This document shows positions 1-64,000 of a stretch of DNA of 64,000 nt, piece after piece. How positions within the stretch are numbered: the first letter of the stretch is position 1; each line of letters starts with the position of its first letter. Origin of the DNA: Gammaproteobacteria bacterium (GTDB lineage Bacteria > Pseudomonadota > Gammaproteobacteria > UBA6429 > Thiohalophilaceae). Location: NCBI GenBank assembly GCA_029881995.1, contig JAOULO010000004.1, positions 1 through 64,000 of the forward strand. The letters run 5' to 3'. The notes below the pieces were generated by a model, which was not told the origin of the DNA, searched no databases, and was given only the letters and a program-made list of their open reading frames with translations. Position numbers and translations under genes: made by a program.

Positions 1-1
1 C

Positions 2-1021
2 CTCATCTCCGGTGGTCTCGATTCCATGCTCGCAACCAAGGTCGTAATGGATCAGGGTGTTCACGTGGAGGGGATTAATTTCTTTACCGGTTTCTGTGTG
101 GAGGGGCATACCCATGCCATTCGCAAGCGGGACCAGAAGAAGGAAAAGCGTAATAATGCGCTGTGGTGTGCGGAGCAGTTGGGCATTAAGCTGCACATTG
201 TCGACGTGATCGAGGAATATAAGGACGTTTTGCTCAATCCGAAGCATGGCTATGGCGCCAACCTGAATCCCTGCCAGGACTGTAAGACCTTTATGATCCA
301 CAAGGCGCTGGAGTGGATTCAGGATCACGATTTTGATTTTATTATCACCGGTGAGGTGGTGGGTCAGCGGCCGATGTCGCAGCGCAAGGACCTGATGCCG
401 GTGATTGCCCGTGAGTCGGGGGCGAATGATCTGCTGCTGCGCCCGCTGTGTGCGAAGAACCTGCCGGAGACCAAGGCGGAACGGGAAGGCTGGGTGAAGC
501 GTGATGAGCTGTTGGGCTTCAGCGGTCGCAACCGTAAACCGCAAATGGCCCTGGCCGCCCAGTTTGGTTTTAAAGATTACGCCACACCCGCCGGCGGTTG
601 CTGTTTTCTTACCGATGAAAACTATTCCAAGAAGGTCGTCGACATGTGGGAGCATCGCCCCTCACGTGATTATGAGCTGGATGACATTATGTTATTAAAA
701 GTGGGCCGCCACATTCGCCCGCGAGATAACTTCAAGATGATCGTCGGTCGTGAAGAGGGTGAGAACAAATTCATGGAAGGTTATCGCAAGCAGTTTATCT
801 CCATGTACACCACCAGCCACAATGGCCCGCTGGCCTTGCTAGACGGCAAAGACATTAGCGATGAAGACATCGAACTGGCCGCGCGTATTGTCGCCCGCTT
901 TGGTCAGGGCAAGACCGCCGAACAGGTGACCGTTGAGGCCAAACAGCCGGACGGTAATATAAAGGAATATACGGTAGAGCCCATGCCGCCGACGCAGATG
1001 CCTGAGGAGTGGTATGTTTAA
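2..1021 (+). CDS. PP-loop ATPase, MnmA/ThiI-like tRNA thiolation family protein (5' end outside window)
   Basis: The reading frame is open from base 2, and the first visible residues LISGGLDS are the ATP-binding PP-loop (SGGxDS), so the true start lies just upstream of the window. A CxxC pair follows (NPCQDC, visible residues 91 and 94) and a second GGCC motif lies near residue 205, as in PP-loop enzymes that activate tRNA and transfer sulfur. The C-terminal ~110 residues (from VGRHIRPRDN, through LAARIVARFGQGK) resemble the small NFACT-R-type RNA-binding domain fused to MnmA-like proteins in diverse bacteria. Family membership is clear; the exact tRNA substrate is not known, so no symbol is given. 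Its last 63 nt recur, partly decayed, at 2820-2882. A TusA-family gene lies at 3705, which fits a sulfur-relay role (inference). Confidence 0.75.
   Translation, partial: LISGGLDSMLATKVVMDQGVHVEGINFFTGFCVEGHTHAIRKRDQKKEKRNNALWCAEQLGIKLHIVDVIEEYKDVLLNPKHGYGANLNPCQDCKTFMIHKALEWIQDHDFDFIITGEVVGQRPMSQRKDLMPVIARESGANDLLLRPLCAKNLPETKAEREGWVKRDELLGFSGRNRKPQMALAAQFGFKDYATPAGGCCFLTDENYSKKVVDMWEHRPSRDYELDDIMLLKVGRHIRPRDNFKMIVGREEGENKFMEGYRKQFISMYTTSHNGPLALLDGKDISDEDIELAARIVARFGQGKTAEQVTVEAKQPDGNIKEYTVEPMPPTQMPEEWYV
959..1021 (+). repeat. Direct repeat copy 1 (3' end of the PP-loop gene)
   Basis: This stretch, coding the C-terminus IKEYTVEPMPPTQMPEEWYV and stop, matches 2820-2882 at 55 of 63 positions without gaps. 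The matches continue up to and including the TAA stop codon. It is the intact copy, inside the functional gene. Confidence 0.85.
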
Positions 1022-1097
1022 ACTTTGGCGCTTTGACGAAACAGCCTGCCCTCTTAACTAAAAGGGGACAGGCCATGATTGCTATCAGTACAACATA

Positions 1098-2618
1098 TTA
1101 AAGCGGGTTAATTGGCGGGTAGATAGGAGGATCGATAGGGTCACTGCCTGAATCCTCAAAATGAACAGTACAGTTAACATCCCTGTTCATTGTAACTACC
1201 CCATCGTTACAGTCTGCGTCACCACCAAAAAATGGGGTAATTGAGCTTGATGTATTTGCGTACAACCTGACAACAGTTCCGTAATTGTAAAACTCACCAC
1301 AATCATACCCACAACTAATCCCTCTCGGGGATGAAGTAACCGAGCCTGATCCTGGCCCTGTTTTTCTGATCTTTAATTTGCGATGACTAGTGGTTCGGAC
1401 TTTAACACCGATTGCCTCATCATACAGGTCAGCAACGGTAAAAACGGTTCCACCATTACACCAACCGGAAACAGAACCAAAGACACGTGTATTGTATGAC
1501 GCGCCACCACCACTGTCTCCAAAGATCATGCTGTTACCACTCATGCGCACCAGATTATCATCCGATGCCCAGTTAGAATTACATGCATTTATTGTGGATA
1601 CCACACGAGTGTTACAATCTCGTCGGTTTGATCCACGGCCATAAAAACAGATGGGCTCGTTGATACTAATACCCGCATGTGGTTCAACCGAGTTGACATT
1701 CCGGATTTGATTTTCGCTTGCAAAAAATAGCGGGGGTTCATCGCTGACTGTCGTAGACCAGGCTACATCACCAAAACTCCCATAGTACTTTTGTTGTAGT
1801 GTCATCGAGTGCCAGCCTTCACCTTCATGTAAAATTCCGACAGGAGTATTACAATGAGATGACGACGTTACTCCAGTAGTTGCGTATCTATTAAAAACTG
1901 ACCATCCCGATGTGCAACTGATGTTTATATACATACCACCAAAAGCAGAATATGGAACCATCGCTGGTTTATCACTAACTGTCAGGTTGACATCCGCACG
2001 TAACGATATAGGAAGAGTAGACTTAATATCACTTATCTGTGGTGCTGTCCCCGACTTCTTAGCGACAATCACGTCAACCTTACCTTTATTTCGAAAATCA
2101 ACAGAGACTGAAAAGTTATCAACTCCCTGGTCTCGAAGCATTTTCGTGACTTGCTTTTTACGCTGATTAAGTTCCTTAAGTGAAAACGGTTGTCGATCGA
2201 CAACTTTAATATGCCTTTTGGCAGAAGCCACCAAATCATGTACCTCCTTGCCGGCAACGCCCTTTACATATAATGAAGGAGTTCCACCAGGTTCCATTGA
2301 CAATACCGAACCGATAAAGATATCCGGCCTGCTTTTAGATAACTTTACGGCAATGGCGCCAATTTCTTCAGCGACTTTATGATCGGCCATCGCCTCTGCA
2401 AATGTCCAGCCTCTTGCCTTTGCAACCAGTGTTAGGTCTTCAATCAAGGCATCTTCATCGGATTGATGATGAGCATCGGCAAAGCTATGACCATCACGTG
2501 TAATTGGGACTGACTTGTTATCTATTTTAGATTGAACAACTTCATCCATGGCGTAAATTTCATGACTCAAACATATCGATAAGCCAAGCATACTTCCGTA
2601 TATCCATTTTTTTTTCAT
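1098..2618 (-). CDS. Secreted trypsin-like serine protease with C-terminal repeat-type domain
   Basis: 506 aa from the ATG at 2618, chosen because AAGGAG lies five bases before it; a longer frame exists but lacks a ribosome site. The N-terminus MKKKWIYGSMLGLSICLSHE is a signal peptide. A pro-region of roughly 200 residues with an alpha-lytic-protease-like look follows. The catalytic triad is visible as SSHC (His255), GDVAW (Asp284) and FGDSGGG (Ser369). Many cysteines in the catalytic part suggest disulfides after export. The C-terminal part (from about residue 420, GSGSVTSSPRGISCGYDC) looks like a short bacterial beta-repeat module and ends in a proline-rich tail. The gene is flanked by two copies of the end of the preceding gene, which suggests it arrived by insertion or duplication. 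Its target is unknown. Confidence 0.8.
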   Translation of the reverse strand: MKKKWIYGSMLGLSICLSHEIYAMDEVVQSKIDNKSVPITRDGHSFADAHHQSDEDALIEDLTLVAKARGWTFAEAMADHKVAEEIGAIAVKLSKSRPDIFIGSVLSMEPGGTPSLYVKGVAGKEVHDLVASAKRHIKVVDRQPFSLKELNQRKKQVTKMLRDQGVDNFSVSVDFRNKGKVDVIVAKKSGTAPQISDIKSTLPISLRADVNLTVSDKPAMVPYSAFGGMYINISCTSGWSVFNRYATTGVTSSSHCNTPVGILHEGEGWHSMTLQQKYYGSFGDVAWSTTVSDEPPLFFASENQIRNVNSVEPHAGISINEPICFYGRGSNRRDCNTRVVSTINACNSNWASDDNLVRMSGNSMIFGDSGGGASYNTRVFGSVSGWCNGGTVFTVADLYDEAIGVKVRTTSHRKLKIRKTGPGSGSVTSSPRGISCGYDCGEFYNYGTVVRLYANTSSSITPFFGGDADCNDGVVTMNRDVNCTVHFEDSGSDPIDPPIYPPINPL

Positions 2619-2710
2619 TACGTTCTCCTTGTATTGCATCTTCCAAACATCTTGCTCTTTAAAACACGCCATATAACCATATAACTGCTATGGTCGTATT
2701 AACGATTCCA

Positions 2711-2732
2711 GACACCTATCAAAAATGGTGTC
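2711..2732. promoter_or_regulatory. Inverted repeat GACACC-N10-GGTGTC upstream of the protease gene
   Basis: GACACC (2711-2716) and GGTGTC (2727-2732) are perfect inverted arms 10 bp apart, and a further GACACC half-site follows at 2741. The arms lie about 95 bp upstream of the protease start. The layout suits an operator for a dimeric regulator, but nothing identifies the protein. Confidence 0.3.
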
Positions 2733-2785
2733 GTAGCAATGACACCCGATGACGAAAAAAGGTTTAGTAGAGAACGTATAAAAAG

Positions 2786-2814
2786 CTAAAAAGGGGTCGA
2801 CATAAAACCCCCTT
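2786..2814 (-). terminator. Probable rho-independent terminator of the lipoprotein gene
   Basis: Read on the minus strand, AAGGGG and CCCCTT form a stem around a 12-nt loop and are followed by a T-rich tract. It lies about 110 nt after the stop of the minus-strand lipoprotein gene at 2922-3479. Confidence 0.45.
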
Positions 2815-2819
2815 GTTTA

Positions 2820-2882
2820 ATTGAAGAATATACGGTGGAGCCCATACCGCCGACGCAGACACCTGAAGAGTGGTATGTTTAA
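2820..2882 (+). repeat. Direct repeat copy 2: orphan fragment of the PP-loop gene end
   Basis: In frame this encodes IEEYTVEPIPPTQTPEEWYV and a stop, nearly the same as the C-terminus of the gene ending at 1021 (55 of 63 bases, 17 of 20 residues). No start codon or upstream part of that gene precedes it: the frame meets a stop just upstream. It is therefore a gene remnant. Most base differences are transitions and several are silent, so the copy diverged for some time, perhaps partly under selection before it broke. Confidence 0.85.
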
Positions 2883-2921
2883 GTTAAGGTGTACGACAAG
2901 CTGCCGTACACAATAAATAGT

Positions 2922-3479
2922 TTATTGGCGCGTGTAATAATAAAAGCCTGGGATGTAATCAAAACGTATAAATGGATTATTACCCTGATAGTTCAGGTCA
3001 TGAGTAAAAAACCGGCTTCCCTCTACCCTGAATACCACCAGGTTCACACTGTTGATATCTGTGGGTGTTAGTTCATTATTAATTTTGAGCTTGCTATAGG
3101 TGACATCCAACTCGGTTGCGGTTTTACCTTCACTGTCTGTTGCCTCTCCACCGACTTGATAGACTCCTAAAACCTCAGTGATCCAATTGCCAGTTGTTGC
3201 AAGATTGATACAGTCTCTTGTCTGATAGTTTCTAATCGTCATGACCATCGACTTATCGGCATTGAACGTGAGCGTATTTCGAAAATGTACTGTTGGATCC
3301 CCGTTATCAAAATGAATTGATGTACACGGGCTCAACCAGGTTCCGACAATCTGCTCACCCTGTGGCCTGTTGTCTACTGTGTTTGTATTGTTGGTTGAAC
3401 TCGAATCCCCTCCACCGCAGGCGGTCATGCTTGAAAACACTGTTATTAATAGAAACACTTTTAATTTTGTAAGATTCAC
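2922..3479 (-). CDS. Hypothetical lipoprotein
   Basis: 185 aa, starting with GTG at 3479 preceded by AAGGAG at a seven- to eight-base distance. The N-terminus MNLTKLKVFLLITVFSSMTAC is a lipoprotein signal with a lipobox ending in Cys21, followed by a Gly/Ser/Asn-rich linker. The mature part has no motif I recognise; it looks beta-rich (for example VGTWLSPCTSIHF and YQVGGEATDSEG) and may be a lipocalin-like fold, which is only a guess. It stands alone on the minus strand between the repeat remnant and the tusA-like gene and has its own likely terminator. Confidence 0.7.
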   Translation of the reverse strand: MNLTKLKVFLLITVFSSMTACGGGDSSSTNNTNTVDNRPQGEQIVGTWLSPCTSIHFDNGDPTVHFRNTLTFNADKSMVMTIRNYQTRDCINLATTGNWITEVLGVYQVGGEATDSEGKTATELDVTYSKLKINNELTPTDINSVNLVVFRVEGSRFFTHDLNYQGNNPFIRFDYIPGFYYYTRQ

Positions 3480-3704
3480 TTAGACTCCTTGTTTATCCTT
3501 TTTATAAATTGGCCTAACACTACCATACGTATATAAGTCCTTAAAACTCCTCTATCACACCCTGAATATTTTCGGTAAAACTCTCGGTAAAATGCCCAAA
3601 TAATACGCAAATCGGCCTTTTATAGTGATTCCAACGCGGTACAATACGCCGCCTCAGGGATAAGCAAATACCGTACTGAACCATCACTCAACCGCAGACG
3701 AATC

Positions 3705-3935
3705 ATGAGCCAATACGAACTTGATGCCAGACGAATCCTCTGCCCCATGCCGGTGATTCGCACCCAGGATAAAGTGGCGACACTTAGCCCTGGCGATGAG
3801 CTGGTGGTGACCTGCACCGATCCCGGTGCCCTGAACGATATTCCCGCCTGGTGCCGCATCAATGGCCACACGGTTTTAAACACAGAACAAAAGGATGATG
3901 AAGTCATTATTACTCTGAAAGTAGGTGAGGCATGA
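3705..3935 (+). CDS. TusA/SirA family sulfur-carrier-like protein
   Basis: 76 aa, the usual length for the TusA family. The signature LDARRILCPMPVIRT carries the conserved CPxP cysteine (Cys13) that holds a persulfide in TusA, and the rest (PGDELVVTCTDPGALNDIPAW) follows the family pattern. TusA relays sulfur to tRNA 2-thiolation or to sulfur oxidation enzymes; paralogues such as YedF and YeeD have other roles, so the exact partner is open. The last four bases overlap the next gene start (ATGA), indicating co-translation with the CDF transporter. The PP-loop tRNA-thiolation-like gene upstream is a possible partner. Confidence 0.85.
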   Translation: MSQYELDARRILCPMPVIRTQDKVATLSPGDELVVTCTDPGALNDIPAWCRINGHTVLNTEQKDDEVIITLKVGEA

Positions 3936-5122
3936 GTCACAGCCATCACCACCACCATCATCACACCCCGGCATCGGTGGAAGAACAACGAAGCGATCGC
4001 TATCGCGCCACCATAAAGGTGACTCTGATCGGTTCGGTGATTGATCTGTTACTGGGCGTGGCCAAGATCGTGGTGGGTTATCTGGCCCATTCCGCCGCCC
4101 TGATCGCTGACGGTATTCATTCCCTGTCGGATTTAGGCACCGATGCCATCGTGCTGTATGCCGCCAAGCATTCCCACGTCGAGGCCGATGATGAACACCC
4201 CTATGGTCATGGCCGTATCGAGACCGTGGCCACGGTTGCCCTGGGTGTGGCCCTTATCGCGGTTGCGGTTGGGATTTCTTATGACGCCATCGACCGCCTG
4301 TTCCACCCGGAAGCCCTCTGGGTGCCCGGCATGTGGGCGCTAGTGGTCGCCGCCATTTCCATTGTCGCCAAGGAAGCCATCTACCACTACACCATGCACA
4401 TGGCGAAGAAGTATCGCTCGAACATGCTCAAGGCTAATGCCTGGCATAGTCGCTCTGATGCCATTTCTTCCATTATCGTGGTGATCGGCGTGGCCGGTGC
4501 CATGGCTGGCTTGAACTACCTGGATGCCGTAGCGGCAGTTGGGGTAGCCCTGATGGTGGCCAAGATCGGCTGGGACCTGGCCTGGCATAGCCTGCGCGAA
4601 TTGATCGATACCGGCCTGGAGCCGGAGCGTGTAGAAGAGATCCGGAAAAGTATTCTGGGAGTGGACGGGGTGAAGACCCTGCACATCCTGCGCACCCGCC
4701 TGATGGGAGGCGAGGCCCTGGTGGATGTACATATCCAGGTGGATCCCCAGCTTAGTGTCTCGGAAGGCCACCAGATCAGTGAGACCGTGCGCCACTCGTT
4801 AATAAAGGAATACGATGAGGTAAGCGATGTGATGGTACACATCGACCCGGAAGATGACGAAGTGCATGCCCCCAATGCCGGTTTGCCCCTGCGCGAGAAA
4901 TTACTCGACCAGCTCAACACCGCCTGGGCAGGGATCGACGAATCCAGCCAGATTGATGACATTACCCTGCACTATCTTGAAGGAAAAATTGATGTGGAAC
5001 TCTTGCTTCCACTGGCCGTGATCGCGCATGATCCGGCTCGAGGAGAAGAACTCACCCGGCGTTTTGACCAGATAGCTGATTCTCTCAGCGAAATAGGCCA
5101 GATAAAACTCCGATATCATTAA
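3932..5122 (+). CDS. Cation diffusion facilitator family metal transporter
   Basis: 396 aa. The N-terminus is a natural His-rich metal-binding stretch (MSHSHHHHHHHTP). Transmembrane segments follow with the two CDF metal-site motifs, HSAALIADGIHSLSD in helix 2 and HSRSD in helix 5, and the family motif YGHGRIETVA. A cytosolic C-terminal dimerisation domain begins near residue 220, and about 80 further residues extend beyond it. The helix 2 motif HxxxD resembles Zn/Fe-type members. It probably exports Zn2+, Fe2+ or a similar cation from the cytoplasm by proton exchange. The start overlaps the stop of the tusA-like gene, so the two are one operon. Confidence 0.85.
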   Translation: MSHSHHHHHHHTPASVEEQRSDRYRATIKVTLIGSVIDLLLGVAKIVVGYLAHSAALIADGIHSLSDLGTDAIVLYAAKHSHVEADDEHPYGHGRIETVATVALGVALIAVAVGISYDAIDRLFHPEALWVPGMWALVVAAISIVAKEAIYHYTMHMAKKYRSNMLKANAWHSRSDAISSIIVVIGVAGAMAGLNYLDAVAAVGVALMVAKIGWDLAWHSLRELIDTGLEPERVEEIRKSILGVDGVKTLHILRTRLMGGEALVDVHIQVDPQLSVSEGHQISETVRHSLIKEYDEVSDVMVHIDPEDDEVHAPNAGLPLREKLLDQLNTAWAGIDESSQIDDITLHYLEGKIDVELLLPLAVIAHDPARGEELTRRFDQIADSLSEIGQIKLRYH

Positions 5123-5139
5123 TGCACCAAAACGGTGCA
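5123..5139. promoter_or_regulatory. NtrC-binding site upstream of glnA
   Basis: TGCACCAAAACGGTGCA fits the NtrC (GlnG) consensus TGCACCANNNTGGTGCA with one change, and its outer arms ATGCACC/GGTGCAT are perfectly inverted. It begins right after the stop of the transporter gene, about 140 bp before the glnA start. I could not find a convincing sigma-54 -24/-12 element between it and glnA. Confidence 0.75.
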
Positions 5140-5275
5140 TGCTAATGAATTAAGCCTGGCTATTAGATGTCATTTCAATGACCTATCCAGATAGCCCGGC
5201 AAATGCACTAACCAGCTACAAACAAACAGAATTTTTTATGCGTCCAAATTGGTAATACCCGAAGGAGTCACCCAA

Positions 5276-6682
5276 ATGTCCGATAAAGTTTTAAAAATGA
5301 TGAAAGATGAGAACGTGAAGTTCGTCGACTTCCGTTTCACCGATACCCACGGTAAGGAGCAACACGTCTCTGTGCCTGCCCACACCATTGACTCTGACCT
5401 GTTTACCGAAGGTAAGATGTTCGACGGTTCTTCTATCGGCGGTTGGAAGGGCATTAATGAATCCGACATGATCCTGATGCCAGATGCTGATACCGCCATC
5501 ATGGACCCCTTCACTGATGAACCGACTATGATCCTGAGCTGTGACATCCTTGAGCCTGCCACAGGCCAGGGTTATGAGCGTGACCCTCGCTCCATTGCCA
5601 AGCGCGCCGAAGCCTACCTGGCCAGTACCGGTGTGGGTGATACCGCCTTCTTTGGTCCTGAACCTGAATTCTTCATCCTCGACGATGTGCGTTGGGGTTC
5701 TGACATGAGCGGCTCTTTCTACAAGATCGACTCTGAAGAGTCCGAGTGGAACTCCGAGCGTGTTTATACCGACGGCAACATGGGTCACCGCCCTGGTGTG
5801 AAAGGTGGTTATTTCCCTGTACCTCCGGTTGATTCCCTGCATGACCTGCGTGCCGCCATGTGTCTGGCCCTGGAAGAGATGGGTGTGCCTGTTGAAGTGC
5901 ATCACCACGAAGTTGCAACTGCCGGTCAGTGTGAAATCGGCACCAAGTTCAGCACCCTGGTTGAGCGTGCCGACTGGAACCAGCGTATGAAATACGTGAT
6001 CCATAACGTGGCCCATGCCTATGGCAAGACAGCCACCTTTATGCCCAAGCCTCTGGTAGGTGACAATGGCTCAGGTATGCACGTACATATGTCGATTGCC
6101 AAGGGTGGCGATAACCTGTTCTCTGGCGACCAGTACGGCGGCCTGTCAGAAACGGCCCTCTACTACATCGGTGGTGTCATTAAACATGCCCGCGCCCTGA
6201 ATGCCTTCACCAATGCCTCGACCAACTCTTACAAGCGTCTGGTCCCCGGCTTCGAAGCCCCGGTCATGCTGGCCTACTCTGCCCGTAACCGTTCTGCTTC
6301 GATTCGTATTCCTTATGTTGCGAATCCAAAGGGTCGTCGTATCGAAGTTCGCTTCCCGGATCCCACCGCCAACCCATACCTGGCCTTCTCTGCCCTGCTG
6401 ATGGCTGGCCTGGACGGTATCCAGAACAAGATCCACCCAGGTGAAGCGGCTGACAAGGATCTGTACGACCTGCCAGCCGAAGAAGCGGCCAACATCCCAA
6501 CGGTTTGCCACAGCTTCGACCAGGCCCTGGATGCCCTGAACGAAGACCGTGACTTCCTCAAGGCCGGTGGTGTGTTCACTGATGATGTAATCGACGCCTA
6601 TATCAACCTGAAGATGGAAGAAGTGACGCGTATTCGCATGACAACTCATCCTATTGAGTTCGACATGTATTACAGCTGCTAA
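5276..6682 (+). CDS. glnA: Glutamine synthetase type I (GSI-beta)
   Basis: 468 aa, essentially the length of the E. coli enzyme. It makes glutamine from glutamate, ammonia and ATP in the cytoplasm as a dodecamer. The ATG at 5276 follows GAAGGAG at a good distance; an earlier TTG in frame is less likely. Conserved motifs include [10 protein letters not shown], the active-site stretch FGPEPEFF, the ATP-binding [14 protein letters not shown] and NRSASIRIP. The adenylylation site is Tyr397 in DLYDLPAEE, the same number as in E. coli, so control by GlnE is expected. An NtrC site lies upstream and a strong terminator follows, and glnL-glnG lie downstream. Confidence 0.98.
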
Positions 6683-6702
6683 TCAGTACTGTCATGCTCG
6701 AT

Positions 6703-6733
6703 AAAAACGCCTCCTTTTGGAGGCGTTTTTTTT
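6703..6733 (+). terminator. Rho-independent terminator of glnA
   Basis: A 12-bp stem (arms 6703-6714 and 6719-6730, core ACGCCTCC/GGAGGCGT) with a TTTT loop runs into a T tract. It lies about 20 nt after the glnA stop. Confidence 0.92.
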
Positions 6734-6771
6734 GGCTGGCTAAAATGAATTAGCTTGCTTATGCTTAGTAC

Positions 6772-7362
6772 ATGAATCGAGCACAAAAAATTTATTGCCT
6801 GTTCCTCACTATCACTCTGGGTAATTTGCCCGCGTATGCCGCCGAACTGGAAAATCCTCCTGAGGAAGAATCAGGCAAGGTCTATCGTAAATATCACTCA
6901 GATGGCGTTGTAGAGTTTACAGACAAACCCATCCGTGGTGGCCGTGAACTGAAAGTCGAGGAAGTACCCACTTACAAGTTTACCTCTCCCAAAACTGTCG
7001 CCAGCCCTACGCCCAGTAGTGGCCCAGGCACCAAACTAAAGACCAAAAAACTGAGCCCCACTGGTCAGTACTCAAGCCTGACGATCACCAGTCCGACTCG
7101 GGGTCAAACCATCCGAGCCAATGACGGTAATGTGAACGTCAGCTTTAACCTCACTCCAGGCCTGAAACCTGGCCACCAGCTTGTCTACCTGCTGAATGGT
7201 ACTCAGGCTATGCGTTCCAGCCAGGCCCAGCCCCTGATCAATATCTCTCGTGGGACGCATACCCTGGTATTACAGGTGGTGGATGCCAATAATCAGGTCC
7301 TGATCAACTCTGACTCCGTCAGTTTTAACGTGAAGCGCTTCTTTAAATCCGGTAGCCCCTGA
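6772..7362 (+). CDS. DUF4124 domain-containing exported protein
   Basis: 196 aa. A signal peptide (MNRAQKIYCLFLTITLGNLP, cleavage near AYA-AE) is followed by a DUF4124 module: VYRKYHSDGVVEFTDKP is the typical 'xVYRxxDxxGxxxFTDxP' pattern of this family of envelope proteins. After a Ser/Pro/Thr-rich linker, the C-terminal half (SSLTITSPTRGQTIRANDG, LNISRGTHTLVLQVVD) reads like an Ig-like beta-sandwich. The function of DUF4124 proteins is unknown. It sits alone between the glnA terminator and the glnL promoter region, a position in which such genes are often found in related bacteria (recalled from memory). Confidence 0.8.
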   Translation: MNRAQKIYCLFLTITLGNLPAYAAELENPPEEESGKVYRKYHSDGVVEFTDKPIRGGRELKVEEVPTYKFTSPKTVASPTPSSGPGTKLKTKKLSPTGQYSSLTITSPTRGQTIRANDGNVNVSFNLTPGLKPGHQLVYLLNGTQAMRSSQAQPLINISRGTHTLVLQVVDANNQVLINSDSVSFNVKRFFKSGSP

Positions 7363-7389
7363 TTAAACCCACAAAATCTCACTTCCTTA

Positions 7390-7406
7390 TGCACCAATAT
7401 GGTGCA
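7390..7406. promoter_or_regulatory. NtrC-binding site upstream of glnL
   Basis: TGCACCAATATGGTGCA is a perfect match to the NtrC consensus TGCACCANNNTGGTGCA and a perfect palindrome apart from the centre. It lies about 190 bp before glnL, so the NtrBC pair is probably controlled by its own product. Confidence 0.85.
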
Positions 7407-7464
7407 CAAATACTGAACTTGCGCTAATATGTAACAGGTACAACCTCAAAAATTTATTGTTTGA

Positions 7465-7480
7465 GGGGCCGAAATTGGCC
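7465..7480 (+). promoter_or_regulatory. Possible sigma-54 promoter before glnL
   Basis: GGGGCCGAAATTGGCC carries GG and GC dinucleotides with the 10-bp gap required between the -24 and -12 elements, about 60-75 bp downstream of the NtrC site. The flanking bases match the TGGCAC-N5-TTGC consensus poorly, so this is only a candidate. Confidence 0.3.
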
Positions 7481-7594
7481 AGTTCGAAATAACTTTCCTT
7501 TGTTAAACAGTAAGATATATTCTACTTCCAGATATTTTCAAGAAACGCACTATTCCGGACCAAAGCTGGTTTGAATATTGCAAAACTCTGATAT

Positions 7595-8695
7595 ATGAAT
7601 GCCGTGGCCCCATTTACTGACAACATCGATAAATCCATCAAGCAGCGGGTGCTGGACACCCTGCACTCGGTGGTGCTGCTCTTCGACCACGAGCTGCGCC
7701 TGCGCTATATCAATCCCGCTGGTGAAATGCTGTTTGCCGTCAGCGCCCATCGCCTCATTGACCAGCCCCTAACGGAACTACTGCATATAGAAGACTCTAT
7801 GGTGAATGCCCTGCAAGAGGTTATGGCAACTGGCCACCCCATCACCAAGCACGAGCAAAAGCTGATGCTACTGGCGCAGCAGGAAATTACCGTCGATATG
7901 ATAGTCACGGCCCTGCATAACGAACAGTCGGGTAAAGAACTCATGATTGAAATGAACCGGCTGGATCGCCTGTTAAAGATTACTCGCGATGAAAGCCTGA
8001 TTGCCCAACAAAAAGCCACCCGTGAATTATTACGTGGCCTGGCCCATGAAGTGAAAAACCCTCTGGGTGGTTTACGGGGGGCTGCGCAGTTACTGGAGAA
8101 AGAACTCCATGACGAATCCCTGAAAGACTATACCCGGGTCATTATCGAAGAGGCCGACCGCCTGCAGACCCTGGTTAATCGCATCCTTGGCCCGAATAAC
8201 ATGCCAAGTAAAAAGAACGTCAATATTATTGAAGTGCTGGAAAGGGTGCGTGCCCTGATGCTGGCTGAAAAAAGTAGCAAGGTCAGCATAAAACGTGACT
8301 ATGACCCAAGTATCCCGGATGTGACCGCCGATCCTGATCAGCTGATTCAGGCAGTACTGAATATCGTGCGCAACGCCTGTCAGGCCCTGGGTGATAAAGG
8401 TGAGGTACGACTGCGTACCCGCATCCTGCGAAAGTTTACCATCGGTCAGAAGACTCACCGGCTGGCCGCCCTTATCGATGTAATCGATAACGGCCCCGGT
8501 ATTCCCGATGACATAAAGGAACAGATCTTTTTCCCCATGATTACCGGTCGTGCTGAAGGCACCGGACTTGGTCTGTCGATTGCCCAATCCTTGATCCACC
8601 AACACGGTGGCTTGATAGAGTGTGATAGCAAACCGGGGGAAACCGTCTTTTCCATTATTTTACCTGTAGCTGCTGGAGATAAAGATCATGGGTAA
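7595..8695 (+). CDS. glnL: Nitrogen regulation sensor kinase NtrB (GlnL)
   Basis: 366 aa, slightly longer than E. coli NtrB. It is a cytosolic histidine kinase/phosphatase that sets the phosphorylation of NtrC according to the PII protein. An N-terminal PAS domain (residues about 20-130, VVLLFDHELRLRYINPAGE) is followed by the phosphoacceptor region RGLAHEVKNPLGGLRGAAQL with His151, then the ATPase domain with N-box (LNIVRNACQAL), DNGPGIP and GTGLGLSIAQ. The last eight bases overlap the start of glnG. A perfect NtrC site lies upstream. Confidence 0.97.
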   Translation: MNAVAPFTDNIDKSIKQRVLDTLHSVVLLFDHELRLRYINPAGEMLFAVSAHRLIDQPLTELLHIEDSMVNALQEVMATGHPITKHEQKLMLLAQQEITVDMIVTALHNEQSGKELMIEMNRLDRLLKITRDESLIAQQKATRELLRGLAHEVKNPLGGLRGAAQLLEKELHDESLKDYTRVIIEEADRLQTLVNRILGPNNMPSKKNVNIIEVLERVRALMLAEKSSKVSIKRDYDPSIPDVTADPDQLIQAVLNIVRNACQALGDKGEVRLRTRILRKFTIGQKTHRLAALIDVIDNGPGIPDDIKEQIFFPMITGRAEGTGLGLSIAQSLIHQHGGLIECDSKPGETVFSIILPVAAGDKDHG

Positions 8696-10103
8696 GGACT
8701 GTATCTGGGTCGTTGATGACGACCGTTCCATCCGCTGGGTGCTGGACAAGGCCCTCAAGAATGCCGATATGGAAGTCGAGACCTTTGAAAATGCCGACGG
8801 GGTATTGCGTCAACTGCGCAAAAAAACCCCAGATGCCATTATTACCGATATTCGTATGCCGGGTATGGACGGACTGGCCCTGTTAAAACAGATCCAGACA
8901 GACCACCCCAACCTGCCCATCATTATCATTACGGCACATTCCGATCTCGATAGTGCGGTTTCGGCTTATGAAGGCGGTGCTTTTGAATACCTGCCTAAAC
9001 CCTTCGATGTAGATGAGGCAGTTGAACTCGCCAGACGTGCCGTACAACACACCCGCAGCCAGCAGGCCACTGAGACAGAGACAGTTAAAGGAGTCGCCGT
9101 ACCTGAGATCATCGGCGCCGCCCCTTCTATGCAGGAGGTGTTTCGTGCCATTGGTCGCCTGTCGCGCTCCAATATCACCGTATTGATCAATGGTGAATCT
9201 GGTACGGGTAAGGAACTGGTGGCCCAGGCCCTGCACCGCCATAGCCCACGTGCCAAGAACCCTTTTATTGCCCTTAACATGGCCGCCATTCCTCGCGACC
9301 TGCTGGAATCAGAACTGTTTGGTCATGAGAAAGGTGCCTTTACCGGTGCCCAGGCTGCGCGGCAGGGTCGCTTTGAACAGGCCAATGGCGGCACCCTGTT
9401 CCTGGATGAAATCGGTGATATGCCGATGGAACTACAAACCCGTCTGTTGCGTGTGCTGGCCGATGGTGAGTTTTACCGCGTTGGTGGCCACTCACCGGTC
9501 AAGGTAGATGTGCGTATTATTGCCGCGACCCACCAGGATCTGGAACAACGAGTTACTAGTGGTCTGTTCCGTGAAGATCTGTTCCACCGCCTGAACGTGA
9601 TTCGTATCCATATTCCACCCCTGCGGGATCGCCAGGAAGACATCCCGGCCCTGGCCCAACATTTTTTGCAAAGCTCTGCCAAGTCTTTGGGCATGGAGAC
9701 CAAGACCCTGGATAGCGATACCGAATATTATATTGCCGGCCTCAACTGGCAGGGCAATGTGCGCCAACTGGAAAATGTCTGTCACTGGCTAACGGTCATG
9801 TCACCCAGTCAGGAAATCCATGTGGACGACCTGCCGCCAGAATTAAAGACAAGCAGCCAACCGAGCAATGGTAGCAGCGATCAAAGGTGGCAGGACTCTC
9901 TGCGACGCTGGGCCGAGTTGCAACTGAATAATGGGGTCGAGGCATTGCTTGATACGGCCACGCCTGAATTTGAACGCATCATGATCGAGACCGCCATGCA
10001 GAAAACCGGTGGCCGTCGCCAGGACGCCGCCCAGCTACTCGGTTGGGGACGCAATACCCTGACTCGCAAGATTAAGGAACTGGGACTGGAAGAAACCATT
10101 TAA
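8688..10103 (+). CDS. glnG: Nitrogen regulator NtrC (GlnG), sigma-54 activator
   Basis: 471 aa. Receiver domain with the acidic pocket VVDDD and phosphoacceptor Asp54 (the same number as in E. coli), then the AAA+ sigma-54 interaction domain with Walker A GESGTGKE (169-176) and the sigma-54 contact loop GAFTGA (216-221), and a C-terminal Fis-type helix-turn-helix ([23 protein letters not shown]). Phosphorylated by NtrB, it should activate sigma-54 promoters, acting through the TGCACC-type sites at 5123 and 7390. It overlaps glnL by 8 nt and is followed by a strong hairpin shared with the convergent lipoprotein gene. Confidence 0.98.
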
Positions 10104-10110
10104 ACACAAC

Positions 10111-10140
10111 AAAAAAAGCGGGCCAATGGCCCGCTTAATT
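10111..10140. terminator. Bidirectional terminator between glnG and the convergent lipoprotein gene
   Basis: A perfect 9-bp stem AAGCGGGCC/GGCCCGCTT (10116-10124, 10128-10136) with AAT loop. A run of seven A before it gives a T tract for the minus-strand gene that ends at 10158; the plus-strand side has only a short T-rich tail. Confidence 0.85.
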
Positions 10141-10157
10141 CGTTTTATACCTGAGTA

Positions 10158-11165
10158 TTAAATCGCCGTACAGGTACTGGTACTCCAGGTACAGTTCTTG
10201 GTCACATCAATAGTACTATCACCATTCGTGTCGACCTCAAGCTTATAAGTATCTTTTGTCAGCATGGTCATGGTTGCTTTTGAACCACCTGCACCTGTCA
10301 GCACAACAACACCGGTTGTTGGATTCAGATCAGGATAGACAAAATGCAATGCTGTGGTCGTGTTGACAGTGATGAAACCATAAGTTGGATGATAGAACTT
10401 ACCGGATATGGTCATATCGGCTTTGGTTGGGTTAGTCGCTGCATCTTCTGTGACTGTTGTAATATAGTTCACCAGTCGGTAAGTTTCATTGGCGTTATTA
10501 TCACGCATATCAAGATTCATGGTGGCGCGGTAACTTACCGTAGACAGAGTTTCCATATCCATGGTGCCCGTCATGGTCATAGATTCACTGGCATCAGTAT
10601 AAGTTAAGGCCGTGAAGGTAGCCTTCATGGTTAATGGTTTATAGGTAGAAGGGTCAAACCCACCTGTTACGCTCATCGAACCATTCATCTTGCTCTTGTC
10701 AGTACAATAAATAAAATTACTGAAGGTCATGGTCATCGAATATTGCCCAGAAACAGTATCAACTGTATAGCTAGTTGACATTGTACCGCCACAGGGGCTT
10801 GTCTCTGTTGACGCTGGTACTGAAATAACTTCTGCAAAATCACTGCCGGTAAATGTTGGGTTCGATGTATCCACACCCTCAATCGCATCACGGATGTGGC
10901 GAATCACACCGACTAGCTGCTCTTTATCTTCGGTGTCACCACCAGTGATATTGCCAGCCGCTTTTGACCCAGAGGAACCGTCCATCATGGATTCGGCCAG
11001 CTTTTCACCATTAGTTGAATCGACTGAAGCCTCGGTATTGGCGCCAGCATAACTCGCAGGCGCTGAACCACTTGATGCAGGTGGATTGCTGTCACTACTA
11101 CAGGCTGTAATAATCGCAAACAACGATAATAAGCCTATAGTTTTTAATTTATTCAAATTACTCAT
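10158..11165 (-). CDS. Hypothetical lipoprotein, Thr/Ser-rich
   Basis: 335 aa from the ATG at 11165, seven bases after AGGAG; an ATG two codons earlier lies too close to that site. The lipobox IITAC follows a hydrophobic signal, and a Ser/Gly/Ala linker comes next. The mature protein is rich in Thr, Ser and Met with alternating beta-strand-like stretches (YSMTMTFSNFIYC, ESMTMTGTMDMETL), suggesting a beta-sheet surface protein. I do not recognise the family. It is monocistronic, shares a terminator with glnG, and has about 180 bp of AT-rich upstream sequence. Confidence 0.7.
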   Translation of the reverse strand: MSNLNKLKTIGLLSLFAIITACSSDSNPPASSGSAPASYAGANTEASVDSTNGEKLAESMMDGSSGSKAAGNITGGDTEDKEQLVGVIRHIRDAIEGVDTSNPTFTGSDFAEVISVPASTETSPCGGTMSTSYTVDTVSGQYSMTMTFSNFIYCTDKSKMNGSMSVTGGFDPSTYKPLTMKATFTALTYTDASESMTMTGTMDMETLSTVSYRATMNLDMRDNNANETYRLVNYITTVTEDAATNPTKADMTISGKFYHPTYGFITVNTTTALHFVYPDLNPTTGVVVLTGAGGSKATMTMLTKDTYKLEVDTNGDSTIDVTKNCTWSTSTCTAI

Positions 11166-11344
11166 TTCCATACTCCTAACTGAAATAAAGCACTGTATTG
11201 TTATCGGTCTGTGAAATGTTAACTTTCAATAAAAATGTGATTAACATCACAACTACTAGTCTTTATTTAGCATTATTTTTGTATGGGTAATAATAAAAAT
11301 CTGAGTTGTAGCAGTCTTTACACATTCACATTACTATCTAGAAG

Positions 11345-11683
11345 ATGGATATTTCGATAAAACTGATGTCGGATCTGACCGGCAGCTCACTGCCACAAAC
11401 ACTGATCAGTGAACTTGAAGCGCTACCGGACAACCAACTGCCTCTGCAACAGGGTCTCAGCCAAAGTAGTTATGTGGCCGACAGCCCTTTCAAAGTAACC
11501 GTCCTGAAACTAACTGAAACCGAGAAAGAAATTTCTCTTAAGGTGGGAGTTTTCTATAGCGGCATTATTGCCGGTTGTAACTGTGCTGATGACCCCAGCC
11601 CAGCGGATGAAATCAATGAGTATTGTGAACTGGACATCCAGATTGACAGGGCCACTGGGCAGGCACAGATAAGCCTGTTGTAA
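11345..11683 (+). CDS. Small conserved-looking hypothetical protein with Cys cluster
   Basis: 112 aa, acidic and without signal peptide or membrane segment, so probably cytosolic. A notable segment is AGCNCADDPSPADEINEYCEL, whose three cysteines and acidic residues could bind a metal (inference). I do not recognise the family with certainty. The gene ends exactly where the convergent FHA gene ends (stop codons at 11683 and 11684). The start ATG has no strong ribosome site. Confidence 0.65.
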   Translation: MDISIKLMSDLTGSSLPQTLISELEALPDNQLPLQQGLSQSSYVADSPFKVTVLKLTETEKEISLKVGVFYSGIIAGCNCADDPSPADEINEYCELDIQIDRATGQAQISLL

Positions 11684-12655
11684 CTAATCAACGTCCTTGT
11701 GACCCGCCTCTTCTTTAGAATCCTCAAATATTGACTCAGCTGCTTTTATAAATTCATCGGTTGTCTGTGTTGAATAAAAACTGACCGAGGAAGGATAGAT
11801 TTTGGCAACATATTCCGGTCTACTACTGAAACTATCTTTATCTAGATTTGATCCGATATAGGCGATACAGACAAATAGTGCTGTCATACCTCCAGCATAG
11901 AACCATCGCTTTCGGCTGGCCTGAAAAATTGATAAATAAAAATGAAACCAGATCAATAAAAGCGTCAAACCAATTGAAAGTACAATGACAACCCCATCAA
12001 TTAACACACTGCTGCCATTATGAAATGCCAGCCAGTCTTTCAATTTATCCAGCAGGGTAAATACAATCACAAACAGGACTGTGGCTGAAAGCTGGGCCAG
12101 AAAACGGGCCTCATGCTTTTTATATCGTGCAAACAGCGTCCAGCTTGTCGGCCAAAGGCTAATCACCATCAGTACCCCAACGGCACCCAACACTTCACGC
12201 CCAACATAAAACTCTGATATCTCTCCTGCGTATTGCAGGTAGAGGTGTAAAACCAGTAACACAAGGCTCAGTCCTCCTGCCACCAGGGGCAGGTTAACCG
12301 TATGGGCCAGCCTTTCAACCCAGTTAAGACGAATGCTATCCGCTACAGGATGATCGGGCAAATAGACTCGAAATCTTGATTTGCCTAGTGAAAATTCATC
12401 TCCCGATGTTACCTTCTGCTCTGACTCAATAGGCTTATGCCCTTTGGCAAAGGTACCATTGATGGAACCAGTATCGCGCAAAACAATACCACCCTGTTCA
12501 TCTAGCTCCAGTACTGCATGGTGTGGACAGATATGGGGATCCGATAAGATCAGATCATTATCAAAAGCGCGCCCAATGCGAATTGTATCGCCTTCAATCT
12601 TCTGCAGATCAAAGGCATGACTACCGCGCCCCAGTATCTCGATAATCAGTTCCAC
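11684..12655 (-). CDS. FHA domain membrane protein
   Basis: 323 aa, starting with GTG at 12655, which follows GGAGG at seven bases; the start lies inside the 3' end of the upstream protease gene (10-nt overlap), so the two are translationally coupled. Residues 1-100 form a forkhead-associated domain (IRIGRAFDNDLIL, DPHICPHHAVLEL, DTGSINGTF), which binds phosphothreonine peptides. Four to five hydrophobic membrane helices follow (about 120-270), then a short tail. The FHA domain is predicted to face the cytoplasm. Coupling with an exported HtrA-like protease suggests a transmembrane signalling or quality-control pair (inference). Confidence 0.85.
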   Translation of the reverse strand: MELIIEILGRGSHAFDLQKIEGDTIRIGRAFDNDLILSDPHICPHHAVLELDEQGGIVLRDTGSINGTFAKGHKPIESEQKVTSGDEFSLGKSRFRVYLPDHPVADSIRLNWVERLAHTVNLPLVAGGLSLVLLVLHLYLQYAGEISEFYVGREVLGAVGVLMVISLWPTSWTLFARYKKHEARFLAQLSATVLFVIVFTLLDKLKDWLAFHNGSSVLIDGVVIVLSIGLTLLLIWFHFYLSIFQASRKRWFYAGGMTALFVCIAYIGSNLDKDSFSSRPEYVAKIYPSSVSFYSTQTTDEFIKAAESIFEDSKEEAGHKDVD

Positions 12656-13899
12656 TGGCTGGCCTCCATAAAGCGCTTGATAAATTGCATTGCGGTCTTT
12701 TTCTCGACACCTGACAGGGTAAAGTGACTCATCAGACCCTGATCGCTAACACCAACTGTACTGGCGATGTATAAAACATCATACAGGTCTGGATACTTTT
12801 TATAGGCCCGGGTACAAAGCGCAACCCGTTCATCCGGTTCATCAACAAAACCCTCATGACAACTAAACTCGGTAACATCTCTTTCACTGGCCCTGTTGCC
12901 TGCCCTTGCACTTCCATAGAGAGTGCCCATGACGGTTGAAAATTGCATTGGTGTCAGAGAAATATTGTTAACCCATTTATATTGCACTTCGATCATGCCT
13001 GAACGAAACCACTGGTTAAGATAGATATTTTCCTTGGCGACACAATTCACTGACACTGTCGAGTATTTTTCTTTCTTTTTGCGAGAGCGGCTTTTGTCAC
13101 CCCAGCAGGGTAAAAACGGTGCAATCTCTTTTAATACACTTGCCTTACCCAACTGAACAGTTTTCCAGTTTGATGCCATGACAGCACGCATCATCTGGCG
13201 CTGGTTTGCAATGAGTTGTTGCTGGATTCTTAGCTGAAAATCGGCTGGAGGTTTGCCACGGCGATCATATTCATTCAATAGTTTGCTGAGTTTGTCAGCC
13301 ACAACAAGAAAACCGATCTGGTTACCCGCTGTAGCAACATTAACACCGATCACCTTACCACTACCATTTAGAACCGGTCCCCCGCTCATACCCGAATTAA
13401 TGGCACCAGTCATATGAATACGCTGGTAATAACTCTGGTCTGTCAAGCCATTATAAGTACCGGGTACGACCGATGCACCAAGATCCAGAGGGTTACCCAT
13501 GGAATAGATGGGATCCCCTTTGCGCATGGGTTTGGAGGCTACCTTCAAATATGGCCAGTCTTTAGCTTGGCCCACCAACTTGACCAGAGCTAGGTCATTG
13601 ACCACATCAATATCCTGTACGATGATCTTTTTGCTTTTGTTTTTTACCGAGACAGCTTCAAGAAAATATTTGTCCGGTTCCTCCATGAATTTTGAAATAA
13701 CATGGTAGTTCGTCACCATCAGACCATCAGGGCGTACCACAAAACCTGAACCGATAGCTGACTTACGGCTGGAGGTTTTTTCCAACACCTTGATCTGGTA
13801 AAGGCGATCCGCATACTTGGAAAATAACTGGCGCGGATTGTCTGCATGGGCAGGAAGGCTGAGCGTCAGCAGAAGAAAAACCAGAATGTAATTACGCAA
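12646..13899 (-). CDS. Trypsin-like (HtrA/S1C-type) serine protease, exported
   Basis: 417 aa. It starts with TTG at 13899, preceded by AAAGG at seven bases, and opens with the signal peptide MRNYILVFLLLTLSLPAHA. The catalytic triad is visible: TNYHV (His), NDLALVKL (Asp) and NSGMSGGPVL (Ser). The protease domain covers about residues 25-215 and resembles DegP/HtrA, but no PDZ domain follows; the remaining ~190 residues contain several cysteines and no motif I know. It should act in the periplasm. It overlaps the FHA gene downstream. Confidence 0.85.
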   Translation of the reverse strand: MRNYILVFLLLTLSLPAHADNPRQLFSKYADRLYQIKVLEKTSSRKSAIGSGFVVRPDGLMVTNYHVISKFMEEPDKYFLEAVSVKNKSKKIIVQDIDVVNDLALVKLVGQAKDWPYLKVASKPMRKGDPIYSMGNPLDLGASVVPGTYNGLTDQSYYQRIHMTGAINSGMSGGPVLNGSGKVIGVNVATAGNQIGFLVVADKLSKLLNEYDRRGKPPADFQLRIQQQLIANQRQMMRAVMASNWKTVQLGKASVLKEIAPFLPCWGDKSRSRKKKEKYSTVSVNCVAKENIYLNQWFRSGMIEVQYKWVNNISLTPMQFSTVMGTLYGSARAGNRASERDVTEFSCHEGFVDEPDERVALCTRAYKKYPDLYDVLYIASTVGVSDQGLMSHFTLSGVEKKTAMQFIKRFMEASQWN

Positions 13900-14067
13900 G
13901 GTTTGGCCTTTGATTGTCGCGTTAAACAGAGCTTAGAGTATAGACAGCCTGGCAAATAGCTGCCAATGGCATTAATCTCTGGTAAACACCTGAAAAACCC
14001 GTATAGTGACAGAAAATAAGAACCCTGATCACAGGACTGGATCACCCTTCAAACTTCTGAAACCATC

Positions 14068-14862
14068 ATGTCACAGGATAAAGACCACCACATCAATATT
14101 TCACCCGTCTCACTGGTGATTGGTTTCCTTTTTGCCGCAGCTATTGGAGGGCTGATCACTAAACTCATACTCTCTGACAAGACTGTGCAGCAGGACATTG
14201 CCAAACCAACTGTACCTGATCTACCCATCGCCGTAAAAAAACTAGCTAAACCATCCAGTACAACGCCTGATAAAAAAACTCAGGCCAGTCAGGAAGCGGC
14301 CAATAAAACTGACAGCCCATCTTCAAACTTTATTATCAAGGGCCTGATCTCTACAGCAGGTGAACCTTGGTCACCCAATATGATTCGTGTCAAACTGCTA
14401 TGGCTTAAAAATAGAAATAAACAGGATTTTTTAATCGGTCACGAACAGGCACAAATCCAGATGACAGAGAAGGGCATGGCCTATCGCTTTAGACTCAGGC
14501 CGCAACCCAACAAATACGTCAGCTTTAATGGTGGCGTGGAAGGTAACATTGCGCGCGTAATTGCCTTTGTTGACTGGCAACAGGACGGTACTCTGAGTCG
14601 CGGCAAAGACAGGATATTTGCCGTCTCCAAGGAAATTCTTCGTTATCGTACGGGCCGATATGACAAATCCAAACTCAACGAAATCCAGATCGCTAATATA
14701 CGCCAGGCTGGCAAAGGCTATGTCTTTATTCGTAATGAACCCGATGCCAATGGCAAACTGGACTGGCGGGTAGTTGCCGATCAAAGCCCCATCCGTCTGG
14801 ATCTTGATGCCAGCGAAACCAGCCTGCCCGGGATGTACAATACCTTTCTCAAGCTTCGCTAG
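14068..14862 (+). CDS. Single-pass membrane protein of unknown function
   Basis: 264 aa. A short cytosolic N-terminus is followed by one transmembrane helix (about residues 12-33, SLVIGFLFAAAIGGLITKL) and a Lys/Pro/Thr-rich linker of about 50 residues. The rest is a periplasmic domain with many aromatic and basic residues (FIIKGLISTAGEPWSPNMIR). I do not recognise the family. It is divergent from the HtrA-like protease gene and shares the 170-bp intergenic region with it, so the two may be linked in function. Confidence 0.65.
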   Translation: MSQDKDHHINISPVSLVIGFLFAAAIGGLITKLILSDKTVQQDIAKPTVPDLPIAVKKLAKPSSTTPDKKTQASQEAANKTDSPSSNFIIKGLISTAGEPWSPNMIRVKLLWLKNRNKQDFLIGHEQAQIQMTEKGMAYRFRLRPQPNKYVSFNGGVEGNIARVIAFVDWQQDGTLSRGKDRIFAVSKEILRYRTGRYDKSKLNEIQIANIRQAGKGYVFIRNEPDANGKLDWRVVADQSPIRLDLDASETSLPGMYNTFLKLR

Positions 14863-14995
14863 GACGTAGTAATTTATATTTTCCTATTATCAATTACTTA
14901 ACAAGCCTCCCAGCATCATAAACCTAAATTTTCACTGTCCTCTGCCGACAAACAGCCAGGAGTTATTCTTAATATAACAAAAGGAAAACAGGCGT

Positions 14996-15631
14996 ATGAA
15001 ATATCGCAGCTATCTATCCGTATTACTTCTCATATTGAGTCCGATAGTGATACCAGATAAGTCTTTTGCTCTACAGCTTGATGAACCCTTTGCCCTGGAT
15101 ACTGATGAACTTAGACAGCTAATCCCGTCATTACAAAAAGGGGGTTATGTCATCTTCTTTCGTCACATGACTACCGACCACAACCAGGAAGATAGGCGAC
15201 CTGTCAATTTGTCTGACTGTAAAACACAGCGCCCTCTTAGCGCCAAAGGTCGGCAACAGGCTTCGACTATTGGCAAGATTTTCCAAACCAGAAAAATTCC
15301 CGTTGGCAAGGTAATAAGCAGCCCTTTCTGTCGTTGCAAACAAACTGCAAAACTGGCCTTTAAACGCTTTACATTATCAGATGATCTTTATTTTGCCATG
15401 GGGCTGGATCGGGCAGGTAAACAGGCCAAAGGCGAAGTACTGAGAAAAATGCTTCGCCAGCAACCCGCAAAAGGTAAAAACACGATCATCGTTGCTCACA
15501 CTGCAAATCTTCAAGAGGCAGTCGGACTCTGGCCCAAACCTGAAGGGGTGGCATATATTTTTAAATCAGGCACAAACGGTAACATAAAACTTGTTGCAAT
15601 GGTGAAACCTCAAACCTGGAATAGCCTGTAA
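14996..15631 (+). CDS. Exported histidine phosphatase superfamily protein
   Basis: 211 aa with a signal peptide (MKYRSYLSVLLLILSPIVI, cleavage near SFA). The phosphatase core is visible: FFRHMTTD holds the phosphoaccepting His, with Met in place of the usual Gly of the RHG motif, SSPFCRCKQTA holds the second Arg, and IIVAHTANL the distal His. Branch-1 periplasmic members of this kind act on phosphorylated small molecules or LPS sugars; the substrate is not evident. The next gene, a sensor kinase, starts 21 nt downstream and may be cotranscribed. Confidence 0.8.
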   Translation: MKYRSYLSVLLLILSPIVIPDKSFALQLDEPFALDTDELRQLIPSLQKGGYVIFFRHMTTDHNQEDRRPVNLSDCKTQRPLSAKGRQQASTIGKIFQTRKIPVGKVISSPFCRCKQTAKLAFKRFTLSDDLYFAMGLDRAGKQAKGEVLRKMLRQQPAKGKNTIIVAHTANLQEAVGLWPKPEGVAYIFKSGTNGNIKLVAMVKPQTWNSL

Positions 15632-15651
15632 CAGCGGCCCTTGCAATAGCC

Positions 15652-17385
15652 ATGCTGCGCTCAAGCTTTCACAACTGGTCCCTACAAAAACGTCTGTATA
15701 TCATTGCTATTATGGCCACCTTTTGCACAGTGGTTTCCGTTGCCGCCAATATATTTACTATTCAAAACTATCACCATAATGTCGAACATGTTTCAGAGGG
15801 CGAGTTGGTTCGCCTGAATTATATTGCCTATGCAGTTCGAGAACTTTCAAACATCCACACTGAACAATTTACTCTATTTAAGACTGCCGGCAAAAAACAA
15901 ACCGAACAACAGATATATTTAAATGGCAGTATATTACTAGATCGTATTGATAAACTTCACCACTACCTAACGATCAACCAGCTGAAAGCTTCACAAAACA
16001 CAAAGATTCACCCTTATAAGAACCATATAAAATACATTACAGATGAACTAAAAACTTACCGCAACACAACCAGTGTTGCGATTGAGATGATCAGCGTTAA
16101 TCCTGCGCTATCAGAAAAATATATGCTTAAAGCCACAACCAGTTTTAATAGGCTAAATACCATGTTATCTGTAAACAGCTTTGATATTTCCGAGCACATC
16201 AACGAAGAACTTAAAGAGGAATTAAGCTATATCCGCCAAATTTACTGGCCAGCCAGTATTCTTATCCTGATTGTTGCTGGCATGATTACACCCTTTATAT
16301 TTATGACTCTGAAAGACCTAACTGGTAGCCTGCAGCAAGTTGGAACTATCCTGGAAAAACTGCGCACTGGCGATACAAAAATTGATATCCCAACTAATGT
16401 GCCAGACCAGCAAATGCAGATGCTTTACCATAGCCTCGAACAATTTCGGCAGACTTTAATAAAACTTCGAGAGACTGATGTTAACCTGTCAGAAAAAAAC
16501 AGCCTGTTAACAGAAGAAAGTAATCGCCGCCAGCTGACTGAACATGAATTACGTCGTTCGCTGGAAGATTTATCACAGGCCACTAAAGCAGCCCAGGCCT
16601 CCAACAAGGCCAAGTCATTGTTTCTGGCGAATATGAGCCATGAGATCCGAACTCCTCTCAACGCGGTACTGGGTATGGCTCAGATGCTACAGACAACAGA
16701 TCTTGATGAAACCCAGCAGGACTACATGGAAACGCTGTATACCCAGGGCAAACATCTGTTACAGCTACTGAATAGCTTTCTGGATTTTTCGCGGATGGAA
16801 TCCGGCAAATTCACCCTCACGTATGAAGCCTTTCATCTCGATAAACTTATTGACGAGATTAGCAGTCTGTTTAGTAGCAACCAGGATAAGCAACACATTA
16901 AGCTCACTATCGAAATTAATAAGGATGTAGACAACGAGTTATATGGTGATCCTCTGCGAATCCGACAAATCCTGATTAACCTGTTAAGCAATGCCTACAA
17001 GTTCACTGAGCAGGGAACAATTCGCATTCACATCCAGAACAGTCCGAACAAACCCGAGTGTGTTATCGATCGACCTGGACAATGTCCCAACCGGAGTGCT
17101 ATCAATCACTGTCACTGGCACTCACTATATATCACTGTTACTGACACCGGGATCGGTATCAACAAAGCAACACAGGGATATATTTTTGAAAACTTCACCC
17201 AGGCCGATGAGAGCCACACCCGACAATATGGCGGTACCGGAATCGGGCTTGCCATCTGTAAACAACTGGTGGAATTAATGGATGGGGAAATCGGTGTTAA
17301 CAGTGAGCCTGGTAAAGGTTCTAGCTTCTGGTTTCGAATCTGCCTGCCAGATAGCGTCGACGCTATTCAAAACCAAACAGCATGA
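15652..17385 (+). CDS. Membrane-bound sensor histidine kinase
   Basis: 577 aa. Two membrane helices (about 15-35 and 200-222) enclose a periplasmic sensor region of about 165 residues, helical in look and of the four-helix-bundle type. A HAMP-like linker and coiled coil follow (225-310), then HisKA with [20 protein letters not shown] (His330) and an ATPase domain with [17 protein letters not shown] and [12 protein letters not shown]. No receiver domain is attached, and no response regulator gene is adjacent, so it is an orphan kinase. It may form an operon with the phosphatase gene upstream. Confidence 0.9.
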
Positions 17386-17539
17386 TCCTACTTCAGCATA
17401 ACTAATAACCTAAGCCCACGCTCAGGTATATGGAAATTGGTGCTTGCCAGTTACAATAAAAAACATATACTAATTTATTAATACCAACATAAAAATAATT
17501 AAATAATGATATACCAAATCTGGCATAAGGGGATGGAAG

Positions 17540-18328
17540 ATGGAACAACTACACCCGGAGAACAGTACCAGGGAAGCCCATGAGCTGCCCTTTGCTGCTC
17601 CCTGTAAGACACTCGCATTCAACGCACCACTGGACTGGCTCAAGCTCGGCCTTAAGGATATCAAGCGCGCGCCCAAGCAAAGCCTGAGCTATGGCGCCGC
17701 CATGGTAATTATCAGCCTGCTGGTCAGCCTCATTGCTCTGCAGTTTGGTAATTTCTACAGCCTGATGACCATGTTATCCGGCTTTATTTTTATTGGCCCT
17801 GTCATCGCTATTGGTCTTTACTCAGTCAGCTGCCAGTTGCAACTGGGCAAACCACCCGTGCTTGGCTACTGCCTGCGTGAAGGTCAACGCCACTTTGGTA
17901 GCACGCTACTGTTTGCCATGGTCATGCTGGTGGTGTTTATGATCTGGGCACGGGCCGCCTCAATGGTCCATGTCTTTTTCCCCATGCAAAGTGATGCAAG
18001 CTGGTCGGAATATATTACCTTCCTCGGCATCGGCACTGCTGTTGGCGCCATATTTTCAGCCATTATTTTTTGCGCTGCCGCCTTCTCTCTGCCTATGATC
18101 ATGGATAAGAAGGTCGACATGGTCACTGCCATCGTGACCAGTGTTAATGCCGTACTGCATAACAAAAAGGTCATGCTGTTTTGGGCAAGCATCATCTTCA
18201 CCAGCCTGTTGATCGGTTTTGCCACCGCATTTATTGGCCTGTTGTTTCTGATGCCCCTCATCGGACATGCCACCTGGCATGCCTATCAGGAGACCATTGA
18301 CGCTAGTGCCTGGCCAGAACACGACTAA
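17540..18328 (+). CDS. DUF2189 family integral membrane protein
   Basis: 262 aa. After a hydrophilic N-terminus of about 45 residues come six hydrophobic helices. The segment WLKLGLKDIKRAPKQSLSYG opens the DUF2189 domain, and ALQFGNFYSLMTMLSGF, GPVIAIGLY and the GHATWHAYQ end are typical of this family of inner-membrane proteins. Relatives are often found beside cytochrome oxidase genes, but none lies nearby here apart from the small HIG1-like protein that follows 80 nt downstream. Role unknown. Confidence 0.8.
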   Translation: MEQLHPENSTREAHELPFAAPCKTLAFNAPLDWLKLGLKDIKRAPKQSLSYGAAMVIISLLVSLIALQFGNFYSLMTMLSGFIFIGPVIAIGLYSVSCQLQLGKPPVLGYCLREGQRHFGSTLLFAMVMLVVFMIWARAASMVHVFFPMQSDASWSEYITFLGIGTAVGAIFSAIIFCAAAFSLPMIMDKKVDMVTAIVTSVNAVLHNKKVMLFWASIIFTSLLIGFATAFIGLLFLMPLIGHATWHAYQETIDASAWPEHD

Positions 18329-18410
18329 CTATTCCCTATTTGCTTGATCGCCATCAATGCAAACTTTGCCCAGCTTGCCTAGGGTGAAAGCAGACAAAGG
18401 AGGGATAGAT

Positions 18411-18605
18411 ATGACTACTCTGACCACATTGATTATTTTTGCCCTGGTTGCCACCGTCGTTGCGCTTGGCTGGGGTGTCGGTTCCATGGCCCATGGTGGT
18501 GCATTTGATGCCAAACATAGCCACCAGTTTATGACTGCTCGGGTAGGCTTCCAAAGTCTGGCCATTGTGCTGCTGATTGTCGCTTTACTCGTATCACTGT
18601 TCTAA
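18411..18605 (+). CDS. Twin-transmembrane, HIG1/DUF2909-like small protein
   Basis: 64 aa from the ATG at 18411, which follows AAAGGAGGG; a start 54 nt upstream has no such site. Two membrane helices (3-27 and 42-62) are joined by a short loop MAHGGAFDAKHSHQFMTARVGFQ, the pattern 'MxxGGxxDxxxSxxxMxxRVxxQ' of HIG1-type proteins. In mitochondria HIG1 proteins associate with respiratory complexes; the bacterial role is less clear, though cytochrome oxidase assembly has been suggested. It follows the DUF2189 gene and probably shares its transcript. Confidence 0.75.
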   Translation: MTTLTTLIIFALVATVVALGWGVGSMAHGGAFDAKHSHQFMTARVGFQSLAIVLLIVALLVSLF

Positions 18606-18625
18606 TCAGTTCACACCCTGTTCCG

Positions 18626-18648
18626 CTTCGGGCCACTCAGGCCCGAAG
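18626..18648 (+). terminator. Hairpin after the HIG1-like gene
   Basis: A perfect 9-bp inverted repeat CTTCGGGCC-ACTCA-GGCCCGAAG lies 20 nt after the stop. Only a short TTTT follows at a distance, so it is a weak intrinsic terminator or an mRNA-stabilising hairpin. Confidence 0.6.
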
Positions 18649-18827
18649 GGTGGGTTTTGCCAACAATCCCCTCTCAGCACATTTCTCATTTTTCAACCCT
18701 CGCCTGACCGTTATATCTTAGAGCAACTGGTTAAATAATGTACAATTTGTGTGGTTTTTGCCTGTGATTTTCGGTATAATACGGCTTAAATTTTAATAAT
18801 AAGCTGCATAATCAACAGGTTATAATT

Positions 18828-19109
18828 ATGAAAAAAGCGCGCCTTTACACAAGCCTTGATTTCACTGACATCAAACCCGAGCAGGTTCAGCGTATGGTCA
18901 AAGACCTGTATAGTTTTGGGGAAGACGATAAACGGGAAATGGTATTTGGTAAAACCGAAGACCGCCGCCAGGAAGATCGTCGCCAGCTAAGCCAGACGGT
19001 TATCCTTGATACCCGTGAAAATCGTAGTCGTCGTCAGTCCGCTGGCCGTCGTCAAAAAGACGAGAATGAAGACAACAAGCATAAGGTCGGAATCGACTAC
19101 TACGCCTGA
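18828..19109 (+). CDS. Small highly charged protein with repeated RRQ motif
   Basis: 93 aa, no membrane segment. After an N-terminal part (LYTSLDFTDIKPEQVQRMV) the chain becomes very rich in Arg, Asp, Glu and Gln, with RRQ occurring four times (DRRQEDRRQ, SRRQ, GRRQ). Such a tail could bind nucleic acid or a phosphate-rich ligand (inference). A plausible -10 element TATAAT lies at 18775-18780, about 50 bp before the start. I do not recognise the family. It ends six nt before the convergent pyrD stop. Confidence 0.6.
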   Translation: MKKARLYTSLDFTDIKPEQVQRMVKDLYSFGEDDKREMVFGKTEDRRQEDRRQLSQTVILDTRENRSRRQSAGRRQKDENEDNKHKVGIDYYA

Positions 19110-19114
19110 TCTTC

Positions 19115-20074
19115 TTAGCCGTTAAGACGCAGCGAACCGGTCAACTGGGCCACGTTCGCGATTTCGTGCCGCACCATATAATCAACAATACCTTCGTTAA
19201 TCTTTGGGCAAACCAGGGGATCGTAAAATAATGCCGTTCCCACTCCCACCGCACTCGCCCCGGCAATCAGAAACTCAATCGCATCATCAGCGCTCGTAAT
19301 ACCACCCTGGCCGATAATGGGAATACCGTGTTCCCGACACACCTGGTACACCTGGTGCACCTTCAACAAGGCAATCGGCTTGATGGCCGGACCGGACAGG
19401 CCACCCTGGTTGTTGCCGATCACCGGCACCCGTTCTTCAATATCAATGGCCATGCCCATCAGGGTGTTGATCACCGCAAAACCATCTGTGCCGGCCTCGA
19501 TACAACGGCGGGCATTTTCAGCAATATCGGTTTGGTTGGGTGAGAGTTTGGTAATGAGCGGTTTTTCGGTCTGTTTACGACAGGCTTCAACCACTCTCGC
19601 CGACATATCTGGATCATTGCCAAAGGCCACCCCACCCTCTTTCACATTAGGACAGGAAATATTGATCTCCATGGCATCAATGGGTGAGTCATTAAAGATT
19701 CGCGCTACCTCGGCATAGTCTTCCACTGTGGAGCCGGACAGGTTGGCGATAAATCGGGTCTCGCTGAAATCCAGCTTGGGCAGAATATCATTCACCACAT
19801 GGTTTGAACCTGGGTTCTGCAGGCCAATGGCATTGAGCATGCCCATTGGTGTCTCATAAACCCGATGAGGTTTATTTCCCAACCGTGGTTCCAGGGTAGT
19901 TCCTTTCAGGCAGACCGCACCCACATCCCGATTTGAGAAACCATTTACGCGAGTATATTCCTCACCGAAGCCGACACAGCCGGACAGTAAAACGATGGGG
20001 GACTGGAAGTCCATGCCACAAAACTCGGTGTGAAGCATGGCCTGTTGATCTGGGCTTAAGTCGGTATTTTTCAT
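19115..20074 (-). CDS. pyrD: Dihydroorotate dehydrogenase, class 1B-like
   Basis: 319 aa from the ATG at 20074; an upstream GTG at 20101 is possible but no ribosome site supports either strongly. The enzyme oxidises dihydroorotate to orotate in pyrimidine synthesis, using FMN. Motifs seen: LKGTTLEPRLGNKPHR, the active-site loop NISCPNVKEGG with the catalytic base Cys141 of class 1 enzymes, and GQGGITSADDAIEFL near the C-terminal phosphate site. Class 1B enzymes normally need a PyrK iron-sulfur subunit; no pyrK lies nearby. Most gammaproteobacteria instead use the membrane-linked class 2 enzyme. Confidence 0.85.
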   Translation of the reverse strand: MKNTDLSPDQQAMLHTEFCGMDFQSPIVLLSGCVGFGEEYTRVNGFSNRDVGAVCLKGTTLEPRLGNKPHRVYETPMGMLNAIGLQNPGSNHVVNDILPKLDFSETRFIANLSGSTVEDYAEVARIFNDSPIDAMEINISCPNVKEGGVAFGNDPDMSARVVEACRKQTEKPLITKLSPNQTDIAENARRCIEAGTDGFAVINTLMGMAIDIEERVPVIGNNQGGLSGPAIKPIALLKVHQVYQVCREHGIPIIGQGGITSADDAIEFLIAGASAVGVGTALFYDPLVCPKINEGIVDYMVRHEIANVAQLTGSLRLNG

Positions 20075-20128
20075 GGGCGCAAGTGTACCAAATCCACCCA
20101 CATCAGTGATAAAAAAGCAGGCTAATTA

Positions 20129-20953
20129 TCAGGCGACCAGGGAAATATGCTCGCTGATTACGTCTCGGCTGGCATTGATCAATTCGCTGTACTTGGTATC
20201 GGAAATGGCCAGTTTTTTCAGAAGCGCATCCTTTTCACCTGGCACACTATCGTAAAGGCGTAAGTTTTGGTTAGCCACACTCGCTTCCATATGGTGAGCC
20301 AGAGCCAGAATCGCAAGATGATCGTCTTCCAGCACCTCATCGGGGCGACTTATGCTGTGGTAGCTATTAATACATTGAACCAGGTTTGCTGGAACGTGTA
20401 GATCGCTAACGGCAGACTTGATCAGTTGAGTTCGGTTAACACCAAATATGTCCTGTTCCATTTTTTCCAGTGGCTGGCCAGCACTGGTAACCTCTTTCAT
20501 CAATGAACGATATTCTGCCTTGTGGTTGTAACACAGTACGAGAGAGGGGAGGTCATGCAAAATACCCAGTAACTCGACCTCATGTTGTAATTGTTTGTTG
20601 TAGTGCGCTCCAATCAGGCTGGTGAGGGCGGCGATAGTGGCGCTATGCTGTAGTATCCGACTACCTGTCATGTTATCGGTGACATACTCTTTGAGTACGG
20701 CCATGACCAGTACGTTGTAAATGTTCTTCAGGCCCAGCAGGTTGATGGCCGGCGACACCTCTTCGATATCCACAGCTCGGTGGTGTACCGGTGAGTTGCT
20801 GTATTTGATAATGGCATGGGACAGAAGATCATCGCCAGAAATGGCCTTTTCCAACGTATTGATGTCGGTATCTTTTTCTGAGAGCATCTGTAGTGCCGTC
20901 AGGCATTTGCCTGAGGCCTTTGGATAGACATATTGTGAAATATCAGCAGCCAT
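20129..20953 (-). CDS. HDOD domain protein
   Basis: 274 aa from the ATG at 20953, preceded by AAGGA. The chain matches the HDOD pattern: a helical start (PKASGKCLTALQML), the segment NLLGLKNIYNVLVMAVLKEY, and LLGILHDLPSLVL where the HD pair sits. HDOD proteins are regulatory relatives of HD phosphohydrolases found with signalling and c-di-GMP genes. It stands alone on the minus strand, divergent from trmL. Confidence 0.8.
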   Translation of the reverse strand: MAADISQYVYPKASGKCLTALQMLSEKDTDINTLEKAISGDDLLSHAIIKYSNSPVHHRAVDIEEVSPAINLLGLKNIYNVLVMAVLKEYVTDNMTGSRILQHSATIAALTSLIGAHYNKQLQHEVELLGILHDLPSLVLCYNHKAEYRSLMKEVTSAGQPLEKMEQDIFGVNRTQLIKSAVSDLHVPANLVQCINSYHSISRPDEVLEDDHLAILALAHHMEASVANQNLRLYDSVPGEKDALLKKLAISDTKYSELINASRDVISEHISLVA

Positions 20954-21055
20954 GATGGTCCTTTTAGTTATGGAAATTAAAGACCTCATGTCCCCCTGGC
21001 CATGAGTGAATCACATTATCTATCGGTTCATTTACCTCAACCTTGATAGCCAGCC

Positions 21056-21520
21056 ATGTTTCATATCGTCCTATTTGAACCAGAAATCCCTCCAAATACT
21101 GGTAATATCATCCGCCTTTGTGCCAATACGGGGATGCAACTGCACCTTATCGAGCCTCTGGGCTTTGAGCTGGACGACACCCGCCTGAAGCGGGCCGGTC
21201 TGGACTATCACGAATATGCCCATGTCCAGCAGCACCCTGATCTCGAGGGTTTTATGGCCAAGGTTAATCCGCCAAGGATATTTGCCCTTTCCACCCATGG
21301 TCAGAAAAATTTTTATGATGAGACATTTCAGGCAGGGGATGCCTTTCTATTTGGACCCGAGACCCGTGGCCTACCAGTCTCGGTGCGTGAATCTCTGGGT
21401 GAGCAGGTGCTGCGCCTGCCCATGCTGGCGCAAAGCCGTAGCCTGAACCTGTCCAACACAGCCGCCATTGTGCTGTATGAGGCCTGGCGTCAAACCGGTT
21501 TCACAGGATCGAAAATGTAG
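21056..21520 (+). CDS. trmL: tRNA (cytidine/uridine-34-2'-O)-methyltransferase
   Basis: 154 aa, the normal length for TrmL, a stand-alone SPOUT methyltransferase that modifies the wobble base of tRNA-Leu isoacceptors. The family start [20 protein letters not shown], the middle [10 protein letters not shown] and the AdoMet-knot end [20 protein letters not shown] are all present. It is convergent with gpsA, and the two stop codons abut without a gap. Confidence 0.95.
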
Positions 21521-22534
21521 TTAGCCCTGTTCGGGTTTCAGATCACGAGACAAGAGTGCCTGGACACTATCATTGGGTGACAAGCCTTCATACAGTACTC
21601 GATAGACCTGCTCGGTAATCGGCATGTCCACCCCCTTCTGTTTGGCGAGAGTATAAATTTCTTTTGCGGTATGCAGACCTTCCGTAACCTGGCCGATCTC
21701 TTTGGTGGCTTCCTGTTGTGACTTACCCTGGGCAAGCAAAAGACCCAACCTGCGGTTGCGGGACTGGTTATCGGTAGCGGTAAGAATAAGGTCACCCAGG
21801 CCGGCCAGCCCCATGAAGGTCTCCTGCTGACCACCCATAACAACGCCAAAGCGAACGATCTCGGCCAGGGCACGGGTTATCAAAGCAGCACGCGTATTGG
21901 CACCATAACCCAGGCCATCGGCGATCCCAGCAGCAATAGCGATGACATTTTTGATCGCACCACCGATCTCGGCGCCCGCTATGTCGGTGCTGAGATAGGC
22001 CCGAAACAGATCGTTGTGTAACATGCGGGCCACCTGTTCGGCATACTGTTCATCCGGGCAGGCCACGGTCACTGCAGAAGGCAGACCTTTGGCGACCTCG
22101 GCGGCAAAGGTTGGACCCGTCACCACCACGGGCATGATCGTAGGCCCCATCTCTTCCTGACAGATCTCATGCAGGAGTTTATTGGTCTCCGGTTCCAGCC
22201 CCTTGCAGGCCCAGGCCAGATGGGTGTGCCCATCCATGTAGGGTTTAATCAGTTTGAGGGTGTCACGGAAGGCATGGCTGGGAACCACCACCAGGACCAG
22301 ATCAATATCGGTCATGGCGGTTTTCATATCCGCTGTGGCTTTTAGGTTATCCGGTATCGAAATTTCCGGCAAATAACGTGAATTACAATGCTCAGAATTA
22401 ATATTATCAGCATGGGCCTGACGATGGGCCCACAAATGGACAAAGGAATGATTTCTGGCCAGTAAAATGGCCAATGCGGTACCCCAGGAGCCGGCGCCGA
22501 TAACTGCTACCGTTTTATTTGAGATATCGCGCAT
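21521..22534 (-). CDS. gpsA: Glycerol-3-phosphate dehydrogenase [NAD(P)+]
   Basis: 337 aa. It makes sn-glycerol 3-phosphate for phospholipids from dihydroxyacetone phosphate. Seen: the NAD-binding start VAVIGAGSWGTALAILLARN, the segment SGPTFAAEVAKGLP in the variant TGPTFAAEVAKGLP, the catalytic-lysine region GGAIKNVIAIAAGIADGLG and the C-terminal GLGDLILTATDNQSRNRRLG. It is the last gene of the run rhodanese-grxC-trxC-secB-gpsA, 19 nt after secB. Confidence 0.97.
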   Translation of the reverse strand: MRDISNKTVAVIGAGSWGTALAILLARNHSFVHLWAHRQAHADNINSEHCNSRYLPEISIPDNLKATADMKTAMTDIDLVLVVVPSHAFRDTLKLIKPYMDGHTHLAWACKGLEPETNKLLHEICQEEMGPTIMPVVVTGPTFAAEVAKGLPSAVTVACPDEQYAEQVARMLHNDLFRAYLSTDIAGAEIGGAIKNVIAIAAGIADGLGYGANTRAALITRALAEIVRFGVVMGGQQETFMGLAGLGDLILTATDNQSRNRRLGLLLAQGKSQQEATKEIGQVTEGLHTAKEIYTLAKQKGVDMPITEQVYRVLYEGLSPNDSVQALLSRDLKPEQG

Positions 22535-22553
22535 AGGCCGTTAAGTCGTGCTC

Positions 22554-23039
22554 CTAGTGTGTGGTAGCGGTTTCAGTCGCTACCTGGGCTGCCTGCTGGT
22601 TCATGTGCTCCTGATACAAGGCCTCAAAATTCACTGGCGCAAGGATTAGTTGAGGGAAACCACCCCGAGCGACCAGATCGGATACCGCTTCACGTGCATA
22701 GGGGAACAGAATATCAGGGCAGAAGCTCCCCAACATACTTTTGAGGTGATCCTCCTCAAAACCTCCCAGTGCAAATATTCCCGCCTGCTGTACTTCGACC
22801 AGAAAGGCAGTTTTGCCCTGATTTTCCGCCGTGACAGTCACAGAAAGCACTATTTCGAACTGTGTTTCACCAATGCTCTTGGCTTCAGTATTTAGCTGGA
22901 TGTTGACGTTGGGTTGCCATTCCTGGGTAAAGGCACCGGGGGTATTTGGTGCCTCAAAGGACATATCCTTTATATAAATTTTCTGGATCTCGAATTGCTG
23001 TTGAGGCTGTTCTGCAGCCGTTGCCTGTTCATCACTCAT
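22554..23039 (-). CDS. secB: Protein-export chaperone SecB
   Basis: 161 aa (E. coli 155). Cytosolic tetrameric chaperone that keeps precursors unfolded and passes them to SecA. Typical segments: FEIQKIYIKDMSFEAPNTP near the start, FLVEVQQAGIFALGGF in the core and the C-terminal CPDILFPYAREAVSDLVARG. The start ATG follows GGAAG. It lies between trxC and gpsA, as in related genomes. Confidence 0.97.
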   Translation of the reverse strand: MSDEQATAAEQPQQQFEIQKIYIKDMSFEAPNTPGAFTQEWQPNVNIQLNTEAKSIGETQFEIVLSVTVTAENQGKTAFLVEVQQAGIFALGGFEEDHLKSMLGSFCPDILFPYAREAVSDLVARGGFPQLILAPVNFEALYQEHMNQQAAQVATETATTH

Positions 23040-23118
23040 AACTTGCTTCCGTTAAATAATAGTAAAGACTAGATTGTTCTGGCGGTTATGGTAGCAAAAA
23101 GCCCCATAGAAAACCCGA

Positions 23119-23553
23119 TTAGATATGTTGCCGTGCCCAATTAAGCAGATTATTCAAATCCATCGCGCCTGCCATGCGAGCCACTTCCTGACCCTGTTTA
23201 AAAATGGCCAGGGTGGGAATGCTGCGGATATTGTATTGTGCTGCCAGGTTCTGCTGTTGTTCAGTATCGATCTTGGCCAGACGCATCTTTGGTTCCAGCT
23301 GCGCTGCCGCCTGGCTAAAAACCGGTGCCATCATTTTGCAGGGACCACACCAGGGTGCCCAGAAATCCACCAATACAGGAATATCGTTGCGACTGATATG
23401 GCGACTGAAGATTTCCTGGTTCAGGTTGAGTGGCTCACCGCTGAACAGTGCCTGTTTGCACTTGCCGCACTTGCCACCACTGGCCAGCTTGTCGGCTGGC
23501 AGTCGGTTAATACCTCCACAATGGGGGCAGACTATATGGATCGAACTGGACAT
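23119..23553 (-). CDS. trxC: Thioredoxin 2
   Basis: 144 aa. The N-terminal zinc-ribbon with CPHC (Cys9, Cys12) and CGKC (Cys29, Cys32) marks thioredoxin 2 rather than thioredoxin 1, and the active site is WCGPC (Cys69, Cys72). It reduces protein disulfides in the cytoplasm and in E. coli is induced by oxidative stress. Its ATG immediately follows the grxC stop (TAAATG), so the two are translationally coupled. Confidence 0.96.
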   Translation of the reverse strand: MSSSIHIVCPHCGGINRLPADKLASGGKCGKCKQALFSGEPLNLNQEIFSRHISRNDIPVLVDFWAPWCGPCKMMAPVFSQAAAQLEPKMRLAKIDTEQQQNLAAQYNIRSIPTLAIFKQGQEVARMAGAMDLNNLLNWARQHI

Positions 23554-23823
23554 TTACACCGATGAGTCGAGTGCCAGGTGCCCGTCTAGCTTACCCTCGG
23601 CTTCCAGGGCATAAAGATCATCACACCCGCCGACATGAAAATCATCGATGAATATCTGTGGCACGCTGGTACGTTGACTACGTTGCTCCATTTCCTGGCG
23701 TAGTGAAGGATCGGTGTCGATCCTGAGTTCTGTGAAATCCACGCCCTTGCGTTTCAACAACATGGCGGCACGTGAACAATAGGGACAATAAGGGCTGAGA
23801 TACATTACCACTTTCGGCATCAT
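23554..23823 (-). CDS. grxC: Glutaredoxin 3
   Basis: 89 aa from the ATG at 23823 (another ATG follows directly; an AGGAA precedes both). Active site CPYC (Cys13, Cys16), cis-proline segment TSVPQIFID and glutathione site GGCDDLYAL are all present. It reduces disulfides with glutathione in the cytoplasm. It sits between the rhodanese gene and trxC in the same run. Confidence 0.96.
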   Translation of the reverse strand: MMPKVVMYLSPYCPYCSRAAMLLKRKGVDFTELRIDTDPSLRQEMEQRSQRTSVPQIFIDDFHVGGCDDLYALEAEGKLDGHLALDSSV

Positions 23824-23856
23824 CAAGTTCCTGGCAAAAATTAAAGATTTAGTTTA

Positions 23857-24282
23857 TTAGCTTTTATCGAGGGGCAGGCTGGCGTGCTGCCAGGCCATAA
23901 TGCCACCCTTGAGGTTATATATATTTTCAAAACCAGCCTTTTTCAAGCGGGCGCAGGCTGTACCGGAGCGCTGGCCGGAACGGCACACCGCAATAATGGG
24001 TTTGTTTTTGAATTTCTCAAGTTCACCCTGGCGATCCTGCAGATTACCCAGAGGAATGTGGATCGAGTTAACAATGTGACCACTAAGAAATTCGTTACCT
24101 TCCCGTATATCCAGAATTACCGCATCTTCACGATTGATAAGATGAGTAGCTTCACTAGGGCCCACCGCAGGGTAGCCTTTCAGTTTTGCGCCAAATAGAT
24201 CGATGAATAACAATGTAGACAGGGCGACAAAGGCCCCAGCTAAAATAATATGATTGGTAACAAATTCGACAAATTGTTCCAT
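23857..24282 (-). CDS. Membrane-anchored rhodanese-like protein (YibN type)
   Basis: 141 aa. One N-terminal membrane helix (about 11-31) is followed by a rhodanese domain whose active-site loop is CRSGQRSG with Cys100, able to carry a persulfide. The arrangement and position before grxC-secB-gpsA match E. coli YibN. The loop size suits sulfur rather than phosphate/arsenate substrates. The upstream gene codes for an ArsR-family repressor of persulfide-sensor type, so the rhodanese may be part of its regulon (inference). Confidence 0.9.
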   Translation of the reverse strand: MEQFVEFVTNHIILAGAFVALSTLLFIDLFGAKLKGYPAVGPSEATHLINREDAVILDIREGNEFLSGHIVNSIHIPLGNLQDRQGELEKFKNKPIIAVCRSGQRSGTACARLKKAGFENIYNLKGGIMAWQHASLPLDKS

Positions 24283-24317
24283 CTGGAAATACCGCTAAAA
24301 TTAAAAAGTTTTAATCA

Positions 24318-24344
24318 ATAAAAAGGGACAACCATAGTTATCCC
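24318..24344 (-). terminator. Rho-independent terminator between arsR and the rhodanese gene
   Basis: On the minus strand GGGATAAC and GTTGTCCC form an 8-bp stem with one wobble pair and a 4-nt loop, followed by TTTTT. It lies 37 nt after the arsR stop, so the rhodanese operon probably has its own promoter or depends on readthrough. Confidence 0.7.
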
Positions 24345-24380
24345 ACATTTAACTGCTAAATGGTTAAAACTAACCGTTTA

Positions 24381-24707
24381 TTAGAATTCAGTGTTACAGA
24401 AAACCTCACGCATCATGCCAATCAGGCGTAAGGTACGCGCATCACCAACACGATAATACACCCGGTTAGCGTCTTTGCGAGAGGCCAAAATGCCTTTATC
24501 GCGTAAAATCGCCAAATGCTGGGAAATATTACTTTGCGAAGTACCCACATTTTCCACGATATCCTGTACGCTGACCTCTTCACCGCCCAGGGTGCAAAGG
24601 ATCTTCAGTCGTAAGGGATGTGACATCGCTTTAAGGGAACGCGATGCGCGATCGATATCCTCATCGCGTGACATTAAATCTGAAGCTGTGCTCTCTATCA
24701 AATTCAT
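24381..24707 (-). CDS. ArsR-family repressor resembling persulfide sensors (SqrR/BigR/YgaV)
   Basis: 108 aa from the ATG at 24707 (an ATG four codons earlier is also possible). A winged helix-turn-helix of ArsR type: LKAMSHPLRLKILCTL, then TSQSNISQHLAILRDKGIL as recognition helix and the wing RKDANRVYYRV. The metal motif ELCVCDL of arsenic sensors is absent. Instead there are just two cysteines, Cys38 in LCTL and Cys104 in VFCNTEF, 66 residues apart, the spacing of Cys41 and Cys107 in SqrR, where they form a polysulfide bridge (recalled from the literature). The neighbour is a rhodanese followed by glutaredoxin and thioredoxin genes. Confidence 0.85.
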   Translation of the reverse strand: MNLIESTASDLMSRDEDIDRASRSLKAMSHPLRLKILCTLGGEEVSVQDIVENVGTSQSNISQHLAILRDKGILASRKDANRVYYRVGDARTLRLIGMMREVFCNTEF

Positions 24708-24985
24708 AAAATCACCCATTTTTATACTCTATGATAAGTGGCTGAATATCCTGCAAACCACCTAAATCTCCCCGAAGGTAAGTGCCTTTATTAATAAAAC
24801 ATTATACAATAATCTACTATTTAACCATGATAATGGCCAATAAAATAGTGATTAATGCTACTTAAAATCATTTTGTGGTTAAATAAAAAAAACTGCAGTA
24901 ATATTATATACTTGGATGGCTAATTTAGCCCCATTAAGTTAGAATCTGTCTAAGTTTTAACCCTAGCGAGACGACAAAAAGCAAG

Positions 24986-26560
24986 ATGTCAGCAAATCAT
25001 TCACCCACCGTCCTGATTATCCTGGATGGCTGGGGCTATTCTGAAAGCCGTAACGATAACGCCATCATGGCGGCCAATAAGCCCTGCTGGGACCAGTTGT
25101 GGGACAGTTATCCACATACCCTGGTCAGAGGCTCTGGTGCCGAAGTCGGCCTGCCAGCCGATCAAATGGGCAATTCTGAAGTGGGACACCTCAATCTGGG
25201 GGCCGGTAGGGTGGTCTATCAGGAGTACACCCGGGTCAGTCGCTCCATCAAAACCGGTTCGTTTTTTACTAACCAGACCCTGGTGGATGCCGTTGAGAAG
25301 GCACACCAAAGCCACAAGGCCGTGCATATACTGGGGTTGCTCTCACCTGGCGGTGTACACAGCCATGAAGAACACATCCATGCCATGGCCGAGCTGGCCA
25401 TAAAGCAGGGTGCCACCCAGGTCTATGTGCACGCCTTCCTGGATGGAAGGGACACTGCCCCCAAAAGTGCCGAGGCCTCACTTGAATTAATGCAGAACAA
25501 ATTCACCGAGCTTGGCAACGGGCGCATCGCCTCGATTATTGGTCGATACTACGCCATGGATCGTGACCACCGCTGGCCCCGTATCAAAGAGGCCTATGAC
25601 CTGATCACTCACGGTATCGCCGAATATCAGGCAGTCGACCCCCTCACCGCCCTTGCAATGGCTTATGAGCGGGATGAGACCGACGAATTTGTCAAAGCTA
25701 CCAGTATCGTCCCCGAAGGTTGCTCACCGGTCAAAATCGAAGATGGTGATGTGATGATCTTCATGAACTATCGATCCGATCGTGCACGCCAGATTACCCG
25801 GCCATTTATCGAACCCGATTTTGCAGAGTTTGATCGTGGACTGACACCCAAACTGGCTACTTTTGCCAGTCTTACCGAATACAAGGCCGATTTTGATGCC
25901 CCTGTGGCCTACCCACCCGACCGTTTAAGTAACGTCTTTGGCGAATACATCTCCAGCCTGGGTATGCATCAACTGCGAATCGCCGAAACAGAGAAATACG
26001 CCCATGTTACTTTCTTTTTTAATGGTGGGCGGGAAGAGCCATTTGAGTTTGAAGACCGCATCCTGGTGGATTCCCCCAATGTGGCCACCTATGATCTGCA
26101 ACCGGCCATGAATGCACCCCTGTTGACCGATAAACTGGTCGAAGCGATTGAGTCGAAAAAGTACGACACCATCATCTGCAACTATGCTAACCCGGACATG
26201 GTTGGCCACTCCGGTAATTTTGATGCCACGGTAGAGGCCATTGAGGCCCTGGACAAGTGTCTCGTCAGGGTCATCGATGCAGTCAAAGACATTGGAGGTG
26301 AACTGCTGATCACAGCAGATCACGGTAACGCGGAATTGATGAAAAATCCTGAAACCCGTCAGCCCCATACGGCCCATACCACCAACCCGGTTCCACTGAT
26401 TTATGTAGGTGAGCGCCCACTCAGCTTTAAGTCCAACCATGGCGCCCTGTCCGATATCGCGCCTACCATGCTCTTCCTGATGGGCCTGGATCAGCCCCAT
26501 GAGATGACAGGCCGCTGTCTGTTTGAAACGGATGACGGGCAGCTTGCCCAACAGGCCTGA
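24986..26560 (+). CDS. gpmI: 2,3-bisphosphoglycerate-independent phosphoglycerate mutase
   Basis: 524 aa. Glycolytic/gluconeogenic interconversion of 3- and 2-phosphoglycerate with two manganese ions. Visible: LIILDGWG (metal site), [15 protein letters not shown] with catalytic Ser64, [22 protein letters not shown], and near the end ITADHGNAE and HTTNPVP. The 280-bp AT-rich region upstream is shared with the divergent arsR gene. The next gene, envC-like, starts four nt after the stop. Confidence 0.97.
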
Positions 26561-26564
26561 AACC

Positions 26565-27776
26565 ATGCAAAAATACTATCAGGCCAGGTCATTTGTTGAC
26601 CACCTACCAAAAGGCCTGATAGCAACACTTCTTATCTCCAGCCTCTTCTCGGTCCTGTTTTTCCCAGCAGTTATACACGCCGATGAAGAGGTCACAAAAA
26701 CAAACCAGGAACTGAAACAACTACGCCATCGCATTGATCTCCTGCGCCAGGCAGTCAACCAGACCCGCAACCGATATGACCAGGAGCGTAGCAAGCTTCG
26801 GGATATTGACCTTCGTATCAGTAAACACGTTAAAGAGCTGAAGTACATCCACTTTCGACTGGGACAACAGGACCGCCGACTGGGCCAGCTCTACCATGAT
26901 CGTAAACGCTATAAAAAAGAACTCGCCGTACAACGTGAGTTACTGGCCAAACAGGTTCGTACCTCCTATATCATGGGTCAACAGGCTTACATTAAGCTCA
27001 TCCTGAGCCAGGACGAGCCGGCTGCCGTAGGCAGGACCCTCAAGTATTACGATTATTTTCACCAGCAACGCAGTGCGCTCATCAAGACCGCCACCACTGC
27101 CATTGGTCGCTTTGAACAGAACAAGCGTGATATCGAACAGGAAAAACTGCGTCTGGCCGATTTGCGTAAATACAGCCAGAAGAAAAAACACCAACTGGAA
27201 CAGGACTCCCAGCAACGCAGCCAGATGGTCGCCAGCCTAAACCAGCAGTTACAGGGCAAAACCAGCACGCTTAACCGCATGCTAGAAGACGAAAAACAAT
27301 TACAGAAACTGTTATCGGGTATTGAACGGGTCATGCCCGAGATCACAGGACTGAAACAACAGAACCAGGCCTTTGCCAAACTCAGAGGCAAGCTGACCTG
27401 GCCCACGGCAGGGCGAATCCAGCGTTTGTTTGGTTCTCGACGCGGTACCAGCAAGGCCACCTGGAACGGTGTCATGATCCGGACTAGCAAAGGCAAGGAC
27501 GTACACGCCATTTCCCACGGCAGGGTGGCCTATGCCGACTGGTTACGAGGATATGGTCTACTATTAATTATTGATCACGGTCATGGTTACATGAGCCTGT
27601 ATGGCCATAACCAGAGCCTGCTCAAGGAAACCGGTGACTGGGTCGAGGCAGGCGAAGCCATCGCCAGTGTTGGTAATAGTGCTGGCCATGCTGATACTGG
27701 TCTGTACTTTGAAATTCGCCACAAGGGCAAACCCCGTAACCCGGTTAACTGGTGTCGCAAACAACGCCGCAGTTAA
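26565..27776 (+). CDS. envC: EnvC-like murein hydrolase activator (LytM domain)
   Basis: 403 aa from the ATG at 26565. A signal/membrane segment (KGLIATLLISSLFSVLFFP, ending near HADE) is followed by long coiled coils (about 40-270) and a C-terminal LytM/M23 domain. Zinc ligands are degenerate: WNGVMIRTSKG lacks the first His and YFEIRHKGKPRNP lacks the HxH, as in E. coli EnvC, so it should not cut murein but activate the amidases AmiA/AmiB at the septum. It follows gpmI and precedes ctpA as in related genomes. Confidence 0.9.
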   Translation: MQKYYQARSFVDHLPKGLIATLLISSLFSVLFFPAVIHADEEVTKTNQELKQLRHRIDLLRQAVNQTRNRYDQERSKLRDIDLRISKHVKELKYIHFRLGQQDRRLGQLYHDRKRYKKELAVQRELLAKQVRTSYIMGQQAYIKLILSQDEPAAVGRTLKYYDYFHQQRSALIKTATTAIGRFEQNKRDIEQEKLRLADLRKYSQKKKHQLEQDSQQRSQMVASLNQQLQGKTSTLNRMLEDEKQLQKLLSGIERVMPEITGLKQQNQAFAKLRGKLTWPTAGRIQRLFGSRRGTSKATWNGVMIRTSKGKDVHAISHGRVAYADWLRGYGLLLIIDHGHGYMSLYGHNQSLLKETGDWVEAGEAIASVGNSAGHADTGLYFEIRHKGKPRNPVNWCRKQRRS

Positions 27777-27885
27777 GTTAGCTAAGCCCCAACTAAAAAA
27801 GGGTGTTAGTAAGGAACTTATACTGTAATATCACTGACTTATAACAATATAAATAACTAGATTCTATTTTTTCAGGACTACGCGC

Positions 27886-29205
27886 ATGAATTCATTTACC
27901 CGCAAGGCAATATTAGTTTTTACCGGACTGGTGCTTGGCATCGTCCTCACCGTCGGTGGCAGCGTCTTTGCCAAGCGAAATGACTCCCGCACTATACCCC
28001 TAGAAGACATTCGCACCCTGAGCGAGGTGTTTGGCAAGATTAAGGAGAACTATGTCGAGGACATTCCCGACAAGTCCCTGCTGGAAAATGCCATTCGCGG
28101 CATGCTGACCGGCCTGGACCCCCACTCCACCTATCTCGATGTTTCCTCTTATAAAGAATTGCGTGTCGGTACCTCGGGTGAATTCGGCGGCCTGGGTATT
28201 GTGGTCGGCATGGAAGACGGTTTTGTCAAAGTCATCTCGCCCATTGATGACACCCCGGCCGACAAGGCTGGCATCAAAGCCGGTGATCTAATTATTCGTC
28301 TCGATGAAACACCGGTCAAAGGCATGAGCCTGGATGAAGCCGTCAAGATCATGCGCGGCAAGCCCGGTACCAGTATCGATCTGCTGGTCGTGCGTGAAGG
28401 TGCTGACAAACCCATGAAGATTGCCGTGACTCGCGACAAGATTCGGGTCAAGAGTGTCCGTCAGCGTACCCTCGATACCGGCTACGGTTATGTACGTATC
28501 TCCCAGTTCCAGGAGCGCACCACCAAGGATCTGCGTAAGGCCATCAAAAAGATCAAAAAAGAGAACAAGGGCAAACTCCATGGCCTGGTGCTGGATCTGC
28601 GAAACAACCCAGGCGGTCTATTGGATTCAGCCGTTTCCGTCTCCGATACCTTTATCACCAAGGGTAATATTGTAAGTGTAAAAGGCCGCGGTGACAGTAA
28701 TGAGCTTAAACACAAGGCCACCCCCGTTGATTACACCAACGGTATTCCCATTGTCGTACTGGTTAATGCTGGCTCTGCCTCGGCCTCTGAAATTGTTGCC
28801 GGTGCCTTACAGGATCATAAGCGTGCCATCATCATGGGTGAAAAGACCTTTGGTAAAGGTTCCGTACAGTCTGTTGTGCCACTGGGTAACAGTACCGCGA
28901 TTAAATTAACGACCGCCCGTTACTACACACCGTCAGGTCGCTCCATCCAGGCCGAGGGTATTGAACCTGATATTCTATTGGACAACCTGCGTATTACTGA
29001 AAATAAGGACACCACTGGTATTGACCGGGTCAAGGAAGCCAATCTCAGCAAACACCTCAGTAACGACAAGAAGAACAAAAAGAAAAAGAAAGGCGCCAAA
29101 CAGACCAAGGAAGATCGTATTAGCATGGCCAAGCAGGACTATGCCCTGTACGAAGCACTTAACATGTTAAAAGGCATGCGACTGCTTAACTCAAGAAAAA
29201 AATAA
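27886..29205 (+). CDS. ctpA: Carboxy-terminal processing protease (S41A)
   Basis: 439 aa. N-terminal signal or anchor (ILVFTGLVLGIVLTVGGSVF), a PDZ domain (GLGIVVGMEDGFVKVISPID), and the S41 catalytic part with VLDLRNNPGGLL, the serine motif GSASASEIVAGALQDH and the lysine motif GEKTFGKGSVQ. It degrades or trims periplasmic proteins from the C-terminus and in other bacteria controls murein hydrolases, which fits its place after envC. The C-terminal region has a Lys-rich stretch (KKNKKKKKGAK). Confidence 0.94.
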   Translation: MNSFTRKAILVFTGLVLGIVLTVGGSVFAKRNDSRTIPLEDIRTLSEVFGKIKENYVEDIPDKSLLENAIRGMLTGLDPHSTYLDVSSYKELRVGTSGEFGGLGIVVGMEDGFVKVISPIDDTPADKAGIKAGDLIIRLDETPVKGMSLDEAVKIMRGKPGTSIDLLVVREGADKPMKIAVTRDKIRVKSVRQRTLDTGYGYVRISQFQERTTKDLRKAIKKIKKENKGKLHGLVLDLRNNPGGLLDSAVSVSDTFITKGNIVSVKGRGDSNELKHKATPVDYTNGIPIVVLVNAGSASASEIVAGALQDHKRAIIMGEKTFGKGSVQSVVPLGNSTAIKLTTARYYTPSGRSIQAEGIEPDILLDNLRITENKDTTGIDRVKEANLSKHLSNDKKNKKKKKGAKQTKEDRISMAKQDYALYEALNMLKGMRLLNSRKK

Positions 29206-29242
29206 ACCTGTACATTTCCTAAACAGTCGTGCAAGATTATGG

Positions 29243-29270
29243 CAGCCGATCAGAAATGATCGGCTGTTTT
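29243..29270 (+). terminator. Rho-independent terminator after ctpA
   Basis: A perfect 10-bp stem CAGCCGATCA/TGATCGGCTG with a GAAA loop and TTTT tail lies 37 nt after the ctpA stop. Confidence 0.92.
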
Positions 29271-29297
29271 GCATCATAACAATAAAAAAGGCAATCG

Positions 29298-30110
29298 ATG
29301 CGACGACGATGGTTATGCTTAAGCCTGTTCTTCTGCGCCCCACTCTGGGCCGATAGCCCCCCTCCCCCCCAAATAAAATCACTCACCCCCATCAGTATTA
29401 TCATCGACGACCTCGGTTACCGTTACCAGACCAGCCGCCGCACTGTACAAAGCCCGCATCCTTTAACCTGTTCCTTTTTGCCACATACCCCTTTTGCCAG
29501 ACAGCTGGCCAAGCAGGCCTGGCTACTCAACAAGGACATCATGGTGCACCTGCCTATGGAAGCCATCAGTGGTAAAACACTCGGCCCCGGCGGGCTCTAC
29601 CAGGGCATGGACCGTGAGGCATTTGAAAAAACTGTTATGGAAAACCTGCAGGCCATTCCCCATGCCATGGGCTTTAACAACCACATGGGCAGTCTGCTCA
29701 CCAGTAACCATCGCGCCATGGACTGGTTGATGCAGCAGATCGCCAAACGCCACAATCTTTTTTTTGTCGACAGTCGAACCACTCATAACAGCCAGGCACT
29801 TATGCATGCCAATCTGAATGGTGTGTTAAATACTGGACGGGATATTTTTCTGGATCATGTCATCGACAGGGCCGCCATCAAAAAACAGTTTCAACGCCTG
29901 ATCTGGATCGCTCAACGCCACGGCAGCGCCCTGGCCATTGGCCATCCCCATCCCGAAACCCTGGATGTACTCGAAGCCGAGCTGCCCCAGCTGGCAGAAA
30001 AGGGGGTAAAATTGGTGCCCATCTCACAACTGATTCAATACCGATCTGAACGGAGGCTGGCATGGCAACAAACATCCTTGTCCCCCTTGCCCAGGGCTGC
30101 GAAGAACTAG
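29298..30110 (+). CDS. yibQ: Divergent polysaccharide deacetylase (YibQ family)
   Basis: 270 aa with a signal peptide (MRRRWLCLSLFFCAPLWA). The fold markers of the divergent deacetylase family are seen: ISIIIDDLGYRYQ, MVHLPMEA, GFNNHMGSLLTSN, FFVDSRTT and ALAIGHPHPETL. The start ATG follows AAAGG. The substrate is not established. Position after gpmI-envC-ctpA agrees with the E. coli arrangement. Its last 49 nt overlap the next gene. Confidence 0.88.
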   Translation: MRRRWLCLSLFFCAPLWADSPPPPQIKSLTPISIIIDDLGYRYQTSRRTVQSPHPLTCSFLPHTPFARQLAKQAWLLNKDIMVHLPMEAISGKTLGPGGLYQGMDREAFEKTVMENLQAIPHAMGFNNHMGSLLTSNHRAMDWLMQQIAKRHNLFFVDSRTTHNSQALMHANLNGVLNTGRDIFLDHVIDRAAIKKQFQRLIWIAQRHGSALAIGHPHPETLDVLEAELPQLAEKGVKLVPISQLIQYRSERRLAWQQTSLSPLPRAAKN

Positions 30111-30622
30111 AGGCCATTACCATTACCGATCTGCTGACCCGTGCCGGTTTCAATGTGGTCACCGCTGGCCTGGACGATCAGGCGGTCACTGCCAGTCGCG
30201 GCATGGTCCTGCTCCCCAGCACCACACTTGATCACGCCCTTAAAGATTCTTTCGATATGCTGGTGCTACCCGGCGGACTGCCCGGTGCCGACCACCTGAA
30301 CAACGATCAACGTATTCATGATTTGCTGCAGAAAATGAATCAGGACAATAAAAAGATCGCTGCCATTTGCGCCGCCCCCAAGGTTCTAGCACGTGCCGGT
30401 CTGTTAAGAGGCAAACAGGCGACCAGCTTTCCTGGTGCCATACCGGAAGAGGATCTTGAGGGTATTGATTACAAAGAACAGGCCGTGGTCATCGATGGCA
30501 ATATCATAACTTCCCGTGGACCCGGCACAGCCATGGATTTTGCACTGAGCCTGATAGAGATACTGGCGGGCAAGGCGAAACGTGACGAAGTCGAACGACC
30601 ACTACAACGCCCGGCGGCATAA
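30062..30622 (+). CDS. DJ-1/PfpI family protein (YajL-like)
   Basis: 186 aa; ATG preceded by GGAGG inside the 3' end of yibQ. The nucleophile elbow AICAAPKVLA holds Cys103, with Glu17 in QGCEELE as partner, matching DJ-1 (Cys106/Glu18). VLPGGLPGADHL and SRGPGTAMDFAL complete the family pattern. YajL-type proteins protect against oxidative and carbonyl stress; the exact activity is debated. It overlaps yibQ by 49 nt and ends six nt before the convergent GGDEF-EAL gene. Confidence 0.9.
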   Translation: MATNILVPLAQGCEELEAITITDLLTRAGFNVVTAGLDDQAVTASRGMVLLPSTTLDHALKDSFDMLVLPGGLPGADHLNNDQRIHDLLQKMNQDNKKIAAICAAPKVLARAGLLRGKQATSFPGAIPEEDLEGIDYKEQAVVIDGNIITSRGPGTAMDFALSLIEILAGKAKRDEVERPLQRPAA

Positions 30623-30628
30623 GTTTTT

Positions 30629-32719
30629 TCACTTAATAGGTGCGGGATAACCAATATGGTAACCCTGCACCATGTCCACCCCAATATCACCCAGGAAATT
30701 GAGAATCTCCTCATTCTCCACAAACTCGGCAATGGTCTTTTTGTCCAGGGAATGGGCGATGTGATTAATCGAACGTACCATGGCTTGATCCACTGGATCA
30801 TTCATCATATCCCGGACAAAGGTCCCGTCGATCTTGATCACTTCAACTGGCAGGTGTTTTAGATAGGCGAAGGAGCTGAAGCCGGTACCAAAATCATCCA
30901 GTGCAAAACAGATCCCAAGCCCACAAAGCTCATGCATAAAGTCGATGGCCTTTTCTATATGCCGCACAGCAGCCGTCTCGGTCACCTCGAGCATTATGTA
31001 TTTGGCTATCTCAGGCCGTTCACCGATACGGGTTTTAAAAATATCCAGTAACTCACTGTCACCAAACGAGGCACCGGACAGATTGATAGACATTATGGTT
31101 TGATCACCCTCGGCCAGTTGTTCTTTCAAGCTGGTCAGGGCATGGCTTACCACCCACTGATCGACCATGGGCATGATGCCATAACGCTCCGCAACTGGAA
31201 TAAAGCTGGCCGGTGAGATGACGTCCTGTTCGTGTGAATATAGGCGTAGGAGAATTTCATTAATTACAACCTTACCCGAACCAGTTTCCACAATGGGTTG
31301 CTGGTACAGCTCAAAATTATTACTGACCAGTGCATTTCGTATATCGTTGACCAGACCCATTTCACCCAGGGTATCGAGACCGGCTTCATCATTTGACTCA
31401 TAAAGGTGATAACGATTGCGGCCATCCCGCTTTGCAATATAACAGGCGATATCAGCTTCACGCAGGGCCTCAGCGGCCGACTTTGTATGTTGATCAATAA
31501 TCGAAATGCCAAGACTGGGGGTGATATCGTACTGCTTTCCGTCCCAGTTAAAATGCAGGCCCTCCAATGCACTGATATAGGAGCGCGCCACATTGTCCAC
31601 CATATCCAGTGGCACGTGTTCCAGTAACACTCCAAACTCATCACCGCCAAGACGCGCCAGGATATCTCCCTTACGCAGGCGACCGGCAAACAAGTGAGCA
31701 ACCTCGGTTAACAGACTATCCCCAGCGGCATGGCCGGCGGTATCATTGATGATCTTGAACTGATCCAGATCGATATAAAACAGGGCACAAGTGGACTTAT
31801 CACGGGTCACCAGTTGCACCACATGTTCCAGCTGGTGTTCAAAATAGTGTCGATTGTTCAAACCCGTCAAGGTGTCATGCTGGGCAAGGTATTCCAGTTG
31901 TCGACGCGCCATCCGGTCATTGGTTACATCCCGAAACACCAGCACTACACCATGCACCACACCTTTTCTGTCACGAATGGGTGCGGCGGAATCCTCAATC
32001 ACATATTCCTTACCAAACTTTGAAATTAATACCGTATGATTAGCAAGACCAACAATCTTTCCTTCGGCCAGACACCGTGACACAGGTTCCACGGCCAATT
32101 CACGGGTAAGTTCATTGATGATCTTGAAGACTTCGGTTATGGGTTTGTTACAGGCTTCTTCTGATTTCCAGCCGGTCAGTGACTCAGCAATAGGGTTAAG
32201 GTATTTCACCCTGGCCTGGCTGTCTGTGGTGATCACCGCATCACCGATACTTTCCAGTGTAACCAGGGCAAGCTCATGCTCCTTTTCCCATTGTTCACGA
32301 CTCTCCAGTAACTTGCGCAGGGTTTTTTTCTGCCGTTCCAGCTCGTGGTTAAGCGCAATGAATTCGCTGGCAGTCTGTTTACCGGGAATACAGCGTAATA
32401 CCAGTTGTGCCCGGGAAGTTTTTGTTTTGGGTGTTAGTAAAAAACCCTGACAGCGCCAACCCTGTTTATCATCGGTCTTCCAATTAAGGGCAGCCGGTAT
32501 AGCGCTTCGGCTGCGACTCCATGCGCGTAAGGCGGCATTGAGTTTTTCAGGGGGTGAGTTGGAAAAGGTCTGCAGGTTTTGTCCAATGACATCATTACGA
32601 TCACTTTGTAAAAACTGTGAAGCCTTTTTATTGGCCGCCAGGATCTCACCATCAGTACTTAACAGGATCAGCGCTTCTGGCAGTGCATCGGCAAGTTGCA
32701 GAAATTCATCGGCATGCAT
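30629..32719 (-). CDS. PAS-PAS-GGDEF-EAL cyclic di-GMP signalling protein
   Basis: 696 aa. An N-terminal PAS-like domain (1-115, LILLSTDGEILAANKKASQF), a coiled coil (120-150), a second PAS domain (150-270, AVITTDSQARVKYLNPIAE), a GGDEF domain with intact motif LGGDEF (358-362) and inhibitory site RKGD (349-352), and an EAL domain with EILLRL in place of EALLRW but with SINLSG, LEVTETA and LDDFGTGFSS kept. Both cyclase and phosphodiesterase may be active. No membrane segment. It begins seven nt after the MetOD1-like gene and shares the N-terminal PAS type with the kinase at 43515-45983. Confidence 0.93.
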   Translation of the reverse strand: MHADEFLQLADALPEALILLSTDGEILAANKKASQFLQSDRNDVIGQNLQTFSNSPPEKLNAALRAWSRSRSAIPAALNWKTDDKQGWRCQGFLLTPKTKTSRAQLVLRCIPGKQTASEFIALNHELERQKKTLRKLLESREQWEKEHELALVTLESIGDAVITTDSQARVKYLNPIAESLTGWKSEEACNKPITEVFKIINELTRELAVEPVSRCLAEGKIVGLANHTVLISKFGKEYVIEDSAAPIRDRKGVVHGVVLVFRDVTNDRMARRQLEYLAQHDTLTGLNNRHYFEHQLEHVVQLVTRDKSTCALFYIDLDQFKIINDTAGHAAGDSLLTEVAHLFAGRLRKGDILARLGGDEFGVLLEHVPLDMVDNVARSYISALEGLHFNWDGKQYDITPSLGISIIDQHTKSAAEALREADIACYIAKRDGRNRYHLYESNDEAGLDTLGEMGLVNDIRNALVSNNFELYQQPIVETGSGKVVINEILLRLYSHEQDVISPASFIPVAERYGIMPMVDQWVVSHALTSLKEQLAEGDQTIMSINLSGASFGDSELLDIFKTRIGERPEIAKYIMLEVTETAAVRHIEKAIDFMHELCGLGICFALDDFGTGFSSFAYLKHLPVEVIKIDGTFVRDMMNDPVDQAMVRSINHIAHSLDKKTIAEFVENEEILNFLGDIGVDMVQGYHIGYPAPIK

Positions 32720-32725
32720 GTGACA

Positions 32726-33253
32726 TCACGATTTAAAATACTCTCGACCTGAGTCAGGATCTTCCAAGTTATCCTGATTAAGATAGATGGTGACCATACA
32801 AGCTCCGTCACCATTGGCAATGGTTTTATTTAAACACACCCTTGCATAACCCATGTTTTCTGCCGTCACTGTACCAAAGACATTGGAAGTCATCATACAA
32901 AGGGATGGCCGACCCTGCACTGCGTCACCAAAGGGACAGGCCGTATTGGCAAGAACAATCTTTTCCTGATCCATCGACTCAATACCAAAGCCACCCTGAA
33001 TACGTTTTTTGAGGTCAACCAGTACATCAGAGACCTGTTGCAAATTCAGCTGTGGTGTACCGATGGCAGCGCGATATTCACGATCCATCCATTCGCCAAT
33101 GTGCTGACCCACAATACTGACGAAACCCGCGGCCTCATCCAGCCCTACGACATCTTCAAGGGTGCCGGATAGTTCACGCAACAGATTACGAAGAAATACA
33201 TCCCGATCAATGGAAAGTGACAGATCAGCGATGGTCTTATTTCCCTCAGCCAT
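32726..33253 (-). CDS. Probable MetOD1-family three-cysteine sensor protein (copy 1)
   Basis: 175 aa; ATG preceded by GGAG. A helical N-terminal half (FLRNLLRELSGTLEDVVGLD, AAGFVSIVGQHIGEWM) is followed by a conserved core [24 protein letters not shown] and GDGACMVTIYL. Cysteines 106, 119 and 152 are kept at identical spacing (13 and 33) in the paralogue at 45984-46532, which suggests a metal, cofactor or redox site (inference). I take it for a 'methanogen output domain 1' protein from memory of similar sequences. The next gene, seven nt on, is the PAS-GGDEF-EAL protein, its likely partner. Confidence 0.7.
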   Translation of the reverse strand: MAEGNKTIADLSLSIDRDVFLRNLLRELSGTLEDVVGLDEAAGFVSIVGQHIGEWMDREYRAAIGTPQLNLQQVSDVLVDLKKRIQGGFGIESMDQEKIVLANTACPFGDAVQGRPSLCMMTSNVFGTVTAENMGYARVCLNKTIANGDGACMVTIYLNQDNLEDPDSGREYFKS

Positions 33254-33377
33254 TTTGCTATCTCCAAAAGATTATTAAGTGGTGAAAAATTATCCACTTA
33301 AAGTGTAGCATTTATTCATACTACAACAATTGACAGGTTATGAATATTTATTATCGACTTGATAAAGTCTGACGATT

Positions 33378-33740
33378 TTATTCAGGTTTGTGACAAACGG
33401 CTTCGATGTTATTGCCATCGGGGTCGATCACGAAGGCACCGTAATAGTTTGGGTGATAGATATCGCGAATACCTGGTGCGCCATTATCGGCACCACCCGC
33501 CTCTATCGCTGCCCGGTAAAAGGCATCTACACTGGCACGATCGGGACTTTGAAAGGCGATATGGATTTCTGTCGTTACCGGCTCGGCCTTAGTTAACCAG
33601 AATTTTGGTGCCTGTGCCCCAAATCCAGTCCAGCCCTGTATTTCCATTAACATGGTATAACCGAGGGGTTCCAGTGCTTGTTGATAGAAATTTACGCTCT
33701 TATCATAATCACTGACGTTAATTCCGATATGGTCAATCAT
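33378..33740 (-). CDS. VOC (glyoxalase/bleomycin-resistance) superfamily protein
   Basis: 120 aa. One VOC module: MIDHIGINVSDYDKSVNFYQ at the start and GAFVIDPDGNNIEAVCHKP at the end, carrying the His and Glu metal ligands typical of the fold. ATG follows GGAGAGACAGGG. Substrate unknown; single-domain members act as dimers. Monocistronic between the MetOD1-like gene and ubiB. Confidence 0.88.
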   Translation of the reverse strand: MIDHIGINVSDYDKSVNFYQQALEPLGYTMLMEIQGWTGFGAQAPKFWLTKAEPVTTEIHIAFQSPDRASVDAFYRAAIEAGGADNGAPGIRDIYHPNYYGAFVIDPDGNNIEAVCHKPE

Positions 33741-33805
33741 CCCTGTCTCTCCTTTATTATCTGTAAAGATTTACAGCTTCTAGAAATAACTTTGATCGAT
33801 AAGCT

Positions 33806-35461
33806 TTAATCTGGCTCTCTCGGCCAGGCAGCAAATAAAATCGCCACACCCAGGCCTCCCATCATCCAGGAGACCACCGGGAAATCACCCAGCATGGATT
33901 TGGCGTAGCCATCCAGTGCATAAATAACTGCGGCGGAAATAATAAAACCGGCGCCGGTAATGGCGGCAAAGTTTCTTCGGCTGGTGCGATGAATTTCCCG
34001 GCGCAGATCATCCATTTGTTTTGAGTCCAGCTCCATCTGCAGGTTACCCTGTTTGGCCTGTTCTAATACATCGAACAACATATTGGGCATTTGTGGTAGA
34101 CGCTCTGCCCATAGCGGAATGTTTTCCTTTAAATGACGCAGCACGGCGCGTGGCCCAACCTGTTCGGCTACCCAGCGTTGCAAAAACGGCTTGGCAGACT
34201 TCCAGAGATCCAGATCCGGATTGAGCTGTCGGCCCAGACCTTCGATGTTTAACAGGGTCTTTTCCAGTAACACCAGTTGTGGCTGTACTTCCATATTAAA
34301 ACGACGCCCGGTTTCAAACAGCCTTATCAACAAGTGACCGAAGGAAATCTCTTTGAGGGGTTTATCAAAAATCGGTTCACATACGGTACGAATGGCCGCC
34401 TCAAACTCACCTACCGGAGTGTTCTTATCCACCCAGCCTGAATCGATATGTAGTTGTGCCACACGGCGATAGTCACGATTGAAAAAGGCCAGGAAGTTTT
34501 CGGCAAGATAACGCTGGTCTGAGGCCGTCAGGGTACCCATGATGCCAAAATCCACGGCAATATATTGGCCCTGTTTCGAAACAAAGATATTGCCCGGATG
34601 CATATCGGCGTGAAAGAAACTGTGATTGTAGACCTGGGTGAAAAAGATATTCACACCTCGGTCGGCCAACTTTTCCAGATCGATCCCAGCGGCCTTTAAC
34701 TCATCGATGTTACCAATCGGAATCCCTTCGATGCGCTCCATCACTAAGACATTACGACGTGCATAGGGCCAATAGACCTCGGGTACATAAAGCTCTTCGG
34801 AATTTAAAAAGTTTCGGCGCAGCTGTGAGGCATTGGCCGCCTCACGCATCAGATCCAGCTCATCGAGGATGGTCTTTTCAAATTCGGCCACCACTTCCAC
34901 TGGTCGCAGTTGTTTGCCAGCCGACCAGAAGCTTTCGAGTTTTTCAGCAATGGTATACAGGAGGCGAATATCCCGCTTAATGACCGGCAAAATACCAGGA
35001 CGCAGCACCTTGACGATGACCTCGGTGCCATCCTGCAGGACAGCACCGTGCACCTGGGCGATGGAAGCCGAGGCAAAAGGGGTAGCTTCGAACTGTTTAA
35101 ATACTTTATCCGGAGACTGTCCATAGGCACGGGTGATGATCTCCCTGGCCAGCTTATCGGCAAAGGGGGGCACCTGGTCCTGTAATTTAGCTAGCTCATC
35201 GGCAATATCATCGGGCAGTAAATCGCGGCGGGTGGACAGAATCTGGCCAAATTTAACGAAAATCGGCCCCAAATCTTCCAGGGTACGGCGAATCCGCACT
35301 CCCCGCCCGGTCTTGCGGGCCAGCCAGGTCCAAGGCATAGCAATTTTCAGAAAACGTACCGGGCGAAACAGGTGTGACGCCAGGATCAGCTCATCCAGCC
35401 CATTGCGCATCAGTACCTGACTGATATAAATAAGTCTGAAAAAATCTCCGAATCGCGCCAT
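33806..35461 (-). CDS. ubiB: Ubiquinone biosynthesis accessory kinase-like protein UbiB
   Basis: 551 aa, full length for UbiB. The signature LGPIFVKFGQILSTRRDLLP contains the KxGQ motif; ASASIAQVHGA is the Ala-rich loop replacing a kinase P-loop; YNHSFFHADMHPGN and VDFGIMG are catalytic and metal loops. Two membrane helices at the C-terminus (FAAITGAGFIISAAVIYALD, VSWMMGGLGVAILFA) anchor it. It supports ubiquinone synthesis as an atypical ATPase/kinase. It is not next to ubiE or ubiJ here. Confidence 0.95.
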   Translation of the reverse strand: MARFGDFFRLIYISQVLMRNGLDELILASHLFRPVRFLKIAMPWTWLARKTGRGVRIRRTLEDLGPIFVKFGQILSTRRDLLPDDIADELAKLQDQVPPFADKLAREIITRAYGQSPDKVFKQFEATPFASASIAQVHGAVLQDGTEVIVKVLRPGILPVIKRDIRLLYTIAEKLESFWSAGKQLRPVEVVAEFEKTILDELDLMREAANASQLRRNFLNSEELYVPEVYWPYARRNVLVMERIEGIPIGNIDELKAAGIDLEKLADRGVNIFFTQVYNHSFFHADMHPGNIFVSKQGQYIAVDFGIMGTLTASDQRYLAENFLAFFNRDYRRVAQLHIDSGWVDKNTPVGEFEAAIRTVCEPIFDKPLKEISFGHLLIRLFETGRRFNMEVQPQLVLLEKTLLNIEGLGRQLNPDLDLWKSAKPFLQRWVAEQVGPRAVLRHLKENIPLWAERLPQMPNMLFDVLEQAKQGNLQMELDSKQMDDLRREIHRTSRRNFAAITGAGFIISAAVIYALDGYAKSMLGDFPVVSWMMGGLGVAILFAAWPREPD

Positions 35462-35620
35462 TGCATAGATACTATATATATAAGATGGTGTGATTGTACG
35501 GGCCTGACATGGACATGGCTAGCCCTGCTGCTGCATGCCAACGGAAATACAGGATAGATTAAACTCACTACTAAACTATACTTTTACCAAATTAAAATTA
35601 AGTGCCACAGGGAGGCCACC

Positions 35621-36157
35621 ATTTTCATTTCTAAACATAAATTTTCATTTTTATGTTTGTTACTTTCTCTCTCTCACTGGCCTCAGACACTTTCTGCCAA
35701 ACCGATTGGCTATATGGGGCTGGGAATTGGTGGTTCACAAACTACAGAGAAAGATGTTGAGGCCTCCCAGGCAGTACATGGCTTTATCGGCCTACAAACC
35801 ACCTATTACATGACCTTTGAAGGCAGCCTGACTGAAATTAAATTCAGTAAACTTCCTGGCCCACCTGACAAAACACAGGATAAAACTTTTCTGATGCTAT
35901 CTGGCTCAATGCTGCTCCACCTGCCAATAAGTGACTCTTCTATTTTTGTTGGCCTAGGTGCAAGTAGATATAGCTACTCTGATGAACACCAACAGACTCA
36001 GGACGTTGATATGGCTATGTACAGGGCAGGTATAGACCTTGGCATAAAACCAACGATAACTCTTCGGCTTGAATGGATGCGTCATGTCAAAATGAAATAT
36101 AACAAATATGAGTTTGATACTGATTCTGTAATATTAGGGCTTTATAAATACTTCTAG
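35621..36157 (+). CDS. Outer-membrane beta-barrel-like protein, probable ATT start
   Basis: 178 aa if it begins with ATT at 35621. That codon lies five bases after GGGAGG and yields a full signal peptide (FISKHKFSFLCLLLSLSHWP, cleavage after LSA), while the first in-frame TTG at 35657 has no ribosome site and would start inside it. The mature part has alternating beta-strand-like stretches (YMGLGIGGSQTT, FIGLQTTYYMTFEGSL, ILGLYKYF) and ends in Phe, as outer-membrane barrels do. Family unknown. It is the first of four closely spaced envelope genes. Confidence 0.65.
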   Translation: MFISKHKFSFLCLLLSLSHWPQTLSAKPIGYMGLGIGGSQTTEKDVEASQAVHGFIGLQTTYYMTFEGSLTEIKFSKLPGPPDKTQDKTFLMLSGSMLLHLPISDSSIFVGLGASRYSYSDEHQQTQDVDMAMYRAGIDLGIKPTITLRLEWMRHVKMKYNKYEFDTDSVILGLYKYF

Positions 36158-36166
36158 TGATCATTC

Positions 36167-37303
36167 ATGATGGCATACTGGCGACAAAATAAACTTTACC
36201 AACCCGTTGTGTGGCTTCTGTTGCTACTCATGCTTATCAACCCTGCCATGGCCATGCAATATCAACAGCTCAATACCGCACAGGATTTTCTTAAACAACT
36301 TCCAGATGGGCCATTAAAAACTTTTCATATTCATGTTTCACAAAAAGCCGCCTTTCTCAAACAAATAAGGCAACAGGGTTATGAAACTATCCCTGCCAGT
36401 CAGCAGGATATTGACCACTTTCTGCATAGTAAGGCAACCCTTGAAGACAAGCCCATTCAACTGGCTGCCAATTTTAACCTTAAGTCCGTATATGAAAAGG
36501 ACTGCCCCGTCCGTTCACTGACCTGTTACAGGGAAGAGTGTGATAAGTACACTGAACAACGGCCGAATTGTAAACGCGATGACTCTGAATATAAAAAACC
36601 TGAACGAAAGGCTAAAACCAGCGGAAGTGTGAACGTCAATATTAGTCGCGCTGGTAATATTCGACTTCCGCGTATTGGTGGTGGTAGTAGTCGAGATGCC
36701 GGAGCAGCCATACTGGTTGTGATTGGTGTTGTTGTTATCGCCGCAGTGTTTATCTATGCCGGTAAATGGATTGCAGATGCACTGAAAAATGATGAAGATT
36801 ATTATTCTTACTGGTGGGATATTGGCGCCAATTTTACTAGCCTGGATACCGATACCGGCGAACATGGCAGCCTGAACAGTATCAAGTTCAGCGGTGGCTT
36901 TGTGCCAAATATGCATACCAATTTCGGCCTGGCCCTGGAGCTGGGCCAAATGGATCTGAACCTGCTCTATAATAAAAATACCGAACCCACTCGCATAAAT
37001 GTCGAAGGTAGCTACTGGTTACTAGGACCCTCGGTACGCTGGCTGCTGGGATATCGTGATACTGAGAAACTGGTCAACAACAGCTATTTCCACTTTGAAC
37101 TGCTTGGCGGCGACTCTGACCAAAAGCAAGTAGATAAAATTGTCGTGGGTCGTGTTGGTTTTAATACCGGCATTGGCGAACACATGCGCCTTGGCATTCA
37201 TTATGGGGCCTTTTATCTGGGCATGGAGGAGGATGAGGGTATTGCCAATGACGGGGATAATTACTGGACTATGCTTGGCCTGGAAATTGGCTATCAGTTT
37301 TAA
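36167..37303 (+). CDS. Exported protein with Cys-rich region, central membrane helix and beta-rich C-terminus
   Basis: 378 aa. Signal peptide (QPVVWLLLLLMLINPAMAM), then a helical region, a Cys-rich patch (CPVRSLTCYREECDKYTEQ, further Cys after), a Gly-rich link (RIGGGSSRDAGAA) and a strong membrane helix (ILVVIGVVVIAAVFIYAGKW, about residues 182-203). The last 170 residues alternate like a small beta-barrel and end in YQF. Such a hydrophobic helix between exported domains is unusual for an outer-membrane protein. I do not recognise it. It begins nine nt after the upstream gene. Confidence 0.65.
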   Translation: MMAYWRQNKLYQPVVWLLLLLMLINPAMAMQYQQLNTAQDFLKQLPDGPLKTFHIHVSQKAAFLKQIRQQGYETIPASQQDIDHFLHSKATLEDKPIQLAANFNLKSVYEKDCPVRSLTCYREECDKYTEQRPNCKRDDSEYKKPERKAKTSGSVNVNISRAGNIRLPRIGGGSSRDAGAAILVVIGVVVIAAVFIYAGKWIADALKNDEDYYSYWWDIGANFTSLDTDTGEHGSLNSIKFSGGFVPNMHTNFGLALELGQMDLNLLYNKNTEPTRINVEGSYWLLGPSVRWLLGYRDTEKLVNNSYFHFELLGGDSDQKQVDKIVVGRVGFNTGIGEHMRLGIHYGAFYLGMEEDEGIANDGDNYWTMLGLEIGYQF

Positions 37304-37383
37304 GCATCTGACCATAAAAACAGGTTCTTGTTGAATTCATTTGTGTTATCGTTCGCCAATCCTGCATAGAATCAAATACGTCC

Positions 37384-37779
37384 ATGAAAACCTATACTGA
37401 TAATTTTTGGCAAATCACAATCCCGGATGACTGGCAGGCCGAACTGGATGATGACTGTACATCGATTTTTCACGATGACAGTTTTGGTATTCTGCAAATC
37501 AGTGCTGAAGAATTTGAAGATGAAGTCGATTATGAAACCCTCGCAGAACTGGCTGAAGAGCACATTGATGCCGGTGCCGAGCTGGAAGATATACAACTGG
37601 GCCCCTTTGAAGGCTTCACACTTGATTACAGCATAGATAAGGAATTCTGGCGAGAGTGGTATCTATGTTATGACCGACTGTTTATCTATGTTACATATAA
37701 CTGTCTACTGGAAGATGAAAGTAGTGAAGACGATATTGTCGATACCATCCTGAGCAGTCTGAAAATCAATACTCACTAG
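37384..37779 (+). CDS. Small acidic hypothetical protein
   Basis: 131 aa, very acidic (DDWQAELDDDCTS, EEFEDEVDYETLAELAEEH), no signal peptide, probably cytosolic. The beginning FWQITIPDDWQAE and the central FEGFTLDYSIDKEFWREWYL resemble the small group of proteins that fold as PsbP/DUF1795-like alpha-beta layers, but this is a guess. It ends 12 nt before the next envelope gene and is probably cotranscribed with it. Confidence 0.6.
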   Translation: MKTYTDNFWQITIPDDWQAELDDDCTSIFHDDSFGILQISAEEFEDEVDYETLAELAEEHIDAGAELEDIQLGPFEGFTLDYSIDKEFWREWYLCYDRLFIYVTYNCLLEDESSEDDIVDTILSSLKINTH

Positions 37780-37791
37780 AATAAATACATA

Positions 37792-38331
37792 ATGAAGTTC
37801 TTTGGCATTATTTGTTTATTACTGATCTATAACTTTCCCCTTAAAGCAGAACAAACTCCTGGTTCCATGGGCATGGAACTGGATGCGCTACCCTGGCTAA
37901 CCGGTGGTTATTATGTGTCGGGTTGGTATGGAGTAGATCACTTAAAATACCGGGCCGTTGCAGCCCAGATCAATGTCCCGGCCAGCTTTGTTAAAAACGG
38001 CTTCAAGGATCATGAAATCACTGCCTATGCCCTGATACTTGATTATTTCCCGAAAAATAACTTTAAAGGAATATGGTATGGAGCTGGGTTTGAAAAGTGG
38101 CAATCAAGTATTACCAATAAATCAGATAATATAAATAAAGAATTTGACCATACAGTTTTTACTGCCGGTCTAGGTTATGTCTGGCACATTTCAGATGTTT
38201 TATATCTAAATCCATGGGCGGCGCTACACATGCTTATCTCAGGAGAAGAAAAAATCTCTGTAGGTAACCGTACCTACCAGCAAGATACCATTATTCCCAG
38301 TGCCTCAATCAAGCTAGGCTGGATTTTTTAA
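37792..38331 (+). CDS. Outer-membrane beta-barrel-like protein
   Basis: 179 aa. Signal peptide (MKFFGIICLLLIYNFPLKA) followed by alternating hydrophobic/hydrophilic strands (WLTGGYYVSGWYGVDHLKY, FTAGLGYVWHISDVLYLNPW) and a C-terminal SIKLGWIF, consistent with an eight-stranded outer-membrane barrel. It resembles in general build the protein at 35621-36157 without clear sequence identity. Function unknown. It ends seven nt before the convergent DUF2235 gene. Confidence 0.65.
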   Translation: MKFFGIICLLLIYNFPLKAEQTPGSMGMELDALPWLTGGYYVSGWYGVDHLKYRAVAAQINVPASFVKNGFKDHEITAYALILDYFPKNNFKGIWYGAGFEKWQSSITNKSDNINKEFDHTVFTAGLGYVWHISDVLYLNPWAALHMLISGEEKISVGNRTYQQDTIIPSASIKLGWIF

Positions 38332-38338
38332 CCATCAC

Positions 38339-39433
38339 TCATGGTAATAGATGAATTGCCAGACCATCAAACGTTTCCGTCCTGCCATCTTCATATAATA
38401 AATGGTGTCCTACGTGATGCATTGACATGGGCCGATATTCACCATCTTCCTGTGCACGTTCAACCATCTTGCAAAACACCACTGGCGTATCACTGGACAT
38501 CTGATCATTAACATTGACCCGCACATTACGATGATCCAAGGTCAGTTTGGAAAACGGCCAGAATCGCTTCTTAACATGCAGTTTGTCCAGATGATTGGGC
38601 TGAATGTCGATATCTTCCAGACGGAAAGTATACCTGCCCTTGTCCACAACGAGTTTGTTCAGCTCAACATCTTCTGGGCTCAGGATCGTTAGACCAATTT
38701 CACGTTTTTGCATTTCATCAACAATAAAACGCAAGGCTGAGTCAGATAGACCACGTTTGGCAAAACCTCCACCCACATCTGAGTGAGCGCCGGGGAACCA
38801 GACCTCAGTAACCCGATCTTCCATGTTCATAAGTGTTGGTTGAAAGGCAATTCGATTTTCATCGATTGAAACCAGGTGTATAGCTTCCTGTACATGGGCA
38901 GACACAGTCATGTTTTCAAATACAACCTGTGTACGTGGTTTCTGGTCATCTTCCAGGTTAGGAACACCGATGGATGCCACCGTATCAAATACCCCCAAAA
39001 ACCGCACTACTTTGCTCTTCTCACCAATGGCCGGCACATATTTATTTACCAGACAGGCAAAACGCCGGGCCAGCGCTGCGCCTCGACTAAAACCAAAGAC
39101 ATAGATCTTGTCCCCTTTCTTATAATGCGCTGCCAGGTCCGCCCCAGCCTGATTCAGGATATTACGTACGTCCATCTTTTCTGGTGCAAGTGCTGCATTA
39201 AGTTTTTGCCTTAACCAGCTGCCATAGGTCCCCACTCCGGAATAATAAAAACTATGTTGTTTATCCAAGGTAGTTTGGTTTTCCAGGTCGCCCCCAAAAA
39301 ACAGGTGTAGCTTAAATACATTGGAAACACTATTATCTTTTTCACCAAACAACCCAAACCATTTCTTCTCGGGTTTGACATCATTGGGGTCATTTTCTGT
39401 ACCGTCAAAACAGAAAATCAAATTCTTTGCCAT
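38339..39433 (-). CDS. DUF2235 alpha/beta hydrolase (Tle1-like phospholipase family)
   Basis: 364 aa; ATG follows GGAG. The opening KNLIFCFDGTENDP, the nucleophile elbow VFGFSRGAALARRFA with catalytic Ser, GVFDTVASIG, and WFPGAHSDVGGGF are the marks of DUF2235. Some members are type VI secretion phospholipase effectors (Tle1), but no secretion genes or immunity gene are visible here, and there is no signal peptide. The protein has a C-terminal extension of about 120 residues of unknown type. Confidence 0.88.
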   Translation of the reverse strand: MAKNLIFCFDGTENDPNDVKPEKKWFGLFGEKDNSVSNVFKLHLFFGGDLENQTTLDKQHSFYYSGVGTYGSWLRQKLNAALAPEKMDVRNILNQAGADLAAHYKKGDKIYVFGFSRGAALARRFACLVNKYVPAIGEKSKVVRFLGVFDTVASIGVPNLEDDQKPRTQVVFENMTVSAHVQEAIHLVSIDENRIAFQPTLMNMEDRVTEVWFPGAHSDVGGGFAKRGLSDSALRFIVDEMQKREIGLTILSPEDVELNKLVVDKGRYTFRLEDIDIQPNHLDKLHVKKRFWPFSKLTLDHRNVRVNVNDQMSSDTPVVFCKMVERAQEDGEYRPMSMHHVGHHLLYEDGRTETFDGLAIHLLP

Positions 39434-39699
39434 GCAAAATCTCCATTTGTCTTTATAATGTTTGAATAATATCTAGCACATATCTATTTAAAATGCCCCA
39501 TAAAACACAGTAAACTCTTAAGGATAGACCCACTTGTACTCCATATCTAAAATCCACACTAATTTACAAATGATTCAGGCGATTTATAAACGTCATATTA
39601 AGAATTATTCTGTGTGAGAAAAGAGCTTGCCATTTAGTGTCAATTTTCCTTATTAGTTCAAATAATTATATTATTTATATAGTATGATTTGATTTTAAT

Positions 39700-41016
39700 A
39701 TGTTGAACAATACCACCCTGAGTAGGCTGATGCACCGGCACAAGACTGTCTTCATTGCCATAATTGGTTTAATATTTAACCTCTGTTTCCCTTTGAGCAG
39801 CCACGCCCTGCCGTTTGGCATCTACGAGCCTCGTTCCCTGGCCATGGGTGGTGCCGGAGTTGCCGTTGCTACAGGTGAAAACGCCGTGTTTTATAACCCC
39901 GCAATGCTTGCCACCTACAAGAAACATAAAGAGGATGCGGATAATGAATCGTTTACCTTTCCCGCTATATCCGTACGAGGTACCCGCTCTCTGGAGGTAC
40001 TGGCCGAACAGCGCGATCGAAATTATCAAGCAGAAATTACTACTAGCATCACCAACTTTAATAATGATCCATCACAACAGAATGCCCAGATCGCAGCAGA
40101 CAATATTGGCTCACTGTTAAGCCTGGTCGACAAGATTGCCAACAATCCCTTCTTACTGGATGCCTCTGCCTCCCTGGCCATCTCGGTACCCTCAAAATTT
40201 CAGGGTGGAGCTTTTTTTCTGTCTCATCGGGCTGTCGGTGACGGTCAATTTAATGTCCCTGCATCTGACAAGGCAACACTTAGCGCCTATCAACAAGAAC
40301 TGAACTCCCTCGCCCAGGGTAATGCACCCAATTATGCCAATACGGATCTCTATGATGGTACCAATCTCCGCGATCCAACGCCTGGTATCACATCCAGTGC
40401 CAGAGCCCGTGCGGTTTATATCAAGGAACTGGGTGTGAGCCTGTCACGACAAATTAAACTTTTTGGTGAAGATTATGCGATAGGTTTGTCACCCAAGATG
40501 CTGCAGGTCACGACCTATGAGTTTCATCGCACCATTAATAACAACGTCGAAGACAGTGAAGGGACCGAAGACGATGACTGGCAGGTCAATTTTGATCTTG
40601 GACTTTTCAAAAAGATCAGCCCCAATTGGCAAGCAGGGCTGACAGTAAAAAATCTTATCGAGCGAGAATACCCCACTGCCAGCGGTGACCATATCACCTT
40701 CAAACCCCAATGGCGTGCCGGGGTGGCCTATCTCAGTAGTAGCATAATATACACCCTTGACATGGATCTCATACCCAATGATGGTGTCTATAGTGGCAAT
40801 GCGGCTCAGTTTGTTCTTGCAGGAATTGAAATCAAACACAGCTTTATGCGATATCGCCTTGGATATCGTGACACCATCGCGCATAAAGGGCCAAGAGAAG
40901 TTGGCGTATTCTCAGCAGGTTTGGGTTTTAACTTCAAACCTGTTTATCTGGATCTGGCCTACTCAGAAAATCATCAGCAACGCGCCGCCAGCCTGATGTT
41001 TGGGTTTAACTTCTAA
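39700..41016 (+). CDS. TraF-like outer-membrane protein
   Basis: 438 aa with a signal peptide (AIIGLIFNLCFPLSSHA). The mature start PFGIYEPRSLAMGGAGVAVA followed by NAVFYNPAMLA is the pattern of the TraF family named for the F-plasmid but widespread on chromosomes, related to FadL-type barrels. The remainder looks like a long beta-barrel, ending in SLMFGFNF. No conjugation genes are nearby, so a role in transfer should not be assumed. The 266-bp AT-rich region upstream is shared with the divergent DUF2235 gene. Confidence 0.82.
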   Translation: MLNNTTLSRLMHRHKTVFIAIIGLIFNLCFPLSSHALPFGIYEPRSLAMGGAGVAVATGENAVFYNPAMLATYKKHKEDADNESFTFPAISVRGTRSLEVLAEQRDRNYQAEITTSITNFNNDPSQQNAQIAADNIGSLLSLVDKIANNPFLLDASASLAISVPSKFQGGAFFLSHRAVGDGQFNVPASDKATLSAYQQELNSLAQGNAPNYANTDLYDGTNLRDPTPGITSSARARAVYIKELGVSLSRQIKLFGEDYAIGLSPKMLQVTTYEFHRTINNNVEDSEGTEDDDWQVNFDLGLFKKISPNWQAGLTVKNLIEREYPTASGDHITFKPQWRAGVAYLSSSIIYTLDMDLIPNDGVYSGNAAQFVLAGIEIKHSFMRYRLGYRDTIAHKGPREVGVFSAGLGFNFKPVYLDLAYSENHQQRAASLMFGFNF

Positions 41017-41153
41017 TTAAATAACAAGAGATTAAGGCAACAGCTCCCGGTAAACGATTACCAGCTCACTGTTACCCAATGAGCAAGATTCGGGTGGCCG
41101 CATCAGCCTGACTTGTTTACTATTGGTGAAAATGATTATCAGGGTTCAACAGT

Positions 41154-42047
41154 TTGGCTGAAGATTATCCACGTATCGAAAAGGCAATCCACTACATCCT
41201 GTCCCATGTTGAACAACAGCCGGGACTGGATGAAGTGGCCAGCCATATTGGCCTGAGCCCATTTCATTTTCAGCGCTTATTTCGCAAATGGGCTGGGGTC
41301 AGCCCAAAGCAGTTTCTCGAATACCTCACCGTCGAGCACGCAAAACGTAAATTACGTGAATCCAGTAATGTGCTGGAAACCTCTCACGCCCTCGGCCTTT
41401 CTGGTTCTGGCCGACTGCATGATCAGTTTATTACCCTGGAGGCTGTCACACCGGGGCAGTTTCGGTCAGGCGGTGAGGGACTGACTATCACCTATGGCGT
41501 ACATACCTGCCCCCTGGGCGGTCTGTTCATGGCCATCTCCGATCGAGGTATCTGTAAAATATCATTTATTACCAAAGATATAATTCAGCGTGAGTTGGAA
41601 GAATTACGTCTGATCTGGCCAAATGCCATGCAGCTACGAGACGATGCCTTGATTCGTGATAAGGCCGAATCCCTGATCAATGCGATTAATTCAGACAACA
41701 GCCAACCCCTGCACCTGTTGGTCAAAGGCACTAATTTTCAGATCAATGTCTGGAAGGCCATGCTAAAGATTCCTTATGGTAGCCTGGTTTCCTATCTTGA
41801 ACTGGCCCGGCAGGCAGGTCGTCCCGATGCAGTGCGAGCCGTTTCTTCTGCAGTAGCTGTTAACCCGGCTGCATTTTTAATTCCCTGTCACAGGGTATTG
41901 CGTAAGACCGGACATTTTGGTCGCTACCACTGGGGTGAAAACCGTAAACGTATACTTGTTGCCTATGAGGCTTCTCGACTTTCACAAAAACAATCTGATG
42001 ATTCTGCGATAGCAACTGCGTCACAGCAAAAATTAAAAAATCGATAG
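41154..42047 (+). CDS. AraC-type regulator fused to O6-alkylguanine-DNA alkyltransferase (Ada-like)
   Basis: 297 aa. No ATG is available near the domain start; TTG at 41154 lies eight bases after AGGG. Residues 1-100 form an AraC helix-turn-helix (VASHIGLSPFHFQRLFRKWA), followed by the Ogt domain with active site PCHRVL, its accepting Cys, and GRYHWGENRKRILVAYE. The metal-binding Ada domain of E. coli Ada, which senses methylphosphotriesters, is missing. It repairs O6-methylguanine and may regulate its own gene. The frame remains open past its TAG stop into the next gene. Confidence 0.9.
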   Translation: MAEDYPRIEKAIHYILSHVEQQPGLDEVASHIGLSPFHFQRLFRKWAGVSPKQFLEYLTVEHAKRKLRESSNVLETSHALGLSGSGRLHDQFITLEAVTPGQFRSGGEGLTITYGVHTCPLGGLFMAISDRGICKISFITKDIIQRELEELRLIWPNAMQLRDDALIRDKAESLINAINSDNSQPLHLLVKGTNFQINVWKAMLKIPYGSLVSYLELARQAGRPDAVRAVSSAVAVNPAAFLIPCHRVLRKTGHFGRYHWGENRKRILVAYEASRLSQKQSDDSAIATASQQKLKNR

Positions 42048-42152
42048 CGAGCCATAACCATTAATTCCACTAAAACAAAACAAAAACGGCAGCAACGTCG
42101 CAAACCTTCACCAATACTTCGCTGGCTAAGGTTTTCTCTGCGCCTACAAGCC

Positions 42153-42941
42153 ATGGTGTCACCTCGCTGGGCTGGCTGGCGAATGTACAAACTTTGGTTC
42201 GCTTCCCCTAAACACCCCGAACCCCAACGTGAACAGCGTTGGCGAGAACAGGCAAAGAGCTGGCAAATACCTCACCAGCATGGACCGATTGCCTGTTATC
42301 AATGGGGCGAAAGTGATCGACGAGTGTTATTGATTCATGGCTGGAGTGGTCGTGGCCCACAACTGGCTGGCTTTGTTGAGCCGTTACTTGCACAAGGCTA
42401 TGAAGTCATTGCCTTTGATGCACCCGGCCATGGTCGCACACCTGGCAAGACCAGCAGCATCTTTCGTATTACTGATGCATTAATGGAAGTGGTTAAACAG
42501 ACAGGAGCGGTTGAGGCAGTGATTACTCACTCTTTCGGAGCCATGGTTATGGCTTACGCCATCAAGCACGCGGGCCTTGATATAAAGAAGGCAGTATGCC
42601 TGAGTTCTCCAACAACTCCAGAATACCTGGTGGATCGCTTCTGCGAAGTTATGCAGGTTGACGAAAAAGTTAACAAGGCCTTCAGAGGCTTTGTACAAAA
42701 GCGTTTTGGTGATGATGTTTTTGATCGGTTGTCGGCTGATAAAAACATGAGTGGCAGCCAAATTCCTGCCCTGATAATCCATGATCAGGATGATCACGAT
42801 GTGCCTTATACACTGGGCCAGCAACTGGCGGATGCCTGGCCGCGCGCCACACTGCATCTAACAAATGACTTAGGACACCGCCGTATCCTGCGCAACCGAA
42901 AAATCACGAATATGATTGTTGATTTTATCGCAGAGAGTTAA
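42153..42941 (+). CDS. Alpha/beta hydrolase
   Basis: 262 aa from the ATG at 42153, though the true start may be upstream. HGWSGRGPQ forms the oxyanion loop, THSFGAM the nucleophile elbow with Ser, DQDDHDVPY the acid and GHRRIL the catalytic His. The frame is open back to the TAG of the Ada-like gene and its untranslated part reads LRWLRFSLRLQA, the sort of basic amphipathic N-terminus seen in relatives, so a non-ATG start (for example ATT at 42060) is plausible. Substrate unknown. It ends one base before the convergent response regulator stop. Confidence 0.8.
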   Translation: MVSPRWAGWRMYKLWFASPKHPEPQREQRWREQAKSWQIPHQHGPIACYQWGESDRRVLLIHGWSGRGPQLAGFVEPLLAQGYEVIAFDAPGHGRTPGKTSSIFRITDALMEVVKQTGAVEAVITHSFGAMVMAYAIKHAGLDIKKAVCLSSPTTPEYLVDRFCEVMQVDEKVNKAFRGFVQKRFGDDVFDRLSADKNMSGSQIPALIIHDQDDHDVPYTLGQQLADAWPRATLHLTNDLGHRRILRNRKITNMIVDFIAES

Positions 42942-43469
42942 TTATAGATTGTTGATCTCTTTGTATGCCTGCAATGAGCTGTCCAGGTTGTCATATAGTT
43001 TCGCCGCTGTTAAATCAGCCTTCTCCAGGTAACCGTTAATATCATATTCAGCCACAATAATTTTTTCAGGCAACTGGCCCGGCTGGCCGGTACGGACAAT
43101 AATCCTTACGCTGTGGTTGCCCAGCTCTTCGCGAATATACTTTATTGCGTCCAGTCCGGCAGTATCGGTTTCCATCACCACATCCATAATCACAACGGCA
43201 ATGTCCGGACTGTTTTGCATTATCCTGCGACATTCAAAGCCAGAATATGACTTTAGAATCTGTACTGGTTCCCCTTCGAAGCTATAATCACTCAATACCA
43301 TGGACGTAACCTGATGCACCACATCATCGTCATCAACAATCAGAACCTTCCATGTTCGCTTTACCGACTTGACATCATCATTTTCTGTCTTTCCTACCAC
43401 CGACAAGTTTGGTCCATTAAATAATAGATTACTTTCTCCACTTGCCCTTCTGCGCTGCGCCATCGCCAT
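42942..43469 (-). CDS. Stand-alone response regulator (receiver only)
   Basis: 175 aa; ATG follows AAAGGAC. A 40-residue N-terminal extension precedes one receiver domain: VLIVDDDDVVHQV acidic pocket, phosphoacceptor Asp96 in IMDVVMETDTAG, IIVRTGQPGQ around the Thr switch. The segment RTGQPGQLPEKIIVAEYDIN and the LTAAKLYD that follow match the receiver of the GGDEF-EAL protein at 46567-49290, position by position, with the same residue number for the Asp. No output domain. It is the last gene of the four-gene operon and is presumably served by the kinase just upstream. Confidence 0.92.
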   Translation of the reverse strand: MAMAQRRRASGESNLLFNGPNLSVVGKTENDDVKSVKRTWKVLIVDDDDVVHQVTSMVLSDYSFEGEPVQILKSYSGFECRRIMQNSPDIAVVIMDVVMETDTAGLDAIKYIREELGNHSVRIIVRTGQPGQLPEKIIVAEYDINGYLEKADLTAAKLYDNLDSSLQAYKEINNL

Positions 43470-43514
43470 AATTGATGTCCTTTTTTCTGTGTATTTAAAC
43501 GTTCGACACGTTAA

Positions 43515-45983
43515 CTATGCCAGTCCTCCAGCAGTACTGGCCTGTTGAAATTCCTGACCCGGTAATTTAATGCTGAAATGAATCCCTTCTCCCTCTTTAC
43601 TATCACATTCAATACTGCCACCAAGGGTCTGGGTCACCAGATTAAATACAATATGCATACCCAGTCCACTGCCGCCTTTATTGCGTGCAGTGGTAAAAAA
43701 GGGGTCAAATATTTTCGCTACGTTTGCCTTTGCCAGGCCCTTACCATCATCACGATACTCCAGGTTAATACCCCTGCTCTTATGCGTACTGACCTTAATA
43801 TTGATCTTGCCATTATCACGTTCACTAAAACCGTGAATCAGTGAATTCATAATGAGATTGGTCATCACCTGTGACAGGGCTCCGGGATGATTAAAGATTA
43901 CGATATCCTCTGGACAATCAATGCTGACCTGGTGACCACCTTTTTTAAGTTTCGGTGTAAGACTTTGCAGAATTTCATCCAGGTATTCCGACAGATTAAA
44001 TTCACGCAATTCATTACTGGTCTGATCCACAGCCACCTGTTTGAAACTTCGAATCAGGTTGGCCGCTCGATTAAGGTTTTGATGGACAATACGGCTGGTC
44101 TCTGTTGCTGACTTTAACAGGGACTCAAAATCACTCCGGGTCAGCTGACCCGTTTCATAACGAGTGGCATAGTTATCCAGTTTCATCTCAAGATGAGATA
44201 TCGCCGTCACACCCATACCAACCGGCGTATTTATCTCATGAGCCACCCCTGCCACCAGGCCACCCAGGGATGCCATTTTTTCTGACTGCACCAGTTGATC
44301 CTGAGTCTGCTTCAACTGTTCCAGAGAAATCTGTAGGCTGGTGTTTGCTGATTGTAATTCGGCTGTGCGCAGCTCAACCCGATCTTCCAGTTCCACATTC
44401 AACTTCTGCAATGCATCCTGTGCCTGTTTGGTTTCCGTGATATCTTCCACACTGGACCAGATATAGCGCTCACCTTTAAACTCAACAATCTGGCCTGAGA
44501 GTCGAACCGGCACCCGGTGCCCATCCTTGTGAAGATATTCTTTTTCATAAGGGCCATACTGTCCGCTACTATTCAGGCTATCCAGTTGCTGCTGTTCTTC
44601 TTCGGCGTAATCTTCCGGTGTAATTTCCCAATATGTCAGTTTTTTCGTTTCATCGATATCACGGCCAATGATATTGGCATAGGCTGGATTGATATCAATT
44701 AAATTGCCCTGCATATCACATAAGGCAAGACCAATTGGTGATGTATCAAACAACATACTCTTATAGGCTTCGGCCTCTTTCTTTTCGGTAATGTCCTGTA
44801 CCGTACCGATCATTCGAACCGCCGCACCCTTTGGGCTGCGATAGACCTTGCCACGCTCATTCACTATGCGTTCAGAACCATCCGGCCTGACTACACGATG
44901 GACAATATCATAGGGAATGTTTTCATCAGCAACTGACTGACTGACCGCTTCGGTTACTGCATCTCGATCATCCGGGTGAATAGACTCCAGAAACGCCTCA
45001 TAGGTTGCACCAAATTGCTGGGGTTCCAAACCGAAAATGCGATAAATCTCATCGGTCCAATACAGGCCACCTCCGACAATATCCCAGTCCCAGCTACCTA
45101 CATGTGCAATGGCCTGGGCCCGTTCCAGGGTCTCCTGGCTACGTTCCAGCTCAGCCTCAATGGCCTTGCGGTCACTGATATCCTGAAAGGTAATAACTGA
45201 ACCGATAATCTGTTTATCCTTTTTTACTGGGTGAGAGAAATAATCAACAGGAAATGCAGTACCGTCCTTACGATAAAAGACTTCGTTATCCTGACGGGTA
45301 TGTTGACCAGCTATATGTGCCTGATAGATCGGACAATCATCAATTGGATAAGGACGGCCATCAGCATAACTATGATGAATTATGCTGTGCATGTTCTTTC
45401 CCAGCAATTCTTCGTTCTCTTCATAGCCCAGGAGGTGCAAACAGGCTGCATTGACAAAAGTACACTTTCCTTCCATATCAATGCCATAGATGGCCTCACC
45501 TGCTGAGTCCAACAATAACCTCACCTGCTCGTTACTTTCAGCAAAGGCTTTTTCATATCGCTTGCGTTTTGCAGCCTCTTTTTCAAGTAAAGCAATCTTT
45601 TCGCTCAAGGTGATAAACTGATTGGTCATCTCTGCCTTCTGTGTACTGCGTAACATGATCAGGGCAGGACTATCCGCTGTGCGTGGTTGCAGCAGACTAC
45701 CATGACAATGACATTCAACACACTCTCCAGCCTCTCCGCGCAACTTGAATGAAGCCGGTACTGGTTGCCGACTAGCGGACCAGTTGCGCAGATCCTTTGT
45801 GAATTTTTCTTGGTCTTCCGCCTGCAACAGGTCGCGAAGATTTCTACCCTGTATTTCCTCGGCGGATAAACCTATCAATTTACAGGCTGCTTTGTTTGCT
45901 GCCAGCATTTCACCCTGTGCCGTTAATAGGCATAGCGGCTCAAGTATACTCTCGGCAAATTGCAGAAAATTCTCTGGTTTCAT
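43515..45983 (-). CDS. Multi-PAS sensor histidine kinase, soluble
   Basis: 822 aa, no membrane segment. The N-terminal PAS-like domain (1-110, LCLLTAQGEMLAANKAACKL) is homologous to that of the GGDEF-EAL protein at 30629. Three more PAS domains follow (about 145-270, 285-395, 400-520), then a coiled coil, the phosphoacceptor segment LVAGVAHEINTPVGMGVTAI with His582 and an ATPase domain with NLIMNSLIHGF and GSGLGMHIVF. A Cys/His cluster CVECHCHG lies in the first domain. Its ATG directly follows the MetOD1-like stop (TAAATG), so the two are co-translated. Likely partner: the response regulator 45 nt downstream. Confidence 0.93.
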   Translation of the reverse strand: MKPENFLQFAESILEPLCLLTAQGEMLAANKAACKLIGLSAEEIQGRNLRDLLQAEDQEKFTKDLRNWSASRQPVPASFKLRGEAGECVECHCHGSLLQPRTADSPALIMLRSTQKAEMTNQFITLSEKIALLEKEAAKRKRYEKAFAESNEQVRLLLDSAGEAIYGIDMEGKCTFVNAACLHLLGYEENEELLGKNMHSIIHHSYADGRPYPIDDCPIYQAHIAGQHTRQDNEVFYRKDGTAFPVDYFSHPVKKDKQIIGSVITFQDISDRKAIEAELERSQETLERAQAIAHVGSWDWDIVGGGLYWTDEIYRIFGLEPQQFGATYEAFLESIHPDDRDAVTEAVSQSVADENIPYDIVHRVVRPDGSERIVNERGKVYRSPKGAAVRMIGTVQDITEKKEAEAYKSMLFDTSPIGLALCDMQGNLIDINPAYANIIGRDIDETKKLTYWEITPEDYAEEEQQQLDSLNSSGQYGPYEKEYLHKDGHRVPVRLSGQIVEFKGERYIWSSVEDITETKQAQDALQKLNVELEDRVELRTAELQSANTSLQISLEQLKQTQDQLVQSEKMASLGGLVAGVAHEINTPVGMGVTAISHLEMKLDNYATRYETGQLTRSDFESLLKSATETSRIVHQNLNRAANLIRSFKQVAVDQTSNELREFNLSEYLDEILQSLTPKLKKGGHQVSIDCPEDIVIFNHPGALSQVMTNLIMNSLIHGFSERDNGKINIKVSTHKSRGINLEYRDDGKGLAKANVAKIFDPFFTTARNKGGSGLGMHIVFNLVTQTLGGSIECDSKEGEGIHFSIKLPGQEFQQASTAGGLA

Positions 45984-46532
45984 TTAATCACCCGTTTGAA
46001 AGTATTCGCGGCCCTCTGCGGCCTGAGCCTCTGCCGTATCCTGCAGATAGACAACAACCTGACAACCGCTATCACCCTGAGCAATGGTCTTTTGCAACTC
46101 CACCTTGGCATAGCCTGCATTCTCTGCTGCAATCGTCCCAAACACATTGGAGGTCATCATGCACAGGGAGGGTCGATCGACAACTTTTTCTGCGAAAGGA
46201 CATAGCCGATTACCGAAGACAATTCGGTTTTCATCTGCCTCAACAACATAGAACTCACCTTGAATACGTGCCTTGAGATCTTCCAGCACCTGGCAGATTT
46301 GTTCATGGTTCAGTTTGTCGACTTTCAGAACTTTTTTGTAACTGTCGTTAATTTCATGACCAATATTCTGACCCACAACACTAATAAAGCCTTCGGCCTC
46401 TTCCAGTCCTACCACATCCTGTAGCAGGCCTGACAACTCTCGGATCACACTGCGACAGAATCCATCTCGCTCAAGAGGCATATCAAGTTCTGATAGTGAA
46501 GTGGTTGTGGGTTTGATTTTTACTTGCGCCAT
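45984..46532 (-). CDS. Probable MetOD1-family three-cysteine sensor protein (copy 2)
   Basis: 182 aa from the ATG at 46532, nine bases after GGAG; a TTG 21 nt upstream is less likely. It matches copy 1 (32726-33253) over the whole length: [55 protein letters not shown] and GREYF. Cysteines 111, 124 and 157 are the ones shared with copy 1; Cys26 and Cys80 are not. The stop touches the start of the histidine kinase gene. The protein is soluble; a cofactor- or redox-sensing function is inference. Confidence 0.72.
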
Positions 46533-46566
46533 TGTCGTCTTCTCCTGTTTCAATTTTCAGGCTTAT

Positions 46567-49290
46567 CTAATCACGGTCAACCTGAATAAGGTTTGGCCCA
46601 CCACCTTCATTAATTAGTGCCATAATGGCTTCCGCTGCCAGGGGTGGGCTATACAGATAGCCCTGTATGGCATCACAGCCCTGTTCGCGTAAATATTCTA
46701 ACTGCTCATTAGTCTCAACACCTTCTGCTACCACCTCCATACCCATAGTATGTCCCAGAGAGATAATCGCTGAGGCGATGGCCGCATCATCAGGGTTAAA
46801 GGTGACATCACGCACAAACATACGATCAATTTTTAAAATATCGAATGGCAGGCGTTTGAGATAATTCATAGACGAATAACCGGTACCAAAATCATCTATT
46901 GACAGCTTGACACCCATCTCATGTAATTCATTCAACACATTTGAAGTCTCTTTGATTTGATCGACCAGTAGACCTTCGGTCAATTCCAGTTCCAGGTATT
47001 GGGGCGCTAGGCCCGACCTACTCAGTATCTGTTCAATTCGTTTAACCAGGCCCTGTGACTTGAATTGGCGAATGGAAAGATTGACGGCAATACGCTTTGC
47101 TGGAAGACCTGCTAGCTGCCAGGCTTTTTCCTGTATACAGGCCGTCTTCAACACCCAGTCACCAACTTCGTTTATCATGCCGGTCTCTTCAAGGATGGGT
47201 ATAAACTGAAAGGGAGAAACATTTGGTAGATCATCGTTGAACCAGCGTAATAAGGCTTCAAAGCCAATAATATTATTGTCCTGAATGCGGACTTGTGGCT
47301 GGAAATATAGCTGAAACTCATCTCTATCTAATGCACGACGAAGTTGTGTTTCCATCGAAAGACGCGATATGCCAAGTGACTCATCATCTCCTGTATAGAG
47401 CTGATAATTATCTTTGCCATTGGCCTTGGCCCGATACATTGCCACGTCGGCCTTTTTTAGTAGCTCCTGACATTCCTTTCCATCCCTGGGAAAAAGGCTA
47501 ATACCGATACTTGACGTCACAAACAGCTCATGTTGCTTGATGACGACGGGTTTTCTTAGTTCATCTAGAATTTTTTCAGCGATTGGTATTACATCATTCG
47601 ACGAAGCAATATCATTCAGGACAATGGCAAACTCATCACCACCCAGTCTGGCTACGGTATCACCTTCCCTTACACAGGCGAGAAGCCTTTGCGATACCTC
47701 TTTTAGCAGATCATCACCTGCATCATGACCAAGGCTATCGTTGATCACCTTAAAACGATCGATATCCATGAACATAACTGCAATATTTCGACCATTCCAT
47801 GGACCGCGTGCAAGTACCTGTGAGAGCCTATCTTGCAACAAAACTCGGTTCGGCAACCCGGTAAGCGAATCATGGTGTGCCATGAAATGTAAACGCTCCT
47901 GCGCCTCTATACGTTCAGTAACGTCCTTCCCTGTGGATATAAAATGGACAATATTGCCGTGCCGATCTTTTTGTGGTGTGATGGTTTTTTCTTCATAAAA
48001 ATATTCGCCATTTTTCTTTTTGTTTATCACCACATCGCTGAATATTTCGCCGGAAAGAATTGTTTTCCATAACCTCTCGTAATACGAGGCTGGTTGTTTA
48101 TCTGACTTGAGAATAGCGGGTGTATTTCCAATAATTTCTTCTTTACTGTAGCCCGTCATCAACTCATATGCCGGATTAATATATTCGATGGTGCCATCAT
48201 AGTCTGTAATCATAACTGCATCTGCAATCTGCTCGACAGCACCGGAGAGTTTGCGCATTTGCTCTTCAGTTTGATAGCGAAGGGTAATGTCCTGCAGGGT
48301 ACCCGCCATCCGAACCGCTTCACCTTTTTCATTTCGATCAACCTGCCCTTGCTGATGCACAAATCGTAACTGACCATCATCACGAATGATCCTGTGCTCA
48401 ATATCATAGGGGAGGCCTGTTTCAAGAGAGTTTCTAAATGCCTCTTCAACCAGGTTACGGTCGTCATCGATAACCACATCGAGCATATCTTTAAATGTCT
48501 CACCAGGCGTACTTGGCTGAATTCTGATTATTTTGAAAATCTGATCAGACCATATAATTTCATCAGTACCGATATCCCATTCCCAACTACCTATCCTTGC
48601 AATTCGTTGCGCCTCATTAAGTCTTGCTTCACTTTCCTGTAATTTTTTATAGGCCTTATTGCGCTCAACTACCTCGCCTTTCAATTCCTCATTGACCTTC
48701 ATCATTTCCAGAGTACGTTCACGTACCCGTTGCTCAAGGTTGATATTATTAACTGCAAGATCCTGAATTTTTTTTAAGTCGGAAAAGGCGCGTAATGCCG
48801 TGATAATGCTGGTATAAAGCTTTTGCGCTGTCAGTTCTGTTTTTTCTTTATAATCATTGATATCAAATTCTGTAATCACTTCTTTTTCCGGCGCCTGACC
48901 TGGCTGACCGGTGCGAAGGATAATGCGTACAAAGTGGTTATTTAATTCATCTCGTATATACTTGACTGTATCAAGGCCTGCAGTATCCGTTTCCATCACC
49001 ACATCTAGCAACATCACTGCCGTATCGGGATTTTCCTTAATCAACTTACGAGCTTCTTCGCCAGAGTAGCCCTGTATCATTTGCAATGGGCGTCCCTGAT
49101 AATAAAAATCCTCAAGCACTATAGCCGTTACCTGATGAACAACTTCATCATCATCTATTACCATGATTTTCCATGGTTGCTGAATTGATTTATCAGTGGT
49201 GTTTGAATTTGCCCCTTCTTTTTGACCGGCGTCATCTGCAAAGAGGAGAAAATCACCCTGTAAATCAGCTTTTAGCTCTGAACCTTTCAT
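46567..49290 (-). CDS. Receiver-PAS-PAS-GGDEF-EAL cyclic di-GMP protein
   Basis: 907 aa. Receiver (residues 40-165) with IDDDEVVHQV and Asp96, then a helical linker, two PAS/PAC domains (about 230-345 and 350-470), GGDEF domain with intact LGGDEF and inhibitory site REGD five residues before it, and EAL domain with canonical FEALLRW, SVNLSIRQF, LELTEGLL and IDDFGTGYSS. Both activities may exist and are probably set by phosphorylation. It is the first gene of the operon; the MetOD1-like gene starts 34 nt after its stop, then kinase and second response regulator. The ATG has a weak ribosome site. Confidence 0.93.
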   Translation of the reverse strand: MKGSELKADLQGDFLLFADDAGQKEGANSNTTDKSIQQPWKIMVIDDDEVVHQVTAIVLEDFYYQGRPLQMIQGYSGEEARKLIKENPDTAVMLLDVVMETDTAGLDTVKYIRDELNNHFVRIILRTGQPGQAPEKEVITEFDINDYKEKTELTAQKLYTSIITALRAFSDLKKIQDLAVNNINLEQRVRERTLEMMKVNEELKGEVVERNKAYKKLQESEARLNEAQRIARIGSWEWDIGTDEIIWSDQIFKIIRIQPSTPGETFKDMLDVVIDDDRNLVEEAFRNSLETGLPYDIEHRIIRDDGQLRFVHQQGQVDRNEKGEAVRMAGTLQDITLRYQTEEQMRKLSGAVEQIADAVMITDYDGTIEYINPAYELMTGYSKEEIIGNTPAILKSDKQPASYYERLWKTILSGEIFSDVVINKKKNGEYFYEEKTITPQKDRHGNIVHFISTGKDVTERIEAQERLHFMAHHDSLTGLPNRVLLQDRLSQVLARGPWNGRNIAVMFMDIDRFKVINDSLGHDAGDDLLKEVSQRLLACVREGDTVARLGGDEFAIVLNDIASSNDVIPIAEKILDELRKPVVIKQHELFVTSSIGISLFPRDGKECQELLKKADVAMYRAKANGKDNYQLYTGDDESLGISRLSMETQLRRALDRDEFQLYFQPQVRIQDNNIIGFEALLRWFNDDLPNVSPFQFIPILEETGMINEVGDWVLKTACIQEKAWQLAGLPAKRIAVNLSIRQFKSQGLVKRIEQILSRSGLAPQYLELELTEGLLVDQIKETSNVLNELHEMGVKLSIDDFGTGYSSMNYLKRLPFDILKIDRMFVRDVTFNPDDAAIASAIISLGHTMGMEVVAEGVETNEQLEYLREQGCDAIQGYLYSPPLAAEAIMALINEGGGPNLIQVDRD

Positions 49291-50008
49291 TTAGATGAAT
49301 CTGCCTTTTCTGGATCACAGGAGAAAAGCTTGAATATCCATTCCTTTTACCTATTTAGCATATAAGTGGTAAGCAGAACTTTCCCTTTGCGAAAATTAAC
49401 AGTCGAATCGTAATATTTTGTTACATACCAATTAATAAACGAGAGACCATTACTACTTCAATACCACGACATACCTTAACCGTGGATTTTGAGCGATATG
49501 TTTGTAAAGCGAAAAATATGTGTGTTTCCGGTATCGATTCACGCTTGAAAAACAGGCTTTGACTAAACCCATATCGGCAAGCAACTGGAAATATTGATAA
49601 AGATGAAATCACTGAATAGTAGATATAACAATTTGAAACAATTGGCTTTAATAATTCATCAACAAGGTTCGTGAAATTGAATTGAATGGATTCCTGGGAT
49701 ATTTCTAAACTTCTCTCCAGCTCTCAATAAGCCTTTATATTAAGTTTTGACAAACTCAAATCATGTCTTTATCAGTATCCCTGATAACAAAATCTGTTGC
49801 CCTTGCAAGAAGGCATAGTAATAACTGTCCTTATCATCAAATTTAATCCACAAAATTCAAATAAAGTGCAAATCCGCGTCTTTGTTAATATAAACAAAAT
49901 GAATTGGCCTTTACTTACTGATTTTATTACAATTAATTACTTGAAACCTTTCTTGTGGTTTCGACGTTATATAAGGGATAAGTAGACCAAACCGGTGGGA
50001 TTTATATT
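49291..50008. other. Gene-poor AT-rich intergenic region
   Basis: About 720 bp with no gene I can support. The two short open frames here (49421-49612 minus, 49797-49985 plus) lack good ribosome sites, recognisable motifs or biased codon use. The region must hold the promoter of the four-gene signalling operon starting at 49290. No clear hairpin or long repeat is seen. Confidence 0.5.
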
Positions 50009-50083
50009 ATGAAGTACCAAAGCCTGACGCTGCTTTTTTATGGGATAATACTATTAGGTATTTTGTTGTTCTCAATGACCTGA
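50009..50083 (+). CDS. Possible 24-residue hydrophobic small protein
   Basis: ATG at 50009 opens a 24-codon frame MKYQSLTLLFYGIILLGILL plus FSMT and stop: one membrane-spanning helix. GGTGGGA lies nine bases upstream, a fair ribosome site. It ends eight nt before the convergent anti-sigma gene stop. Small single-helix proteins like this often act as regulators of membrane complexes, but so short a frame may also be chance. Confidence 0.3.
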   Translation: MKYQSLTLLFYGIILLGILLFSMT

Positions 50084-50091
50084 AAGGACAA

Positions 50092-50853
50092 CTAGTCGAT
50101 ATTCAATTGCTGATAAGTTGACCTGGCCATGGTTAACAATTCACTTCTCTCCATTTCGCCACTCAAAGCATAGCCCAACTCACCCTCTATCCAGTAAAAG
50201 GTATTCACGGAACCGGTATTACTGAACTGGAACATGGAATCAGCATCGACCTTGTTAATACGGCGCACATAGAGGGTGATCCGATTTGCTGCCTTATTCT
50301 GGTACATAAACTGGGCCGCCATACGGTTTGTGGATGGTAGTAAGCGCCCACCAACCAACTCATAGCCATGTTGTAACAGATTTGGTGCCTTGATATCGGC
50401 ATGCAGGCGTTTTGATAACCATTTGATCAGGTGTTGTTCCTGTGTGGCATCCACTTCAACCGGGTGCTTTTTCTCCGCTGAGAAAACCACATGGGCAAAA
50501 TTGGCCGGCTGTATTAGGTGGTGCTGTATCTGTTGCTGATCACTTCCTGCCAGCATGGTATTGGATTGCCAGCCGATTATGGTGCCAATAAAGATAAAGC
50601 TGGCAGCAGCGGCCACTCGATAGAAAAAATGCTTACGGGGTCGTATCTGCAAATGATCCGGTACTGGCTCTTTAATTATTGGATCAAGCAGTTGGTGTAA
50701 CTCACGATCGACAATTTGAAATTCGTTAAGCTCTTTTAAGCGATCCGGATTTTGTTTTAACCAGTTTTCCACCTGAATACGCCTCGCCTCACTTAACTGA
50801 CCATCGAGATAAGCGTGCAAATCCATATCGGTAATTGGTGTTTCGTAGCTCAT
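50092..50853 (-). CDS. Anti-sigma factor, membrane-bound
   Basis: 253 aa. The N-terminal part DMDLHAYLDGQLSEARRIQV is the anti-sigma domain start (the zinc HxxxCxxC motif is not present), a membrane helix follows (AAAASFIFIGTIIGWQ, about 80-97) and a periplasmic part of about 150 residues ends the chain. It overlaps the ECF sigma gene by four nt (ATGA), the normal arrangement for a sigma/anti-sigma pair. The periplasmic part would sense the signal. Confidence 0.88.
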   Translation of the reverse strand: MSYETPITDMDLHAYLDGQLSEARRIQVENWLKQNPDRLKELNEFQIVDRELHQLLDPIIKEPVPDHLQIRPRKHFFYRVAAAASFIFIGTIIGWQSNTMLAGSDQQQIQHHLIQPANFAHVVFSAEKKHPVEVDATQEQHLIKWLSKRLHADIKAPNLLQHGYELVGGRLLPSTNRMAAQFMYQNKAANRITLYVRRINKVDADSMFQFSNTGSVNTFYWIEGELGYALSGEMERSELLTMARSTYQQLNID

Positions 50854-51356
50854 TTAACCCGCCGCAATGTTTGCCGTTTTTCTACTACCAGACTGGTGCG
50901 AAGCTGTTTTCTTGCCCTGGCCAACCTCGACATGACTGTGCCTTCTGGTATATCGAGAATTTTAGCCACTTCCTGGTACTTCATCCCTTCAATAGACACA
51001 AAAAGTACAATCTCGCGCTGATCCGATGGCAGATTATTGAGGGCCTGTTGAATATCGTTTACCGCCACATCCGAATCCGCCCGTTCATGTCTGTCTTTCT
51101 GGGCATCCTCCAGCACCACAAAGTCCGGCCCATTCATATTACGCTTGACCTGATTGACATACAGGTTGTGCATAATGGTAAACAACCAGGCCCGCAGGTT
51201 TGTTCCACGCTGCCAAAGCGAAACCCGCTGCAGACCGCGCTCAACACAGTCCTGCACCAGGTCATCGGCCTGAACCACATCCCCCCTCATCAGGACTCGC
51301 GCATAACGGCGCAGTTGGGGGATGTAGTCAGCAATCTGTAGTTCTACGGGTTTCAT
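50850..51356 (-). CDS. ECF-family RNA polymerase sigma factor
   Basis: 168 aa from the ATG at 51356 (TTG one codon earlier also possible; the ribosome site is weak). Region 2 is seen as YARVLMRGDVVQADDLVQDC and NLRAWLFTIMHNLYVNQVKR, region 4 as LPSDQREIVLFVSIEGMKYQ and IPEGTVMSRLARARKQL. It directs polymerase to stress promoters once released by the anti-sigma factor encoded just downstream. The cytochrome P460 gene ends 49 nt upstream on the same strand and is probably cotranscribed. Confidence 0.93.
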   Translation of the reverse strand: MKPVELQIADYIPQLRRYARVLMRGDVVQADDLVQDCVERGLQRVSLWQRGTNLRAWLFTIMHNLYVNQVKRNMNGPDFVVLEDAQKDRHERADSDVAVNDIQQALNNLPSDQREIVLFVSIEGMKYQEVAKILDIPEGTVMSRLARARKQLRTSLVVEKRQTLRRVK

Positions 51357-51405
51357 CAACTCTATTTACACCAGGCTACATAAGGTGCTTCGCATAAGTA
51401 AATAC

Positions 51406-51927
51406 TCACTTATGTCTGCCTGGCAACATGGCTGGCTCGGTAAATACCCAGTCCTTATTTTTGACCGGTGTATGACAGGCCACACAGGCATCCGCCAGAC
51501 TGGCATCTTTACCATGGGGTTTTTGGTCAAGGCCGGTCCAACGGGCCCAGCCCCAGCCTCCGGTTTTGGCATACTTTTTCGCATCCTTAAACATAAATTC
51601 TGCATGAACAAATTTGCCAGGCACAATAGCCCCGGCCCAGTCTTCTGCCACTTTTTCCTTCCAGACCACCTTACCAATGATGCTGCCATTAGGCCATGGG
51701 TTGGTTTTACCTGCTTTAATGGCCTTGATGGCCTGGTCATTGCCATAAATCACTCGCACGGTCTTGTTATCGACCCGGTGCGACATGGAAATTACCGTCC
51801 AGTCCTGATAACCGACAGGAAATTTGATCCCATTGGGTGAGGGTTTGGGTACATGGTGGGCTGCTGTGGCGACCGCAGTCAATGCAACAAACCCGCTTAA
51901 AATGGCCAAATAGTGTCTAAAATGCAT
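51406..51927 (-). CDS. Cytochrome P460 family protein, exported
   Basis: 173 aa from the ATG at 51927, five bases after GGGGAG. Signal peptide (YLAILSGFVALTAVATAA), then the P460 fold with FPVGYQDWTVISMSHRVDN, IYGNDQAIKAIKAGKTNPWP and the C-terminal haem motif CVACH (148-152). Cytochromes P460 oxidise hydroxylamine and nitric oxide in ammonia oxidisers and methanotrophs, but related proteins occur in many other bacteria with less known roles. The conserved cross-linking Lys cannot be fixed without alignment. First gene of a P460-ECF sigma-anti-sigma run. Confidence 0.88.
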   Translation of the reverse strand: MHFRHYLAILSGFVALTAVATAAHHVPKPSPNGIKFPVGYQDWTVISMSHRVDNKTVRVIYGNDQAIKAIKAGKTNPWPNGSIIGKVVWKEKVAEDWAGAIVPGKFVHAEFMFKDAKKYAKTGGWGWARWTGLDQKPHGKDASLADACVACHTPVKNKDWVFTEPAMLPGRHK

Positions 51928-52023
51928 ACTAGCTCCCCTATATATAAGAATCGGTACGGGTAATATCACCCAATCAAGCAAACACCCGAAACGGCCGATT
52001 ATTCCCAGAGGAGTGAGTTTTTT

Positions 52024-53046
52024 ATGCCCACGAACAGGATCAGCACGGAGCAATTGAACCGTCGCCAGCTACTTGGCACACGGCTGTGCGATCTGCTGCT
52101 GGATATCCACAACAGCCCTCTGGCACCACGCATCGATACCCTGTATCGCGAACTCAAACAACAGGGTTTTCGTTTCAAGCCCCACTTCTGGTTTTCTGAT
52201 GACTGGTTTTGTCCCGATGGCATACCCGGCGTAGCCATTCCCTTTTATCTAGGCCATAAAAAACTGCTTAAGCTGGAACGGGACATGACCATGGATGTGG
52301 AAGGTGGTGATACGCAGTGGTGTATGAACCTGTTGCGCCATGAAACCGCCCATGCCCTGCTCAATGCCTACCGACTGGAAAGGCGTAAGGACTGGCAAAA
52401 GGTCTTTGGCAATCCCAGCAAGAAATACCCCAATACCTACTGGCCCAAACCTTATGACAAACGCTATGTCCTCAACCTGCCCAACTGGTATGCACAGAGC
52501 CACCCCCATGAGGACTGGGCCGAGACCTTTGCCGTCTGGTTGCGGCCCAATTCTGACTGGCGACATCGTTATGCCGGCTGGCCCGCGATGAAAAAGTTGT
52601 TATTCGTCGATAGCCTCATGGCAGAAATCCATAATAAGCCACTGAAAGTTAAAAATAAAAAAACTGAGCACCCCTTAAGTCAGATTAAAACGACTTTGCA
52701 AGATTATTATGACGATAAACTGACCCGTTATAATTCCGACGGGCCGGAGTTTATTGATCGAGACCTTTATAAACTGTTTGGACACCCAAAACGATCATCC
52801 TCCAATGAACCCGCCTCAAAGTTTTTATTACGTGTTCGTAAGGACGTGATTGAATCGGTTGAGTACTGGGGTGGAGAATATCGCTTTCGCATTGACCGTA
52901 CGATTCGTAATATGGCCAGACGCTGTGATGAACTGGGACTACAACTGAACTGGAAAGAAGACAAGGTCAAGACTGAACTGGTAGCCTGCCTGACTATGCT
53001 GGTGGTAGATAAAATGTTAAAGGATGGATTTCATATCACTTTATGA
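52024..53046 (+). CDS. Putative zinc metallopeptidase
   Basis: 340 aa; ATG ten bases after GAGGAG. The motif RHETAHALLNAYRL has the HExxH form of zincin peptidases, and SHPHEDWAETFAVWL about 55 residues on offers the third ligand. No signal peptide. The last 120 residues are helical and charged (DDKLTRYNSDGPEFIDRDLY). The family resembles uncharacterised 'putative zinc-binding metallopeptidases'. It is divergent from the cytochrome P460 gene, and its end overlaps the convergent CDF gene by six nt. Confidence 0.75.
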   Translation: MPTNRISTEQLNRRQLLGTRLCDLLLDIHNSPLAPRIDTLYRELKQQGFRFKPHFWFSDDWFCPDGIPGVAIPFYLGHKKLLKLERDMTMDVEGGDTQWCMNLLRHETAHALLNAYRLERRKDWQKVFGNPSKKYPNTYWPKPYDKRYVLNLPNWYAQSHPHEDWAETFAVWLRPNSDWRHRYAGWPAMKKLLFVDSLMAEIHNKPLKVKNKKTEHPLSQIKTTLQDYYDDKLTRYNSDGPEFIDRDLYKLFGHPKRSSSNEPASKFLLRVRKDVIESVEYWGGEYRFRIDRTIRNMARRCDELGLQLNWKEDKVKTELVACLTMLVVDKMLKDGFHITL

Positions 53047-53640
53047 TGCCTTTTCTGCACGAGCCTCACCGATAATACTCCAGCCGCCTTTAATAACGAC
53101 AAGTGCAATCAAACAACCAATCACCAAATCAGGCAAGCGTGATCCTACGACATAAACCAGAATACCTGCCACAATAGTCCCCAGATTGGCAATCACATCA
53201 TTTTTAGAAAATATCCAGCTGGCACGCATGTGCACTTCACCATCTCGGTGTTTTGAAATCAGCTTAAGACATATCACATTGGCCACCAGCGCAACTAAAC
53301 CAATACCCATCATAAAGGCCGGCTCTGGTTCACTACCATAGATAAAGCGCCGTAACACATCTACCACAACCAACATGCCTAATAAGATTTGTAACACACC
53401 ACTGGCGTATGCTGCTCTAATTTTATGAATTGAAGCACGTCCTACGGCATAGAGCCCAATACCATAGACAGCCGCATCAGCCAGCATGTCCAGTGAGTCG
53501 GCAATCAGTGAAGTGGACTGGGCATAAAGCCCAAATATAAACTCGACTACAAACATCAAGCCATTAATGACCAGCAGAATAATCAACACGGATTTCTGTT
53601 GCTGATCTTTGACTTCTATATGGCAATCACAATTGGACAT
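53041..53640 (-). CDS. Short cation diffusion facilitator-type transporter
   Basis: 199 aa, all membrane domain: six hydrophobic helices with TSLIADSLDMLAD as the helix 2 site and SKNDVIANLGTIV as the helix 5 site. The cytosolic C-terminal domain found in the CDF at 3932 is absent, as in the short DUF-type CDF relatives. The N-terminus MSNCDCHIEV may bind metal. The start codon overlaps the end of the upstream P-loop gene by 14 nt. Confidence 0.82.
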   Translation of the reverse strand: MSNCDCHIEVKDQQQKSVLIILLVINGLMFVVEFIFGLYAQSTSLIADSLDMLADAAVYGIGLYAVGRASIHKIRAAYASGVLQILLGMLVVVDVLRRFIYGSEPEPAFMMGIGLVALVANVICLKLISKHRDGEVHMRASWIFSKNDVIANLGTIVAGILVYVVGSRLPDLVIGCLIALVVIKGGWSIIGEARAEKAS

Positions 53641-54109
53641 GCTTCTCGTTTAACTCTTTCTTATTACCTTCAAAGGTCGTAAATATATTTTGGTGATATT
53701 CATAAGAATATTCATCGTCCCGGTTTTCATATTCCTTTACCCAATCCTGTAACATAGCCAGGTTTTTATCCTGCGCCTCTTTTGATGGGTATTTATGGGG
53801 TTCCCAGGGTCGTTTTCGATTATTATCAAGACAGGCTTCGATCCCTGGATTGAGAAATATCATTTCATTACAGTATTCAGATACCACTTCAATCAGGCTG
53901 CCATAACAACCCTCAATCACCCAGGCTGAATTCGCGTTGATAAACTCGATAACTTCTATTGTTGAATCTTCCACAGGTTTTCTCACACCGGGACTGGCCC
54001 AGCATATGGTATCCAAATCCAGATAGGGTAGATCATGTTGCACAGAGAGGTGTCGAGACAGAGTAGACTTACCTGACCCGGAATTACCAAAAACCAGTAT
54101 TTTTTTCAT
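53627..54109 (-). CDS. P-loop NTPase of adenylate/shikimate kinase-like type
   Basis: 160 aa. Walker A GNSGSGKS near the start (KKILVFGNSGSGKSTLSRHL), then LPYLDLDTICW as substrate/metal site and an Arg-rich loop NNRKRPWEP. This is the build of small nucleoside or metabolite kinases such as the AAA_17/FlaR type; the substrate is not known. Coupled by overlap to the short CDF transporter downstream. Confidence 0.82.
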   Translation of the reverse strand: MKKILVFGNSGSGKSTLSRHLSVQHDLPYLDLDTICWASPGVRKPVEDSTIEVIEFINANSAWVIEGCYGSLIEVVSEYCNEMIFLNPGIEACLDNNRKRPWEPHKYPSKEAQDKNLAMLQDWVKEYENRDDEYSYEYHQNIFTTFEGNKKELNEKHVQL

Positions 54110-54218
54110 TGATTGCCACTCTTCTTTACATGCAATTTTTACCTGTAAAACTAAGTATTAAGTTAATTCCTGAAATTGTCGATAGTTATAAATAATCAGG
54201 GAATAACAGGAGTGTGTT

Positions 54219-55952
54219 ATGGGATCAGCTTATTTTAACAAGGTCGTTTATCTAGTATTTATCATTTTTATCACCTCATGCAGCTCAGATCCACAGGGAT
54301 ATACAGGCGGCTCAGCCTCTGGGGTTGTAATAGATGATTATCTCGCACATGCCACAGTTTGTCTTGATGTTAACCTGAATAAAAAGTGTGACTCGGGTGA
54401 ATCGACGGCCACAACAAACAGTTCTGGTGCCTATACCCTAAGTCATAATCCTGCCAGTGATTTGACCACCTACCCACTGCTTGTCGAGGTGATTCCCGGT
54501 ACGACGCTAAATGGCGGAAAAGCCATTGCTAAAAAATATGTTCTAAATAACCCTCCTGGAGAACATGCTGTCATCAACCCATTGAGTACACTGGTCAGTA
54601 TGGTCATGAATGTCAATCCAGCCCTGACTAAAACACAGGCTGAGGAGATGGTAAAGAAGGAGATTGGCTATTCCTCAAACTCAGGAGTCAGCCTGTTTAA
54701 TGATTTTCTAAAAGAAACCAGTTCTGATTACAAAAAAATCCATGGCCTGGCCCAGGTACTGGCAAGGACCATGGGTAATAAACTGGCCGATATCGAAACA
54801 GCCGCAACGTCTGCTGGCCTTGATGTCGCCAGTCTAAATGGTGAAATTATCCGTTTTACAGCCTTAAAGATTCTGGAAAACATTAACAGCCTGGCCAAAG
54901 TCACATACGCTGAAGTAGTCGCCAATGGTTCTGTTACCGCAACAGCAGCCGATACCCTGGTCAGCGCCAACCCTGTCACTATCGATACCAGCAAAATCAA
55001 ACACGAGATTGAGGCGCAACAGCAAATTTCGAAAATAACAAAGGTTACCGCCTCCACGCTAGTCCAAAACGGCATGATTTATCCTGATAGTAGTTCCGGC
55101 AGCTATGAATATGATTATATAAAAAATGATGGTTCCGGCCGCATGATTGAAGGTTTTTATACCCATAACGGCAGCAGCTTTGTAGCAGAAACCACTGAAA
55201 CCAAGATCCGCCTGAGCTCGACCCACAACTGGATTGAGTACAATAAGTTAGACAGTAATTATCGTTCCTATATAACCGAGAATACAGATGGGACTGTAAC
55301 TGTAACAAGAAAGAATCCGTCTAACACCGATGAAATAATCGATTCCTATACCGTCGCCGGCTCTCAGCTCAGCCTCAGTGGTCAGAAGCTGCGTCTTTTT
55401 GTTAATCACCCGGACACCATCAAGTATTATAATAATTTAACTGACAGCCATGTGTTCTCCGACACCAATAGTAAAGGAATACGATGGAGTTTCACCCAGT
55501 TAAATGACACCTATAATCTATTTACCACCAGCCTGGTACGTGTCAATGCCTCAAATGCAACCGCAACCGCCATGTCACAGATACGCTCTACCGCTAAAGG
55601 TACCAATGTACTCAGCCAGGTAGGTTCCAGTCGCTGGATAGAACTGGTGAACGGCACAGACACTAATTCAGGAACTGCCCATATTTACAGCGACAGCGGC
55701 GGCACCACCACTGTCGCCACCGCCAACTGGTCAGCGTCAACCGTTGGCAGTCATGAAATCATCAAGATTTTAAAACCGGTAGCAGAATTTAATAATCTGT
55801 TTGATAAAGATAGTCCCTATCTGTTCTTTGCACTCTACAGTGGCACGGTTAGGGCCGGTGGTTTTATTCCAACAGGCTATACCAGCAAAGATCAACTGTG
55901 GAGCTTGAATGAAGCGGCGTTTAATGAATACAAAACCGCCCTGTCGCTTTAA
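54219..55952 (+). CDS. Large hypothetical lipoprotein
   Basis: 577 aa; ATG six bases after AGGAG. Signal with lipobox IITSC near residue 21. The first mature part VIDDYLAHATVCLDVNLNKK with KCDSGESTATTNSSGAYTLS is the start of a beta-sandwich with a short Ca-binding-like DxNxNxxCDxGE segment, common in surface lipoproteins. A helical middle part (residues 130-270) and a long Ser/Thr-rich C-terminal half follow. I do not recognise the family. It stands alone. Confidence 0.7.
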   Translation: MGSAYFNKVVYLVFIIFITSCSSDPQGYTGGSASGVVIDDYLAHATVCLDVNLNKKCDSGESTATTNSSGAYTLSHNPASDLTTYPLLVEVIPGTTLNGGKAIAKKYVLNNPPGEHAVINPLSTLVSMVMNVNPALTKTQAEEMVKKEIGYSSNSGVSLFNDFLKETSSDYKKIHGLAQVLARTMGNKLADIETAATSAGLDVASLNGEIIRFTALKILENINSLAKVTYAEVVANGSVTATAADTLVSANPVTIDTSKIKHEIEAQQQISKITKVTASTLVQNGMIYPDSSSGSYEYDYIKNDGSGRMIEGFYTHNGSSFVAETTETKIRLSSTHNWIEYNKLDSNYRSYITENTDGTVTVTRKNPSNTDEIIDSYTVAGSQLSLSGQKLRLFVNHPDTIKYYNNLTDSHVFSDTNSKGIRWSFTQLNDTYNLFTTSLVRVNASNATATAMSQIRSTAKGTNVLSQVGSSRWIELVNGTDTNSGTAHIYSDSGGTTTVATANWSASTVGSHEIIKILKPVAEFNNLFDKDSPYLFFALYSGTVRAGGFIPTGYTSKDQLWSLNEAAFNEYKTALSL

Positions 55953-55968
55953 GGCAGGGTGATTGTGT

Positions 55969-56481
55969 TTAGTAACTGTGTCGATAGAGACAACAAAGCT
56001 CATCCTTAAACATAAATTCTTTTTCGAAGCTTGCCCCTAGCGACTCGGCCAGTTTAATAGAGTTGGTATTTTTTTTGTCGATTAAGCTAATGAGTCGCCA
56101 ATCAGGAAAATACTCAAGGGCAATGGCCTTGACGGCCAGCGCCGCCTCTTTGGCAAAACCTTTACCCCAGTACTGACGAGACAGTGCCCAGGCGATCTCC
56201 GGCTCTGGCCATTCGCCCGGATACCACAGACCGGTATAACCTAAAACAGCACCACTTTGTTTTTCTTCCAATGCATAAGGCCCATAGCCTCGTAGTGTCC
56301 AGTGCCCCACCATGGTTGCCATGGTGCGCCAGGTTTCCGCATCATCCAGAGTTCGCTTTATAGTAAACCGCACTACCGCTTCATCAGAATATAATTGATA
56401 CAAATCCTACCAGTCTTTTTCCTCGAATGTGCGCAGGGTAAGCCGGTCGGTTTCCAGTTGCTCTGGTATCTTTAAATTCAT
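55969..56481 (-). pseudogene. GNAT acetyltransferase gene interrupted by an amber codon
   Basis: From the ATG at 56481, with GGAG eight bases before it, the frame reads MNLKIPEQLETDRLTLRTFE and then EKDW, a normal GNAT start, but codon 25 is TAG (56407-56409). After it the frame continues DLYQLYSDEAVVRFT to a complete GNAT end with acetyl-CoA loop QYWGKGFAKEAALA and GASFEKEF. No other start gives a full protein; a TTG two codons after the stop has no ribosome site. A single-base change of TAG would restore the gene. It may be a recent pseudogene or be read through. Confidence 0.8.
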
Positions 56482-56651
56482 TCCACACACTCCATTGTCT
56501 TACCTAAGCTGTTTCTAATTGAATTCTTGTCAAGTCTATCACAGTAATTCTGATTTCAGAGTAGCCACATCATGAATAAAGTTTTATAGTGGTTGAGCAC
56601 AGACGTTCGAGTAAGAAAACTATTTTAATAAACACTTACAAGGATATCGTC

Positions 56652-58349
56652 ATGAAAAAAGACTCTGATAATAATAAACAGGCTGCACTTCAATCACCTT
56701 CCCGTCGCCGTTTTTTAAATGATTCCTGCGCCCTTTCCATCGGTGGGCTGGCCATGGGAACTGTAGGCGGTGGGGTATTATTACCTTCCAAAACTGTTCA
56801 CGCCAATCATCTCGATTTGACTCAATTCAGGATCCTCAAGGCTGAAACCGGTGAAGACCGGCAGGAACAGGTTTATGAATTGCGTAAGCGGGTTGCCAGA
56901 TATTATAAAAACCTGCCCCTGGTCGATCACCCAAACAACGGTGATGATAGTGCCTATGACACACGCATCGGCAGCTTTACCAAGAGCCTGCCCCATAACG
57001 CACTGGGTGAAGTGGATCAGGGTGTTTATGACACCTATCTCACAGCCATCGAAACCGGTGACCGGGATCTGTTTGACACCATCCCCACTCCCGGCAATAT
57101 CACCCTGCGTAATATCGAAAACATCTGGTCCATGGACTATCTTGGCCCCGATTCCCATAACACCAGCATGCCACCGGCCCCGGCCATTGCCAGCGCAGAA
57201 CATGCCAGTGAATTTGCAGAGCTCTACTGGCAGGCACTGACCCGTGATATTCCTTTTTCTGAATACGACAACAATAAGGATATTGAGGCTGCCGCTAAAG
57301 ATCTTTCCAATATGACCGATTTTCGCGGACCCAAGCAGGGTGGCATTGTCACTCCGAGCACCCTGTTCCGTGGCTTTACCCAGGGCGATGTTATCGGCCC
57401 GTTCATCTCACAGTTCCTGTTAAAAGATATCCCTTATGGTGCCATGCTGGTGCAACAGCGCATGATCACCTCCCCCGAAGGACAGGACTATGTCACTACT
57501 TATGATGACTGGCTCAACCAGCAGAACGGTACTGTCGGCAAAGTGAAGATCAACGATCCGGTACATCGTTATCTGCATAATGGCCGCAACATGGGTGAAT
57601 ATGTGGGGCGTGACTTTTTATACCAGCCCTATCTGAATGCCGCACTGATCCTGACTCGTGGTCTGAAGATGCCACTGGATCCCAACAACCCCTATAACAA
57701 ACCCAATAAGCCAAGCCAGCATGGGCATAACACCTTTGGTGGTCACCATATTTATCACCTGGTGGTACGCATCGCCAACATCGCCCAGAAACACGCCTGG
57801 TATCAGAAGTGGGCCGTGCATCGTCGTCTACGTCCGGAAGAATATGGTGGCCGAGTACACAACCATGTTAACGGTGTAGCAGATTACCCCATGCACGATG
57901 ACCTGCTGGGCTCAGAAGCCATCTCTCGTGTCAAAGCCCGTTGGGGATCTTACCTGTTACCACAACAATACCCCGAAGGTGTACCACCCCATCCTGCTTA
58001 TCCAGCCGGTCACGCCACCATTGCCGGTGCCTGCGCCACCATGTTAAAGGCCTTTATGGATGAAAATGCCGTGATACCCAACCCGGTGGTCGCCAATGCA
58101 GACGGTACAGAGTTAGTACCTTATGTTGGTGAACCGCTAACCGTGGGCAACGAGATCAACAAGCTTGCTTCCAATATCTCCATCGGTCGTGATACCGCCG
58201 GGGTACACTGGCGTTCTGACTCAGTGGAAGGTATGAAGCTGGGTGAAGGCATTGCCATCAATGTACTGCGTGACCTGCGACACGGTTATTATGAAAAGTT
58301 CGAAGGTTTTCATTTAACCAAGTTTGATGGAACACAGATTATCGTTTAG
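56652..58349 (+). CDS. Tat-exported vanadium-dependent haloperoxidase (PAP2 superfamily)
   Basis: 565 aa from the ATG at 56652, seven bases after AAGGA. The N-terminus holds a twin-arginine signal (SRRRFLNDSCALSIGG), ending near VHAN. The catalytic half shows the vanadate site: KWAVHRRLRPEEYGG (Lys, Arg), HPAYPAGHATIAGAC (general His) and IGRDTAGVHWRSDS (Arg and the His that binds vanadium). Such enzymes oxidise halides with hydrogen peroxide; acid phosphatases share the fold. Folded export through Tat fits a metal cofactor. Monocistronic, with a terminator after it. Confidence 0.9.
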   Translation: MKKDSDNNKQAALQSPSRRRFLNDSCALSIGGLAMGTVGGGVLLPSKTVHANHLDLTQFRILKAETGEDRQEQVYELRKRVARYYKNLPLVDHPNNGDDSAYDTRIGSFTKSLPHNALGEVDQGVYDTYLTAIETGDRDLFDTIPTPGNITLRNIENIWSMDYLGPDSHNTSMPPAPAIASAEHASEFAELYWQALTRDIPFSEYDNNKDIEAAAKDLSNMTDFRGPKQGGIVTPSTLFRGFTQGDVIGPFISQFLLKDIPYGAMLVQQRMITSPEGQDYVTTYDDWLNQQNGTVGKVKINDPVHRYLHNGRNMGEYVGRDFLYQPYLNAALILTRGLKMPLDPNNPYNKPNKPSQHGHNTFGGHHIYHLVVRIANIAQKHAWYQKWAVHRRLRPEEYGGRVHNHVNGVADYPMHDDLLGSEAISRVKARWGSYLLPQQYPEGVPPHPAYPAGHATIAGACATMLKAFMDENAVIPNPVVANADGTELVPYVGEPLTVGNEINKLASNISIGRDTAGVHWRSDSVEGMKLGEGIAINVLRDLRHGYYEKFEGFHLTKFDGTQIIV

Positions 58350-58367
58350 ACAGTCCATTTTTAGATC

Positions 58368-58396
58368 AGGGCGGTGTATTTACATCGCCCTTTTTT
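58368..58396 (+). terminator. Rho-independent terminator of the haloperoxidase gene
   Basis: AGGGCGGTGTA/TACATCGCCCT forms an 11-bp stem with one wobble pair and a two-base tip, followed by TTTTTT, 19 nt after the stop. Confidence 0.85.
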
Positions 58397-58437
58397 ATTT
58401 ATAATTATAGGTATTAAATATAGGAACAAACTAGAGA

Positions 58438-59097
58438 ATGGATCAAATCCTTATATATTCAGACAGCCTCACTTGGGGGATTATTCCAAACACAAGAAAT
58501 CGACTCCCATTTGACAAAAGGTGGCCAGGAGTATTTGAAAAATCTTTAATCGACTTGGGCAATCACATCCGTGTTATTGAAAATTGTCTTAATGGTCGAC
58601 GGACGGCCTGGCAAGACCCTTTCAAAGAGGGGCGAGATGGTGCAGCAGGTTTGGCACAAGTCATTGAGATGCATACGCCACTAAAGCTGGTAATTTTAAT
58701 GCTTGGTACAAATGATTTTCAACGCACACATAATAATAACGCATGGTTATCTGCTCAAGCTATGGCAAAACTTGTCAATATAATACGTCAGGCTCCTATA
58801 GAGCCCGGTATGCCTGTTCCCGATATTATGATTGTATCACCACCCAAAATTACTCAACCAATGGGGCCAATAGCAGATAAATTCGATGGCGCTGAAAACA
58901 GGGACATTGGCCTTGCTCAGGAACTGAAAAATATTGCTCGGGAAAACGCTGTCTTTTATTTTGATTCAGCAAGTGTGACCAAAGCAAGCACGGTAGATGG
59001 GATTCATCTCGACCAGGATCAACATCTTGTGCTGGGAAAAGCTATTGCCGAAGCAGTTTCTAATAACTTTACTTTCAATTCAAACAATGAAGCATAG
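58438..59097 (+). CDS. SGNH/GDSL-family hydrolase
   Basis: 219 aa. Block I reads YSDSLTWGI (Ser nucleophile, Ser replacing the usual Gly before Asp), block III LMLGTNDF, and block V STVDGIHLDQDQH with Asp and His. No signal peptide, so cytosolic. Related to arylesterases/lysophospholipase-like GDSL proteins acting on small esters or acetylated sugars. The surrounding 4 kb is more AT-rich than the rest of the window. Confidence 0.87.
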   Translation: MDQILIYSDSLTWGIIPNTRNRLPFDKRWPGVFEKSLIDLGNHIRVIENCLNGRRTAWQDPFKEGRDGAAGLAQVIEMHTPLKLVILMLGTNDFQRTHNNNAWLSAQAMAKLVNIIRQAPIEPGMPVPDIMIVSPPKITQPMGPIADKFDGAENRDIGLAQELKNIARENAVFYFDSASVTKASTVDGIHLDQDQHLVLGKAIAEAVSNNFTFNSNNEA

Positions 59098-59139
59098 GTA
59101 TTTAAATACAACTATTAAATACTCAACGGTAAATCCAAC

Positions 59140-59394
59140 ATGCCAGAAATCGAGTTCTCGAAAGAAGAAATAGAAACTATCGTAAGGAAAATTCAGCTCT
59201 ATTTCAAAGAAGAGCTGGATACCGACATTGGGCAATTCGATGCCCAATTTCTACTCGATTTTTTTTCCGAAGAAGTAGGTAGTTATTTTTATAACCGTGG
59301 CCTGCATGATGCCCAAACAATACTGGAAAAACGCATGGAAGACATCACAGATGCGATTTACGAATTACAAAAAATCACTGAGTTTAGAAAATAG
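59140..59394 (+). CDS. DUF2164 family protein
   Basis: 84 aa. The sequence IEFSKEEIETIVRKIQLYFK with LDTDIGQFDAQFLLDFFSEE and YFYNRGLHDAQ fits DUF2164, a family of small, largely helical proteins of unknown function. It follows the SGNH hydrolase gene by 42 nt. No clear ribosome site. Confidence 0.82.
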   Translation: MPEIEFSKEEIETIVRKIQLYFKEELDTDIGQFDAQFLLDFFSEEVGSYFYNRGLHDAQTILEKRMEDITDAIYELQKITEFRK

Positions 59395-59524
59395 TTTATA
59401 ATCATAATAGCTACACATATTGTCACATATAGACTGCGTGTTTATTAGCCGGATAGCTTAAACAGGCTTCAATTTCCTGTTTTCCAAAACCTGCGGGATG
59501 GCGTTAATTGTGGAGAGGAAAATA

Positions 59525-59776
59525 ATGTTTCGATATTTAGTAATAGCAATCCATACACCACAATTCAGACCTCTGCTTTAGAAGCACATCGAGCATTCTT
59601 AGAGTATTAAGAAAAATGGGTGTCTTAAACTTGCAAGCCCTATTACAGATAAAACGGGTGGAGCCTACTTACTAAGAGCTTCCAGTTATAAAGAAACACA
59701 AGAATTAGCGTTTACTGGCCCTTTGCACACAACAAAATCATCAACCTTAGTTGTATATGAATGGAATATAACATAG
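59525..59776 (+). pseudogene. Decayed YciI-family gene
   Basis: ATG at 59525 follows a ribosome site (GGAGAGG) and reads MFRYLVIAIHTPQFRP, then is broken by a stop. With frame changes, homology resumes as EAHRAFLE and finally, in a frame ending with TAG at 59774-59776, as KLASPITDKTGGAYLLRASS, then TQELAFTGPLHTT and LVVYEW. These are the segments of a YciI-type protein in the right order and length (about 80 residues). At least two frameshifts/stops separate them, so the gene cannot give a normal product. The rest of the interval 59395-59790 shows nothing else. Confidence 0.75.
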
Positions 59777-59790
59777 CAAGCAGCTCAACA

Positions 59791-60354
59791 ATGCGTTTAA
59801 GCAATATCAAAGTACTGTGCCTGTGTGGGAGCTTACGGCGAGCCTCTTATAATGCGGCATTGATACATAGCCTTCCACACTTATCACCCGATAATGTTGA
59901 GCTAGTTAATTTTACCGAAATGAGTAATCTTCCACTTTTCAACCCTGACCGTGAAAATGAAATGATTAGTTCTGTCACTAATCTCAAAGAAAAAGTAGCT
60001 GCAGCCCATGGTTTAATCATAGCGAGCCCTGAATATGCTCATGGGATAAGTGGAGTACTGAAAAACGCCCTGGATTGGTTAGTCAGTACTGAAGCATTCC
60101 CAGGCATGCCAATCGCCTTGCTAAACACTTCACCACGGGCCTCTCATGCTCAAGAAGCACTTAGAGAGGTACTCAAAACAATGTCGGGAATAGTGGTGGA
60201 AGAGGCTTCCATATCTATACCACTACTTGGCAGCAATCTTGACACCGATGGAATCATCAATCACCCGGTAATTTCTGAAAATATACACAGGGCGTTAATT
60301 ACCTTTAATAAATGGATTGTAAAGTATAGCGAGACAGAGGGTCACGTTAATTAA
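59791..60354 (+). CDS. NAD(P)H-dependent FMN reductase family protein
   Basis: 187 aa from the ATG at 59791; an ATG 30 nt upstream lies in the tail of the decayed YciI gene and adds residues not typical of the family. Flavodoxin-like fold: VLCLCGSLRRASYNAALI (FMN phosphate loop), IIASPEYAHGISGVLKNALD and NTSPRASHAQEAL. Relatives reduce quinones, azo dyes or chromate. It precedes two unknown genes in the AT-rich accessory stretch. Confidence 0.87.
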   Translation: MRLSNIKVLCLCGSLRRASYNAALIHSLPHLSPDNVELVNFTEMSNLPLFNPDRENEMISSVTNLKEKVAAAHGLIIASPEYAHGISGVLKNALDWLVSTEAFPGMPIALLNTSPRASHAQEALREVLKTMSGIVVEEASISIPLLGSNLDTDGIINHPVISENIHRALITFNKWIVKYSETEGHVN

Positions 60355-60369
60355 ACTGCCGTATGTAAA

Positions 60370-60678
60370 ATGAAAATATACCCGATTAATAATGAAAACC
60401 ATCAACTACACGCGTTTGAAATAGATAATTCAATAATAAATAGAAAACGAGTATTCAAAATAATAAGCTCAATCGATGGTGTCAACATTACAAAAAAACC
60501 GAAAAGGATTTTTTCATGGTTTCGAGAAAGCGTATTCTGTGAATTTGAGATTAATGGAATTCAATTCGAAATTGAAGAACCTTTTGGAGATAACTCACGG
60601 TATTGGGTAGGGAAAAGTAAACATGGTGGATATTGTGATGAACTTCTACTTGTTGCAGATGCTTTTAGAAATGCCTGA
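60370..60678 (+). CDS. Hypothetical protein
   Basis: 102 aa, soluble, starting MKIYPINNENHQLHAFEIDN. Alternating beta-like segments (VFCEFEINGIQFEIEEPFGD, YWVGKSKHGG) and a short C-terminal helix (ELLLVADAFRNA). I do not recognise it. It begins 15 nt after the FMN reductase stop and may be cotranscribed. Strongly AT-rich codon use compared with the core genes of this window. Confidence 0.55.
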   Translation: MKIYPINNENHQLHAFEIDNSIINRKRVFKIISSIDGVNITKKPKRIFSWFRESVFCEFEINGIQFEIEEPFGDNSRYWVGKSKHGGYCDELLLVADAFRNA

Positions 60679-60769
60679 CCATTTTAATTGAACTAGTTAT
60701 AGAATGATGTTTTGAACACAATCAAAAAATCACGCTACCGTTAAACTCCCCTCAGGACAACTTAAAGAA

Positions 60770-61165
60770 ATGGACTCACCTTTAATTCTTAATTTACTTT
60801 GGCTTATACCAACATCGATTTGGCTAGCCACAAGAAACCTACCATTACCTAATAGAAGTATATTCAGGGGGATTTCATTCGGCTTAGTCGTTTCACCCGC
60901 CTCAATTGGCTTATATGCTCTTTATTATGTTGGGCCAATAGCAGCCATCCCTGGCATGTTAGGCCTTGTACTTTCCATGTTTCACGGTGCGGCTGGTTAT
61001 AACATTGCAGTTGCGTTTAATCTAGTTCCTTCTAACAGGGTTTTAATTGGTGCTGCTCAAATACCTGTTGAATTAATTAACTCGTTTATTTGGGCAAGTG
61101 TGTATGGGCTAATTGGCTATATATATGGTCATTTTAAAATTATAAAGTACTCTAAAAATATATAA
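60770..61165 (+). CDS. Small integral membrane protein
   Basis: 131 aa with about four hydrophobic helices (ILNLLWLIPTSIWLATRN, GLVVSPASIGLYALYYV, IAAIPGMLGLVLSMFHG, LINSFIWASVYGLIGYIYG). No family recognised. It lies in the AT-rich accessory stretch, about 90 nt after the preceding gene, and has no convincing ribosome site. Confidence 0.55.
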   Translation: MDSPLILNLLWLIPTSIWLATRNLPLPNRSIFRGISFGLVVSPASIGLYALYYVGPIAAIPGMLGLVLSMFHGAAGYNIAVAFNLVPSNRVLIGAAQIPVELINSFIWASVYGLIGYIYGHFKIIKYSKNI

Positions 61166-61236
61166 CGCTCTGCCCTAGAAAACCATTTTAACTATGATTT
61201 AGTTTGTGCTGTACTGGTTTTATAAAGTAACTAATT

Positions 61237-61833
61237 CTACAACTCCCTAAAGCCTGGCTGACTTTCAATCCGCTGCATCCATGCCTTTACACTCTCATAT
61301 TTACCAAGCTCAAACCCACCCTCTGCTGCACAATGAGTGTAGGCGTACAGGGATATATCGGCGATGGAATAAGTGTTGGTGACAAAGTAGTCATTCTTTG
61401 ACAAGTGCTGTTCTATGATATCCAGGGCGCGATACCCTCCCTCATGCAGGACTGGTATTTCCGCAAGGCGATCATTACCGGCTGGTAGAATGTGTTTAAT
61501 GAATCGGGCCACGGCAATATAGCGTTCATGGCTGTATTGCTCCCAGAACAACCAACTCAAGGTCTGTGCTCGAAGATAGGGATTATCAGTTAAATAGGGT
61601 GTTCCCTCCGCCAGATAACAGAGGATAGCATTGGATTCGACAAGGTATTTCTTGGGCCCTATCTCCAGGATCGGCACCTGACCAGCCGGGTTCATGGCAA
61701 GAAATGCAGGGGTAAGTGTCTCACCTTTTAACAGATTAATCTCATGCCATTCATAGTGTTCTTCTAACTGCTCAAGCAACAGTCGAACTTTATAACAATT
61801 ACCAGAAATGGACATTCCATATACTTTATACAC
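61237..61833 (-). CDS. Glutathione S-transferase
   Basis: 198 aa. GTG start at 61833, seven bases after GGGAGG. Thioredoxin-like N-terminal domain with SGNCYKVRLLLEQL, the cis-Pro segment NPAGQVPILEI and the glutathione-binding LVESNAILCYLAEG; helical C-terminal domain with YSIADISLYAYTH as the N-capping motif. The first-domain Ser in MSISGNCYK could be the catalytic residue. Substrate unknown. Confidence 0.9.
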   Translation of the reverse strand: MYKVYGMSISGNCYKVRLLLEQLEEHYEWHEINLLKGETLTPAFLAMNPAGQVPILEIGPKKYLVESNAILCYLAEGTPYLTDNPYLRAQTLSWLFWEQYSHERYIAVARFIKHILPAGNDRLAEIPVLHEGGYRALDIIEQHLSKNDYFVTNTYSIADISLYAYTHCAAEGGFELGKYESVKAWMQRIESQPGFREL

Positions 61834-61958
61834 TGTAAAACCTCCCTTTTTTCTTTTATATTATTATAAATTCTCAAGAATATATATTGTGTCTTTTTTA
61901 TCCAGGCAAGGTTAAAAACTACAGAAATTTTTACCGATGATGTACAGGACAGACAATA

Positions 61959-62330
61959 ATGGAAATCGTTAAATCCAAACAAACGGATTTTGGTGAATTT
62001 ATTTTTCTTGATGAACATGTCGTCGTGGCAGAAGCAAAATCAAAAGTTAACATTGACGCCAGTAAAGTCAAAGAGGCCATAGAGTTAATAGAAAATGAAT
62101 TTAATGACAGTTACGCCATCATTCTTAGTAGAAAACGTGAATATTCAGTTCAACCTGTAGAGGTTTATAAATATTTTGCCAGCCTGCCCCGCTTAAAGGC
62201 TCTTGCTATCGTTCTTTTTCGTCAACTAGATATCCTACCGGATAATATGGAACAACGACTTTATAATGGCCCTGTTCAAAAATTTGAATCGATTGAATCT
62301 GCACATGCCTGGTTAAAGACATTTTTCTAA
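61959..62330 (+). CDS. Hypothetical protein, possibly STAS/SpoIIAA-like
   Basis: 123 aa, soluble. Order of strands and helices (FIFLDEHVVVAEAKSKVNID, SKVKEAIELIENEF, YAIILSRKREYSVQP, ALAIVLFR, IESAHAWLKTFF) recalls the SpoIIAA-like/STAS fold: a central short-strand core and the final 'ESxxxAxxWL' helix. This is a fold guess only. It is divergent from the glutathione transferase gene and followed by a shared terminator. Confidence 0.6.
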   Translation: MEIVKSKQTDFGEFIFLDEHVVVAEAKSKVNIDASKVKEAIELIENEFNDSYAIILSRKREYSVQPVEVYKYFASLPRLKALAIVLFRQLDILPDNMEQRLYNGPVQKFESIESAHAWLKTFF

Positions 62331-62353
62331 ATGCGAATTACCAAAATTGGTAT

Positions 62354-62384
62354 CAAAAAAAACCCGGGCAGAGCCCGGGTCTTT
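62354..62384. terminator. Bidirectional terminator
   Basis: A perfect 8-bp stem ACCCGGGC/GCCCGGGT with AGA loop, an A run on the left and a short T-rich tract on the right. It separates the gene ending at 62330 from the convergent multicopper oxidase gene ending at 62413. Confidence 0.88.
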
Positions 62385-62412
62385 ATTCTTACATTTAACT
62401 ATATACGGTTAG

Positions 62413-63855
62413 TTAATAGTCAATCCGTGAATATACACGACCATTGTTATACACATTATTGTTTCGCAGGTCCCGATAACTCACCTCTGGATATATGGAA
62501 CCACTACCACCAGGCAGGGTAATCATAATATCCGTGGTTTGTCCGGGTGAAATTTCCACGCTGCTCACATTGCGTGGCGATGGCAGGGCAAAGCCATCAA
62601 AGTTGTGTTGTGTAAAGTTGAGTCGACTGCCGTTGGCATCCCTAATTTCAAAAGTGCTATTCACCGAATGCATACCAATCAACCTGATCGCGACTCTATT
62701 TCCTGGTGCTGCCGTAATTACTTCTGCCGGTGCACCACGACTGAGCCCTTCATTACCGTTCATCAGGAAGTATCGTGGATTATAATCGGCAAACACTGTC
62801 GAATCACCGGTTGCAGTATGATAGGCAGGGTCAACCGTGCTCAACACAATATTCCATTCAACATCATATGTTGGCCCGCCATCATTGATCTGGTTTCCGC
62901 TTTTGACAATGAAGGCACCGTACATACCCATCTCAAGATGCTTAACAGTATGCACATGACAATGATAGGCATGACTACCGATATAACGATTGTCGACCGA
63001 GAAGGTATAGGTATCGCCATTAACACCAGCACCCGTTTCTGGTACACCGTCTTCAGACATGGGTACATCAAGACCATGTGGATGAATGGTATGACCATGA
63101 TAGGGTGCAGCTTCCTGTGGAGCCATCATCATATTAAGAGTGACATTTGCTGTCTGACCTGGCTGTAGCTCAAGTACTGGACTAGGTAGACTACATCCGC
63201 CACCACCGCCGCCACCCATGCCGCCTTCGCAAAATACCCAGAAGGGAACTGTTGCACCATCACTCATGGTGCGATTGATCGTGCGTACCATCAGGGTTAC
63301 GTTCTGGGCATCGAATACCGGAATGGCACCTGCTGCACCACCGCCACCCATACCGCCGCCACCGCCATCCATACCACCACCCCCACCATCCATGCTTCCG
63401 CCGCCGGATGTACCACCGGATGTACCACCACTGGCTACGTTCACGGTGACATCACGCGGACTCAGGCTTAAATCAGCCCGCAGGTTTTGCATTAGATAGG
63501 AGCCCGATGAACCGGACGAAACATTAACAGTTGCTGTGAAACTACCACCTCCGGCGGTTTGTACCTGCAGGTAGCCCCGATCACTTCTAACCCGAAAACG
63601 AGCCATATTTGAACTGGCACCGGTACTAACTGATAAACCTGAAGGTAAACTCCATCGAAACTCACGCAGGCCACCGCCATCATTGCCACTGATGGTCCAG
63701 GATCCTGTCTGGTCAACATCCACATTTACCGTGTCTGTTGAAAGACTGGCGCCAATGGTGCTGCCTCCTCCTCCACCCATGGCGTTAACGGATAGTGAGG
63801 CACCGAATACCAGGACAATACTTAATAATAGTCTTGAGAATAATTTCATGTTCAT
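62413..63855 (-). CDS. Multicopper oxidase-type protein with Gly-rich insert
   Basis: 480 aa from the ATG at 63855, six bases after GAGGGGG. Signal peptide (MNMKLFSRLLLSIVLVFGAS), an Ig-like domain (40-140), a very Gly/Met-rich linker (about 145-175, several GGGGMDGGGGG units) and the cupredoxin part. Copper ligands visible: HGHTIHPHGLDVP (HxHG) and HAYHCHVHTVKHLEMGMYG (HCHxH...H...M, type 1/type 3). The usual four-block order of laccases is not complete, so it may work with the protein encoded just upstream. Exported; copper or metal oxidation is likely but unproven. Confidence 0.82.
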   Translation of the reverse strand: MNMKLFSRLLLSIVLVFGASLSVNAMGGGGGSTIGASLSTDTVNVDVDQTGSWTISGNDGGGLREFRWSLPSGLSVSTGASSNMARFRVRSDRGYLQVQTAGGGSFTATVNVSSGSSGSYLMQNLRADLSLSPRDVTVNVASGGTSGGTSGGGSMDGGGGGMDGGGGGMGGGGAAGAIPVFDAQNVTLMVRTINRTMSDGATVPFWVFCEGGMGGGGGGGCSLPSPVLELQPGQTANVTLNMMMAPQEAAPYHGHTIHPHGLDVPMSEDGVPETGAGVNGDTYTFSVDNRYIGSHAYHCHVHTVKHLEMGMYGAFIVKSGNQINDGGPTYDVEWNIVLSTVDPAYHTATGDSTVFADYNPRYFLMNGNEGLSRGAPAEVITAAPGNRVAIRLIGMHSVNSTFEIRDANGSRLNFTQHNFDGFALPSPRNVSSVEISPGQTTDIMITLPGGSGSIYPEVSYRDLRNNNVYNNGRVYSRIDY

Positions 63856-63866
63856 AACCAACCCCC

Positions 63867-64000
63867 TCAGTGCGCAATGATCATGGCAGCGGTGCCATTG
63901 AGATAAACACCATTACCAGTTTCCATCTGTGCGGTATGCACATGCATGGGGTAATGTCCGGGTTGGTTCAGTTGATACAGAACCATGGCTGTTGAACCTG
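63867..64000 (-). CDS. Multicopper oxidase C-terminus (rest beyond window)
   Basis: On the minus strand the frame ending with TGA at 63869-63867 reads MVLYQLNQPGHYPMHVHTAQ and then METGNGVYLNGTAAMIIAH. The HYPMHVHTAQMETGNGVY segment resembles the last copper-binding block of multicopper oxidases/cupredoxins. The gene ends 11 nt before the next multicopper oxidase start and its stop lies within that gene's ribosome-site region, so the two are one operon. The 5' part is outside the window. Confidence 0.72.
   Translation of the reverse strand, partial: GSTAMVLYQLNQPGHYPMHVHTAQMETGNGVYLNGTAAMIIAH

Follow-up and report, generated by a model that had tools for sequence, protein, structure and literature searches.

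The window, by which we mean the whole 64,000-nucleotide stretch analyzed here, contains two genes for stand-alone proteins of the MetOD1 family, each followed on the minus strand by a gene whose product begins with a particular PAS domain, hereafter N-PAS (Table 1). The first MetOD1 gene is an intact and real open reading frame that runs from 33253 to 32726, with an ATG and a stop codon present, and the ATG of its GGDEF-EAL partner lies at 32719, six bases past that stop codon. The second MetOD1 gene directly abuts the gene for a PAS histidine kinase.

Table 1. Coordinates of the two MetOD1 genes, their partners, and neighboring features in the window
Feature	Coordinates	Strand	Details
Stand-alone MetOD1 protein, proposed Fe-S sensor subunit	32726..33253	-	175 aa; PF18546 7.2e-24; AlphaFold2 pLDDT 88.7, predicted V4R/Bet3/H-NOX fold
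C106 codon (CPF motif)	32936..32938	-	invariant, 76/76
C119 codon (PSLC motif)	32897..32899	-	invariant, 76/76
C152 codon (GDxxC motif)	32798..32800	-	invariant, 76/76
Partner of first MetOD1: N-PAS, linker, PAS, GGDEF, EAL	30629..32719	-	696 aa; Pfam EAL 6.5e-64, GGDEF 7.4e-43, PAS
N-PAS and coiled-coil linker of the GGDEF-EAL partner	32291..32707	-	profile A3, 2.1e-47; predicted PAS fold and long helix, pLDDT 87.5
Second MetOD1 protein	45984..46532	-	51% identical to first; other subfamily of the tree
Kinase partner of second MetOD1: N-PAS, further PAS domains, histidine kinase	43515..45983	-	822 aa; Pfam HATPase_c 3.3e-20, PAS
N-PAS of the kinase partner	45546..45971	-	profile A3, 9.1e-45
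Receiver-PAS-PAS-GGDEF-EAL gene directly upstream of second MetOD1	46567..49290	-	Pfam
Single-domain receiver gene directly downstream of the kinase	42942..43469	-	Pfam Response_reg 1.1e-9

The assignment of the first protein to MetOD1, for which a preliminary description had proposed an HMM search, is secure: the match to PF18546 reached 84.9 bits against a gathering cut-off of 23.8 and aligned positions 2-141 of the 142 in the profile. The core that had been read earlier as running from CPF to GDxxC corresponds to C106, C119, and C152, which follow the spacing C-x12-C-x32-C (+13/+33) and proved to be invariant in a wide alignment of 76 sequences from about 10 phyla. All three are also present in the second copy, as the preliminary description had stated for a paralogue. 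Eight further positions (P107, F108, M121, T122, F126, G127, G135, and A146) are invariant in the same alignment, in which the fourth cysteine of the protein, C140, occurs in only seven sequences and no histidine is conserved. We confirmed 418 relatives in a scan that covered genomes of bacteria and archaea. The best 80 of these, at 53-69% identity, include members from Pseudomonadota, Cyanobacteriota, Myxococcota, Planctomycetota, Gemmatimonadota, Nitrospirota, Thermodesulfobacteriota, Chlorobiota, Verrucomicrobiota, and Acidobacteriota, and identity of this order across such phyla is strong conservation. Within the phylum the family is rare, being found in 8 of 249 evenly drawn genomes, and the window's own genome yielded two copies and no third.

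The partner of stand-alone MetOD1 follows a strict rule. We built a profile of N-PAS from the first ~140 residues of the downstream proteins and searched all fetched loci with it in six frames; the loci had been picked on MetOD1 alone, and therefore the neighbors were not selected for. N-PAS lies directly downstream and on the same strand in 83 stand-alone MetOD1 loci. Among the rest, four are cut by a contig end and six lacked N-PAS in that search. Four of the six (L091, L092, L094, and L102) are fusions of MetOD1 to sigma-54 activators, a fifth (L090) appears to be a frame-broken protein of the sigma-54 type, and the apparent exception (L096, reread as L103) does have an N-PAS, which is split by a frame break. 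The co-occurrence with a PAS partner that the preliminary description had anticipated is thus seen in the 83 loci and in this split one. In the AlphaFold2 model, N-PAS is predicted to fold as a PAS domain that ends in a long helix, and the top match is a PAS domain of PpsR (Z 13.8). Some partners of the Hydrogenophaga/Comamonadaceae type (L012, L010, L030, L021, and L098) carry a tandem second N-PAS-like domain after the first.

The rule also holds in reverse. N-PAS was found only in genomes with stand-alone MetOD1, that is, in the same 7 of 249 genomes from the phylum and the same 5 of 40 from the order, and at 1e-15 it was absent from the other 242 and 35 genomes, most of which have many PAS candidates; in one part of this search the best 16 PAS candidates per genome were scored. 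Because the MetOD1-bearing genomes of both samples also supplied rows to the profile, the fresh information in this comparison is the absence. N-PAS was likewise absent in sampled genomes where MetOD1 occurs only as a sigma-54 fusion. The window's own genome has two full-length N-PAS domains for its two MetOD1 proteins; its next PAS domain scores 8e-7, roughly 38 orders weaker, over a third of the profile. The partner PAS is one specific family that is linked one-to-one with stand-alone MetOD1. Furthermore, pairwise distances among sensors and among N-PAS domains were correlated (0.57 over 66 pairs, compared to a maximum of 0.24 in 5000 permutations), which shows joint inheritance of the two rather than contact. 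Such co-inheritance would also be expected for two genes of the same pathway whose products never touch, a point that counts against the explanation we prefer below.

What stands behind N-PAS and its coiled coil is variable. Among 66 scanned partners, HATPase_c was found in 56, HisKA in 52, a receiver in 37, and GGDEF with EAL in 8; kinases are the commoner partners of MetOD1. Mapping the GGDEF label on the tree takes five changes by parsimony, only one of which is forced by well-supported branches. The sensor and N-PAS stay constant while the outputs vary, which argues that N-PAS is the receiving domain. This agrees with the earlier suggestion that the small protein could be a sensor whose signal enters the partner at its N-terminal PAS domain, an arrangement that the 83 adjacent loci support and that would probably involve contact.

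A second line of evidence for a sensory role comes from fusions. MetOD1 forms the N terminus of AAA sigma-54 activators with a Fis-type HTH in four genomes (G001, G003, and G028 from the window's family, and G141), a position that in DmpR belongs to the effector-binding V4R domain, and the label "output domain" is for this reason probably wrong. The name goes back to REC-MetOD1 proteins of archaea, and Galperin et al. (PMC5847659) already left room for a sensory role of such domains. A seeming fusion of MetOD1 to a kinase (L029) was rejected, as the long open reading frame is the kinase read upstream in another frame. A beta-carbonic-anhydrase-like gene (PF00484) lies near the sigma-54-fused form in all four loci examined (L142, L143, L144, and L146), and in the first of these DsrE-like and flavoprotein-reductase-like (Pyr_redox_2) genes are also nearby. 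Relatives of this kind can act as carbonyl sulfide hydrolases, and a sulfur compound may therefore be what the fused MetOD1 senses.

The nature of the sensing site can be approached through the predicted structure. When the AlphaFold2 model of MetOD1 was compared with solved folds, the V4R domains of DmpR and MopR and the TRAPP protein Bet3 scored Z 15 and H-NOX scored Z 9; the two V4R domains superposed on the model over 143-149 residues at 2.6-3.0 Å. The predicted fold is thus of the V4R/Bet3/H-NOX kind. A search of PDB sequences with the protein or its profile gave chance matches only, such as ribosomal L12, and no structure of SufR or ArnR came up in the fold search, which has no bearing either way.

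These comparisons raise the possibility that the two proteins form a sensor module in which the three cysteines hold a structural zinc, and a V4R-type pocket senses a small organic or sulfur compound, much as DmpR senses phenol. Among the best-matching solved structures are DmpR, MopR, and PoxR, phenol sensors that bind zinc (Z ~15), the sigma-54-fused MetOD1 sits at the V4R position of DmpR, and the beta-carbonic-anhydrase-like genes beside the fused forms in the four loci could point to a sulfur compound. However, zinc in DmpR is bound by Cys151, Glu172, Cys177, and Cys185 (PMC7264223), and this set is not kept in MetOD1. By spacing only, C119 and C152 correspond to the first and last of the DmpR cysteines (33 versus 34 residues apart), and on the same placement the middle Glu and Cys are missing, with threonine T144 in the equivalent position, eight residues ahead of C152, while C106 is added 13 residues upstream, as in SufR and ArnR. 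No Glu or Cys is conserved between C119 and C152 in the 76 sequences, and the protein at 32726..33253 has no match to PF02830 (V4R). Because the DmpR-type ligand set is not kept, we regard a zinc-based V4R sensor as less likely.

The cysteines resemble more closely those of two iron-sulfur regulators. In SufR of M. tuberculosis, C203, C216, and C244 (+13/+28) are all required (PMC6034842), and in ArnR, which responds to NO and for which a [4Fe-4S] cluster has been shown, the corresponding residues are C179, C193, and C223 (+14/+30); its sensor domain has been likened to TRAPPC3 (PMC12343034), a resemblance shared with the Bet3-like fold predicted for MetOD1. The +13/+33 spacing of MetOD1 is close to this pattern of +13/14 and then ~+28 to +30, with a slightly longer second interval. 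In addition, hhalign placed the three cysteines of MetOD1 and of the SufR sensor regions in register, with a score above all 150 column shuffles. Against SufR alone the alignment had an E value of 0.001 and a probability of 21%, and with SufR-like intermediates added these became 6e-5 or better and 64-75%. The protein at 32726..33253 does not match TIGR02702 (SufR), and SufR sensor regions do not match PF18546 as single sequences, so the link between the two families rests on profiles and intermediates. One such intermediate is the C-terminal domain of a SufR-like protein in locus L111, which matches PF18546 (8e-6) and, on its own, TIGR02702 (4.6e-8). In that locus (L111:4927-5574 and 6149-8221), the HTH regulator with its MetOD1/SufR-type domain, which carries both V4R-like and SufR-like cysteine sets, lies just upstream of an [FeFe] hydrogenase gene and is a candidate evolutionary link. 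Several genomes (L127-L131) encode a SufR paralogue with a CPIC...C...C pattern, which in cyanobacteria stands beside true SufR.

Taken together, the cysteine spacing, the register with the SufR profile, and the L111 intermediate point to a SufR/ArnR-type Fe-S cluster as the likeliest cofactor of MetOD1, ahead of zinc and haem. With neither a conserved fourth cysteine nor a conserved histidine as ligand, a distinct iron site would remain, as has been discussed for ArnR. The preliminary description had suggested a bound cofactor or metal, and the invariant cysteines (76/76) are consistent with such a sensor, although which cofactor it holds is a matter of inference.

Other readings of the cysteines fare less well. 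They might form a thiol-disulfide switch that needs no cofactor and acts on the PAS partner, as has been proposed for the V4R domain of the regulator MsvR, which has three conserved cysteines and whose DNA binding varies with redox state (PMC3729527); the MsvR model also gives a weak match to a MetOD1-like relative. Yet the cysteines are invariant jointly with the CPF and PSLC motifs, an arrangement that resembles a ligand site, and SufR and ArnR bind clusters with nearly the same spacing, which leaves the switch improbable. We give still less credence to an enzyme akin to ATC hydrolase that would make a product for the PAS domain to sense: a related activity was suggested by Galperin et al. 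in 2018 (PMC5847659) and a sigma-54-fused member matches PF14196 weakly (0.025), but the protein at 32726..33253 has no match to PF14196, and direct fusion to the sigma-54 AAA domain together with strict one-to-one pairing favors contact over a diffusible product. Least probable of all is a haem-based NO sensor in the form of a cryptic H-NOX, which we reject because no histidine is conserved in the 76 sequences and because the protein has no Pfam HNOB match, even though its fold is related and its gene is paired in a similar way with those of kinases or GGDEF-EAL proteins.

We therefore lean toward the explanation that MetOD1 is a stand-alone Fe-S sensor subunit that regulates a dedicated N-PAS in trans, in the manner of H-NOX. 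In this reading C106, C119, and C152 would ligate an iron-sulfur cluster, most likely of the [4Fe-4S] type, and a change in the cluster, whether in redox state, by attack of NO or O2, or by loss, would alter the shape of the protein. MetOD1 would bind the N-PAS of its downstream neighbor, with the intact and altered forms binding differently, and the coiled coil after N-PAS could relay the change to the output, setting the activity of the GGDEF-EAL protein in the case of the first copy and of the histidine kinase in the case of the paralogue. Cluster type, signal, physical contact, and direction of effect are the parts of this scheme that we infer.

The second copy adds a different setting. 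Its locus is a four-gene cluster (49290..42942) of a receiver-PAS-PAS-GGDEF-EAL protein, MetOD1, the PAS-kinase, and a receiver, the first three of which are kept in three other loci (L103, L031, and L084), and kinase and c-di-GMP output seem to be joined here in a single pathway. On the tree, the first copy falls inside a gammaproteobacterial clade with GGDEF-EAL partners and the second inside a clade with kinases. A recent duplication as the source of the two copies in the window was rejected because the tree places the copies in different, supported subfamilies, which also have different partner types.

Parts of this picture have precedents. The 2018 description of MetOD1 concerned methanogens, in which the domain, of unknown function, was assigned mostly to the output end of response regulators, and its relation to HNOB, V4R, and ATC hydrolase was noted at that time (PMC5847659); our proteins belong to the same Pfam family (PF18546) and have the same three conserved cysteines. 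They differ in that they come from about 10 bacterial phyla, stand alone, are linked to a PAS domain dedicated to them, and, in their fused forms, appear to serve as the input of sigma-54 activators. The bacterial form was not treated in the literature we searched on MetOD1 and "methanogen output domain," and while the family is known, its role, partner rule, and likely cofactor were not described there. The closest functional parallel is H-NOX, a stand-alone sensor that controls a histidine kinase (HnoK) or a GGDEF-EAL protein in trans, as with SwH-NOX and SwDGC of Shewanella woodyi (PMC8846402), and that shares with MetOD1 a related fold and the pairing of genes. Unlike H-NOX, MetOD1 has three cysteines in place of a haem ligand and a partner that always carries the specific N-PAS; it is not itself an H-NOX, and its placement among H-NOX-like trans-sensors would be by function and not by homology. 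SufR and ArnR, for their part, are HTH repressors that act on DNA, whereas MetOD1 is a subunit of its own that lacks a DNA-binding region.

The bacterial data recast MetOD1, which has been catalogued since 2018 among the output domains of archaea, as a probable sensory subunit with a partner domain of its own. To the broader proposal we give even weight: that this is a widespread bacterial module whose sensor, a stand-alone protein with the V4R/H-NOX fold and a [4Fe-4S] cluster, passes NO, O2, or redox signals in trans to kinases and c-di-GMP enzymes through a single dedicated PAS adaptor, which would make it the Fe-S analogue of H-NOX and NosP. Confirmation of the cluster would add an Fe-S branch to the few stand-alone gas and redox sensors, such as H-NOX and NosP, that steer these enzymes, and would link SufR, ArnR, MsvR, V4R, and MetOD1 as relatives that sense through cysteine sites. 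It would also provide a testable input signal for the many N-PAS kinases and GGDEF-EAL proteins of cyanobacteria, proteobacteria, planctomycetes, and myxobacteria.
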